64,000 bases of DNA from Haematococcus lacustris (Eukaryota > Chlorophyta > Chlorophyceae > Chlamydomonadales > Haematococcaceae): the NCBI GenBank assembly GCA_030144725.1, contig JASKMD010000003.1:18970427-19034426 (forward strand). The letters run 5' to 3'. The translations under genes were made by a program, and so were the position numbers. How positions within the stretch are numbered: position 1 is the stretch's first letter; each line of letters starts with the position of its first letter. This document shows positions 1-64,000 of this stretch, in pieces. The notes beneath the pieces are model-generated. The model had not been told where the DNA came from and searched no databases. It saw nothing but the letters and a program-made list of their open reading frames with translations.

Positions 1-872
1 CTCCCATACTGCGCGCCTGCCGGCAATTCTTTCTTTCTTTCTTTCGTTCACGGCCCCGACAACCGCTGTAAGATTACTCTGCCCCGTCACACCGCGCTCG
101 GACTTTGTAGTAAGCCAGTACCTGGCGCGCAGCAACAGGGCGCACACGCGACGACCGGCGTAAAGGCGCGGAATTGAAGGGGCTTCCAGGGAGGCGTGCG
201 GGGTTCGACTGTGTGCGGGGCGCCTGGACCGCCCTGAGCATCCCAGGCCGGCCAACAGGAGCCCGGCATATGCACCGGCCTGGAGCATGTCAGGTCAGGC
301 AGCTGCCATGGAACGCTGAGTTGAGTTGTGTGCACCTCTTTACCATGTAGGAATAGACGTGGCAAGAGAGCAGCCTTAGCCTATCGTCACCCCCTTGCCA
401 GCACCCCCTTGCCTGCAGCAGTCAGTCAAAAGGGTTGCAATGCCCACCAGCCACACTAGGCTCGTGGCTAAGCAATGTAGTCCAACAGCAACAGCCCCAG
501 TGCACCAGCGTACCTGCTCCCAGCTGTGAGGTGGTAACCGCTGCTCCAGCCGGTACCGAGCAGCCAGACCCAGCCCCTCCCCTTCCTGCTGGGACAGACC
601 CTGCTGCTGCTGCTGCTGCACACTCTGCAGCAGTCAGCCACACGCGTCTTGGTGGATGCACGCATGCCCTCACGCCCTCCTGCCTGCCAAGGCCCCAAGT
701 TCCACCCTGTCCACTCTGGCCCCTAACACCCCAACCCGGGGTTGGCAGGCGGTGGGTCAGCAGCAGACGCTGCACTGGGGCGCAAAGGTCTTGGAGGTGG
801 AGGTGGGGAGGCACGTATGGCCCCTGACTCATACTCTGCCTCTTCTCACCTAGCTCACCATGCAGCTGGCAT
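1..872. other. Unassigned left flank, possible 3' end of SCAPER-like gene
   Basis: No exon could be fixed here. The minus-strand frame around 490-600 reads LEQRLPPHSWEQ followed by a GTACGC donor-like site, which could be a C-terminal exon of the gene that starts at 13093. The link is weak because no conserved residues of the family tail are certain. Short CAG/CTG runs lie at 600-620. Nothing else is supported. Confidence 0.3.
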
Positions 873-973
873 GCCCCGCCCCGCCCCGCCCCGCCCCGCC
901 CCGCCCCGCCCCGCCCCGCCCCGCCCCGCCCCGCCCCGCCCCGCCCCGCCCCAACCCCGCCCCGCCCCGCCCC
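873..973. repeat. (CCCCG)n pentamer array, intronic
   Basis: Near-perfect tandem CCCCG/CGGGG units. The array sits directly downstream (minus sense) of the SCAPER-like exon that ends at 976, so the transcript sense is G-rich (GGGGC)n. Confidence 0.9.
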
Positions 974-975
974 AC

Positions 976-3900
976 CTGTGCCTCCCCCACCAGCTGCTCC
1001 AGCCAGGCCAGGGTGCGCGCAGCACTGACCCGCACCTCCACCAGCTCGCTCAACCGCTGGTTGTCGCAGCATATGGAAGCCAGGGTGGGGGCCAGCAGGG
1101 CGGCGAGCGCTGGCTGCTCCCAGCAGGAGGGGGGCAGGAGCAGCAGGCGGTGCAGCACGCAGTCAGGCGGACGGCCCCACGTCAGCATGGCCTGGTTGCT
1201 GGGGGAGCCTAAGGCAAAGTAGCCCAGCAGCAGCAGCACCTGCAGCAACAAGAGAGGAGGGGGGCCAAGCCATGGGGCAGGCTGGTAGGGGTAGCAGCAA
1301 CGGGAGGAGGGGGGAGGGAGTGGGAGGGGGGAAGGGGGAGGGGGAGGGGGGAGGGGGAGGGGCAGCACTCAGGGTGCGCTTTCCCACGGCGGCGTCAGCC
1401 TGACGTCCCAACCTGCTGCTGTGGTGAGGGCCCCAGCTCCAGCCCTAGCCCCAGCCCTAGCCCCAACCCCTGCAGACCCCCACCCAGCCGCCTGAGACGC
1501 ACCTCACTGAGCAGCAGCACCACCACAGCCGGGGAGGGTCCGTGTCCTGAACAGACTTGCATGCAGCTTGCTGACCCAGACATGGCCAGGCCACCCCCCC
1601 CGCCCCGCCCTAACCCACAAACCAGCCCCTGGCCTTGAGGCGCGGGCTGACCTGCCCCTGGCCCTCCCGCCCACTGCCCCGATGAGGCCTGCTCCTCCTC
1701 TGGGGCCTCAGGCGGGGGTGGCTCTGCTGCTGTCCCGACATGCTCCGACAGGAGCTGGGCACGGCGCTCTGGCCAACAGCCAGGCCTCTCGCTGGGCCTG
1801 GGGCTGGGGCTGCTGCCCCTGCCTGCTCCCTCTCGTGCTGCTGAGCCGTGATTGTACACCGCTTGGTGCGGTAAGCCCAGCTGGCCAGCGGGCCATGCCG
1901 AGGCCAGTGCAGGGCCTGGGCCTGGGCCGGTCTGGGCGCTGAGGCTGCTGCCTAGCACTGGGGTCAGGCAGGGGCTGCGGCCATGGTGCAGTGCCGTGGC
2001 CAACGCCTGGGCGTGGGCCAGGGCCGCAGCCAGACCCCCCTCGGTGCCCCAGCCAGGCTCAGGAGCCTGACGTGGCCCGGGGTCGGCCCTGGCGGCAGCA
2101 GCCTGGCCGGGGCGGGGGGCGGTGCTGGCCTGGGCTGTGAGGGGCCAGTGGTGGGCTGTGAAGGAGAGCAGGAAGGAGAGCAGGTGGCAGAAGGCTACGC
2201 ACTGGTGGCTGGCGGCCAGGCAGGTCTGCAGGGCCGCCAGGTCAAGGCTGCGGCAGGAGGGGCACAGGCAGCAGGTGGCAGGGGTAGCAGGTAGCAGGGG
2301 TAGCAGGTGGCAGGGGTAGCAGGTGGCAGGGGTAGCAGGTGGCAGGGGTAGCAGGTGGCAGGGGTAGCAGGTGGCAGGGGTAGCAGGTGGCAGGGGTAGC
2401 AGGTGGCAGGGGTAGCAGGTAGCAGGGGTAGCAGGTGGCAGGGGTAGCAGGTGGCAGGGGTAGCAGGTGGCAGGGGTAGCAGGTGGCAGGGGTAGCAGGT
2501 GGCAGGGGTAGCAGGGGTGACAGGTCCAGGGGCACAGGCAGCAGGGGTGCGTGCGTGCAGCAGCTTAGCATCTTTTCTGAAGCAGCCAAGCGGATCAAGG
2601 TCATTCTGTGGGCTGCCCCTGCCCCTGCCCCCGCCCCTGCCCCTGCCCCTGCCCCTGCCCCTGCCCAGCACACTGACATGGCCAAGTTGTTCAGGGTGGC
2701 GACCACCAGCAGCGCAGTCTCAGCGAAGTTGGCCGGCAGCTGCCCCTGTTGGGCCTCCACATGGAGCAGCACCTCCGTCAGCAGCAGCGGCAGCCCCACT
2801 AGGCTGGTCTCCTGGGGCAGTAGGGGGGGAGGGGGCCAGGAGGGCAGGGGGTTGGGGGGTAGCAGAAGGTCAGCAGGTCAGGGGCAGGCAGGTTGTCAGC
2901 GGGGGCAACTCAGTCCTGACCCTGATCTGGACCCACAGCTAGCCTCTGGCAGGCAGTCAGAGAAGCACCCCGATGCAGGTGGGTATATGGGCTGCCCTGC
3001 AGCAAAGTCAGCTGTGGGTCAACTGTGGGTGCTTAGCAAGGTGTGCATCAGGGAGGCTGCTGGGTCCTGGGTCCATGCCTGCCTGCCGCCCCGCCTGACC
3101 TGCATGACCAGGGACAGCGACGCTGCGTTTGGGTTGCTGGGCTGCCACAGCTGCTGTTCAGACTTGGTGCGCACTCTGGGTGCAGGCTTAGCGGAGGGTG
3201 GGGTGGGGGGTTGGGAGGGGGAGGGGGGTGAGCAGGAGGAAGGGGGTGGGGGTGGGGAGGGGGAGGTAGAGCGAGGGGCGCAGGGGGTCCTGCAGCCCGC
3301 AGCTAGAGCCAGCAGCAGTCGTAGGGCCTGCGGGGCAGAGGGGGGGAAAGCAGGATGCAGCTGGCTGACGGTAATGGCTGGTGTTGTCTGGGCCGCCCCG
3401 CCCCGCCCCGCCCCGCCCCGCCCCGCCCCGCCCCGCCCCGCCCCGCCCCGCCCCGCCCCGCCCCGCCCCGCCCCGCCCCGCCCCGCCCCGCCCCGCCCCG
3501 CCCGCCCCGCCCCGCCCCGCCCCGCCCCGCCCCGCCCCCGCCCCGCCCCGCCCCGCCCCGCCCCGCCCCGCCCCGCCCCGCCCCGCCCCGCCCCGCCCCG
3601 CCCCGCCCCGCCCCGCCCCGCCCCGCCCCCGCCCCGCCCCGCCCCGCCCCCGCCCCGCCCCGCCCCGCCCCGCCCGCCCGCCCCGCCCCGCCCCGCCCCG
3701 CCCCGCCCCGCCCCGCCCCGCCCCGCCCGGCCAATGTGTGCTGTGTGTGCAGCAGCAGGGGGCAGGGTTAGGGACACCCACCTGCAAGATGTGGCAGGGG
3801 ACGGGGCGAGGGCCCGCACCCACCCCAGCAGCCGCCGCCGCCACCGCCGCAGGAGCAACGGGGATGCCAGAGAGTGGAGGGACCATGGTAAGATCAGGGG

Positions 3901-6900
3901 CGGGTGCAGGGGTGATGGCAGGACTGGCTGAAGGGGTGGCAGCCACCTCAAGGTCTAGGGGGCTGGGGGCTGCTATGGCCCCTGTGCCCAGGGGGCCCAT
4001 GGTGGTGGCAGCACATGCCAGGGTGGCTGTACCCTCAGGGCTGCCTCCGACACCACTTGCAGCTGCGGTGCACATCACACATGTATGTGTCTCTGCCACT
4101 GCTGCTGCTGGTTGAATACTGGTGCTGTTGTGTACTGCTGAGTATGGGTGCTGCTGTTGCTGCTGCTTGAGCACTGCTGCTGCTGTGTCTTTGCCACAGT
4201 TGCTGCTGATTGCATTGTTGTTGCTACTGCTCCTGATAGAAGTGATTTTGATGCCGCTGCTGGGCTGGACAGGCCGTGGGGGAGGGGGCGTTGGTGCTAG
4301 CCAGGCATCGCACAGGCTGACCAGCTCAGCAAGGCGGTGCACCAGGCCTGCCGCCAGCAGGTATCCGCGGCAGTGCTGCTGGTGCTGGGCCACGACCCGG
4401 CTATACTGCTCCGGGGTTGCATCCGATGCATGTGGGACCACACCCAAGGTAGCGCTCGCGACATGCCTAGGAGCGGCGGCAGCGGCGGCGGCATTGTTCA
4501 CACTCGCTTCCGCGCATGTCGCACTGTGCGGTGCAGCGTCGACCTCGAACCCTGCCGCTGTGCCTCCTGTTGTCGGTGTTTCTGTCATCACACCTTCGAC
4601 CTGGTTACCTGTGTTAGATGTCACTCTCGCGGCTGGCCTGGGCGGCGCGCCTGTCTGTGTAGCGGGAAGCCCATGAGCTGGCTCAGGATTAGGTATTGGC
4701 ACCGCGGCTTCGACTGCAGCTAGTGCTGACGCCGGTGTCAAAGATGCCGCTGCCTCGCAATGGCGTGTGTTGCTGAGGGGTGCTAGTGGTTGGTGAGAGG
4801 ACGTGTTGGCGGCGAGCGGGGGCTGCAGCTGTAGGTCTGCAGTGGGTGACGCCGCCTGTTCGGTTCCGGGTGCCAGCAGCAGGGTAAGCACCTGCGCTAG
4901 GTCAGGAAGGCCAGGCAAGCAGCGTGCGCTGCTGTATTGCTAAGAACCAGCTTCATGTCAGGCAGCGATGCCGATGGGCGCTGCAGTGGGGGTAGAGAAA
5001 GGTTATGGCAGGCAGTGGAGTGGGCTGCGAGCAATGGGGAAGGCCGCAGGCTGTTCTGGATTGCCAAGAAGTGGAGGTGAGATAGTGGCAGCATAGTGGC
5101 AGTGTCAGCCGCAGCGGCGGCATCAGCACAGCAGGGGCAGGGGCAGGGGCAGGGGCAGGGGCAGGGGCAGGGGCAGGGGCAGGGGCAGGGGCAGGGGCAG
5201 GGGCAGGGGCAGGGGCAGGGGCAGGGGCAGGGGCAGGGGCAGGGGCAGGGGCAGGGGCAGGGGCAGGGGCAGGGGCAGGGGCAGGGGCAGGGGCAGGGCA
5301 GGGGCAGGGCAGGAGCGCAGGGGTCAGAAGCCGCGCCCATAAGAGTGAGTCAAGAGTAGGAGCAGTGGCAATGGCATCCATCGCACCCTGACCTGGGTCT
5401 CGGTCCTTTTGACCCCCACACCTCAGTCTGACCCCTCACCCCTGCCGCCCCACCCCCCATTCCATCCCACCCCACCCCACGCCCCCTCTGGTCACGACCT
5501 GCAGAAGGCCAGTGAGGCACTCCAGCTGGCGGCTGAGGGCGGGGCTGGGGCAGGCCGCAGCGGGCTCCTCTGCATTGCAGCGGTCCAGCGCCCGCACCGC
5601 CGCCCGCACCAGCTCAGGGCCCAGGCCGGTGACCAGCACCGCATGCGCCAGGGGCGGCTCCTGCAGGGCGGAGGGGGCCAGCCAGCAGGCCTGCTGCAGC
5701 AGCAGCATCGAGGCCAGAGCACGCTGCAACTGCAGCCCAGCAAGGTGCGGCGCTGCCGGCAGGGGTGGGGCAGGCAGGGGTGATGAGGAAGGCCAGACTT
5801 GATGGAGGAGCTGGCATCGCAGGATGGGTCAGTCAGCAGCCCCTGTACCCAGGCCCCCTGCACCCTAGGCCTTATACCCGTCTAGGCACACGCCCTGGGC
5901 TCCCCATCTCGTCTAGGCACACACCATCTTGTCTAGGCACGCACCCTGTGCCCCCCGCACCCCCCAGGGGTAGGCTCAGGGGCAGATCTCTCCCCATCCT
6001 CAGGTTGGCCACCAGGGTGTCACTCCTCGGGGTCACACAGCAGGAGGGGCCAAGGCAGCAGGGGCGGGCCAGCAAGCCAGGCCACCAGGTGCTTGCCCCC
6101 AGGAGGTCTAGGGGCTAGGGGGTAGGGGGTAGGGGTAGGCTGGGGTGCCCCCATCACCTGCAGCTGGGTCGCCCCTTCCCATGCCCCAGGGACCCTCACT
6201 GCCTGCTGTGCCTGCCTCGTGGCACTGAGCAGTGAGTGAGAGCAGTGAGAGAAGCAATCGCCGTCCTAATGGCACTGATGACTCTAGCAGCTGCCTGGGG
6301 CAGGCCAGGCTCGGGGCCTTGGCTCGGGGGGCCTCACTGCCTGCCTGGGGCAAGCCCGCCTGGTAGCACTGGCCAGCAGGCGAGGGGGAGGACGCCATGA
6401 GGGGTAGGGTGGTCGGGTGAAGGGGGGAGGGCAGGGGGGAGGTAAGGGGGAGAGAGGTTGGGTGGGGGAGCAGGGAGGTTGGGTGGGGGAGCAGGGAGGG
6501 TGGGAGGGAGGGTGGGGGGGAGGGTGGGAGGGAGGGTGGGAGGGAGGGTGGGAGGGAGGAGGGTGGAGGGCCGCCCCCTGGGCTGTGCCTCACCTGCAGT
6601 AGGTGTGTGAGCAGCGCCAGGGCGGGCAGGACAGGGTCCCAGGGGCTGATGTCCCCGCTGCTGCCCGGCTGCCTGCTGCTGTCCGCCACCTCCCGGCACA
6701 GGAGGGGCAGCAGGCCGCATGGCCAGGCAGCCGCCAGGGCAGCAGGCCGGGTGGCCGGACAGGTGAGGTCGGCGGTGGCGGCGGCCAGGGCCACGTGCAG
6801 CGCAGCCACACGGTGGGCGCGGGAGGGCTGGGCTCCTGATGGGGGGAGGGCTGTGGGGTGTGGGGGAGGGGGAGGCAGGGGGGGCCAGGCGGGGGGTGGG

Positions 6901-9900
6901 GGGAGGGGGTGGGCAGGGGTAGGGGTAGGGGGCCGGGGGGCGTCACCTTGTGTCTGTGTGAAACTGAGCAGCAGCAGCAGCCAGCGCTGGACCAGGGCCC
7001 TGCCCTGAGGGGAGTGCAGGGCTGCTGACATGGCCAGCGGCCACTGGGGGGCGCACCTGGGGTCAGGCAGGGGCGGGGTGGGCTGGGTGGCGAGGGGGAA
7101 GGGGCACAAAGCTGACCTGACCTGGCCTGGCCTGGCCCGCCCCGACCTGCTCTGCCTGGCCAGGAGGGTCACACACACTGGCACGGCTGGCCTGGTGGAG
7201 TCAAACACAGTGCGCTGCCACATTGGCTGAAGAGTCAGGGAGCCCCGCCCCCTGGCCCCTGGCCAAGCTGCACCCCACACCAGTCACCAGCCACCAGGCC
7301 ACCTGCACCCCCCCCCTGACCCCAGCCCTGCTCTCCCCCCACCCCTGACTCGCTGACCCCTGATGCCTCCAGCCCTGCGGCCCAGCCTGACCCAGCCACT
7401 GCCACACCACCTTGACTGGCTGATGAGGCCGGCCAAGCGCGCCGCACGCTTGCGCATGCCCTTGAGCCGTGCCGCCTCCGTGCTTGCGCCCCGCACGCTG
7501 CCGTCGCTGCTGGCCACTGCCAGGGTCAGGGGGCCCGGGCTGGCAGCGCTGGGCGAGGATGCAGCCGCCCTAGCCCCTGGTCCTGGTGGGGGGATGGGGC
7601 CTGGCCCTGGGCTAAACACCGCACCCGCACCTGACGCCTTGGCTGCACTGGACACACCGCACCCCCCTGACCCCCTTGCACCCCCTGCCCCTGCTGCTGT
7701 CGCTGACCGCACAGCCCCTGCTGCCCCCTCCGCCTTCTCTGTCGCTGCTGGCCCTGGCGCAGCTGCTTGTGGACCCAGGCATGCCCAGGCTTTGCTGGGT
7801 GTGGTGCAGCCTGGCCTGCCGGCAGTGGCTAAGGGGCCTGGCCTGGCCTGTTTGCCAGCAGGATGGCAGTAGGGGGGTGGGGAGTGGAGCGGGTACACAG
7901 GGGGCGGAGGGGAGCGCATCTCCTACAAACACCCACAGGGTAGGTCAGCAGGGCGGGGCAGGGCAGGGCAGGGCAGGGCAGGGCAGGGCAGGGCAGGGCA
8001 GGGCAGGGCAGGGCAGGGCAGGGCAGGGCAGGGCAGGGCAGGGCAGGGCAGGGCAGGGCAGGGCGGTGTAAGGCAGGGTGGAGCGAGGGAGGGGAGGAAA
8101 AGGTGAGGAGGTGGGGGCAGCAGGAGAAGAAAGAGGAGGGTGAAGGAGTAGGACGAGGGGGAGGAGGGGAAAGTGTAGCGCTCCCTGTCTCACCTCGCCA
8201 GCACCCGACCCTCTGCCGTGTCTAGCTGCATGTGAGTGGCTGCAGCCCCCCAGCTGATGGCACGAGGTGCTGCGGCGCCGTCCAGGGGGTGGGGAGTGGG
8301 CGGCTCCCCTCGCTGCCTGGCTGGCTGCTGCCACCTTGAGCCGTCCAGGCTGCCGCTCCTGCGCCCCGCTGCCCCGCACACTGGGTCCTGAGCCAGCCGC
8401 TGTAGGGGGGCCATCAGGTAGAGCGCCACAGATGGCAGCAGCGGTGGGAGGGGCGGGGTGGGTGCCGGCCGTGACCGCTGCAGCCCCACAGCCGACATCC
8501 GTATAACCAGCAGCAGCGCTAATGGCGGCGGGGGCAGCGGTGGTGGCAGCGGCAGCAGGGGCCTTTGCATTGGGTGTAGCAGTTGTGGTGGCAATGGTGG
8601 TTGCGGTGGTTGTAGTGGTTGCGGTGGTTGTGGCAGCGCGTTCTTTCAGCAGCTCTAAGTGCGCTGCACGGCGGCTGGCAGCCTCACGCAGCCGCTCCTC
8701 CAGCCTGCTGCTGCAGTCTTGGGCGGCGCGCGCCTGGGCCCTGGCGAGGTCCTGGCAAGGTGGCAGGCAGCAGACATCAGGGGGTGGGGCCAGGCCTGGT
8801 TTTAGCAGCAAGCAGCAGGGGGGCGGCAGGGGGCCCAGGGCTGCACCAGGCAGTACAAGGCAGGCAGTACAAGGCAGGCAGTACAAGGCAGGCAACAGCA
8901 CGCCCACACGCATACTGGCAGTCTGGTGTGTCATGCTAAGGTCAGGCGAGGACAGCTGCGGCTACCTGGGCGGTGATGAGCTGCTGCAGCCGCTGAGCTT
9001 CACGTGCAGCCAGGCAACGCTGCCGCTCCTGCTCCAGCTTGGCCAGCACAGCAGCCTGCAAGCAGTGTGCATGCACACCACGCAGCGTCACATCTGCTTT
9101 CATGCTGGCGCATGCAGTGAGATGGGAGCGTGGATGAATGGATAAGGCATGGATAAGGAGAGTGTAGGTGAAAATAAGGTGAGAGTAAATCATATCTACC
9201 ACTGCCCGCTGCTGCATGGGAGCAGCATGACACACGTCTGCTGTTGACATCATGCCCCTGCCCTGCCCAGCCATGACCTGCCCCCCATGCTGCAGCAGGG
9301 CAAGGCAGTGAAGCCCTACCCCTCCAGCACTTCAGCTCCACAGCCAGGGGCTGGAGTAAGGCTGCAGTAAGGCTGCACTCAGCTCTCAACCTCCAGCGAC
9401 CAGGGGCTCTAGTGGTGTGCTGCGGCGTCGCCGTGCGCTTTCAGCCGGGAGTCACGGATGACCACAATTGTCAGCACGCATTGCTCGCGCTAGTTCGCAC
9501 CTGCGCCTCTTCTTTGCGCCGTTTCTTTTCGGCCAGCTCTGCCTGGCGCTGCAGTTCAGCCGCCCGGCGGCGCTCCGCGGCGCCCTCGACCGTCGCCGCG
9601 GCTTCCTTTCGGCGCAGCAGCTTCTCGTCCAGCAGCCCACGGCGACGCGCGCTTCCTGCAGACGTATGCAACGTATTTGGAGTGCAGAACAGCGCCACTG
9701 TATCACGACACGACCGCCAGCGATGGCCATTTCGCTCACCTTCTTCGAGCTTTTGCTGCAGGCTGAGTTTTCTGTCCTCTTCCTGCATTTGGTTGATGAA
9801 CGCGACCTCTGCTACCTGCGGCAGGCAAGGCAGGGATTATACGCTTGTATGCAGGCCTCTGCTGGCGACAGGCGCAGGCCGCGTCTCCGCTCCCGGCGAA

Positions 9901-12900
9901 ACCCACAACCCTACCTTGCGTGCCTCTTCCCCGGCGCGCTGCACCACTGCGGCCAGGCGAGCGTGACGCAGCGCCTCGCTGCGCGCAATCTTCTCCTCCA
10001 TGCGCCTCCGTTCCTCGTCCTTCTCGCTGCTCTCCTGCGGTCGAGGGTGGCGCCACAGGCAGTGAGCGAATATAAGTGTAGAGGTAGTATGAATAGTGGC
10101 AAGAAGGTAGCGTGGTTCGAATGGGTCAGGGTCGGGTTTGCTATGTCGCTAGCGAACATGCCTGGGTGCACAGGGGTGAGCAGGGTAGGGCGGCAACCAG
10201 GTGGGTGAGCATGCGCAGTGCTGCATGTCCAGGCATGAGGCCCTGACCACCTCTTGGTACTTCCTGGACGGCAAGCAGGCCGGGGGGCAGGGCAGGCCGG
10301 CACCCAGGGGGGGGGCAGGGCAGACAGGCCATGTGCAGTGCTGGCCTTCTGACCAGGCTTCACGCGCTGCTTACACTTGATTGGAGTAGCTGAGTGAGAT
10401 TACCTACAGTCAAACAAGTTGTTCCATGTTGAATGAGTTTTGTTTGGCTGTGAAGGTCAGGAAGTTTGAAGGAGTTGTTTGCAGAAGTTTAAAGGAGTAA
10501 GGAGTTGTTTGTTTTAAGGAGTTGTTTGTTTGTCTGTAAACGTCTGCCCTGCCCCCTTGGCCTGTCTGACTCTGGCCAAGTGAAGGTGCAGAGCTGCATG
10601 TCCAGGCATGAAGCCCGGGTCCCTGCAAGACACACTGCCCCTGCCCTGCCCCTGCCCTGCCCCTGCCCTGCCCCTGCCCTGCCCCTGCCCTGCCCCTGCC
10701 CTGCCCCTGCCCTGCCCCTGCCCTGCCCCTGCCCTGCCCCTGCCCTGCCCCTGCCCTGCCCCTGCCCTGCCCCTGCCCTGCCCCTGCCCTGCCCCTGCCC
10801 TGCCCCTGCCCCTGCCCTGCCCCTGCCCTGCCCCTGCCCTGCCCCTGCCCTGCCCCTGCCCTGCCCCTGCCCTGCCCCTGCCCTGCCCCTGCCCTGCCCC
10901 TGCCCTGCCCCTGCCCTGCCCCTGCCCTGCCCCTGCCCTGCCCCTGCCCTGCCCCTGCCCTGCCCCTGCCCTGCCCCTGCCCTGCCCCTGCCCTGCCCCT
11001 GCCCTGCCCCTGCCCTGCCCCTGCCCTGCCCCTGCCCTGCCCCTGCCCTGCCCCTGCCCTGCCCCTGCCCTGCCCCTGCCCTGCCCCTGCCCTGCCCCTG
11101 CCCTGCCCCTGCCCTGCCCCTGCCCTGCCCCTGCCCTGCCCCTGCCCTGCCCCTGCCCTGCCCCTGCCCTGCCCCTGCCCTGCCCCTGCCCTGCCCCTGC
11201 CCTGCCCCTGCCCTGCCCCTGCCCTGCCCCTGCCCTGCCCCTGCCCTGCCCCTGCCCTGCCCCTGCCCTGCCCCTGCCCTGCCCCTGCCCTGCCCCTGCC
11301 CTGCCCCTGCCCTGCCCCTGCCCTGCCCCTGCCCTGCCCTGCCCCTGCCCTGCCCCTGCCCTGCCCCTGCCCTGCCCCTGCCCTGCCCCTGCCCTGCCCC
11401 TGCCCTGCCCCTGCCCTGCCCCTGCCCTGCCCCTGCCCTGCCCCTGCCCTGCCCCTGCCCTGCCCCTGCCCTGCCCCTGCCCTGCCGCCCCTGCCTAGGT
11501 TACAGTCCAGGTTGTCTGTGAAGGCCAGGGTCAGCTGTTTGACGGGTTTGTTTGTTTGTTTGTCCGTAACCATCTGCCCTTCCTGACCTTCACTGACGCC
11601 AGCTTCAGCTGTCTGCCTTCATCCGCCGCTGCCAGCTTAGCCAGGCGTTGGGTGACGCGTGCTGTCCTGCTTTGCTCAGCTCGCGCCTGCCAACACACAC
11701 CGGCAGCAGGCGAGGTGCAAGCATGCTCTTGCACATGTGCATGGGGCATTGCTGTTGTATGCAGGGTGTGGCGCATAGGCCAGGCAGCTGGAGTCAGTGC
11801 AGCACCAGCCACACCAGCCGCACCAGCACTGCCCTTGCAAGCTGAGCTCGAGTGGGGGTGGGGGTGGGGGTGGGGGTGGGGGTGGGGGTGGGGGTGGGGT
11901 GGGGGTGGGGGGGGGGGTGGGGGTGGGGGGGGGCGTGGGGGGGGTGGGGGTGGGCGCACCAGCACCGCACTCGCAGGCCTGACTCACAGCTGTGCCCCCT
12001 CCCTCTCTCTAGCACACAGCCAGTGAGAGGTGAGGGTGGAGGTGGGGGTGGGGGTGGGGCTTGTTGGCAGCTGTGCTGTGGCAAGCCTGACCTGCAGCCG
12101 CGTCATCCCCGAGGACCCTTGTGCTGAGGAGCTGTAGGAGCGCGCGACCCTGGATTTACAGGTAGGTGCTAAGAGCAGCCCCCTTGTCCCTCACTAGGGC
12201 TTCCATCACTAGGGCTTAGCCAGCATGATACCCCAGGCAGGCAGTGTGTTGTCGATGCTGCCCTGGCTACTGCTGCTGTGGCTGGCCACCGCTGGCAAGA
12301 GTGCCTGCACCCCTTGGGCCGTGATGTGGGCCAGGCATGCTTAGGCCCTCAGGCAATGATGCGCAACCAGAGTTCAGGGGCCGCTGGGGATGCCCTCGTC
12401 AGGCAGTTGCGGTTTGTCTCGCATGTGAACTCCGTCACCTGCTTCGCAGCGCTAGCTACGCGAGTCTCGGCTGGTGTGCGTCGGCGCGTGGGCGATAGGA
12501 GCATGTTGCACGGTGACGTCAGCGGTGAGGCCAAAGGCGAGGGCGCGGCGTCCGCACTGACATCCGGGGCTACCGGGGAGGTGCTGGTGCGATTGGTCGG
12601 GATGAACAGCGCCGCTGCTGGGCTGAGCCGCGGGCTGTCAACAGCGCTGGTCGTCACCGCAGCCTGATAGGCGAGCAGGGCCCCTGGTCCTGGGGAAAGG
12701 TCTTCTGTTTTTGTAGTTCCACGCTGTGGCCACAGGGGCAAGGGGTGGGCGCCTTGCCAGCTGAGCAAGTCATGCTGCCTGACTAATTGTGTGATGTAAG
12801 TCTGGGTCTGGGTGTGGCTGATGGGGAGAGGGGTGAGGGTGGAGTGGCCTGAGTGACTGATGTGTGAGTACTTGGTGAGCTTGTTTCACATTGCAGCTGA

Positions 12901-13093
12901 CAGAGGGAACCACAGCAGGTACCACAGCAGTACCACAGCCAAGTAGGTGCATGCAGGCAGCTGGCGCCCCAACTCACAAAAACAACCAGCAGAAGCTTGC
13001 AGCCAGCACCCTCACCAGCGGTGGTGGCGTTTGCGCCTTGCATCCTGGAGCACTCTCGTCCTGGAGAGTCTCCTGCGGCAGCCTGGGGTCCAT
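976..13093 (-). CDS. SCAPER: SCAPER-like coiled-coil protein (spliced, partly resolved)
   Basis: Homologue of S-phase cyclin A-associated protein in the ER, a microtubule/ER and cilium-linked protein. Exons with agreeing phase are 11686-11588, 10034-9915, 9815-9740, 9655-9501, 9055-8966, 8751-8194 and 1239-976. An upstream exon ends at 12439, and a candidate first exon is 13093-13016 (starts MDPRLPQETLQ). The upstream exon ends SPTRRRTPAETR, then comes a charged coiled coil with VAEVAFINQMQEEDRK, matching the family's 'EIAFINTLE' stretch. C-terminal blocks match the conserved helical domain: LPANFAETALLVVATLNNLA (about 2680-2815), HLLSFLLSF (about 2150-2230) and LLLGYFALGSPSNQ...WGRPP (976-1239). 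Further blocks near 7847-7411, 7230-7160, 7050-6950, 6835-6597, 6380-6190, 5740-5504 and 4390-4290 are likely exons with unproven junctions. The stop codon is not located. The family call is firm; the exact model is not. Confidence 0.72.
2274..2517. repeat. 16-bp minisatellite GGTGGCAGGGGTAGCA
   Basis: About 15 tandem copies of a 16-bp unit, with occasional variants carrying GGTAGCAGGGGTAGCA. It lies between the minus-strand exon blocks at 2130-2235 and 2680-2815, so it is probably intronic. Confidence 0.9.
2614..2666. repeat. (CCCCTG)n hexamer tract
   Basis: Short run of CCCCTG/CCCCCG units next to the exon block LPANFAETALLVV of the SCAPER-like gene. Confidence 0.8.
3392..3729. repeat. (CCCCG)n array with slippage variants
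   Basis: About 340 bp of CCCCG units, with one-base insertions and deletions near 3500, 3536, 3627, 3647 and 3672. All six frames are open through it, giving PRPAPP- and GRGGAG-type artefact proteins. It lies in an intron of the minus-strand SCAPER-like gene. Confidence 0.95.
5130..5303. repeat. (GGGGCA)n hexamer array
   Basis: About 28 copies of GGGGCA, ending in two GGGCA-shortened units. It produces long GQGQ and PAPA artefact frames and is intronic to the SCAPER-like gene. Confidence 0.95.
6440..6570. repeat. G-rich GGGAGGGTGGGA degenerate repeat
   Basis: Purine-rich imperfect repeat of GGGAGGGTGGG units, with the potential to form G-quadruplexes. It sits between the minus-strand exon blocks at 6190-6380 and 6597-6835. 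Confidence 0.75.
7951..8065. repeat. (GGGCA)n pentamer array
   Basis: About 23 GGGCA copies in the intron between SCAPER-like exons 8751-8194 and 7847-7411. It is the same monomer as the array inside the hAT element at 14.9 kb. Confidence 0.95.
10375..10450 (+). repeat. Dispersed repeat, copy A of an inverted pair
   Basis: About 76 bp starting ACTTGATTGGAGTAGCTGAG and ending TGAGTTTTGTTTGGCTG. The reverse complement of 17092-17168 matches it with about eight differences. It lies in a SCAPER-like intron, just before the 11-bp minisatellite. Confidence 0.8.
10636..11490. repeat. 11-bp minisatellite (CCCTGCCCCTG)n
   Basis: About 850 bp of alternating CCCCTG and CCCTG units, forming an 11-bp period with roughly 77 copies. 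One unit near 10805 is lengthened and one near 11335 is shortened. It lies in the intron between exons 11686-11588 and 10034-9915 of the SCAPER-like gene. All frames are open through it, so the long predicted proteins here are not real. Confidence 0.95.
11853..11953. repeat. (GGGGGT)n G-rich tract
   Basis: Tandem GGGGGT units decaying into poly-G runs. It is intronic to the SCAPER-like gene, upstream of exon 11686-11588 in the minus sense. Confidence 0.85.
12179..12208 (-). mobile_element. Minimal 3' terminus of the Fanzor-element family
   Basis: About 30 bp beginning CCCCCTTGTCCCTCACTAGG, identical to the reverse complement of the 3' terminus of the Fanzor element that ends at 37671. The flank reads GAGCAG, so CTG directly follows the terminus, as in most other copies. 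Confidence 0.7.
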
Positions 13094-13417
13094 GGCGGAG
13101 TTATTCTATCGCCGCTTCGACGTAGCAGCCATTTAGCTTAGTGCGCTGTCTGCCACCATTGCACGCGCGCTCCATCTCAACAGGGCTCCTAGGACATGCT
13201 CGTTTAAATTTCAAATACTCAAGCTAATCATTCCCATCGTTGCAGGGCGTGGACAAGACAGTGGCAATGAAGGTGGCAATCCTGTGCGCGGGACCCGTGC
13301 GCCCGTTGCGTGCAGTAAGGGCGATGGCTGTTGGTGCGTGAGGATCCGGGGTGCTTACATAGTATGCACATTCACTGAGCTACATACTGTACACAAACAT
13401 GACTGGAGACAGGGCAT
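13094..13417. other. Upstream region of the SCAPER-like gene
   Basis: About 320 bp with no convincing gene. It should contain the promoter of the minus-strand SCAPER-like gene if the start at 13093 is right. I see no clear TATA box. Confidence 0.4.
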
Positions 13418-13499
13418 CCCCCTTGTCCCTCACTAGGGCTTCCATTTGAGTCGGACCACCAGGGACCACTAGTGGCCACTAGCGGGAATACTAGGGACT
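13418..13499 (-). mobile_element. 82-bp 3'-end fragment of the Fanzor-element family
   Basis: Begins CCCCCTTGTCCCTCACTAGG and continues through the CCAGGGACCACTAGTGGCC block found at 37.6, 50.2 and 57.2 kb (reverse complement of 37.6 kb). It is truncated after 82 bp and is the shortest copy that still holds the CTAGTGG-rich part. Confidence 0.8.
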
Positions 13500-13547
13500 G
13501 GCAGCCATGCATGTCGCTGCGAACATCAAGGTGCCCATGCCGTGAAT

Positions 13548-13555
13548 ATTGGTGC
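13548..13555. repeat. 8-bp target site duplication, left (ATTGGTGC)
   Basis: ATTGGTGC directly precedes the CAGGGCTGTGG terminus of the hAT element. It is repeated exactly at 16733-16740. Confidence 0.92.
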
Positions 13556-14859
13556 CAGGGCTGTGGGATACGGGCTTACGATTACGGTTCCGCTTACGTG
13601 CTTATCGTAATACGTGGTCACACGCGTAAGGTTCCGCCTAACCAATCCGTAAGGTTCCGCCGTAAGGGGCCCATGCAAGCATGCGGGGCCTCTTTTTCGC
13701 CTTTCCCCTTCCGCCTTCCCTGCTTCCGCCGACCCTGCTTCCCCTGTTTCCGCTAACCTAGAGTACTTGTTTACTTTGTTACTTTGTGTGTTTGCAATCT
13801 TTACTCATCTCAACTCTCCTAGCCCAACCATCAGCCATCAACATCAAGCCCAACCATCAGCCATCAACTCGTGCCTAAGCAGGTTTGCACTGTGACAGCA
13901 GCTGCTGGGTTGCTAGGCTCAAACCTCCCCATCTCAGCCATGCAAGTCATGTATGCAGTGAACTGGCGCCCTTGTAGCGTGCGCCACTGACGTGAGTGTT
14001 GCGCCAGATGCCTTCCAGCACCCGCACAACATGCCTTCCAACACCTGCACGACAAGCAGAAAGATGGCACAGTAGTAGGTGACACACGCAAAAAGATAAC
14101 ATGATGCCTCTTTGGCTCACCTCTTAGTCCTAGCTCTGGTCTTGCGGGGTCTTACGCATCCACCTCTCGTACTCCTCCCAGTCTGCATCCGACAAGGTCT
14201 TCGGCTTGCGCTCCAACACTCTCCTGAGTGAATAACAACGAATCACATGCACATGCACCACACATGCACATGCAGCATGCAGCAGCATCAGCAGCAGCAT
14301 CAGCAATAGCAGCAGGGCAGCAAGGTAGCAGGGCACCAGCGGCGGTGTTAGATCAGCCGGTGCTGCCAGTGCTTACTTATTGAAGTAGATGTAGGCCATG
14401 ATCCACATGCGTCCCAGGATGAGGCTGGCGCGCTTGTCACTCCACACGTGGCTGAAAGCACTGAAGACCCGCTCATTGGCAGCAGCTGTGGCGGGGATGC
14501 ACAACACCCGTTGAGCCACTGTCTGCAGTTCTGGGGCGAAGTCTCCGTGAGCCGCCACCAGCGGACAGGGTCCGTAGTCAGTTGAGGGGCGAAGTACACG
14601 GCTGACAAGCTGGTGCGTGAGAACAGCACCACATCAGGCTGCTGCCAGAGTGCTAGCTGGCTCAATGCTTCAGCAGCCGGCCGGTCACCCTCGCTGCCAT
14701 CCTCAGTGGCCAGCTTGATGAGGAGCTGCTCAGCTAGTTTCTTCTGCTCACGTGTGACGTGTTGCGATTGGCGCCTGTAGCGAGGGTCCAGCAGTGCTGC
14801 CAAGTACTGGGCTGCACTAGCACTGTACTGCATGCGCTTGTTATACATCTGAAGAACAG

Positions 14860-15439
14860 GGCAGGGCAGGGCAGGGCAGGGCAGGGCAAGGCAGGGCAGG
14901 GCAGGGCAGGGCAGGGCAGGGCAGGGCAGGGCAGGGCAGGGCAGGGCAGGGCAGGGCAGGGCAGGGCAGGGCAGGGCAGGGCAGGGCAGGGCAGGGCAGG
15001 GCAGGGCAGGGCAGGGCAGGGCAGGGCAGGGCAGGGCAGGGCAGGGCAGGGCAGGGCAGGGCAGGGCAGGGCAGGGCAGGGCAGGGCAGGGCAGGGCAGG
15101 GCAGGGCAGGGCAGGGCAGGGCAGGGCAGGGCAGGGCAGGGCAGGGCAGGGCAGGGCAGGGCAGGGCAGGGCAGGGCAGGGCAGGGCAGGGCAGGGCAGG
15201 GCAGGGCAGGGCAGGGCAGGGCAGGGCAGGGCAGGGCAGGGCAGGGCAGGGCAGGGCAGGGCAGGGCAGGGCAGGGCAGGGCAGGGCAGGGCAGGGCAGG
15301 GCAGGGCAGGGCAGGGCAGGGCAGGGCAGGGCAGGGCAGGGCAGGGCAGGGCAGGGCAGGGCAGGGCAGGGCAGGGCAGGGCAGGGGCAGGGCAGGGCAG
15401 GGCAGGGCAGGGCAGGGCAGGGCAGGGCAGGGCAGGGCA
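14860..15439. repeat. (GGGCA)n array inside the hAT transposase gene
   Basis: About 575 bp of near-perfect GGGCA pentamers, with one GGGGCA unit near 15384. It lies between the DUF659 exon and the C-terminal exons of the transposase, so it is probably an expanded intron. Confidence 0.95.
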
Positions 15440-15975
15440 CCTTTCATGTAGAGGTCCTGCACATGCATATGGCACGGCACACCCAGGACTTTGGGGTACT
15501 TCTCCTCAACAAGCCGCCAGAGCGCCTTGTGTGTGCTGGAGGTGTCTGTCACGAGTACGCACACCTTGCCTTCCTGCACATCAATACAATAGAAGCATCA
15601 AGCCGGCCTCAATACGATGGCACATCAATACAATGGCATTGGATCATGATGACGTTAACGCAGACTGGTGCGCACCAGGTTGTGCTTTGTCATGGTCTCT
15701 TCAAAGTTGGACAAGAGGTAGGCTGCCGTCACGCTGTTGGCCTCTGTGTTGACGCAGTCCACCAGGTACGCTCGCCCCCACCAGGCAACACACCAGGCCA
15801 GGCAGTGTGCAGAGCCTAGGTCCTTGGACCAGCCGTCCACGGACATGGCCACGAATGGCTGGGTCTCCACCCTCTCCACCACAGCTGTGAACACGCCTTG
15901 GTACACGTCGAGCATCATGCGGTGACTCAGCTGTGGGCAGGCAGGCATGCGGGAGGAGGCATGCGGTGACTGCGA

Positions 15976-15979
15976 GCGG

Positions 15980-16022
<43 letters not shown>
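15976..16022. repeat. (GGCA)n tetramer tract
   Basis: About 12 GGCA copies within the transposase intron between the exons ending at 16051 and starting at 15930. Confidence 0.9.
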
Positions 16023-16023
<1 letters not shown>

Positions 16024-16732
16024 TAGGAGGCAAGATAGGCTGTCTCTCACCAAGTAGCGAGAAGGGGGTGTCCAGTCAGGCTTGAGAGCCCGTACAAACG
16101 CCAAGAAGGCGTCAGACTCCACAATGGTGAGAGGCAGGCCATCATGCAGTAGCCACTCCAATAGCAAGCGGGCAACGTTATTGTTGCCAACCTCCTGGCT
16201 TGGGCCTGCCAGGCCTTGCCTGGCCTCTAGGTGCTGACGGACGACATGCACGTTGGCTGAGTCAGCCCTGGCCTCGGCACTCGACAGGTACGGGCAGACC
16301 GCTGTTAGCAGGTGTGCACCGAGGTGGTTTGAGTTGCTGCCAGGGGCGGCCTTGGCAGCAAAGGAGCAGAACTTGCGCCGAAGTGCCTATGATACCAGAC
16401 CTGTGTGCTGATGTTGGGCTGTTCTGTCCTGCTGCGCTTTCTAAGCGGCCTAGAGACGCCGGGGATCTGCTGCACATCCTCTGCCGTGGCCATGGAGGGT
16501 CGTCGCAAGAGGGTCTGCATCTGCTGAGTGGCGCGTGGTGACCCCAGCTCCATGGCAGTCGATGTGCGCTGGTCGCGACGCACTGATGCTGCTGCAGGGC
16601 TTAAAGGTCACAGGGTGCTTCACACATACGGATGGCGGTTGGTCCGGATTTGACCCGTATTACTTACGGATATACGTGCGTAAGTATTACCACCCGGATA
16701 TCCGTAACTTACCCCGTATTGCCACAGCCCTG

Positions 16733-16740
16733 ATTGGTGC
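16733..16740. repeat. 8-bp target site duplication, right (ATTGGTGC)
   Basis: Exact copy of 13548-13555, directly after the CCACAGCCCTG end of the hAT element. Confidence 0.92.
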
Positions 16741-17337
16741 ACATGCATGGCTGGCTGATGGGCAAACTATGATCACAGTCAGGCAAACAATGCACACTCT
16801 ATCGCACACACATCCCCTTCGTCAGGGGCAATCGAAATTGTTTGTTTTATTTGGCTCATGGCATGATGCACATGTCACTATCGCTGCCTATCGACATGCA
16901 CTGAGTTTGTCTCCGGTGCTGCTGGGAAGCAGCGAGACTTATGATCATGTATGGTCGACCCATGCGGACCGCAATGCGGTGTACCTCCACTCCTTTCTTA
17001 ATTCCTTTCCCTCCTCCTCCTCCCCCACTTGCTCCCACTTCCCGTCCTTCTGTCCAGCTACCAGACTTCTTCTCATAACCCCTGCACTAGTCAGGCAAAC
17101 AAAACTCATTCAAGAAGGAACAACATGCTTGACTGTGGGTAACCTCACTCAGCTACTCCAATCAAGTTGAAGCAACCTCGGTCGCACCCTTGATGACTGC
17201 AAACCCCACATCGATGGCACGTTCTTGGGCAAACCCCATGACCACTGGGCACCTCATCAAAAGTAACATCTTAATTCTTGTGAGGCTAACAGCCTGTGCA
17301 AACTACTAGGGCCTACGCATTGTTGCGGGCCCGGACA
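16741..17337. other. Intergenic, no gene seen
   Basis: Relatively AT-richer sequence. It carries copy B of the inverted dispersed repeat (17092-17168). The phrase GATCACAGTCAGGCAA at about 16771 recurs at 17757. No coding signal is convincing. Confidence 0.5.
17092..17168 (-). repeat. Dispersed repeat, copy B of an inverted pair
   Basis: The reverse complement matches 10375-10450 over about 76 bp at roughly 89% identity by eye. The two copies are 6.6 kb apart in opposite orientation and bracket the hAT element and the 5' half of the SCAPER-like gene. Confidence 0.8.
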
Positions 17338-17341
17338 TCAA

Positions 17342-17613
17342 TGCCCCGCCGGTACTCTGCAGCCTATCCTTAGGCAGCCGGTCATTGACCAGCTTGTAGC
17401 GCTGATGGTACTCCTTGCCAATGGGGGGCAGGGCCTCCAGGCCCTCCCAGCGGCACAGCTCCAGGGGGCGCTGCTTGCTCTCCCCAATGCGCTGGAAGTT
17501 AAGGCACGGGTTGGTGTCCCGGTCCAGCCACCTGCCCCATGGGGGGGCCTGGGGTCGCTGTACTGGGCCAGGTGGGGCGCATCAGGTCGCCATCCATCCG
17601 AGTGAGGCGGCAA
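17342..17613 (-). pseudogene. Fanzor C-terminal relic (RuvC-III region)
   Basis: The minus-strand frame through 17545-17342 reads GRWLDRDTNPCLNF, then RIGESKQRPLELCRWEG and KEYHQRYKLVNDRLPKD. This aligns with LDRDCNAALDMLRIGESRW in the better copy at 37.2 kb. DRDxN is the RuvC-III signature of TnpB/Fanzor RNA-guided nucleases, with the second D the predicted catalytic residue. No N-terminal part, zinc ribbon or conserved 3' terminus is found nearby. It is therefore a diverged fragment, not a gene. Confidence 0.75.
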
Positions 17614-18281
17614 TCGTATTTATTACAATATATCCATTACTGCACTGAACTTGCTGTCTATAGCTGTCTAAACTGACAGTAATCAATGGCACTGCAGCAA
17701 CATGTAAAGGCACTCTTGCAGTCAACCTGCACTCTTGCAGTCAGCCCGCTCAGCATGATCACAGTCAGGCAAGCCCACATCACGCTTAGCACCGTGCTAC
17801 AGCAACACAGGCGGTATCTGAATGGACAGCACATTGGACAGAACTATGGAGATCATGATGAGGATGTGGTGATGATGAGCATCATCAGCCCATGTATCAA
17901 CTCATGCTGCTGTCGACGCATAGGCCTCTGCCCCTTGTCTTATGAGCCATGCAGTACGCTGTGATGCGGCAGCACTCCTGCACGCGTGGCTTACAGGCAA
18001 ACAGAGCTTGTTCAACACGGAGCCATCAATGATGTCCATTTGATTCTTTACTGAGCCAACCACCGGACGAACGCGTGGCTTACAGGCCGGTTGAGCAGGT
18101 GGGGCTAGAGGGGTGGGGGACAGCAGGCAGCCCACCCCAGGGCGCAACCCTGTTAGGGGTACATCACACCCCCCCTCACACACACCCCATGCCACCAGAG
18201 CATGGGCATGAGCAGGGCTGGCAGCCCACCCCATGGCCGCCAGGCGCCACCCTGGGTGCCCACCCCACACCCCACACCTCC
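17614..18281. other. Intergenic with short direct repeats
   Basis: No gene is supported. ACGCGTGGCTTACAGGC occurs twice (about 17979 and 18071). CA-rich blocks of CACACACCCCATGCCA are duplicated near 18175 and 18287, the second inside the next gene's 3' end. Confidence 0.4.
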
Positions 18282-20575
18282 TCACACACACCCCATGCCA
18301 GCTGCCGCTGCTGCCACCACTGCCAACAACACGAAGGCAGGCATGGCTCTGCTGGTGCTGGCGGTTGATGTGGGTGAGGGTTGAGTTCCAGGATCAGAGG
18401 CCCCTGCACCGGGCTGCGCCGCACTGTCTGGCCCCTGCTGCCGCTGCTGCCCCTGCTGCCCCTGCCCCTGCTGCTGCTGCTCTTCCCCCTTGCTGGTGCT
18501 TCCTGCCGAGGGTGCAGGCAGCACCTGGACTCCTAGCCCTGGTCCTAAGCCGCTGGCTACTGGCTGTGAGGCGTTGAGTGGAAGAGGTGAGGAGGTGGGC
18601 GGGAGGAGTGCTGCAGGCGGGCTGGTGGCGCCAGGATAGGGCGCGGTGGCTTGCGCCAGCAACTGCTGCACACAGCGGTCGGGCAGGCTGCTGATGCTGC
18701 ACTGCCCCAGCCCTATGAGCGCAGCCGTGGACAGAGTGGAGGTCATGACCAATTGCAGCCCCAGCTGGTCCCTGCAGGGCGCAGCAGGGGGGACACACGT
18801 CAGCAGCCAGGAGGACGTCGCACGGGGCCGAGGGACAGAGCCCATACCCTACGCCCGCCCCTTGTCTCTGCAGCCCCCTCCTGTAGCCCCCTTATTGAGG
18901 TGCGGGCTGAGTGGGCTGAGTGGCCTGAGCTGGCCTGTGTGAGTGAGCCTGAGACTGTGTGGCCTGGGCTGAGTGGCCTGGGGACCTCCTGACCAGGATT
19001 CATGCGCTGCCTCCACCCAGGTGCTGGTTGACCCAGGGTTCACCCCCCACACCCCAGCTAGGTCATGAGGGTTAGGGGCAAGGTCAGAGCTGGACAGGTC
19101 ACATGAGGCTGCTCTACCTGCATACACCCCACCCAGCTGGGGCGCAGCTGCTCAGCCGCCACCTACACATGTGTATTGGCATGGCTGCCACTGTTGCAGT
19201 CGCGCTGCACCCGCTGCTGCCAGCCTCGGCACACAGTTCAGGCCAGCTCACCCACTTGCAGTTGTCAAACAGGGCCGTGGCAGCCGCGGTGTCCCCTGTC
19301 ATCAGCTGCACCACGTTGATGCCTGCCTGCACAGCAGTAACCCAGCCGCCCTTGGGGATTAGGGTCAGGGTTGGGGATAAGGTCAGGATTAGGGGTGGGG
19401 TTAGGGTCGTGGGTGGGATGAGGGTTAGGGGCAGGGTTGGGAATACGGTCAGGGTCAGGGGTGGGGTTAGGGTGTGGGTCAGGATGGTTGTTGCCTGACT
19501 GCACAGCGGTGCTCCAGCCGCCCTTGCCTTAAGGCATCAGCAGCACTGGACAGCCTGCTCACCAGGCCCACACCCAGCTGAGATGGGCCCCTAGCAGATC
19601 AGGCGTAGCATCAGCTGGTGTGCTTAGTGTGCAGCCAGCGTGGGGCTCATGTGGGGCACCATGGTGCTCCCCCGCCAGCCCCACTGAGCAAGGCCAAGGC
19701 TGGGAAGCTGACACCCCTCTAGAATCGGCTGGGCTGCTTGGCAGGTGGCTTGACCGGGAGTGCGAGTCATCCCCGTTGGTGAGGCACAGCGGCACCCAAT
19801 ACAGCTGTGATCACGGCCTGGACGTCGATTGCTGGCCACCATGCGCTAGGAGTAATCATGCATGCAGTCCACGGCACAGGAAGCTCTCCCACAGTGGCGT
19901 GCGCTAAGCACTGTATGTTGAAGCTTGCGCTGTTTAGCTTGTCGTTTAGCTTGTCGTCAAGCATGGGAACCAGGGCGGCGCACAGGCATGTGAGGGTCAG
20001 GCCCGCGCACAGGCGCATGGACCAACACTGCCCTAGCTGTGTGCTGCCCTCATGTTGAGGAGGAGTGCGGTGAGCCTGCCAGAGCGCTGAGGCTAAGCCA
20101 GCTGGAGCTCCTCTGCTGACGTGGCAGAGCTGGACAGCGCTGTGCTAAGCAGCTACTGTTTGGCATCATGGCCACCAACAGAGCTTTGCATGGAGGCATG
20201 GCTGGCGGATGCCAACACCCCACCATTAGCCTAGCCTGGCCCCCACAGCATGACTGACCAGCATCAGCTGGGACGCTAGCGTAGAGCTGAGGGAACACAG
20301 GCACTCGTCGCAGGCCACCATTCCAGTTATGGGGCGCAGCTCTGCGGTGGTGGCGCGCAGCCAAAGGGGTGACATTGCAGGTGCCGTGCTGGAAGGCGAA
20401 CCTGCTTTCACAACCTGGTGCACGTACCGCACGCTGGCGCCACGGCGCCGAAATCCATCAGCGCTAGCTGGGAGTCCGCGACTGGGCAAACCGGCTGCTG
20501 TGCGCTCGCTGGCCCCGCGGCCGCGAGTGCCAGGGCTGCAAGGGTCGCCAAAGCCCGCCGAAGCGAGCAGCGCAT
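18282..20575 (-). CDS. Secreted Cys-rich protein with possible C-terminal membrane/GPI signal
   Basis: I do not recognise this family. Exon 20575-20428 starts MRCSLRRALATLAALALAAA...ASA-QQPVCPVADSQ, a textbook signal peptide. It joins in phase (GTACGT donor) to 20341-20259, which carries ELRPITGMVACDECLCSLSS. A further exon, 19326-19252, reads AGINVVQLMTGDTAAATALF and ends DNCKW. The last block (from about 18770) has DQLGLQLVMTSTLST...GQCSISSLPDRCVQQLL, a Pro/Gln/Ser-rich stretch and AMPAFVLLAVVAAAAAG at the end, which could be a GPI or membrane signal. Phase does not match between the third and last blocks, so at least one exon is missing. A TATA-like box lies 120 bp upstream. It is probably a cell-surface or wall protein, by inference only. 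Confidence 0.6.
19347..19490. repeat. Degenerate GGGTTAGGG/GGGTCAGGG tract
   Basis: Irregular telomere-like G-rich units (GGGATTAGGGTCAGGGTTGGGGA and variants) upstream (minus sense) of exon 19326-19252. Too irregular to be a true telomeric array. Confidence 0.6.
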
Positions 20576-20694
20576 CGCAGACAGCCAATGCACACAGCTT
20601 CTATACCACACGGGGGCCGATTGGAAAAGTGGGTCGGCCGGTCCGCTGAAGCCTTGTGTCAAGCGCAGCGAGACGGAAGCATTCACAGGGACCT

Positions 20695-20702
20695 CTATAT
20701 AT
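20695..20702 (-). promoter_or_regulatory. TATA-like box of the secreted-protein gene
   Basis: Minus-sense GGATATATAGAGG lies about 120 bp upstream of the ATG at 20575. This is the only clear TATA element seen before any gene here. The spacing is plausible for a short 5' leader. Confidence 0.5.
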
Positions 20703-21070
20703 CCGTTGGCTCCTGTACCGCAACCTCGCCTCAAGACAGGCAAAGTTCCCGCTCTCCAAACCCAGCCCAGCACAAACATGGATGGACATGGTCCACACAG
20801 TCTATTCGTAGCAAGGCCGACACAGCTTGTTTGAGGTGGTGGCTTGATGTAGAGCTAGTGCCCAGTTGCTGATATTCTCGATACTAGAAACAGGCCAACA
20901 TCCCTCATGTTATCCCAAATTGATTAGGCCATTGAATCTGGCAACGAATCTATTTGAGGACACGGATAGCTACATGAGAGGTCAAGGCTGCCTCGATGGT
21001 GGCGCTAGAGCGAGGCAGTTGGTGGTGTTTGACATGTTCCAAGTAGGCAGGCATGTAGTATAGAATTGAC

Positions 21071-22070
21071 ATGTTGCAGTGCCGACAGCGTAGACGGAAC
21101 CGTGATGCCTCCGACAGTGAGTTGGACCAAGAACTCGAGGAGCCAGAGCCAAGCCAGGCGCAACAGGTTAGGCTGGCCAGCGGTGCAGCGCACGCAGTGC
21201 CCGCCACAACGACAACACTTGGCATGCTTAGAGATGCAACCTCCATACCTTGCTGAGCGGTGTGCCCGCTGCGGGTTTGGCAGCCGGGCCGGGCCGCCCA
21301 CGCGAGCTCAGCAGCAAGCCGGACCGCCACGCCACGCCTAACCCAGACAACAAGCCCAACAAACCAACAATCTGCCCCTCACAAGGGGGATGTGTGTGAG
21401 CGACAGCATGCATAGGGTAGGGCTCTAGCGACTCCTAGGTTAGGGCCCCTAACCTAGCACGTATGTCGTGGTTCCCTTCGAAAGCTGCATAAATGACGCG
21501 ATGTCCTGGCTGAACCTTGCCACATGTGCTGCTTGAGCTGCAACGGCTTCTTCTTTCTGCTGCTCCAACATACTCTCATTTATCTGCCCCATCGTCGTCG
21601 AAAGACACTTTGGACATGCAGCTCATAGTATATGCTTTAGTGTGGTGGAGGAGGAGGGCTTCGTCATGTTGCGAGCGAGCTGCGTCAGCCCGATGCGAGA
21701 TGCGAGCCACCCCGTTACCGAACATAACCGCCGGCCCTCGCGCAAGCGCTGTTGTAGACCGTACCTACTGGCACCCGCATTAGCAAGGACGCCGCATCCA
21801 TCTACAGTAACCTTGCCACCTGGACACTTGTCGACACTGGTGGGCGCCCAGGCCGTGCAGGCCCTTTGATGCAGTAGGCATATCGGGAAGGCTCGCTGAT
21901 CACGGCTGTGTAAGCGTGGCATCAAATGGCTCACGGTACATTTTGCCAAACAGACCTTGTGGGACCTGATTAGGGGCACATTCCCGACCTAGGTTAGGTA
22001 CACCGTCCCCGGTCACTACATGTTGTGGAGAAGTGTAGGGTTCCCAGGAGGATAGGGATACAGTTGTACT
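21071..22070 (+). mobile_element. Dispersed repeat copy, possible transposon remnant
   Basis: Starts with an ATG frame reading MLQCRQRRRNRDASDSELDQ and ends near the phrase GTGGAGAAGTGTAGGG...GGATAGGGATACAG. Both landmarks recur at 47644 (MQRNRQRRRNRNASDS) and 47740-47785. The encoded basic/acidic N-terminus is not a family I know. Near 21437-21459 is a near-perfect palindrome, CTAGGTTAGGG/CCCCTAACCTAG. The rest of 20576-22188 shows no gene. Confidence 0.45.
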
Positions 22071-22188
22071 GAAAGCCAATGCGCCTCCTCATTTGCGCCC
22101 CAACGGCACAATCGGTTCCAAATACTTTCAAATACTAACTAAATCAGACGTACTGTTTGTCCCAGACCGGTACTCTCAGTCACCCGTC

Positions 22189-23778
22189 ATGATGCTGCAA
22201 CGCGGCATCGCTGGGCTTTCTAAGTTTCGCAATGTCACTACCTTGTTACGCAGCCCCAGGCGGACTGTGGCGTGCAGCGCACTGTTTCAACGGCCTTTGC
22301 CCACAAGTCAGAAAAGCCTGTGTCGTCGTTCTCAACAGATACTTCGCCCACGTAGACTCGGGCGGACAGGCGCTCTCCAGTGCTCGGCCGTGTTTGAGAA
22401 GTTTACTGAGCGCAGTATAAAGAGCGTGATGCTTGCGCAGCAGCACGCCAAAACCCTGGGCGCGACAGAGGTTTGTCACGGGCAGAGCGCACGGGGAGAG
22501 CGCACGCACGCAGATGTTAAGCGTCGTGGGTAGCGCAGGTCGGGGCGGAGCACTTGCTGCTGGGCTTAATCGCGGAAGAGGCAGGTTCAAAAGGATATCT
22601 CGGCACAGGTGGGGCCGAGCTCTCACGCTGTACCTCCGCAATGGCCTGCGTAGTTATTCTCTTTGCCGAGTGGGCCCGCAGGCATTAGCACCGAAGCAGC
22701 TGCGCAAGCGATTGCGAGCAGGTTTCAAAAGAAGAAAGCCGTGAGCTCAGCAGAGACTGTGCCCTTCAATGCTGAGGTTCGGCGGACGCTGGAGGCAGCT
22801 ACCCTGGTGGGCGCCGTGCCGGTCCATTGCGTCACAACACGGACACCTACCTGCCTGCCGCCTGGCTGCCTGCCTGTTTGATGTCCTGCCTGCTTGCGCG
22901 ACTGTGCAACTGATGGCATGCACGACTGATGGCATGCACAGGAGTGCAAGCGCGCTGGAGTCAACTACATCTCCCCTGAGCACATCTTGCTGGCGATGTT
23001 GCAAATGCACGACTCCAGCGGGCGGCGCGTGTTGGAGAGGTGGGTCCTGCCACAAACCCTCCTGCAACCCTTCCCGTGCACGTTTTTGACAGCATGCGTG
23101 AACCATGCACATGCTTTGCACACACACACACACCAGCCTTGCTTGGCCCAGCCAGCCCCACACCCCGCTCCCTCCGCTGCCTGCCCCCTGCCCTCGCAGC
23201 CTGAGGGTGGACTGCGAGGCTCTCAAGATGGAGGCCAACAAGCGGTTGAAGGGGGACCAGGACTTGGAGCAGCCCAGAAAGCAGAGTGGCAAGGGGGTGA
23301 GCGGGGCCAGGCAGGGCTGTGAGCAGGGCAGGGGTAGGGGCAGGCTGGGCACCTGGGGCAGGCTGGAGGCCCACCTGCTGCACTACCAGTGAGTTGTGGA
23401 CACTTGGAGGGGCTGAGGCGCATTGCCTAGTTTGGCAGCGCTGGGCCAGTAGGTACCCTGAGCCACCACAGCTGGCAAGCGGCAGCTGCAGCCATGCAAC
23501 GCAGCACGACAGGTCAGCCATGGCTCCTGATATGTAGCTGCGCCAGCACCACGCCTGCCTGGGGGCTGTGCTCACAACCAGCCACACCCTGTGTTGCTGC
23601 ACAGCTTGCTTGCCCGCTAGCACCTGCACCCCGCCCTTGCAGCATTGCTCAGGCACTGAGGTGGTGCTTGGCTAGGCTGCAGCGAGGCTGCAAGTGGCAG
23701 GCTGGGCTGGGCTGGGCTGGGCTGGGCTGGGCTGGGCTGGGCTGGGCTGGGCTGGGCTGGGCTGGGCTGGGCTGCACC

Positions 23779-23809
<31 letters not shown>

Positions 23810-26800
23810 CACCTCCGCCCTAGTGGCCTCCTAGTGCTCCTAGTGGACATCCAGTGGTACACCTTGTGGGTTGGGCCACGGCATCGCTGGGATGCTGGCC
23901 ATGCTTGCAAGCACTCCTGCTCAACCTGCCACCCACCCCTGCCACCACCCCCACCACCACCCCACTACCACCCCATCCGCCACCCCAAACGCCACCCTCA
24001 TCATCACCCTCATCACCACCCTGGCTAGTGCCCCCCTGCATGCCCAAGGAGGTGGTGTTGGGTGTGGGGCCGCTGCCCAGGGCGCCAAGGAGGGGCCCAA
24101 GGTGCTCGAGGAGTACTGCAAGGACCTGTGCGCTGCAGCCCGGGCGGGGCAGGTGGACCCCATGGTGGGGCGGGAGCGGGAGGTCACGCGCGTCATCCAG
24201 GTGCTGGCCAGGCGCACCAAGAACAACCCCGTGCTGCTGGGCGAGCCGGGCGTGGGCAAGGTGGGCTCCCCTGTGGGGGCTGTGGAGGGGTCAGCAGGCC
24301 AGTCTCGGGTCGGGCTCAGGGCTTGGTGTGGTGGGTCACAGGGTGAAGTGAGGTGATGGGAAAGGGGTAGGGGAGGGGCTGGGTAAGGGCGGTTGAGTTG
24401 GTTGAGATTGCTGAGGTTGAGTGAGCGGGCTGAGCAGGCTGGGGTGCTGCAGCTGCTGTGGTCGGCAAGGGGCTATGGCAGGAAGCAAACTTATTGCAGG
24501 AATGGAAGTCACCCCCCCCCTTGCTGCTGTTGGTGCTGCCGCCGGTGCTGCTGCTGGTGCTGGTGTGCAGACAGCCATAGCTGAGGGCCTGGCGCTGGCC
24601 ATAGTGCAGCAGCGCAACCCTGACGGCACGCCGCTGCCCCCCTTCCTGCACGACAAGCGCATCCTGCAGCTGGACATGGCGCTGCTCATAGCAGGTCAGG
24701 CGGCACCCAGAAGGGCTGGAGGGGCTGGAGGGGGCTGGAGGGCTGGCTGTGGGACTGTAGGGCTGGAGGAGTGCGGGAGGGCGGGCCAGGGTGGTGCCAG
24801 AGGTCAGGCATGAGGGGGTCAACAACAGGCAGGCAGGCAGGCCAAGGTGGCTAGGGCTTGCGGCGGGCAGAGCAGTGCTACTAGACTGCAGATATCAAGA
24901 TCAATCATGCTGACACAGCAGCAGCAGCAGCAGCAGCCAGCAGCAGCAGGACCAGCAGGCAGCTGCTGAGCTGAGATGTCGCTGACGGAAGCTGACGCAA
25001 GCAGCCTGCTGCTGCTCCCCCTGTCGCCAGCTGGAGGCGGCTGCTTGAGGTATGGGGAGGACATGGTCTGAGAGGCTGATGGAGCATGTATTGCTATCCT
25101 ACCCGGGTTGCCAGCAGCAGTGATCTGGACAGCAGTGATGCAGGGGTGGCAGCGGCGGATGGGGAGATTGGACGGCAACAATAGTGACGCAGTGGCAGCA
25201 GCGGGGGGTAAGGGGCAGGGCACGGGAGGGGGGTGTTGGGCAGGGTGGTGGAGGGGAGCAGAGAGATTGGACGGCAACGTGGTGCTCAGGTGGGCCTGGT
25301 GGTGGCTGTGGCTGGCTGCTGCTCGCTGACGGCAGCTGACACACGGGGGGGATGGTGGTGGTGGCTGCAGGGGCCAGGGGCAGGGCATGGGAGGGGGGTA
25401 AGGGGCAGGGTCCTGGGCAGGGTCCTGGGCAGGGTGCTGTAGGGGACCCCAGGTGGGGCTGGTGGTGGCCGTGGCTGCAGGGGCCAAGGAGCGGGGGGAG
25501 CTGGAGCAGCGCGTGACCCGGCTGATGCAGGAGGTCAAGGACGCGGGCAACGTGGTGCTCATGTGCGCAATCGCATCTACCACCACCCTCATCAAACCAC
25601 CACCCACAGGCCTTGGCACTCCCTCCCTCTCCCCCCCGCCTTTCACCCTTCCTGCCTCCCTCTCCCTCCTCTCACCCTTACCCTTCCTCCCTCCCTCCCT
25701 CCCCCCTTACCCCCTTGTGCCCTTCCATGAGCTCAGGAGCCTCCCCCTCCACCACCCCCCCCCTGTCCCCTGCTCATGCCCTGACCACCCCACCCCTGCT
25801 TCCCAGCCCCCTGCTCTCCTGCCGCCTAGCCCCCCCCGACCAGCCGCCCTCCCCCCTTGTGCTCCACACCCCTGCCCCCTTGCCCCAGCTTCAACCTGGC
25901 CTGACTGTGTGGGCTGCTGTGGTGCGGTGCAGGATTGACGAGATTCACATGCTGGTGGGGGCAGGGGCGCTGAACCGAGGTGGCAGGGGGGGCGGGGGCG
26001 GCAGCGGCATGGACATCTCCAACATCCTCAAGCCTGCCTTGGCTCGGGGGGAGATTCAGGTGAGGCCGTCAGGAGGGTGGGAGGGCAGGTGGGCAGGGGG
26101 GCAGGAGGGTGGGAAAAGGGGCAGGAGGGCAGGCAGGCAGGTGGGCAGGAGGGTGGGAAAGGGGGCAGGAGGGCAGGCAGGCAGGTGGCAGGAGGGTGGG
26201 AAAGGGGGCAGGAGGGCAGGAGGGCAGGCAGGCAGGTGGGCAGGAGGTCTAGGAGGAGAGTGAGGGGGCTAGTTTCTTAGTGGTGCAGGCTGGGGAGGCC
26301 AGGGCCAGGGCGTGCCCAGCCAGGCTGGTGTTGGCCCTGAGCTCAGGGTGTGCTCAAGGCTGGCCCAGCCTGGCCGTGGGCGGTGCTCCCTCTGCACCTC
26401 CTTCCTCTCCCCACTGCCAGCCTTCCCGTAGTCCCTGATCTGGCTTGGCCTGCCCTTGCCTGACCAGCCTTGGCTGCAACGAGCCATGCCAGCCTCACCA
26501 GTGCTGATGGGATTCGGACTATTCTGCACCCTGGACGCTCTAGACGCTGCCCAGCCCTAGTCAGGGGTCAGGAGCAGGGCGGTCAGCGCCAGGACACCCC
26601 CTACAGCAGCCCCAGGACAATGCCGCCCCTGACTCAGGCGCCACCCCACCTGCCCTTGTGTGGCCTGGCTGCCCTGGCCCTGGCCCTGACCCTGACCCTG
26701 GCCCTGACCCTGACCCTGACCCTGCTGGCCCTGCTGCTGTTTGTGCAGGTGCTGGGCGCCACCACCCTGGCAGAGCACCGCAAGCACTTTGAGCGAGACG

Positions 26801-28672
26801 CAGCCCTGGAGCGCCGCTTCCAGCCCGTGTATGTGGACGAGCCCAGTGAGGCACAGACCCTGGAAATCCTCAAGGCAAGTCGTAAGGGCAGGGGGAGGGG
26901 GAAGGGGAAGGGGGAACGGGAGCAGGCGGGGGGGGAGACAGGGGGTCGGGGGGCAGGAGGGACAGGGGGCAGGGGGTCAGGGGAGCAGGGGGACAAGGCT
27001 GGGCCAAGTTGGCAAATGAGGAGGGCACATATTGAGCTGTCTTTGTTAATGTGGGGTGCCTGCCTCCCTGCCTGCCTGCCTCCCTGCCTGTCTTGCCTGC
27101 CTGGCCTGCCAGCATTCCCCTGCTTGCCTGCCAGTTGCAGTGCCTGCGAGAGCGCTACGAGCGGCATCACCGCGTGGTGTACAGCGTGGAGGCTCTGGAG
27201 GCTGCAGTGCGCCTCAGCCACAAGTACATCGCTGACCGCTTCCTGCCCGACAAGGTGGGTCAGGGGCGGCCAGGTAGGGGGGCCAGGGAACAGGCGGCCG
27301 CAAGGTGGGGCATGAAGGGCCAAGGGGCGGGGGGGTGGGTGTGATGTGGGTGAGTGAGTGTTGGAGGGGTGATGTGTGTGGGGGGTGAGGGGCCAGGTCA
27401 GACTGAGGGTGGCAAGGTGCAGGCCGGCAGGCAGGCAGGGGGGTGCCACTGGTGCTGGTGGTGGTGAGGAAGCGGTGGTGAGGGGGCGGTGGTCAGGGGG
27501 CGGTGGTCAGGGGGTGGCAGGGGGTGGGAGAGGAAGGGAGGGCAAGCGGGAGGAGGTGGGGGGGCAGGGGCTCCATGGGTGTCAGGCGCAGCGCTGTGAT
27601 GCTGAGGCCCTGCGGGTCGCTCTGAAGAGTCACAGCTGGGTGGGTCCTGGTGCATCTCTGAAGATTGTGAAGTCTGGTAAAGCGTGGCTCAGGTCAGGTG
27701 GCTGGCCTCATCCTGGTTGAGCTGTCTGGCCTGGCCTGGCTGGCTGCAGGCCATCGACCTGCTGGACGAGGCGGGCAGCCGTGTGCGCATCCAGGCGTAT
27801 AATGTGCGCAAGGAGTTGAGCCTGAGGGAGAACCCGCGGCTGCGGGAGTACATGCAGGTCAGGCCAGGCCAGGGCGGGCCAGGCTCGTCACACCAGTGCG
27901 CTTGCATCACTTTTGCAAGGGCTCCATCAAGTGGTCTCCCACTGAGCGCAGCAGCTGCAGCGGCCTGGGCGGGGGGCCTCATGCTGGTAGTCGTCCTCTG
28001 TGGCAGCAGCAGCGTCTGCTTCAGCTGTGGGTGGTCAAGGTAGCGGCATTAGTGGTGGTGGTGGCAGCTGGTAATGATGGTTGTGGTGGTAGTGTGTTGT
28101 GGTGGTGGTGGTGGTGGTGGTGCTGGCTCAGGTGCTGGACACCAAGGACGAGGCGCTGAAGGATGCGCTGTTTGAGGAGGCGGTCATACTCAGACGCCGT
28201 GAGACCGACTACAGGCAAGGCCAGGGGGGCAGCAGGGGGGAGGACAGCCACGGGTGGTCAGCAAAGGGGGACAGCAAAGGGGTGCCAGCAGGGGTGGCAG
28301 TAGGGGTTAGGCAAGGCAAGGTGTGGCTACGGGGGGGCAGGGGCTAACATGGCATGGCATGTGGAGGCAGGCAAGGGGCGTCAGGGGTTGGGGTGCGGGC
28401 CGGAGTCCTGAGGAAAGGGGGGGGCAAGGGAGTCTTGGGGTAGGGCGGTCATGTGGGTAGGTCAGGCAAGGTGCCCCGCAGCTGCTGTCACCAAGGGGGG
28501 GGACTAGGGTGGGGGGAGACTAGGGGGGGGGGGGGGCACAGTCAAGGCCAGCTGGTGCATGAATGGGTGCACCTAGGTGTTGGCCATCAGTGGCCATCCG
28601 GCTAACCCTGCATGGAGTGCAGGTTGGTGTGTTGTAGAGCAGTGCCCTGATTGAGCCCGTTGTGCCTGTCAG

Positions 28673-28711
<39 letters not shown>

Positions 28712-29697
28712 CCTCAGGGTGGAGTTGTCAGGTCCTGCTGATCAGGGCAGCAGCCTGCCGCTAGTGGACTGCCAGGACATTGAGGCGGTGGTGGCAGCCT
28801 GGACCGGCATCCCCACAGAGAGCATGTCAGCGGATGAAAAGGGACGCCTGGTGCAACTGGTGAGACACCCCACCGCTCGCCCATCTAGTTGCTGCCCACT
28901 CACCTGCCTGCCTGCCTGCCTGCCTGCCTGTTTGGTTGACTGACTGACCTACCAACTGACTGACCCACGTGTGCCTGCTCAGTGCCACTCCCCCCGCTCG
29001 CTGACCTCACTGGCTTCAGGGCCTACCCCCCTGCTCGCCCGCCCAGAGTGTCTCAACCCGCTCGCCCGTCTGCCCGCCCGACCGCCCACCTGCCCGCTTG
29101 CCTCCCTGCCCGCCTGCCTGCCTGGCATGTAGCTGCTTAGCACGTCTCCACCCCCTGGCGGACCCCACTGGCTCCCCCACACCCCTGGCTGGCGGGCTGG
29201 CTGGCTGGCTGCAGGGCAGTGTGCTGAAGGAGCGGTTGATAGGCCAGGACCAGGCTGTGGACGCGGTGGCAGCAGCGCTGATGCGGGCGCGCTGCGGGCT
29301 AAAAGACCCCAACCGCCCCATCGCCTCACTGCTGCTGGTGGGCCCGACGGGTGAGTCCAGTACCGGTGGCCGCACCCCTGGCAGTGTGGCGCTGTGGGGG
29401 TGAGGGTCACGCTTGCTGAGCGCTGTGTGGGGGGATGGGGAAGCCACTGATGCACTGCCATGGAAGGGGCTGAGGCAGGGCCTGAGGCAGAGGCAAGGGG
29501 AGCTGGCTGCTTGGGGTCTTGCAGCAGCCCACAAGCTTCACCCATGTCTTGCCTGGCTGCCAGTGCTGCCCACTGTGCCATATCACTCATCAGGTACTCC
29601 CAGCTACACTCCCTCTGCTTGCACCACCCACTCCACTCTGCCTGGCCTCCCTGGCCTGCCTGCCCTACCCCTCCTGCCCTGCCTGGTGCCTCCAGCC

Positions 29698-29769
<72 letters not shown>

Positions 29770-29976
29770 GTTGCCCATCCCACCCTGCGTGTCTGTCCAC
29801 TGCCCTGCCCGCCCTGCAGGTGTTGGGAAGACGGAGCTGGTCAAGGTGTTGACAGAGCAGTACTTTGGGCGGCGGGACGCCTTGATCCGGCTGGACATGA
29901 GCGAGTACATGGAGCGGCACACGGTCAGCCGCATGATTGGAGCACCCCCAGGTTAGTCAGCCACGCTGCAGCAAAG

Positions 29977-30016
<40 letters not shown>

Positions 30017-32179
30017 GGAAGGTGTGGGGAGTGGAGGGCTACAGGCGCTGGGCGCAATGCAGGTGCACCAAACCAGCCTACAGCCTCACACTCCTGCAGG
30101 CTCGCCATGACTGTCCACCTCTTCCGGCTTGCCCTGATCTCCCTGATCTCCCTGATCTCCCTGATCTCCCTGATCTCCCTGATCTCCCCGATCTCACCAG
30201 GATGGTGCCAAGGCGTCAGCATTAGCGTTAGCCGGGGGTCATCGCCAATGTCCCTGATCTGACCCTACTGGATAAGCACATTCCAAGTGCTGCTCAGACA
30301 CTGATCACCTGCCCGCCTACCCATTCACCTGCACCTTACCTGTGGGCTGCTCTAGACACTGCTCCATGTGGTTGGTGGCCCCCCGCCCGCCCGTCCCCAA
30401 CCTCCCACCTGGCTGGAGCCCATGCTGCATGGCGGCTGCATGCAGGCTATGTGGGCTTTGGTGAGGGCGGCAAGCTCACGGAGGCTGTGCGGCGCAAGCC
30501 TTGCTCCATCGTGCTGTTTGACGAGGTGGAGAAGGCCCACCCCGACGTGTTCAACATACTGCTGCAGATCTTGGAAGACGGCCGCCTCACCGACTCCCAG
30601 GTCAGCACCACCCTCACCCTCTTCACCTCTTCACCTCTTCACCTCTGGCTGGTTGGCTGGGCTGGTTGGCTGGCCAGCTTCCTGCCCAACTCGACTGCGC
30701 CTAGTAGGTTGTCTTCTTGTGGCCGCACTGGCGGCAAGGTGCTGCACTGGGTGGTGGCACCCCGTACCCTGTGGCCACCCCTGACCCCCTGACCCCCTCT
30801 GGACCCTTACCCCTGTTTCCAGGGCCGCCAAGTTTCTTTCAAGAACACCTTGATCATCATGACCAGCAATATCGGCTCACGCCTCATCGCCTCTTCAGGC
30901 CAAGCCAGCGGCCTCGCAGCCTTCAGCAAGGGGGCCAGGGGGGCGGGGGGCGAGGCCACGCAGGCAGACCACGCTCGCCTCAAGCGCTTGGTGCTGCAGG
31001 AGGTGAAGGAGCACTTCAAGCCAGAGCTGCTCAACAGGTCTGCCCCTGCTCCTGCCCCTGCCCCTGCCCCTGCCCCTGCCCCTGCCCCTGCCCCTGCCCC
31101 TGCCCCTGCCCCTGCCCCTGCCCCTGCCCCTGCCCCTGCCCCTGCCCCTGCCCCTGCCCCTGCCCCTGCCCCTGCCCCTGCCCCTGCCCCTGCCCCTGCC
31201 CCTGCCCCTGCCCTTGCCCCTGCCCCTGCCCCTGCCCCTGCCCCTGCCCTGCCCCTGCCCCTGCCCCTGCCCCTGCCCCCTACCTCGTGCTCCGTGCACC
31301 TTGCACCGATGTGCCCCTGCAGGCCTGCTGCCCCTGCCCCCTCCCTTGTCCCTGCGTCTGGCTCCTCCTCGTTGCCCCCACCACTGCATGAGCGCCCCTG
31401 CCCCTGCCCCTGCCCCCTCATGCGCCAGGTTTGACGAGCAAGTCGTATTCCAGAAGCTGAGCAAGGCCAATGTGCGCACCATAGCCGGGCTGATGCTGGA
31501 GGAAACGCAGGGCAGGGTGGCTGGGTTGGGGTATGGCCTGGAGCTCAGCCCTGCGCTCATGGACTTCATCATCCAGGAAGGCCACTCGGATGAGTACGGC
31601 GCCAGACCCCTGCGCCAGATGATTGTCAAGTGAGCAGGGGGCAGGGGCTAGGGGGTTGGTGGAGGGATGGAGGCTGGGAGGAGGTGGGAAGTAGGAGTGA
31701 GGCACTGGTCACCCTACCCTGCCTCTTGCCCCTCGCACAGCTCACCTACTGAGTTGTTGCCAACCTCATGTTCGACCCACTCTGTTGCCCTATGGCTTAG
31801 ACCTCCTCCTGCCTTTTCGCCTCGCTGTCAAAACCCACCCCTACTGACCGCCCTGCTGCCCCTGCCACCCGGTTGCCGCTGCTGCCCTGTACGCAGGTAC
31901 GTGGACGACCCTCTGTCAGATGCCCTCCTGCACATGCAGCTGCCGCAAGGCTCAGTGCTGCAGCTGGAGCTGGACCCCCTGACCCGCACAGTCAGTGTGA
32001 GCAGCCGGGAGGACGAGGTGACAGTGGCAGGCCATGCATCCGGCTACAACGGCAGCATCACCATCACCCGCCAAGGCTGGACTGCCCCGGCGAGTGGGGG
32101 CCGGGGGGGCGGTGCCCCAGCTGACCCTGTGTATGCCAGCGGCTGGTCAGGGGTCAGGGAGGACAACGCTGGGTGGTGA
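22189..32179 (+). CDS. CLPD: ClpD-like plastid Hsp100 AAA+ chaperone, complete, 20 exons
   Basis: Exons: 22189-22470, 22539-22608, 22682-22806, 22942-23039, 23200-23296, 24081-24260, 24571-24694, 25481-25562, 25933-26059, 26749-26874, 27141-27254, 27750-27857, 28132-28214, 28718-28859, 29215-29350, 29820-29951, 30446-30600, 30823-31037, 31429-31629, 31897-32179. All phases agree, giving 959 aa; plant ClpD is of similar size. A basic Ser/Arg-rich transit-like leader is followed by the Clp N-domain ([16 protein letters not shown]...[31 protein letters not shown]). D1 has GEPGVGKT and [16 protein letters not shown]2 has [26 protein letters not shown] and YGARPLRQ. It unfolds substrates, classically for the stromal ClpP protease. 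Where plant ClpC/D carry an IGF/GF ClpP-docking loop I read SGLAAFSKG. Introns 10 and 13 begin with GC. Closest in sequence to ClpD/ERD1 rather than ClpC or ClpB. Confidence 0.95.
23700..23773. repeat. (GCTGG)n pentamer tract
   Basis: About 15 GCTGG copies, followed by a CTG run at 23780-23810. Lies in ClpD intron 5. Confidence 0.9.
29702..29769. repeat. (CTGC)n tetramer tract
   Basis: About 17 copies of TGCC in ClpD intron 15, giving the intron a pyrimidine-rich sense strand. Confidence 0.9.
30134..30190. repeat. 9-bp repeat TGATCTCCC
   Basis: Six tandem copies in ClpD intron 16, just after a CAG run at 29977-30012. Confidence 0.9.
31041..31282. repeat. (CCCCTG)n hexamer array
   Basis: About 40 CCCCTG copies filling most of ClpD intron 18, beginning three bases after the splice donor of exon 30823-31037. 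Confidence 0.95.
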
Positions 32180-32411
32180 GCGGAGGCCAAGCAGCCCTAC
32201 CGGCGACAGTTGGGCAGCTAGGCATGGCGTGGCGGTGGCGTGGGTGAGGAGGCCTATGTTGAGGAGGCCTATGGGCTGAAGCTGGCTGGCTGGGGGAGGG
32301 AGGGGGAGTTGGCCAGGGGGAAGGGGGAAGCAGCAGCTATCATACAGTCGGGGCGTTGCTGCCAGCAAGTGTACCTGGTGGGCGCTCAGCTTCTCCGGGC
32401 CAGTGCATGGC

Positions 32412-32416
32412 TGTAA
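32412..32416 (+). terminator. Candidate TGTAA polyadenylation signal (ClpD)
   Basis: TGTAA is the usual 3' end signal in volvocine and related green algae. This is the first one after the ClpD stop. Confidence 0.45.
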
Positions 32417-33620
32417 CAGCTGGGTGGTGATGGTGGTGGTGATGGTGGTGGTGGCGATGGCTAGAGTGGTGCTTGGTAGGGTAGCAGCTGCTGCTGCCCG
32501 GTGTCTCTTGTATAGCATCAGTCCTTTGGTGCTGGTTGCAGCTGCTGTACCACTTAGATCAGGGGTTGGGCAGGTGTGTAGAAGTGTGAGGAGATGTCAA
32601 TAGAGTGAGGGGTGGTGGTGGTGGGAGCTCAGGGGAAGCACAGCGGTTGAGTGATGGTATGTTGTGCCTTGTACTTACCAGTGCGGGAGAAAGGGGGGGG
32701 GTAGGTGGTTAGGGTGGTCAGGATGGCGGTTAGCATGGCCAACAGCCGGATGCCAGTTGGGTTGTTGGTGCAATGCAGGGTGTGATGGTGGTTGTGCTGC
32801 CATGGCAGGGAGTGAGGGTGGGAGGGACCCCCTAGGGGGTCAGGCAACAGTCTATGGGGTGGGGATTCAATTACCTTCCTTACCGCCTCAATAGCCTCGA
32901 CCGTCTCAACTGCAGCCTCACTGCAGCCTGCAGCACTGCAGAGTTCATCGCCTAGTGCTCAGCGGACCCTGGGGCTGTGAGGAGGCTCTCATCCACCTTA
33001 TGGGGAGTGAGGGTCGCGATGCTGCCGTGACTGGGAGCCAGCCAGGAGGAGATGAGGAGGGATGGTGGCAGGTGTAGGCAGAGAGAAGGCAGGGCAGGGA
33101 CTGCTCGTGAGGGCACCCCTTTCAGCCTAGGGTAATCTGTATCAAAGGGTTCGGATAGGGTGAGGTCTTGGTCAGGCACCAGGTGCTGCTCAAGGCTGCT
33201 GTGGAGCGATGTCCTCACTGTTCCTCTGGGATCGTGGCTGGGACAGGGCGTGCACATTGTGTGACATCATGTACATCATGGGACATGTGCAACATGCGTC
33301 GAACTGTGCTTGGTTGTCAGGTTGCAACTGGGTTCGTACAAGTGCTAAGCACTGTGATGGCGGTCTTAGAACGGCGTGTCGCATGTCATTTGTAGTCAAT
33401 TCTTTGTGTGCTGGGTGCTGCTGCAGTCATCAGAATGCGCAATGAGCTTGCGCTTCTAAAGTATGTACCACCCAAGCTTTACCATGATGCTTCAACATGT
33501 AACAATGTAATGAGTTTGGCCGCACATGCAGACATTGTTTTCCATTGCACTTCACGTCTAGGTCGTCCGTAAGTGCTGTCAGTCAGCTAATCATGTTTCG
33601 TACTAGCAGTCGCAGCATGT

Positions 33621-33625
33621 TTACA
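33621..33625 (-). terminator. Candidate TGTAA polyadenylation signal (RRF)
   Basis: TTACA on the plus strand reads TGTAA in the minus sense, 119 bp past the RRF stop codon. Confidence 0.45.
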
Positions 33626-33743
33626 GGATACGACATGCTATATGATTGTGCAAGTCCGTGGAAACAACTACTAACCACCACGCGGCGCGAGAACGTCACC
33701 ATATACCAGGTGTCCAGCGCTGTCCTTCACAGATCGCCGGCCT

Positions 33744-35313
33744 CTACTTCACATGCTCCTCTAGCTCAGCCTTCTTCTGCTTCACCAGCTCGTCAATGCG
33801 CTTGGTCCGGTCCGTTAACATCTTCTTCACCTGACCAGCCGTCACAGCACCAACCACACACGCTGCCTACTGAGGCCGAGGCCTCGTGCCTTCTCCTCAG
33901 CATAACCACTCCTACTACTCCCTCAACCCACATCCCTCATTCCTCACCTCTCACCCCTCACTCCTCACCCGTCAATGAAAAGCAGGCCGTGTGTTGCAGC
34001 CAGCAGCAGCTCTGTGACAGCCAAACCCGGGATAACGCCCGCCTCACACAGTACCCCACACCCACTGACCATCACCCTCCAGAAGTCCATGCGCCTGAGT
34101 GGTGCGGCAATGTCCGGCAGGCGTGTGACGATGGTGATGGTGATCATGACCGAACCTTGTACTGCTGCTGCTGCTGATGATGATGATGACTTCACCATGT
34201 ACTAATGGTGATGGTGTTTTAGCCAATTGCCGACAGGCGAGCCTGGAGGGGAAGCGTCCTAATTTCATAATATGCTTTGCCATGGTTTGGACCCTGCGAC
34301 CTGTCAGTTATCAGATTCACCCACTACCAACCGAGCCTGCGAGACGGCATGTGCTGATGGTGCTGGTGCTGGTGCTGACTGACCTCCTGCAGCTGCCTGT
34401 GCCGCGCATCCTCCTGTGGCACCCCCTTGTTGATGGCGTCCAGCGCCCGGGCCTGCATGCCGCTGATGACATGCTTCCACTTCACAGCCTCCTGGCTGGC
34501 CAGCTTGCTGGTGTTGCTAACCATGTCTAAGGACGGCCTGCAGGGTTGCAGGCCAGGTGTTCCGCCTTCACCGCCATACGCCACTTCGGTCATATGGCAC
34601 TATCGGCACTATGGCATTATCACATATGGCCTCACCGCCATACGGCACTACCGCCACATGGCATACGGTACACACCTCGCCATGCCTCAACGTCTGCTGA
34701 TTGATTGAGGTTGATAGATTGAGGTCAAAGTAACTGTGATCCAGACACCGAGGTGCAGAGATTGAGGTCAAGAGGTTGAAGTCAGGAGGTGCTGACACGT
34801 AGAGGTGTGTGCAGGCAGCAGTGCCCTATATCAGGTGCATGGTCCACATACCCTATGGTACCATGGGCGGGTAGGGTTCCCTCCTCATCTATTACCGCCA
34901 CAATATGTTTGACCACAAAAGGTACATTTGGGTGAGGCTGCCGGTAGGGCAGCAGTGCAAGGGGTCGTGGGGCGACTGGGTGTGGTAGGCCTGGTGGAGC
35001 TGGCTCAGGGGGCAGTCGCATGGGCAGGGTGCGCACGCGGGGCTAGCAGCTGTAAGGGGGCCATGCAAGCCAATGCCATGCAAGTCAGTGCCATGCAAGT
35101 CAGTGCCATGCAAGTCAGTGCCATGGTGGGAGGGAGGACCTGACCTGGACTGACCTTGGCACTGGCACTTCAATCTCGGGGCCCACTACATTGGCTTGCA
35201 GCTTCAGTGTGGAGGTGCGCAGGGCCTCTGCGATGGCATGGAGGTGCTGGGGCACCAGCACAGCCAGCTGTTAGGTCAGAGCAAAATGTGTCATGCGTGA
35301 CAGGTCACACCCC

Positions 35314-35369
<56 letters not shown>

Positions 35370-38333
35370 ACACAGCCCAGCAGGAGGCGAAAGGCATGCA
35401 ACCATGGAGATGCAATGGTCACATCCATTCCAGAGTGACCGAGGCATTTGCTTTACCAGGCCACTGTTGCTCGCCCGTCAGCCAACCACCTGGGCATGTC
35501 CTTTATTGTTGCATGCACATGTATCAAAGCCTTCGTACAGGAAGATCAAATGTCTACCGACCAGGTGTGAGATCTCTAGGCTCAGCACACACAATGCTGG
35601 CTACAGGGTGCAATACCTTTTCCCTCTGCTGCACGGCTTGTCAAGTGTCTAGGCTGTCAATGCCAGCATGACCCACCGAGACACCCCACCGAGACACCCC
35701 ATGAACCCACCGAGACACTCCTTAGACCCAAACCTTGCTCCGTCTTTTAGCGTGGAGTGTGATTGTGGAGTGTGATTGTGCATACTAGCGTAAGCGGGCT
35801 GCTAGTTCCCGAGTGCAACAAATCGTCAATCAAGCGACAGCTCCCATCCCGTAATGGCTAAGAAGAAGAGGAAGGGCAGCGACAAGCACAAGAAGGGCCC
35901 GCCAAAGAAACCGAAAGGTGCCTGGCCCTAGCCGACTGTGAGCTGTGTCGTGAGCTCCGCGCTGTGTAATAACCCGTCGCTCCTGTTGGTTCCATCGCAG
36001 CGTCTCGTTCCCCTCAAGGCAAGCAACGACAGGAGCGTCGGGATGACTGGAACACGCGCAGACGTCAGGTGCAGCTCCGCCCCCGCCTTGTGTGTCCCAG
36101 CACTGTTTGTGTCCCCGCACTGTTTGTGTCCCCGCGTTGTGTCCTGTCAAAATGGTAATTGTGCTTGTCCGCAGGTCATCAAGGTCCCGGAGGGCACTGT
36201 GCTGCACAGGTGCAAGAAGACAAAGCGCAAGCTACGGGCTCACCTCCAGCTGCGGGCTGAGGCGCACTCCCAGCTCCGCGTCATCGCCTCTTTGTTTGTG
36301 CTCAGAATCTTCCTGACATGCCTGGTGGGCTACCCCACCCCGGGGTACCGCAGCGCCACTGAGCCTCCAGCCGTGCAGCCCCCCCAAGCCCCGGATGCAC
36401 CCCCCCTACCCCCACTCCCCCCGCGTGCCCCTGCCCAGCCTGCCCCAGCCCAGCCTGCCAGCATGGAGTGGGACTGTGACTTGGACTCCGAGTCAGATTG
36501 TGACTCTGAGCCAGAGCCACAGTCTGACTCTGAGTCAGAGTCAGAGTCAGAGCCTGAGCCAGTCAAGCAACCCCCCCCAAGGCGCTGCAGCGCCCGTCTG
36601 GCAGCCCTTGCACCCGCAGCACCCACTAGCCCTCCCTTTGCTTAAGCAGCTCAAGGACTTCAGCCAGTTCTATGCTTATCCAACCAGCTGCAACCAGCAA
36701 GTCTAAAACCAGCTGCAGCGGCGGCTTGTGCGCCCAAGGCAGCGCCGCCACCCCATGCTCATGCCCGTTTTTGAGGACCCCAGCAACCAGGCGCTGCTGG
36801 CCAAGCTGCAGGAGCTGGGCAACATTGATCTGAGGGATGACGCCAACACCATCTGAGCGCACTCCATGCAGGTGGCGGTGGCCATGCAGCAGCACTACTC
36901 CAACCCAGGCAAGTGATGGTGGTGCATAGACTCCTGACCCGACCTGACCTGACCTGACCTGACCAGCGTGACCAGCCAGTGCGGGGCCTGATGTGGTGCC
37001 CTGTACTGGCCCCCCGCAAGCCCCCACAGGCCCCACGCAGCAGCCAGGAAGCCACACAGGCAGCAGCCTTAGAGCCTGGGCCCAGCACTCCCCCGCCAGC
37101 CAAGCGCACCAAGGCTGAGCCGGCAGCTGAGCCCACCAAGGGCAAAGGCAAGGGCAAGTCTGCCAAAGCCAAGCCAGCACCGCAGCCAGGCAGGCGGCTG
37201 GACAGGGACTGCAATGCAGCGCTGGACATGCTGCGCATTGGGGAGAGCAGGTGGCGGCTGCTAGAGCTGTGCTTCTGGCCAGACCAGGGAGCGCTGCCAG
37301 CCAAGGGCAAGGAGTACCCTGGCCTGGGCTACAAGCGGCTGCGAGACAAGCCTCCCAAGGCCCAGCAGCAGCAGCAGCAACAGCCTGCTGAGGCACAGTA
37401 GTGTGTGCCCCCCTTTGTTGAGCTGTCATCAGCTTACATTAGTGCATGCTTTGTCATGCCAACTCTACACAATAGCCCTCGCGGGTCAGGCAGTAATGTA
37501 GGTGGTAGGCGCTCATGTGCCATGTGCACTGGGTATACTCCACACAGCTCAATAACACCACTTGAGTCGGGCGACTATTGCCCACTAGTGGTCCCTAGTA
37601 TTCCCGCTAGTGGCCACTAGTGGTCCCTGGTGGTCCGGCTCAAACGGAAGCCCTAGTGAGGGACAAGGGGGCTGTCAATGCCAGTAGCGGTCACCACCCT
37701 AGTTGGCCGTGTTCTTCCACAGGCCCGGTGCCGCTACAGCTCCAGAAAAAGAGCTTGGGCTCTAACACACTGAGCTGCACACCCACAAACCCTTAACCCA
37801 GCCTGGACACTGTCAAGCACTCACCGCGGGCTGGTAGGGTGACACTGCCAGTTTGTTGATGCTGCGGACTGCCACTGTGGCGCAGCTTTTCAATGGCACG
37901 TGCTTGTGCTCTGCCACTGCCACTGGCAGCACCTCCAGCATCTGTGGGCTGACACGGCCGGATGTGAACTTGCTGAGCTCCTTTTGGAAGTCAGCCAGGG
38001 CTGCATCCATGGTCCTGCAGCAAAGCAACACCACCTCTGGTGAGATGGCACTTCTTTGTTACATAGTGATGATAGTACCTGGCCAAAAGCTTGAGGTCGG
38101 GTGGCTCCACATCTGCTTCCTCGCTATCTTCTTTCTTTCCTTTCTGCTTGCCGGCTGCAACCACCAGGTCAGGGTGGTTTTGCCAAGTTTGCGAAACTCC
38201 AGGCTCCTTGGCTACTGGGACTGACGAACGTGCCTTTCTTCGCATAGTGTGCGGCATGCAACCCCCATACCCGTGGGGTCGCGTCATTGACGACCGCGCG
38301 CAGTGAAGTGGCGGCGAGCAACCTGCCAATCAT
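33744..38333 (-). CDS. Organellar ribosome recycling factor, complete
   Basis: Minus exons: 38333-38234, 38154-38079, 38014-37825, 35267-35155, 34537-34384, 33830-33744. All phases agree, giving 239 aa. The product frees ribosomes from mRNA after termination, together with EF-G. The leader MIGRLLAATSLRAVV...HAAHYAKK looks like a mitochondrial presequence. The core MDAALADFQKELSKFTSGRV...PYQP matches the RRF N-terminal helix ('LRTGRASP...TPYD'). HAIAEALRTSTLKL...GPEIEVPVPRPS covers domain II, and KKMLTDRTKRIDELVKQKKA is the C-terminal helix. Intron 1 uses a GC donor (38233-38232). Intron 3 (37824-35268, about 2.56 kb) contains a Fanzor-bearing mobile element. Mitochondrial rather than plastid location is an inference from the leader. 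Confidence 0.93.
35317..35368. repeat. (CAG)n trinucleotide tract
   Basis: About 17 CAG copies in intron 3 of the RRF gene, outside the Fanzor element. Confidence 0.95.
35652..35666. repeat. Target site duplication, left (GGCTGTCAATGCCAG)
   Basis: Fifteen bases repeated exactly at 37670-37684, bracketing the Fanzor-bearing element. The first two G could belong to the element end, which would make the duplication 13 bp. Confidence 0.85.
35854..37401 (+). pseudogene. Fanzor (TnpB-like RNA-guided nuclease), internally deleted
   Basis: Exons 35854-35917, 36001-36068 and 36175-36645 agree in phase. They start MAKKKRKGSDKHKKGPPKKP, a KKKRK nuclear-localisation-type sequence, and continue VIKVPEGTVLHRCKKTKRKL. 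An acidic Ser/Glu repeat (DSESDCDSEPE) follows, and the frame stops at 36645. A decayed stretch, 36646-36920, reads KQLKDFSQFYAY...AKLQELGNIDLRDDANTI with two stops. The C-terminal exon (about 36970-37401) has VRGLMWCPVLAP, another basic KGKGKGK segment and RRLDRDCNAALDMLRIGESR, the RuvC-III motif. The RuvC-I aspartate and RuvC-II glutamate regions are missing. Fanzor proteins cut DNA guided by an omega RNA. This copy cannot do so, but it shows gene layout and introns. Confidence 0.82.
37402..37671 (+). ncRNA. Candidate Fanzor omega-RNA scaffold / conserved 3' region
   Basis: The 270 bp after the Fanzor stop are kept with few changes at 50148-50420 and 57212-57480 (both reverse) and 60880-61145. 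The terminal 82 nt form a hairpin closed by TTGAGTCGG (37562-37570) with CCGGCTCAA (37635-37643). Inside are CCACTAGTGG-type self-complementary blocks. In studied Fanzor systems the guide RNA lies at the 3' end of the element, with the guide beyond the terminus. By analogy, this could be the scaffold. Expression is unproven, and a purely structural transposon end is the alternative. Confidence 0.5.
37670..37684. repeat. Target site duplication, right (GGCTGTCAATGCCAG)
   Basis: Exact copy of 35652-35666, directly after the element terminus GGGACAAGGG. Confidence 0.85.
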
Positions 38334-38744
38334 ATCTTTTCCTGGCTTTCGGAGAATAAAACTGATTGTGGCGTCCACCCGACTGCGAGTGCCGTGGACT
38401 GCGACACCCGGACTGCGACACTACCTGGGCAATGCGTTACGAGGCCAATCATAGGCGTGGAATACGCGTGCACATCTTTAGTCACATATGTGATGACGTG
38501 CAAAACAAGACATGCGGCCCAGCTGGTTGGCTACACAATGGTTTGCCCACTGCAGCCACACCTAGCCACACACTGGTGCAGCACGTTGCGGACGCTGAGG
38601 TCCGGCTCTCACAACCATGCCAGGCTCACGTCCCGCATGTCACGATCAAAGCACAGGCACTGCTTTGTTCCATGAGCTGTGCATGGAAATCGTGAGCTCC
38701 AAGAGCCGATCTTGGGAACACGGGCACATCAGCGCAAGCAAGGA
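38334..38744. other. Spacer between RFT1 stop and RRF start
   Basis: The two genes are tandem on the minus strand. This 411-bp spacer must hold the RRF promoter and the RFT1 3' end. No clear TATA box or TGTAA signal was found, and no small gene is supported. Confidence 0.5.
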
Positions 38745-43757
<5,013 letters not shown>

Positions 43758-44392
43758 AAGACAACTAAGTTCCAGGAACTGCGATGCCAGTGCACGCTGG
43801 GACAGACGCACCTAGGAGGTGCGCAAAGCCCCTTGCCGCAGCCCGAGCATCAATGGGAGCCATCGTCGGACCTCTTATTGGTAAGAAAGCTAAACCGGAT
43901 GCTAAGGATGCGGTAGGTGACGGTAAGCTGATATTTATGGTGGGTCGCATGCAAACATGGTGACGGCCCACACATGCACAGGCAACTCCTGCACTGCGAA
44001 TGCTGCATGGAGGCCATCATGGCTAGTTCCAATACGCTTGACACGTTAAAGTTGTCTAGCTCATCACTTTTGTGCAGCCAGACAGCCACACCCGCCATAT
44101 GAGCAAGCCCTGCCTGCGTGAGTTATGCATGCTGGCAGATCAGTACAAGCGGCTGCGGAGCAGCCTACCCAAGCTTTAGGATTGGTAGCCTGCTGCACAG
44201 CAGTGTGCGCTAGCCATTTTTGAGCTTGCAGTGGGGCAATAGGCTTGAGTATCTCATGCCAGCAATGCTATTGCACCCCGCCGGGGTTAGCTCAGACTCG
44301 AGAGCAACAGTCCCAGCTGAGGGTGAGGTGTAGTGCTAAAAAGCGGCAAGTGGCGGGCAAGCAGGCAAGGAGCGCAGGCAGAAGAGCTTGCT
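43758..44392. other. Spacer upstream of RFT1
   Basis: Contains the RFT1 promoter and the 3' end of the METTL21-like gene, both on the minus strand. The stretch 44281-44330 has a GGTTAGCTCAGA phrase like a tRNA D-arm, but no matching T-arm follows. No gene is supported. Confidence 0.4.
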
Positions 44393-47150
44393 CTACATAG
44401 GGAGCACTCTATAAAACACAATCGCCTCTTCAGCCTTGATGGGGTCCACGTAACCAGCGGTGGCTGTCGAGCGCACATCAACAGGCCGCAGGACCAACCC
44501 ATACCCTGCATAGTGAAAGATCGTCATTACAGGAGCACGTCAGAGGGATAGTGATGTGGCTTGGAATGTGCCAGTATGCAGCGAGATGGGCACCCCTGAT
44601 TACGTGTTGCAGCACACATGGTTGAGGTGCTTCATCGCTGTTCAAGGCCATGACCTCGTGCTGCTGATGCTGCTGATCATGATGATGACGCACCATGTGC
44701 CACATGCACAGTGCACAACTGGACACATACAATCGCAAGTGATAGTGCGACTTCAGGCTTCAAGATGGTGACCCAGAGATGAGGAGGGGCCCCCATGTAC
44801 ACTCGTGTTCCGCCCCTGGACCACCTGGGACACTGGCTGCCTAGGTCTCCAGCCAGTCCTCAGCTACCGCTCAGCTACCGTCCAGCTGCCACAGCCTCAC
44901 CGTTAAATGTCTCGCGCATTGTTTTGTCCAGGGCGCTGCTGCGGTAACGGTGCGCAAGCTTGACCATGCTGTCGGGATTAGCCGACACCAGGCGCGACAT
45001 GAGGCCGGCCAGGTGCTCCAGCGCTGCAGGCTCGTATGTAACGTCCGCGGCTGCAAGGCAGCAGGACGCCTGGCTGAGCGCTGGCTGCGTCCACACCCCC
45101 TGCCTGGCCACCAGCTGCCCCTTTGGCTTTGCATTGCATGCGCTACCATTTAGCAGCAGCACACCACTTCAACGTGCAAGATGAAGGCTAGCTAGCGGGC
45201 CACTGCTGTGGAATGTTGTCACTGGTCCCTTTCTTGACAGGCTCAAGTCACATAGGAATCTCATGCATTAGGGGTGCCAGCTCTGGAGGTGCATGTTTCA
45301 AGGAGCCAGCGAATGCATGCTGAGATGGACCCAAGAGACGCGCAGGGTTGCCTCCTCCTCCTCATCATCATCATCATCATCATCACCACCATGCTGGCCA
45401 CTGTTGTCTAATGTCAATCAGTCACAGGCTGGCCCGCTGTAGCCTGTTCTCCACACCTCATAGGCTATGAGTCATAGCACAGGCCTGGAGCAGGCACAGC
45501 GCTAGGCAGTGTGTGGGTCACGCTAGGAGAGCTGGACCTTGCAGTGGCTGCGCAATGGCTGCCTGCCTGTGGATTGTGTGGCTGGCACACTGATGCCTGC
45601 AGCCTGCTTGCAAAGGCTGCAGGGCCAGGGTCAGGGTCAGGGCCAGGGTCAGGGTCAGGGCCAGGGTCAGGGCTATGGTCAGGGTCAAGGGTAAGCACAC
45701 ACAAGCAATACAGTGGTGGCTACCTCCTAGCGCCATGCATACCCCAGGAAAAATCTAGCCAAGCAAGTCGTCTAGACAGTACTGGAGCCGGAGCCCTCTG
45801 AAATGTAGCTGTTTAGAACCAACGCTACATACAACGTGAAACAATACTGTTAGGCACATTTAAGCACATGAGGCACAGAGACAGGTGCAGCTAGCAGCTG
45901 GCGGGGTGAACAAGGGCAGTCTAGTGTGTGCTGCTGGTGCTGCTTGCTCACCCAACACCCAGTCGTAGGGCTGCGCTAGGATGTCCTCATCTGGCTGGTC
46001 CCAGTTCAACACAGCCACCTGCAGGGGTGTGACCACACCGCGCTGACACACAAGGCGCAGTACTGTGATGACCTTGCCCCAGTACCCAGCAGGTGCTCGG
46101 TAGGAGCTCAGTCAATACGCAGCGCCCCATCATACCAAGACTGTGTGTGCGGACGTGTACTGAGCACATGCCAGCAGCTGCTTGGTGGGTGGCTTGGCTA
46201 GGTGCAACAAGCAGCATGGTTGGTCACTGACATGCAGTGTATGCACTGCTGCTGGTGATGCTGCTTCCTTTGCCGCTCCTGCTGGTGATGCTGGGGTTGG
46301 GCAACAAGGCGTCCTTTAAGGTCGCCCATGCCAGCTGGTTCCTACGCATGCGTGCTGCTCCTAGCCCTCCTAGGTTCACATGCACATGGCCAGGTCTCAA
46401 GAACGCACAAGCAAGGGCACAACGCATTCGAGTTGCTTGCCCTGTTTAGGTAAGTCGTTACCCTCACTACTCCCACACTTCCACTTCTGCTCATGCCCTG
46501 CTGAACAGCTGTCCATCATATTGTGCATGTAGGCTAGCACACAGCCATGTGCACAGCAGTGCCGCCACACACCTGTGTGCTGCCTCCAGCTGCTTCAATG
46601 ATGGCAGCGTTGGCGTTCACATTCTCTGTAGTGCTGCCCACCATGTCCTCCTTGTCCGTGAGCAGCACATGGGCACCCAGGGCAGCACATGTGATGCCCA
46701 CAATGCCTGTGCCAGAGCCCAGCTCCAGCACTCGGGCTCCGCGCAGCAGGTCAGCCCGGTTTGCTTGCAAGTGTGACGCTAGCCGGATTCCTGTGTGGCA
46801 TGTCAGGGCAAGGCAAGGCAGGGCGTGTGGAGGGTGGGGCAGGCGTGGCGGGGATGGGTGGAAGGGGGATAGGGCAGGCAGGCCCTGTGCTGCTAGCCAC
46901 ACCACGCTTCACTCTCGCACCTGCACTCCACACTAGAGCGCCAGTGCTCTCCCCTCCTGCTGCCATGCCCTGCTGAATGCGTAGGCCTGGGATGCCCACC
47001 TGGTCTGCTACCTGCAAGTTGAATACGTTTTGTTGGTTCTGCTACCTGTAAGCAGCCAAACCTCCTATGGCACGCCCACTAGCCATGGACGTGACCTCGG
47101 CCACTCACCGCTACCTCCTGTCGCTTTAGCGACTCCTGTAGCTGCTGCAT
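44393..47150 (-). CDS. METTL21-type protein N-methyltransferase, complete
   Basis: Minus exons: 47150-47109, 47011-46921, 46790-46573, 46018-45952, 45050-44901, 44505-44393. All phases agree, giving 226 aa, the usual size of the family. It uses S-adenosylmethionine to methylate lysine (or histidine) in proteins such as chaperones and elongation factors; the substrate is not predictable here. Features: ALVWSAGIRLASHLQ before the fold; motif I VLELGSGTGIVGITCAALGA; LLTDKEDMVGSTTENVNAN; VLNWDQPDEDILAQPYDWVL; AADVTYEPAALEHLAGLM, which corresponds to the family's 'GADVVY' post-I motif. The last exon adds VDPIKAEEAIVFYRVLPM. Exon 4 is duplicated at 49545-49660. An intron beside it holds GGGTCA units. 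Confidence 0.9.
45620..45695. repeat. Short GGGTCAGGGCCA repeat tract
   Basis: Imperfect GGGTCA/GGGCCA units in the METTL21-like intron 4, ending GGGTCAAGGGTAAGCACACA. The same ending closes the long array at 49.5 kb. Confidence 0.85.
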
Positions 47151-47640
47151 AAAAGCCGCATTCCATAGGGGCTGTTGCAGACTAGCTCGACATACTCGAG
47201 TGCTGCGGCTGAGCACGCACGTGCGAACTCTACGGCTAGCAATGTGCATGGCGTAGCCGATGCTTTTGCCGAGATGTGCAGAGAAGCAGCGGAAGGATCA
47301 CGGATGAGCGGACGGTTACCGGATATCGTAACCACACTCACAAAAGGCAACTCTGGAGAGGATCACGGTGCCTGTGCCACGCTGTGCGACACGCCGACAC
47401 ACGGCTTACACTAAATAAACATAAATAAACAAACATAAATAAATAAACAAACATAAATAGGGGAAAACAGGAAAAACAGGAAAAAACAGGAAAAGAAGAA
47501 GAAGAAGACTACTCCGGTATTCACCGGCGTGCATTAAGGGAGGAGCTACCGCCTGGGGCGCGGCCTGCTCCCACCATAAAAAAAACAGGAAAAACAGGAC
47601 ATCGAAGGCAATAGCGGCACAGTTAGCGAAGCGAGTTAGA
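47151..47640. other. A-rich repeat-bearing intergenic stretch
   Basis: AACATAAATA and AACAGGAAAA tandem repeats at 47415-47495. Next comes a GAAGAAGAAGACTACTC...GCGTGCATTAAGG block that recurs at 61685-61735. A second GGAAAAACAGGA stretch is at 47585-47600. No gene is seen. Confidence 0.5.
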
Positions 47641-47801
47641 AAAATGCAGCGAAACAGACAGCGTAGACGTAACCGTAACGCCTCGGACAGTTAGGTTGAC
47701 CGTGAGGCCGACAGGGACACACACCGGTCTCTGACTCCTGTGGAGAAGTGTAGGGGCTCCACAGAGAGGACAGGGATACAGGACGGCCTGTGCCACGCTG
47801 T
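47641..47801 (+). mobile_element. Dispersed repeat copy related to 21.07-22.07 kb
   Basis: Starts with an ATG frame reading MQRNRQRRRNRNASDS then a stop, parallel to 21071. It ends with GTGGAGAAGTGTAGGG and GGGATACAGGACGGCC. The inner 0.7 kb present at 21 kb is lacking. Confidence 0.5.
47772..47801. repeat. 30-bp direct repeat, left
   Basis: AGGGATACAGGACGGCCTGT plus TGCCACGCTGT-type continuation, identical to 48473-48502. The similarity extends about 6 bp further left with one mismatch. Confidence 0.85.
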
Positions 47802-48472
47802 GATACTGTGCTGCTCATTGGCAAGTGGACAAAGCCTGGCGGGGGAGGGAGGTCAACCGGGGCAGCCTGCTGCGCCATGCAGTGGACATCAGCAGGCAGA
47901 TGGAGGCAGCCAACCTGAGCTGGCAGGCTGACTGGGCGGACTTGGGCTGGCACTTGGGGGGCAGCCCAACTTCAGGCCCTACCGCCCCCCCTCCCCCTTT
48001 GCGCTCACACCCAGCTGCAGTTGCAAGGCGCACCACATCAAGCTGGACACCAGGGCCATCTATGGCCTGATGCGCGCCGCTGGCATGCTGCCAGCGGACA
48101 TCACCTCCTTGACCAGGTTCAGGAATGGTGTGGCCGGGCCCAGGGACAGTGAGGTGAGAGAGCCTTGAGGTGACCAGCCTGGCATGTGGCTTGTGGCTTG
48201 AGGCATATTGCTTGTGGCATATTGCTTGTGGCATGTTGCTTGAGGCGTGTTGCTTGTGGTAACGTTGGCTGATAACGCTGGTGTTTGGGTGGCTCCAAGT
48301 GTGGTGAGTCAATTGATGTTGGCTGCAGGTGGTCAACCGGTGGATCGCCTTCCTGCCCGACCCATCCCTCTGGCCTAACGATGGGCAGACATTCGCGCAG
48401 GTGGTGCACACGGACGGAGTCACGGTCAGCGTGCTGTTCACGCGCCCCAAGCCAGCAGCGCCGCCCGAGGAT
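47802..48472 (+). pseudogene. Fanzor N-terminal/middle fragment between direct repeats
   Basis: A likely exon near 47825-47950 (SLLRHAVDISRQMEAANLSW) is followed by 48015-48151, reading HHIKLDTRAIYGLMRAAGML...SLTRFRNGV and ending at a GTGAGA donor. After the acceptor at 48328, the next exon reads VVNRWIAFLPDP and VVHTDGVTVSVLFTRPKP. The TDGVxVSVLF motif is a conserved segment upstream of RuvC-I in algal Fanzor proteins. This is the part deleted from the 35.9-37.4 kb copy. The segment is bracketed by 30-bp direct repeats (47772-47801 and 48473-48502). No RuvC residues are present, so it is inactive. Confidence 0.6.
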
Positions 48473-48502
48473 AGGGATACAGGACGGCCTGTGCCACGCT
48501 GT
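48473..48502. repeat. 30-bp direct repeat, right
   Basis: Exact copy of 47772-47801, at the end of the Fanzor fragment. A shorter match (CCTGTGCCACGCTGT) also sits near 47371. Confidence 0.85.
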
Positions 48503-49257
48503 CTGTTTCGCTACCACACTCAGGCAAATCAGTAACAGCATTTTTCAGAATCGCGGCTTGAGATTTTGCACTTAGCCATATGACGTGGTTGTAAGATTGG
48601 GGTTTGAACGAAAATTCATAGATATGCATGGTTGGTGAGATATCGCTAAGGTGATGTGTTGTACCACTCGGTGTGGTGCAGTGTAGCACAATTGGGTACA
48701 TTGTAGTAGTGCACTAGTGACAGCTGCAGTACTACACCATGAGAACCAATGTGATTTAAAGGAACAACAATCTCCAAACCAGTAAAATACCAATGAATTA
48801 CCAACATAACTACTTTATTACATCACAAAACTACTAGACTGCATATGGGTGCAGTTTTTCACGATAAGGTTCGGTGCACTGTTGCGGCATTAGATATGGT
48901 GCAGTACTGCACTTTAAGGAGTAGCTTTAAAAGAGGGTAACTAAATATTAGTTATATAATTCACGAATTTCGCTGATTTCTACGAGATTTTTCACGATGT
49001 TAATGGGCATGGGCCAATAGTCTCATTCCGAGGCGAACCGTGTACAAAAAACACCCCCTCAAAATCGATAGTTGTGCACTAATTTGCGTGTGTGCAGTCG
49101 ATGCCCTTGAGGCTCCCACACTCCAGCCCATACTGTCAGCTGGGTTGTCCAGCTGCTCCTCCAGATGCTTCTCCTGCTTGATCCATATTGACAAACTTGC
49201 ATCCACTCCCTGCCTGGGCTGTAGCTGCTGTCCAGGAGCTGCTGGCTGCACTGTCAT
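48503..49257. other. AT-richer intergenic stretch
   Basis: Lowest GC of the window (48540-49000), with no open gene. Minus-strand 49100-49250 reads ASLSIWIKQEKHLEEQLDNP, which looks faintly exon-like but has no recognised family. Confidence 0.4.
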
Positions 49258-49530
49258 TTGATGCAGGGTCAGGGTCAGGGTCAGGGTCAGGGTCAGGGTC
49301 AGGGTCAGGGTCAGGGTCAGGGTCAGGGTCAGGGTCAGGGTCAGGGTCAGGGTCAGGGTCAGGGTCAGGGTCAGGGTCAGGGTCAGGGTCAGGGTCAGGG
49401 TCAGGGTCAGGGTCAGGGTCAGGGTCAGGGTCAGGGTCAGGGTCAGGGTCAGGGTCAGGGTCAGGGTCAGGGTCAGGGTCAGGGTCAGGGTCAGGGTCAG
49501 GGTCAGGGTCAAGGGTCAGGGTCAGGGTCA
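49258..49530. repeat. (GGGTCA)n hexamer array
   Basis: About 43 near-perfect AGGGTC units, closing with GGGTCAAGGGTAAGCACACA. Artefact frames read DPDP, SGSG and TLTL. The flank is a duplicated METTL21-like exon. Confidence 0.97.
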
Positions 49531-49544
49531 AGGGTAAGCACACA

Positions 49545-49660
49545 CAAGCTGCTTGCTCACCTAACACCCAATCGTAGGGCTGCGCTAGGATGTCCTCGTC
49601 TGGTTGGTCCCAGTTCAACACAGCCACCTGCAGGGGTGTGGCCACACCGTGCTGACATGC
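49545..49660 (-). pseudogene. Duplicated exon 4 of the METTL21-like gene
   Basis: Matches 45940-46060 with only a few differences and still encodes VAVLNWDQPDEDILAQPYDW with splice-like borders. Here it directly abuts CACACACAAGC, whereas about 230 bp separate the two parts in the real gene. No other exons accompany it, so it is a non-functional copy. Confidence 0.85.
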
Positions 49661-50147
49661 AGTGTATGCAGTGTGGGTCAAAAAGGAGCCACTTAATGCA
49701 CTTAAGGTGACTTAATTTTTTGCTGCCATCCTCCTGCCATCTGCACGTCTCCTGCCGCCTGCCTGCCTGTTCCCCTCACACCATGTGACTGTTGCCGCGA
49801 TATCAAGCTAGACTCCTTCCCCCCTCCCCTCGTCCTCCACCCCTCTTCCTTGGCTACTCTGCTGTGGGGCGAGATGGGCAAGGCCCTGGCCCGGTGGGAC
49901 AGGGGCGCCTGAAGTGCATACTGGAGTGTGCCGGGGGGGCTTAGCTTGGCTTGGCTACCCGCAGTAGCTGCCCGCTTAGTACGCGCATCATCTGCATGCC
50001 AGGCAGAGGGGCAGCTGGCTCCCAGGACTGCTGGACCCCAAGGAGGACGCTTGCCTTCGCCGCATATGTCCCTGCTATGAATGCTCTTGTGTCTCCCACA
50101 CTCCAGCCTGGTTTCCATACTGGTTTTTCTTGGTAGCATGGTAGCAG
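49661..50147. other. Intergenic, no gene seen
   Basis: No exon with convincing splice borders. A pyrimidine-rich stretch is at 49820-49860. Confidence 0.4.
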
Positions 50148-50705
50148 CCCCCTTGTCCCTCACTAGGGCTTCCATTTGAGCCGGACCACCAGGGACCACT
50201 AGTGGTCACTAGCGGGAATACTAGGGACCACTAGTGGGCAATAGTCGCCCGACTCAAGTGGTGTTATTGGGCTGTGTGGAGTATACCCAGTGCACATGGC
50301 ACATGAGCGCCTACCACCTACATTACTGCCTGACCCGCGAGGGCTATTGTGTAGAGTTGGCATGACAAGACATGCACTAATGTAAGCTGATAATGGCTCA
50401 GCAAAGGGGGGCACACACTACTATGCCTCAGCAGGCTGCTGCAGCTGTTGTGCCTTGGGAGGCTTGTCTCGCAGCCGCTTGTAGCGCAGGCCAGGGTACT
50501 CCTTGCCCTTGGCTGGCAGCGCTCCCTGGTCTGGCCAGTAGCACAGCTCCAGCGGCCGCCACCTGCTCTCCCCAATGCGCTGCATGTCCAGCGCTGCATT
50601 GCAGTCCCTGTCCAGCCACCTGCCTGGCTGCGGTGCTGGCTTGGCTTTGGCAGCCTTGCCCTTGCCCTTGTTGAGCTCAGCTGCCGGCTTAGCCTTGGTG
50701 CGCTT
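50148..50705 (-). mobile_element. 5'-truncated Fanzor element copy
   Basis: On the minus strand this holds the end of the Fanzor C-terminal exon: KRTKAKPAAELNKGKGK, GRWLDRDCNAALDMQRIGES and YKRLRDKPPKAQ, then the stop at about 50423. The conserved 3' region follows, ending GGGACAAGGGGG at 50148. Similarity to the 37 kb copy stops abruptly at the KRTK codons (50705), where plus-strand AAAAAAAAATGATACAATC begins. No target duplication was found. Confidence 0.82.
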
Positions 50706-50889
50706 GAAAAAAAAATGATACAATCTCAAAAGTAACTACACACTGTACCACAGTGTTTGTAAACTGTTCCTGGCTCAGCCGACACCTGTACAAAGCAAAA
50801 GACGACAAGTGTACGTTGCCATCGCATGTGGCCATCGCGTCGCACTAGTTTGAGCTTGTACCTGCTCCAAGAAAACTCTTGACGAAGAA

Positions 50890-53800
50890 ATGGCTCCGTG
50901 GATGCAGCAGTGAGTCCGTAAGCTGGTACCTGTGCCCGCCTCAAGCTAGGACTGTACTTGGCAAATACCTCACGGTTGGTCAGGTTGCCCGAATAGAAAT
51001 AACCAACAAAACCACCGGTGCTTCGTAGCCATCACGCCGACACAAATCACCCACAGCCTGATACATCGCACTCCTACAGGCTTCGTGCACAGCGCGCTAG
51101 CTTGAAAACGCAAGTTCGCAGTAAACCCGACACGCCTAGCAAACGGCTAGCACCACACCTCTGACATGCTACTACCCACTGTGGCGTCAAGGACTTCGGG
51201 TAAGTGGGAGTTTGAGCGGTAGCGAAAGATTTGGTTTGGCCCCTTTTCACAAGGGCCAAGCTGAGATTTCGCCCAAAGTGCCTATCATTGCGTACGATGC
51301 CTTGCCAGTGTGTAAGAAGTGTCGCTTGCGTCCGGCAGTGCGCTGGTTGCGGGCAACCAACCAACCCTATCATACGACGCGCTGTTTGCAGACGATACGG
51401 ATGCCAGTATTTCGGAGAAATGCTCGGGAGACAGGATTGAGTCACCCTGCTCCGAGACACTGCAGCCCAACGGCGAGCACCTCGAAGCGAGCCACGATGC
51501 CAGAGCAAACCGCGGGCATCCTACTCTGCCAGATCCTACTGCCACGCTGGCAGGCAACCAACCTTCATCCTACCACTCGTCGACCTCCAGTAACCACCCA
51601 GCTTCCGGGGCTCCGAACATTCCCTCGGATGTCATCAATGCAGCAATGGACCAGGTTGCCGAGCTTGCCAAACACTCTCCCTCTCAGGTTGCTGCCCCAA
51701 GCACGTCCCCGTCCCCAGCCCCTGACACCCCCCCTGCCCCCCTGCCCAAGTTGCCCTCCTCCCTCTCCCTCGTATACCACTCTGCCGCACCGGACGCGCC
51801 CTCAGCAGCACCGCCACCTGCACCTACAACCCCACTGCTCGCAGCTGACCAGGTGGCCGCCGCCGCCGCCGTGTGGCACCAGCATGCTGCCGCTGGAGCT
51901 GATGATGAGTCGCTGCTGGGACTAGCCCGCGCGCTAGGTCTCGTGGCGCATGACGCCAGAGGCAGCCTCTCACTGCACCCACAGCTGCTAGCCAGCTGCC
52001 CTGCCCCACCACCACCTGCCCCTGCCTGGGCGGCTGGCTCCCTGGGTCCCTGCTCCTCAACGCAGGGTCCCCGCTCCCCTTCCGTGGACCTGCCAGGCGG
52101 CACCAGACTTGACCATGCCAGGGTGTTGGCCTCACAGCTGCAGGCAGCTTCTGAGCAGCTGCTGCACCCGGCTCCCAGCACCTCAGCAGCCGCACTGCCT
52201 CCACCCTCTGCCTTCCTCCACCACCACCTGCAGGCCCAGCAGCAGGCCCAGCAGCAGCAGCAGGAGGCTCAGCAGCAACTGCAGGCAGCAGCCCAGCAGC
52301 AGCAGGTGTCAGCGTTGGCAGCAGCAGGACTGGCAGCACTGCTGGCCAGCGGCATGTCCCTGACACAGTGTGCAGCCCTTGGCCTTGGCATGGCTAGCCC
52401 TGGGGGGTCTGCAGGGGGGGCTGGGGGCGGCGGGGGTGGCAGGCACAGCCACGGCGCCCATCCTGGCCTGGGCCCTGCCAAGCAGCATGCGCTGTACAAG
52501 GTAAGCAGCGCTGTAGCGTTACCACCCCTAGACATTGCTTCAAAAAGCCATATCTTGATTATTATGAAAACCACCAGCAAGCAGCGGTGCCGCTGCAGGC
52601 TACCCCTGGTGCCAGGCTGGGTCGGCAGCGCAGTTGCAGCGGACTGTGGCATCTTGTAACTGCCAGGCTGCCCACCTTGAACAGGCCCTGCTGCTGAGCT
52701 AGCCCAGGCCGTGAGCTGGGTCTGCTGCCAGTGCTGTGGGGGCGCTGCTCACGTGTTCTTGTGTTGGCTGCACCATGCGCTGTGTTGCTGTTGGTGGTTG
52801 TGTGATGCTGGTGTCCATGCCCATCCATGCCCTTCCATGGCGTGGTGGTGATGCAGACGGAGATGTGCAAGGGCTGGATGGAGAATGGAACGTGCCGCTA
52901 CGGCCACAAGTGCCAGGTCAGCACCCCTGCTGCCCTGCACCCGCCTGCCCCTGCTGCACCTGCACCCTCACCCTCACGGCCCGCGCCCTCGGCCCGCGCC
53001 CTCGGCCTGCCCTAGCTGAGGTTGTCAAACCCGCTGCCCACTCACACCTGAACCACTTAAAACAACCCCAAGCAGTGAAAGTTTGACCCCGCTCTAGCCC
53101 ACTTAGACACAGAGAGGGATACGATAGAGATAGGATAGAGATAGGATAGAGATAAGATAGGGATAGAGAAATCGACTGGTGATGCAGCCATGGTAGCCAG
53201 GGCTGCTACTGCGGGTGGGTGGCTGCCTGCCTGCAGTTTGCCCACGGTGCTGAAGAGCTGCGGTTGGTGCCCAGGCACCCCAAGTACAAGACGGAGGTGA
53301 GCAGCCACACTGCCCCTGCCCCTGCCCCCTGCCCTAGCCTTACACTAGCCCTGCCCTAGCCTTACACCACCACCACCATCTATCGTCTAGATTGTCACCA
53401 CTACCACCATCATCACCTTCATCACCAAAATTATCATCACCACCTGCAGCTTATAGTCACACTTTTGGGACCTGTTATTGGCACCACGTTGGTGTGACCC
53501 CAAGGCACCAATATTGCGGGCTGCAGTGCGCCCTTTCCCTGTCGATAAGGAGCTGTCATGGTAGGAGCGCAGTGGCATGCAGGTCTGAGGGAGCCCATGC
53601 TGCTGACCCCCTGCCTGCCTGCCTGCCTGCCCTCCCCTACCCCCAGCAGGTCTGCCGCTCCTTCACTTTGACCGGGTCCTGCGTATACGGCGGCCGCTGC
53701 CGCTTCCTGCACGCCCACACCTCCGCCCCCAACACCCTGTATGGCAGCGAGGGCCTACGGCTGCTGGGCGCCACGGGGGAGCAGGGCGCAGGCTGTGGCT

Positions 53801-54515
53801 TGGAGGAGGTGCAGGTGGAAGGCGACTGGGACGCCCTGGTCTCTGCGGCTCAGCGCGCTCGCCTGGTGGGCTGGGGGCCGGCAGGGGGGAGGTGATGAGG
53901 AGGGTGTAGCAGCAGCAGACAGGCGGTGCAGCAGACGCACACAGCCCTGCCCATTGGTAATGTTAGGATCAAATGCTGTCTAGCTGAATGCAAGCAGAAT
54001 GAAGCTATGACCTTGCTCTGCCTGCCTGCCAGCCTGCTGCCCCTGCCCCTGCCCCTGCAGGCCAGCAACCTGTTCAAGCAACCCGCCGTCAATGCCTTAT
54101 CGCCCGCCTCAGGCGACCCACTGGACTTGCACCCCGGCCTGGTCTCCCACCTCCTGCGCCATAGCGTAGATCTGGTCCAGCCCTCCAGCCAGCACGCCAC
54201 CCACGCCTCCCCAACCCACCCGCAGCCCCCCTTGGATGCCTTCAGCTTCAGCCCTATGGGCCAGCAGCAGCAGCAGCAGCAGCAGGCCAGCTGCGGCAGC
54301 ACGAGTGCGACCAAGCTGGCTGGGCCTGGCCCTGGCCCTGTGGGAGGCCAGCAGCAGCACCCCACCGCCACCAGCCTGCTCTCACACCTCGACCTGCTTG
54401 CCAGCCTGGGCACCGCGCCCTCCCTGGCCGCCCTGCAGCTGCTGCGCAACAGCACCCCAGATCCCTCGTTACCTGCCGGCACCAGCGCCACCCAGCTCCA
54501 CCTGGAGCAACTGGC

Positions 54516-54568
<53 letters not shown>

Positions 54569-54800
54569 CGGCCTCCACCCGCAGGTCTGCCCGCACTTCC
54601 CTTGACTCCCGCACCACCTACATGTCCATGGAGTCGTCTGGCCAGTGGCCCCGCACCACCTTGGGCCAGTCCACACCCCTCCCTCCCACCACCTCTGGCG
54701 GCAGCCCCTACTCCTGGATCCATCCCAGCCCTCAGGCCTTGCTCAGCGCCCGGTCCTCGTTTGAATCTGGTTACTCCGCCACCTCACACCTGGCTGCCAT

Positions 54801-54842
<42 letters not shown>

Positions 54843-55851
54843 CATGAGCCACAATTTGCTGCCCATGCAGCAGTGGGCGGTGGGCGACAGGGTGCAGCGG
54901 TGGGCGGAGGCAGCAGCGGGGCAGATGGCAGGGATGGGGGAGCCCCTGGGCCCGGATGTGGATCACAGCTTTGGGCCTGGGTCAGGGGGTAGGTGTGACA
55001 CGGCTGGTCTGGGGGCAGCAGGGCAGGGGGAGGGGCGGCGGAGCAGGCTGTCCCTTGAACCCCTTGGCCTTGAAGGAGTGCATGGGCAGGGCCGGAATGG
55101 GGGCCGGGGCGCGGCAGCGGAGGAGGAGGAGGAGGATGGGGGCGAGGGTGATGATAACCCGCGCCTAAACTACCAGTTGACTATGACACAGCTGCAGTCG
55201 GGGCAGGCGGCGGCTGGGGAGAGGGCAGGTGGGGTGGGCAAGGCAGGTGGCCAGGGCACCGGTGCCGCCTGTGCACAACTTCAACTTCAACAGCAGCAGC
55301 AGCAGCAGCAGGCGCACCAGCAGCAGCAGCAGGCGCACCACCACTACCAGCAGCTACAGCTGGAACAGCAGCAGCAGCAAGCAGACAGAGCAGATCTTGT
55401 CAGGCGTCTGTCAGCCAGCATGGTGCAGCAGCAGCCGTTGTTTGGGTCCAATGTGCAGATGCTGATGTCCCAGCAGCAGCAGCAGCAGCAGGCAGCTAGC
55501 CAGTTTGCAGGCCTAGCTGGTGCGCCTGGCAGCACTGCCTTCCCAGGCTTTGCCAGCATGGCTCCTGGGGAATGGGCGCAGCCCCGTCAGGCCATGCAGC
55601 CTCGCCGCCTCAGCTGGCAGCCCCAATGGGCGGGTGAGGGGGGACCGCAGCCCCAGGCAATGGAAGACCTGCAGCTGCTGCTGGCTGCACTCCACACCCC
55701 AGGGGTGGCCGACGGGAGCCTGGCATTGGGCCATGGGGCCGGGTCTCAAGCAATGCAGGCGGCTGCTCCTCGCCGCCGGTCCCCCGCCACATGCCTGGAC
55801 ACCGCCCTGCTGTGGGCACAGCTTGGTCAGCGTGCTAATCCACAGGCGTGA
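50890..55851 (+). CDS. Tandem CCCH zinc-finger RNA-binding protein (tristetraprolin type), polyglutamine-rich
   Basis: Exons 51339-52500, 52857-52916, 53237-53296, 53650-53865 and 54061-55851 agree in phase. A 20-nt first exon, 50890-50909 (MAPWMQ, GTGAGT donor), also fits, but the start could instead be the ATG at 51646. The two fingers are YKTEMCKGWMENGTCRYGHK...CQFAHG and KYKTEVCRSFTLTGSCVYGG..RCRFLH. Both are C-x8-C-x5-C-x3-H with the YKTE lead-in of tristetraprolin/ZFP36, which binds AU-rich 3' UTRs and promotes mRNA decay. Each finger is split by an intron. Long Gln runs lie at 54517-54566 and 54800-54840, with shorter ones to 55490. The large C-terminal tail is disordered. About 0.65 kb separates the start of the coding frame from the truncated Fanzor copy. 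Confidence 0.88.
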
Positions 55852-57211
55852 ATTGCTTCCCTCCAGCGCCCAGCCCGTGATGGCCAGCTGGCCATGCTGG
55901 CCTTTGCGTTGCTACTTGTTGCCCGCTGGGCTTATGAATGGATCCTGAGGTGGTTGTGTACCACCTGGTCGGGGGTTCAAATCCAGGTGGAGAGGGTCCC
56001 TACAACGCACGTCATCACAACAAAGGTGGTCGACAAGGTATTTGTGCCAGGATGTCGCAGAGCAGCCTGTTGGGTACCAAGACTGCTCTCTTTTTGATCT
56101 CAAAGCGTGCTCCTCAATTGGGGGTGAAGCTGGTAAGCACTGCATGGGCCATTATGCGTGTCATGGTCAGCATGGCGTGGAGTATGGAGCTGCAGGCAGC
56201 TAGACACAAGATGTGACAGTTGTCGGAGGCAGAATGTGCTGCATGATCAGAATGATCAGGCGCAATGCGGCATGTCATGCGGTTAAGGCGGTTGCAGCGC
56301 AGGTCAGCTGTGTGTGCGTACCACTGGGTGGTTCCCAGTGAGCTATGGAAGCAGCGCTGCATGCATGGCGTTGCAGGATAGCTGGTTTGGCGTAGCAGCG
56401 CATGTGCAGCTGGCATGCACTCAGCAACCTAAACCAGGGCAGCATGGCATTTCATCCCATCGCCCCCTGGTGCTTGGGTCATTTCGTTGCATGAAGGTCT
56501 TGCAGCCATTGTCAGCAATTGGCATCAGGTCGTCAGGTGTTGTGATGGCAGTGCAGAAGCAGCCCAGCTGGCTGCAGAACAGAAGGGCAGGGCGGCAGAG
56601 GGCAAGGGAGTATGACTTGGAGCACCAGGCATGAAACCTTACACTGTGGTGCCCAGCTCTTGAGGCATTTAGTGAAGCTTGAAGCCTTGAAGCTCTGTTT
56701 CTGAAGCTGTGCTGATATTTGATGGCAGGTGGCCTAGCTCTTGTGCTGATCAACATGTTTGTCTTCACATCAGCTAACAGCTCCTGTATGTTCAGCCGTC
56801 ATGGTTTTGCAACTGCGGAGAAGGGTTGCCTCGACGAAAGTGAACATAAGGTAAAGTGGGGTGTTAAACTGGCAGCGTGAAACAGTCATCTCACCCTTAG
56901 GCTGCCTGCTTGTGCTTGTCCGGTATTTTCCACGCTGACATGCAGGTTTTGTCTATACCGCTGGCTATGTCATTTTGGCAGGATGTTGATATTTTGTAGA
57001 TGTGTGTTGCTGTAGCTCTATACATATGTACATGTAAGCAAGCCTGTATTCACCGTGTCTGTTGCAAGGCAACTGTCAGCTGTTCTGGCCCTGCTACGAC
57101 ATCGCACGATTACATTTCCCCTAGCATGGCCAGCACTTCCCAGCATAGCGTTCCCGCCAACATTCCTCAGCTGATGTGTAAGCCACCTATCTATCTGATG
57201 TCTCCTCTCAG
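55852..57211. other. 3' flank of the CCCH gene
   Basis: No gene is supported over about 1.36 kb. A hairpin-like stretch, ACCTGG...GGTTCAAATCC...CCAGGT, at 55969-55994 contains a pol III B-box-like motif but no tRNA cloverleaf. TGTAA signals occur near 57031 and 57177, rather far from the stop. Confidence 0.4.
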
Positions 57212-58011
57212 CCCCCTTGTCCCTCACTAGGGCCTCCATTTGAGCCTGACCAGTAGTGGCCACTAGGGACCACTAGCGGGAGTACTAGGGACCACTAGTG
57301 GCCTGACTCAAATGGTGTGGATGGGCTGTGTAAAGTATGCCCGATGTACATGGGCATGGTGCATGAGTGCCTACCACCTACACTATTGCCTGACCCCGGA
57401 GGGCTTATGTGTAGAGTTGGCATGTCCTGCATGCACTAATGTAAGCTGATGACAACTCAAAAGGGGGGGTACACACTACTGTGCCTCAGCAGGCTGCTGC
57501 TGCTGGGCCTTGGGTGGCATGTCTCGCAGCCGCTTGTAGGGGCCGCTGCTTGGTGTGGCCACCAGCACAGCTCCAGTGGGCGCCATGTGGCCTCCCCTGC
57601 CTGTTGGAGGTTGAGGGCTGCGTTGCAGTCCCTGACGAACCCATTTGCCAAGGTCCCCAGGGGTGGCCTGGTGTAGCCAGGGGCACCACATGAGGCTCCG
57701 CACTGGCGCCTCAAACCGCTTGCTCCAGGCTGACTACAACAAGTGCTTCTGCACCTAACTGCTGGGGGCCTCCAGCCTTCAGGCCTGGTGGGCTCGCTGC
57801 GGTCCAGCTCTTCCTCACAGGGCTGGGGGCTGTTTATAGCTGAGCTGACCCGGCTGATGCAGAACTCATCCACCGTCGCCACATTGCCTAGCAGCCTGTC
57901 TGCTGGCTTGCCACTGTTTGGCCTCTCCACCACCTTGCGGCAGGCCTGCTGCACGGCTTTGGCCCCCCACCCACCCCGCGTGCCAATGCCAGCATTGCCA
58001 ACGAATACCAC
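57212..58011 (-). pseudogene. Fanzor relic retaining RuvC-II and RuvC-III regions
   Basis: In the minus sense, from about 58005: LVVFVGNAGIGTRGGWGAK, then NVATVDEFCISRVSSA. This is the VDEF-TS-x-V motif with the RuvC-II glutamate at about 57866. Next come VRSLMWCPWL in another frame and FVRDCNAALNLQQAGEATWR, the RuvC-III motif. The frame shifts at least twice between these blocks, and the expected zinc-ribbon cysteines (CxxC after TS) are not intact. The 3' region and terminus (57480-57212) match the other copies. It lies on the same strand as FAM161, 1 kb past its stop. Confidence 0.78.
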
Positions 58012-58982
58012 CAGCTGCTTGCTTCATCGGTGAAGGCCAGCTTCCCTCATGGCGTCTCCTGGTACGTGTACGCATTATAGGCACTGAGCCCGGTCTGCAA
58101 CAGCGCTCCCTCAACCATGCTCCTGACCTTGGCTTCTACCTGAGCACGGACAAGGGTGGACGAAACACCACACACACCACCCTAGGTTGCTAAGGATGAC
58201 TGAGCGTGGACTCACACTTAGGAATGGGTGTGACCTCACACACCAATGCGTGAGTGTGACTTCACACCAATGGCCGATTAGGACCTCAACCAGCCCCCAT
58301 GACCACGTCGAGCAAGCCGTGCTAGTAGCACAAGGTGTGATCTCAGCTCTGGCACTGGAGCTCGTCCAGCAGTAGCAGCAGGGGGTGCTGGTCAGAGGGC
58401 CCACTACAGCAGTCCTTGCAGCGGTCCAGGTGCGTGATGTCACTCACTTGTGCATGACGCGCTTCCACATGCTGCACCGGGACAGCTGTGTTGGCTTTGA
58501 TCAGCTCGCGCTGCTCTGCTTTGCTGCGCCGTGGCTCATTCTCGAATTGCGCATTCTCGTCCGCTGCGCCCGGGTCTTGGCCGCTGGAGCTGAGCCCTGC
58601 ACGCCATGTCGAAACGTTCACAAAGTGTCCCTTAGATTCCCTACATGTATTGGTGCATCATGACTCATGAGGCTCATGACGCGTTTCACAATGCCTCTCC
58701 GTTTGTCAGTGCATTGAACATGCAACACCTTGTCTGCGCTGCCACCCTGGCCCTGCCAGTATGTCTGCAGTGATCCTGACCTGACCAGTTTGTCTGCGCT
58801 GCCATCCTGACCCTGCACCACCACCTCACCAGCTCCAGCCACCCCTACAGCACAGATGCACTGCATGCACGACAGCAGCCACTGCTTTTGAACAGGCAGG
58901 TGTGGTGTGGAGCAGCAGCTCAGTGTCAGTGTTGCAAACAACAGAAAGGCGGCCCTGCCTAGAGATCATCGGTCAGGGTTGG
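58012..58982. other. Unassigned stretch between Fanzor relic and FAM161 stop
   Basis: The minus frame at 58343-58600 reads FENEPRRSKAEQRELIKANT...VQHVEARHAQ, with an acceptor-like CAG before it and a GTGAGT after it. It could be an exon of the Fanzor relic or of FAM161, but neither is shown. A TTTGTCTGCGCTGCCA-type phrase is duplicated at 58731 and 58789. Confidence 0.35.
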
Positions 58983-61900
58983 TTACTTGCCGTGGTTGAC
59001 GGTCGGCATGCTGCTGCTGGAAGGCTTGCCGTAGGCCTGCTTGGTCTTCAGCGCCATGTACACCTTGGCGCGCTCCTCAGCCTCTGTGCGGGCCCTCAGC
59101 AGTGCCTTGCGCTCTCTGAAGCAGCAGCCACCGCACACCGGCCCACATGGCAGCAGCAGCAGCAGCTGCTGGAAAGCAGCAGCACCCAGCCCCTCCCTCG
59201 TGTAAGACTGATGACACAACAGCAACCTCTCCCTACATGTCATGGCAGGAGCTGGTCATGCCACCCAGCCTTCCCACTGTCGCACTCTTATACAACTGTG
59301 GTCTACAGGCTTTGCGCCCTGACCTATCACCCTAGCTGCAACCTAGCTGCACCCTAGCTGCACCCAGCCAGCTCCAGCGGCCTCACTTGTCCTCAGGGTC
59401 ATCAAACTGGCCTTGGCGGCGTGCCTGGTGCGTCTTGGCCCGGCGCAGCATGTTGGCGCGCGTGTCTGACACCTGCGCACAGCAGAAGGAAGTGGCTGCC
59501 TGCAGCAACCTGCACAAACTTGCAGCAATGGGCTGGTGAGACATGCAGCAAGTCTGCACCAACTGGCAGTGGCCTGCAACAAGGTGCAGCAAGATTCAGC
59601 AGCCTGCACCGACCTGCGGTGGCCTGTGACAGTGGCAGTACACTGCGCGGGGCTTCAAGACAAGGCCCTGTCCACCACCCTAGGTACTCACCTTGTGATC
59701 CGGCTGGGTGAAGGCAGGCGGGGGCTGCGGCTGCACCCTGCCTCGCAACGATTTGAAGGGCCAGCGGGACTCTGGCAGCAGCTCCTCATCTGCTTGCATT
59801 TCCAGCAGGATACGCTGACGCCTCTGCAAGGACTGAAAGCGCCAGGGCCACAACGAGCCATGCATGACATGCATGCAAGCTAGGACACCATCATGGTGGA
59901 GATGGCAGGTCCAGTAACTCCAGCTGCTGCTAGCTGAAGAGGGGTGACCATTCAGGCATGGCATGTGCAGCACACAGAGGACCCATTGAACAGGAAGTTG
60001 GCACGATGGAGCTACTGATGCCGGCGGTGATCCTAGCCCTGGCGCGCAAGGTGGGTGTTGCAGGCCTGCCGCAAGGTGGTGGTGAAGAGGCGCAGGGGTT
60101 GTGACCAGCTGAGGGGCAGGGTGTGTGCTGGTGGATGAACTCTGCACCAGCTGGGGCAGCTCAGCTGTGGATGGTGACCAGGACTGGGCTGATGAGGGAA
60201 ACTCCATAGCTGCACTTGCCGTTGCACCACACAAGCACACATGTGCAGTACACACCAGGGAAGTATACGGCAAGCAGCACAGAAGCACGCTAGCCATGCT
60301 ATGGAGGCAGCCTACGAGCAGTGGCCAGCGACAGGCTACTCTTGTGCCCGGCCGGCCAGCCACAGGGTGGGCAGATGCAAGGTACTCGGGACAGGGTGCC
60401 ACTTGCCTTGGCCTCCCTGTCTTTGAGCTCAGCGGGGGTGCGGGCGGTGTGTGTGCCAAACTCCTGGGGCACTGTCATGTGGCGGCGATTGAGGGCCCGC
60501 ATGGTCGCCATGCGCTGCTCCCATTTGCTGCAGTGGCAGTGGTGGCGGCAAAGGGCAGGCAGAGGCTAGGCAGGGGTGCGCACCTCAGGCGCATCTGCCG
60601 CCACCAGCCTGCTCACATGCCGAGCAACAGCAAGTGCCACATGCGAGCTGCAATAAGCAGGCTGCTTTGCCACTATAATAGGGGGCAGTTGCACACTTGA
60701 TACATTGTGCATGGCACATGGCATATAGCACATGGTGGCGCAGGTGGGAGGAGGAGGGAAAGGAACCCTAACCCTTTTCACACAACCGTGTATTTTTCAC
60801 GGGAAACCCAAGCGGCTGCGAGACAAGCCTCCCAAGGCCCAGGAGCAGCAGCAGCAGCAGCAGCAGCCTGCTGAGGCACAGTAGTGTGTGCCCCCCTTTG
60901 TTGAGCTGTCATCAGCTTACAATTAGTGCATGCTTTGTCATGCCAACTCTACACATCGCCCTCGTGGTCAGGCAATAGTGTAGGTGGTAGGCGGGCTCAT
61001 GTGCCATGTGCACTGGGTTTACTCCACACAGCCCAATAACACTGTTTGAGTCGGATCTAGTTAGTGGCTGCTAGTGGCTGCTAGTGGCACCTAGTAGGTA
61101 CTTCTGATCCGGCTCAAATAGAGGCCCTAGTGAGGGACAAGAGGGCTGCTTTGCCACTATGGACTTGAGCAGGCCATCTTCCTGTAAGCCTTGCCATGTC
61201 TGTAGGCCTTGACTGTGCCATGGGGGAGGTGAATCCCCTGGTGGGCTGTACACTGGATTGCCGGCGCCAGGCAGGTTCAGGGGTTCACCTGTGCATCATG
61301 TTAAAGTCAGGCACAGCCCCGGGCGGCTTGGTGTCGTACTTCTGGTTCCAGATGGGATCTATGCTGCGCAGCCGCTCCTGGTACTGCCTACGTGTGGCAG
61401 CAGCACAGTGACACCAGGCAGGCAGCCAGGATCAGCTCACCCCAGGTCAGCAGGCTGCTACCAGTGCCTGGATCGTCGTCCACCTGGCACTGTCACAAAC
61501 AAAGGGGTTAGGGTACAGACATACAGTCACAGACAGTCACAACAGACTGCTGCATCACCAGGATGGGCTCAGAGGAGCCACAGCTGCCAGGGGTGGTGAT
61601 GGTGGAGGTTAGGCAAGAGAGCAGCCATATCAGCAGGGTGTCAGATATGTCCCCAGAAGAACAAGAAGATGTCCTTGACGTGCCCAGAAGAAGAAGACTA
61701 CTCTGGCAGAGCCAGCGTGCATTAAGGAAGGAACAGGTACAAAGGAGCGCCCTCATCCCCCATCCCTCACCCCTCCCCTGACTCTGTAGCTGCTTTTAGC
61801 AGTGCTGTGTGAGCTGACATGCCCAGCCTGTTGGTCATGTTCGTGTCCAGGGAGGACCACCCTGTCCAGGCTGACCTGCCAACCTGCTGACGTCATAGCA

Positions 61901-62203
61901 GCAGGGTGAAGCTGTGGACATGCGCAGCACACACCGCTTAGCATTATCCTGGCGGTGGTCTACGTCCTGTTGCAAGCGCTGGCGGGCCAGAGCTCTGGCT
62001 TCCTCCATGCGTGCCCGGGCTGCAGCCCGCTTGGCTTCCAACTCCATCTGACCATCACACACCACATTAGTGCAGGCTGCAGGCCTTGGTGCCCACCCTG
62101 GACGAGCCATGTAGCCCCAGTGATCATGGCGTGCCCGCAACACGGGAGCATGCAACATGACATAAGGAGTCTGTGTGAGTTGCAGCACTGCAAGTGCCAT
62201 GTT

Positions 62204-62251
<48 letters not shown>

Positions 62252-64000
62252 TTGATGATGGCGACAATGATGACGACGATGATGATGATGACCATGGTCA
62301 TCATCACACCCACGTGCAGGATGGCACGCAACTGTAAGTACATGGCAGAGACGGAGTGGAAGAGCATAGTGTGGTATAGTGTGGTGTTGTGGCAGGGCAA
62401 GCAACATGCGTAGCAAGAGGTTAGTGTAGGCATGCTTCCCTTACTGGGCCTGCTGATGGGACACGCACCTGCATGAACTTGAACTTCTCAATCTTGACGG
62501 CCGTGGGCACAGGCTTTGCGTGAAAGTGTTGCTGCAATCCAGCACCAGCATCCAGGCAGCCAGTGATGCAGGCCCAGCAGCCAAGGTAAACAGTTACTAT
62601 CAATTTGAGTAAGGTTGGTGATGGGGTGAGTGGGGCGGAGGAGCTGGCCCTTTTGCTCTCACCTGGAAGCGGTTGGGATCCTTAGCCCTTGCTGCAATGG
62701 CTTCCTGCATCATCTTGCGCTGCTCATCACGCTCTTGGAACGAGAAGGGTTGTTCAACCATGCTGAACAAGCACATGTAAGCAAAGGCAAGGGCATGGCT
62801 GCCTAAACCAAACCAGCACCATAGCCAGGCAGGTGGATAGACGCATGCGGGGCAGTGCAGCAAGCTGATGTGCCCAGGCCGGGAGCTGCAGAGGTCAGGC
62901 TGCAGGGGGTGAGGCGATGGCGCACCTAGCCAGCTCAGCCAACCTGGTGTCCCTGTTGATCTGACGCCGCACCTCAGCCTCCAGCAGCATCTGCTGGTAC
63001 CGCTGGTCCAGCACAGCGCTGCACAGATATTGGTCAAGCACAGCATTGTGCAGTGTCTTGCCCCCGCCAAACCATCATGCCTTGGCCCCGTTTGACCACA
63101 GCATGCCAGTTACATAGAAGCAGGCGGAGCAAGAGATCATTCCTTCCCCGCAGTGCAGCAGACAATGGAGGAGGGGCTTTGTGTCCACATATCTGCATGA
63201 TGTGCTCCCCACTGGCAAGCTAGCGAAATGCATGAAGCATGGCACGCATGAAGCAGGACAATGGGCTGAACCAATGCCAACGGAACAACAGGCCATGGCC
63301 AGCCTCACTTACGCAGCTGGCTGCTACTACCACTCAGAGTGTGCGCAGAGGTGCAGGAGCGCTGCAGGTGCAAGTGCAGGTGCCCCATATGGATGTGGGG
63401 CGGCCCGGCTGCACCCCTGCCAGCTGCCTACTCACTCTGGCACTGGCCGGGCCTTATGGCGCCAGTGCCTGGCTGCTTGCTCCTCTTGCTGCTTGATGGC
63501 TAGGTCCTGCTCCAGCTTGACCTGCAAAAGGCGCTGCCATGTATGCTTGTATGTGGCTGTGAAGCTGGCTGCTGTGCCAGCACCCGAAATATGGAGATGT
63601 CAGCGTGCAGGTGGCTGCCATAGGAGGTGTTTGTTTGCGAAGTTGGTGTAAAGGTGTTTCATAGTGACTAAGGGCGTGGCTAGTGACACCAAGGGGCACA
63701 CTGGTAACTGTAGTCAGCAATGGAGGGGTGGCTGGCCAATGCAGGGTGAGGCAGCGCAGACCTGACCAGTGCAGGGCAGGCTGAAGCAAAGCAAGTCGGG
63801 TACTAGCAGGTCTGGCCTGGTCAGGTCGAGTCTGGTCAGGCCAGGTCACGTCAGGTCAGCAAGTCATTGGAAATCAGGGGCAGCAGGGCAGTTCCGAGCA
63901 GCGCTGAGAAGATGAGTGCAGGGTTCACACCGTCCTAATGGGCTTAGGCCGGGCAGCTGCCCGCTCCTCAAAGGCCATGGGCTCAGGCACAGTGGGCGTG
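58983..64000 (-). CDS. FAM161A: FAM161 homologue, 5' end beyond the window
   Basis: Minus exons: 64000-63931 (partial), 63521-63436, 63018-62926, 62762-62663, 62531-62469, 62047-61935, 61387-61289, 60527-60407, 59823-59692, 59472-59387, 59115-58983; phases agree, about 365 aa in the window. FAM161 proteins bind microtubules in cilia, basal bodies and centrioles. The family order is clear: TVPEPMAFEER; HKARPVP; PFSFQERDEQRK; FHAKPVP; AVPDF; HMTVPQEF; then RRQRILLEMQADEELLPESRW-PF, which parallels the human KREKILADIEADEEN...TRWPY block. The stop TAA directly follows VNHGK. The intron after 60407 uses a GC donor. The intron between 61289 and 60527 holds a Fanzor 3' element copy. Confidence 0.92.
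60662..60676. repeat. Target site duplication, left (CTGCTTTGCCACTAT)
   Basis: Repeated exactly at 61146-61160. With the preceding GG on both sides the match is 17 bp. Confidence 0.85.
60677..61145 (+). mobile_element. Short Fanzor-element copy in FAM161 intron
   Basis: A 469-bp copy flanked by a 15-17 bp duplication. The first 135 bp (AATAGGGGGCAGTTGCACAC onward) are not seen in other copies here. From about 60812 it holds the last Fanzor codons KRLRDKPPKAQ, a CAG run, the stop, and the conserved 3' region to GGGACAAGAGGG. A 13-bp stem, TTTGAGTCGGATC (61045) with GATCCGGCTCAAA (61106), closes the terminal hairpin. It is antisense to FAM161. Confidence 0.88.
61146..61160. repeat. Target site duplication, right (CTGCTTTGCCACTAT)
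   Basis: Exact copy of 60662-60676 directly after the element terminus. Confidence 0.85.
62203..62250. repeat. (ATG)n trinucleotide tract
   Basis: About 16 ATG copies, followed by a degenerate ATGACG stretch to 62300, in a FAM161 intron. Confidence 0.95.

What the first reader, a model, noticed from the sequence alone, without database searches (positions are those of the whole stretch)
35652..37684. Fanzor element with 13-15 bp target duplication inside a host intron
GGCTGTCAATGCCAG lies on both sides of a 2-kb element that carries Fanzor exons. This fixes both ends of a Fanzor-carrying mobile unit. The duplication length does not fit hAT (8), Mariner (TA) or IS607-like (none) insertion. 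Variable duplication lengths together with variable 5' ends look more like target-primed reverse transcription or an undescribed integration mode.
Basis: partly seen in the sequence, partly recalled or inferred. Interest (0 to 1): 0.85.

Follow-up and report, generated by a model that had tools for sequence, protein, structure and literature searches.

The report
Fanzor-like element with target duplications
A green alga carries more than a thousand copies of a mobile DNA unit that holds pieces of a Fanzor-like (CRISPR-relative) gene; this copy, and some others, duplicated 12 to 17 bases of the landing site, as related units in another alga are already known to do, and they tend to land beside a short motif that matches their own tail.

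Summary
The 15-bp repeat is real (35652-35666, 37670-37684) and flanks a 2-kb insertion in an intron of a ribosome-recycling-factor gene. The host looks like Haematococcus lacustris. The family is huge: 1,706 exact copies of its last 25 nt, none of the reversed control. Duplications of 12-17 bp were found at 8 of 26 distinct sites read (115); empty paralogous sites holding one copy prove two of them, not the given one, whose 3 paralogues are all occupied. New here: at 7 of 8 such sites the target has CTG just 5' of the duplicated stretch, matching the element's own 3' end ...GGGGGCTG (background 0.042).

mRNA-templated reverse transcription is disfavoured: intron 2 is kept in copies that span it, and no spliced junction of that intron was found genome-wide at up to 3 mismatches. 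The behaviour is already described for Fanzor1 elements CRe-1/2/3 of Chlamydomonas (Bao & Jurka 2013, PMC3627910), filed there as non-autonomous Helitron2 with one-ended transposition. Helitron2 terminal inverted repeats were not found here, and the one autonomous Helitron end read does not match. New variant of a known kind.

The parts
35652..35666 (+). 5' copy of the 15-bp target-site duplication; its first 5 bases GGCTG match the element's own 3' end
35667..35751 (+). 85 bp of non-family filler between the 5' duplication and the shared 5' terminus, with a slipped repeat CACCGAGACACCC; its first 7 bases are shared with the paralogous loci L032/L033
35752..35853 (+). shared 5' terminus of the family (GTGGAGTGTG...CGTG); first 13 bp tandemly duplicated in this copy
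   Evidence: also in L037, L038, L039, L045, L050
35854..36905 (+). 5' exons of the Fanzor-like gene with GT..AG introns still present at 35918-36000 and 36069-36174; followed by an internal deletion relative to L037
   Evidence: coordinates read
36958..37401 (+). C-terminal Fanzor-like reading frame (RuvC-III-like ...LDRDCNAALDM...)
   Evidence: 964 related proteins
37402..37674 (+). conserved 3' non-coding end of the family, ending ...GAGGGACAAGGGGGCTG at 37674; the likely guide-RNA region by analogy with other Fanzors (inferred)
37670..37684 (+). 3' copy of the 15-bp target-site duplication (5 bp overlap the element end)
37822..38016 (-). host exon, ribosome recycling factor, RRF model positions 1-54
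35157..35267 (-). next host exon, RRF model positions 53-84 (weak alone, E 0.021); the element lies in the intron between the two
60660..61160 (+). second copy in the window (C): 17-bp duplication 60660-60676 and 61144-61160, filler 60677-60808, family part 60809-61148
   Evidence: empty paralogues L051, L052
50145..50706 (-). copy B, family sequence stops at 50706, no duplication found
57209..57539 (-). copy D, 3' part, no duplication found
13415..13498 (-). copy E, 84-nt 3' end, no duplication found
12176..12204 (-). copy F, 29-nt 3' end, no duplication found

Best explanation
A non-autonomous Fanzor-like element copied as DNA from a fixed 3' end and mobilised in trans, in the manner proposed for the Chlamydomonas elements CRe-1/2/3 (one-ended, rolling-circle-like). 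Proposed steps: (1) an HUH-type enzyme opens the element's bottom strand at its 3' end (bottom strand 5'-CAGCCCCC...) and joins it to the same motif in the target, just 3' of CTG on the top strand; (2) strand copying runs towards the 5' end and often stops early or runs past it into other DNA, giving truncated copies or copies with filler; (3) the free 5' end is sealed 9-13 bp further on, duplicating that stretch. Shown: nearly fixed 3' end, variable 5' ends, fillers, duplications, CTG target match, retained intron. Inferred: the enzyme, the polarity, the sealing step.
For: Fixed 3' end: in a search not chosen by the tail, 38 of 39 other long matches to copy B stop within 10 bp of the same 3' base, one stops 16 bp short; 1,706 exact 25-nt tails against 0 of the reversed control. 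(The 38 ends read closely were chosen for reaching the tail: 61 of 68 rows did, 7 rows were dropped.) Duplications at 8 of 26 sites (L028 merged with L046). Empty sites with one duplication copy: C site, two paralogues; L039 site, one. Match of the target to the element end GGGGGCTG: A 5, C 5, L037 1, L039 3, L048 3, L049 7, L046 3, L043 4; 7 of 8 at 3 or more, background 0.042, binomial 1.9e-9 (the L039 value is read from its empty site, the occupied copy differs by two changes). Intron 2 found intact in 4 of 6 copies tested (A, L037, L038, L039; three sites), the other two (L045, L050) having lost stretches there; spliced junction 0 in held DNA and 0 in the genome at up to 3 mismatches. Non-family filler after the 5' duplication in A, C, L037, L039, as in CRe loci 1 and 7. 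Helitrons exist in the genome: 18 Helitron_like_N pieces, 40 PIF1 pieces, some perhaps of cellular helicases.
Against: No Helitron2-type asymmetric terminal inverted repeat: best inverted match 6 bp, reached by 45% of shuffles. The one autonomous Helitron 3' end read (L054) looks like a canonical hairpin + CTAG end and does not match the Fanzor tail (best 13 bp, E 1). No exact tail lies within 100 kb of the Helitron_like_N pieces on C1 and C2. 18 of 26 sites show no duplication. The genome-wide count of unspliced junctions did not complete. Everything short of the partner enzyme also fits reverse transcription of an unspliced RNA.
Confidence: 0.5

Rival explanations
1. Target-primed reverse transcription in trans by a LINE: the RNA 3' end ...GGGGGCUG anneals to a nicked target carrying CTG, cDNA synthesis stops early (5' truncation) or switches template (filler), and the offset second nick leaves the duplication.
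For: Variable duplications, 5' truncation, nearly fixed 3' end, target match to the 3' end; filler that may be copied from the target flank in L049 (10-bp match, 14 of 662 controls reach it), weaker in L039 (56 of 658) and L048 (83 of 672).
Against: Intron 2 kept in the copies where it can be seen and no spliced junction of it genome-wide; no poly(A) or simple-repeat tail in the ends printed; no adjoining 5' inversion in 38 copies; at least five copies with internal deletions that keep both ends. No LINE end was read, so a shared tail is untested.
Confidence: 0.25
2. Break-repair capture: displaced strands or excised DNA of the element are captured at staggered breaks by microhomology-mediated joining, with Fanzor's own RNA-guided cut possibly making some of the breaks.
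For: Microhomology at the 3' junction, possibly templated filler in L049, and a deletion in L028 that starts at the element's 3' end and ends at a CTG of the flank.
Against: 38 of 39 long matches to copy B stop at the same 3' terminus, which random fragment capture would not give. Filler in A, C and L037 shows no local template.
Confidence: 0.15
3. Chance direct repeats around a segmentally duplicated fragment, not target duplications.
For: 18 of 26 sites showed no duplication; parts of contig C175 are multiplied.
Against: Empty sites with one copy at two sites; chance controls.
Confidence: 0.02

Closest known systems
CRe-1, CRe-2, CRe-3 Fanzor1 elements of Chlamydomonas reinhardtii (Bao & Jurka 2013, PMC3627910; section 8 read whole, other sections in passages)
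   Same: Multi-exon Fanzor gene, frequent 5' truncation and internal deletion, intact 3' end, variable duplications (about 7-19 bp there), a short target motif just 5' of the duplication, occasional extra sequence between the 5' duplication and the element.
   Different: Target motif is CTG here, TTTT-like there; there the ends resemble autonomous Helitrons and carry asymmetric terminal inverted repeats, here no such repeat was found and the one Helitron end read does not match. Their sequences are in supplements I could not open, so no sequence comparison was made.
Non-LTR retrotransposons (LINE/SINE, target-primed reverse transcription; features recalled)
   Same: Variable duplications, 5' truncation, fixed 3' end, target match at the 3' end.
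   Different: Intron retained, no tail seen, no reverse transcriptase seen in the element, no 5' inversions seen.
IS200/IS605 and IS91 HUH elements of bacteria (recalled; IS91 one-ended transposition also)
   Same: A TnpB-like gene in the first, one-ended transposition and a short fixed target motif in the second.
   Different: Those are not known for target duplications; no HUH transposase was seen in this element.

Membership tests
Fanzor/TnpB gene family | RuvC/TNB nuclease domain | tested here: inconclusive
   PF07282 above its cut-off in 2 of 7 relatives scanned (P0194, P0207), below it in 4, absent in 1; not in the 7 pieces of this element and L037. Motif order GIDPG..VDEHRTS..RDCNAALN (its meaning recalled). 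No PDB sequence hit for P0217 or the A1 profile beyond one at E 1.3. Fold prediction failed, pLDDT 30.
Fanzor/TnpB gene family | intact C4 zinc finger | tested here: not met
   Consensus reads RTSRVSSAVNG, with serines where the finger cysteines would be expected (read by eye; the motif is that of the PMC3627910 abstract). Hence the name Fanzor-like.
CRe-type Fanzor1 element | 5' truncation with intact 3' end and variable duplications | tested here: met
Helitron2 | asymmetric terminal inverted repeats | tested here: not met
   best inverted match 6 bp, 45% of shuffles reach it; tested on a 5' terminus judged by eye from 6 copies
Helitron2 | hairpins at both ends | tested here: inconclusive
   both 60-nt ends fold (DNA parameters -6.1 and -8.9 kcal/mol) but no shuffle control was made
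Helitron2 | ends shared with an autonomous Helitron of the genome | tested here: inconclusive
   one 3' end of the strong Helitron group read, no match; the weaker group on C1, C83, C100, C443 not read
Helitron2 | HUH replication protein acting on it | not testable with these tools
   needs experiment
LINE/SINE (target-primed reverse transcription) | variable target duplications with 5' truncation | tested here: met
LINE/SINE (target-primed reverse transcription) | copies lack introns of the template gene | tested here: not met
   intron 2 only:
LINE/SINE (target-primed reverse transcription) | 3' tail shared with a LINE of the genome | not tested

The most novel reading that the evidence does not exclude
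These Fanzor-like elements are not Helitrons at all but use an undescribed one-ended integration route in which the element's 3' terminus (CTG) is matched to the target, perhaps with the Fanzor guide RNA, whose 3' part would read into the flank, taking part in choosing or opening the target.
Probability: 0.15. Interest if true: 0.8.

Novelty: new variant of a known kind. Interest (0 to 1): 0.45.

Why it matters
How eukaryotic Fanzor genes move is unsettled, and many are not linked to a transposase (recalled; cf. PMC10432273 discussion, passages). A second alga with more than 1,700 tails, proven duplications, empty sites and a target motif equal to the element's own end gives a large data set on which the 2013 one-ended proposal can be tested against reverse transcription.

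Tried and rejected
Rejected as a duplication: the 11-bp repeat of L024/L026, which lies inside family sequence. Rejected: cut-and-paste elements, since duplication length varies and the 5' ends vary. Searched for adjoining 5' inversions: none; the only reversed matches (5 rows) are the neighbours C and D seeing each other. Local templating of fillers: L049 14 of 662 controls, L039 56 of 658, L048 83 of 672; none in A, C, L037. Fold prediction failed; PDB searches gave nothing useful. Rfam gave only sub-gathering microRNA models on an acidic repeat stretch. A search for an empty B site was crowded out by family copies; L048 had flank repeats but no spanning match among the rows listed. Intron 1 was matched by my pattern in A only, 1 of 6 copies, so only intron 2 is used as evidence. 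In the window three further rows match the element's inside and do not reach its 3' end (17392-17536, 57544-57634, 62781-62842).

The unspliced-junction count genome-wide did not complete, so the zero has no genome-wide denominator; in held DNA the donor is seen within 5 mismatches in A, L037, L039, L045 and the intron in L038.

A site counts as duplicated if any paralogue shows it: L031 (L037 site), L045 (L043 site) and L028 (L046 site) show none themselves.

Full report
Observation. The exact 15-bp repeat GGCTGTCAATGCCAG is at 35652-35666 and 37670-37684 and is the only exact pair in the window. A search of the window with the 2-kb unit gives eight other rows: five copies that end at the base equivalent to 37674 and begin at different places (562, 340, 331, 84 and 29 nt long), and three inner fragments that do not reach the end.

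Genome. The window is C175:18970427-19034426 of a 308-Mb genome. Protein names of relatives point to Haematococcus lacustris: 119 of the 120 listed rows (the other is the window's own protein) and 120 of 120; the searches found 964 and 959 proteins at E 0.001 or better. The last 25 nt occur exactly 852 + 854 times, the reversed control 0.

Sample. I read 38 element ends (6 in the window, 32 in fetched loci), chosen for reaching the tail (61 of 68 rows, with loci held twice counted once). They cluster into 27 insertion sites by 3' flank, 26 after merging L028 with L046_1198, two paralogous copies of one locus. Eight loci (L023-L030) had only about 1.5 kb upstream, so some 5' ends could not be seen. 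An unselected check of the 3' end: of 39 other long matches to copy B, 38 stop within 10 bp of the same base and one 16 bp short.

Duplications. Exact repeats of 12 bp or more that tie the 3' junction to the 5' boundary: A 15, C 17, L037/L038 14, L039 12, L048 13, L049 16; the A repeat is 13 bp in its paralogues L032/L033. A mismatch-tolerant scan near the 5' boundary adds L046 (15, one mismatch) and L043/L044 (17, one mismatch); it misses L048, whose boundary was set too short. So 8 of 26 sites; 18 showed none. Chance: 8 of 1338 mismatched flank pairs reach 12 exact bases (4 of them at 30, probably paralogues), against 9 of 38 ends; in the tolerant scan 7 of 444 control pairs reach the score of 11 that 11 of 38 ends reach.

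Empty sites. The joined A flanks match three loci only, all occupied. The joined C flanks match two paralogous loci end to end, each with one copy of the 17-bp sequence (two substitutions); the joined L039 flanks match one locus across the junction, again with one copy. These prove insertion with duplication at two sites.

Target motif. The element ends ...GGGGGCTG. L037, whose target matches only the last G, still carries GGGGGCTG, so the motif belongs to the element. At the other seven sites the target repeats 3-7 bases of it just 5' of the duplicated stretch (A 5, C 5, L039 3 from its empty site, L048 3, L049 7, L046 3, L043 4). Background for 3 or more is 0.042; binomial 1.9e-9. Without the shared bases the duplications are 9-13 bp. 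Longer shared bases also make a repeat easier to find, a mild bias.

5' side. Six copies (A, L037, L038, L039, L045, L050; five sites) share a terminus GTGGAGTGTG.... In A, L037 and L039 other DNA (85, about 285, about 140 bp) lies between the duplication and that terminus; C has 132 bp of filler before family sequence starts. A, L039, L043, L045 and L050 have internal deletions that keep both end regions.

RNA or DNA. Intron 2 (36069-36174 here) is intact in 4 of 6 copies tested, A, L037, L038 and L039; L045 and L050 have lost stretches there. Intron 1 was matched in 1 of 6 by my strict pattern. No spliced junction in held DNA, none of intron 2 in the genome at up to 3 mismatches. The genome-wide unspliced count did not complete. 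No adjoining 5' inversion in 38 copies and no Helitron2-type terminal inverted repeat.

Partner. Helitron_like_N matches 18 places, PIF1 40. Downstream of one RepHel gene (L054) the end looks like a canonical Helitron: hairpin, then CTAG followed by T (judged by eye); it shares nothing with the Fanzor tail beyond a 13-bp match. Other Helitrons and all LINEs remain unread.

Gene identity. Relatives show PF07282 above cut-off in 2 of 7 scanned and a RuvC-like motif order, but the zinc-finger cysteines are replaced, PDB sequence searches failed and the fold prediction was unusable. I call it Fanzor-like.

Host gene. RRF exons flank the unit on the opposite strand (PF01765, 1.7e-12 on the joined exons).

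Comparison. Bao & Jurka 2013 (PMC3627910: section 8 whole; passages) describe the same behaviour for CRe-1/2/3. A search for Haematococcus with Fanzor listed one work (PMC12633428, listing only, not opened); one for Haematococcus, transposable elements, Helitron and genome assembly found none; one for Fanzor with Helitron listed four. I saw no report of this family in those listings. PMC10711439, PMC10432273 and PMC4067079 were read in passages.

Noticed in passing
L028 and L046_1198: Paralogous copies of one insertion: in L028 the 3' duplication and about 146 bp of flank are gone, the deletion starting at the element's 3' end and ending at a CTG in the flank.
   Followed up: partly
window 35652-37684 with L032, L033: Three paralogous loci on contig C175 carry the same insertion in different internally deleted forms, so part of the contig is at least triplicated.
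   Followed up: partly
L037 and L050: The two insertions share DNA 5' of the family terminus, as if donor flank had been carried along.
   Followed up: partly
L045:2548-7194 (-): An unbroken Ty1/copia-type polyprotein frame of 1549 aa.
   Followed up: no
window 41819-43423 (-): Reading frame with an Rft-1 domain match, 30.6 bits.
   Followed up: no
window 36473-36547: Acidic serine-rich repeat stretch that rings several microRNA models below gathering score; probably low complexity.
   Followed up: no
L037:6090-6700: An intron holds a long array of a GACCT-type repeat that is short in A and L038.
   Followed up: no
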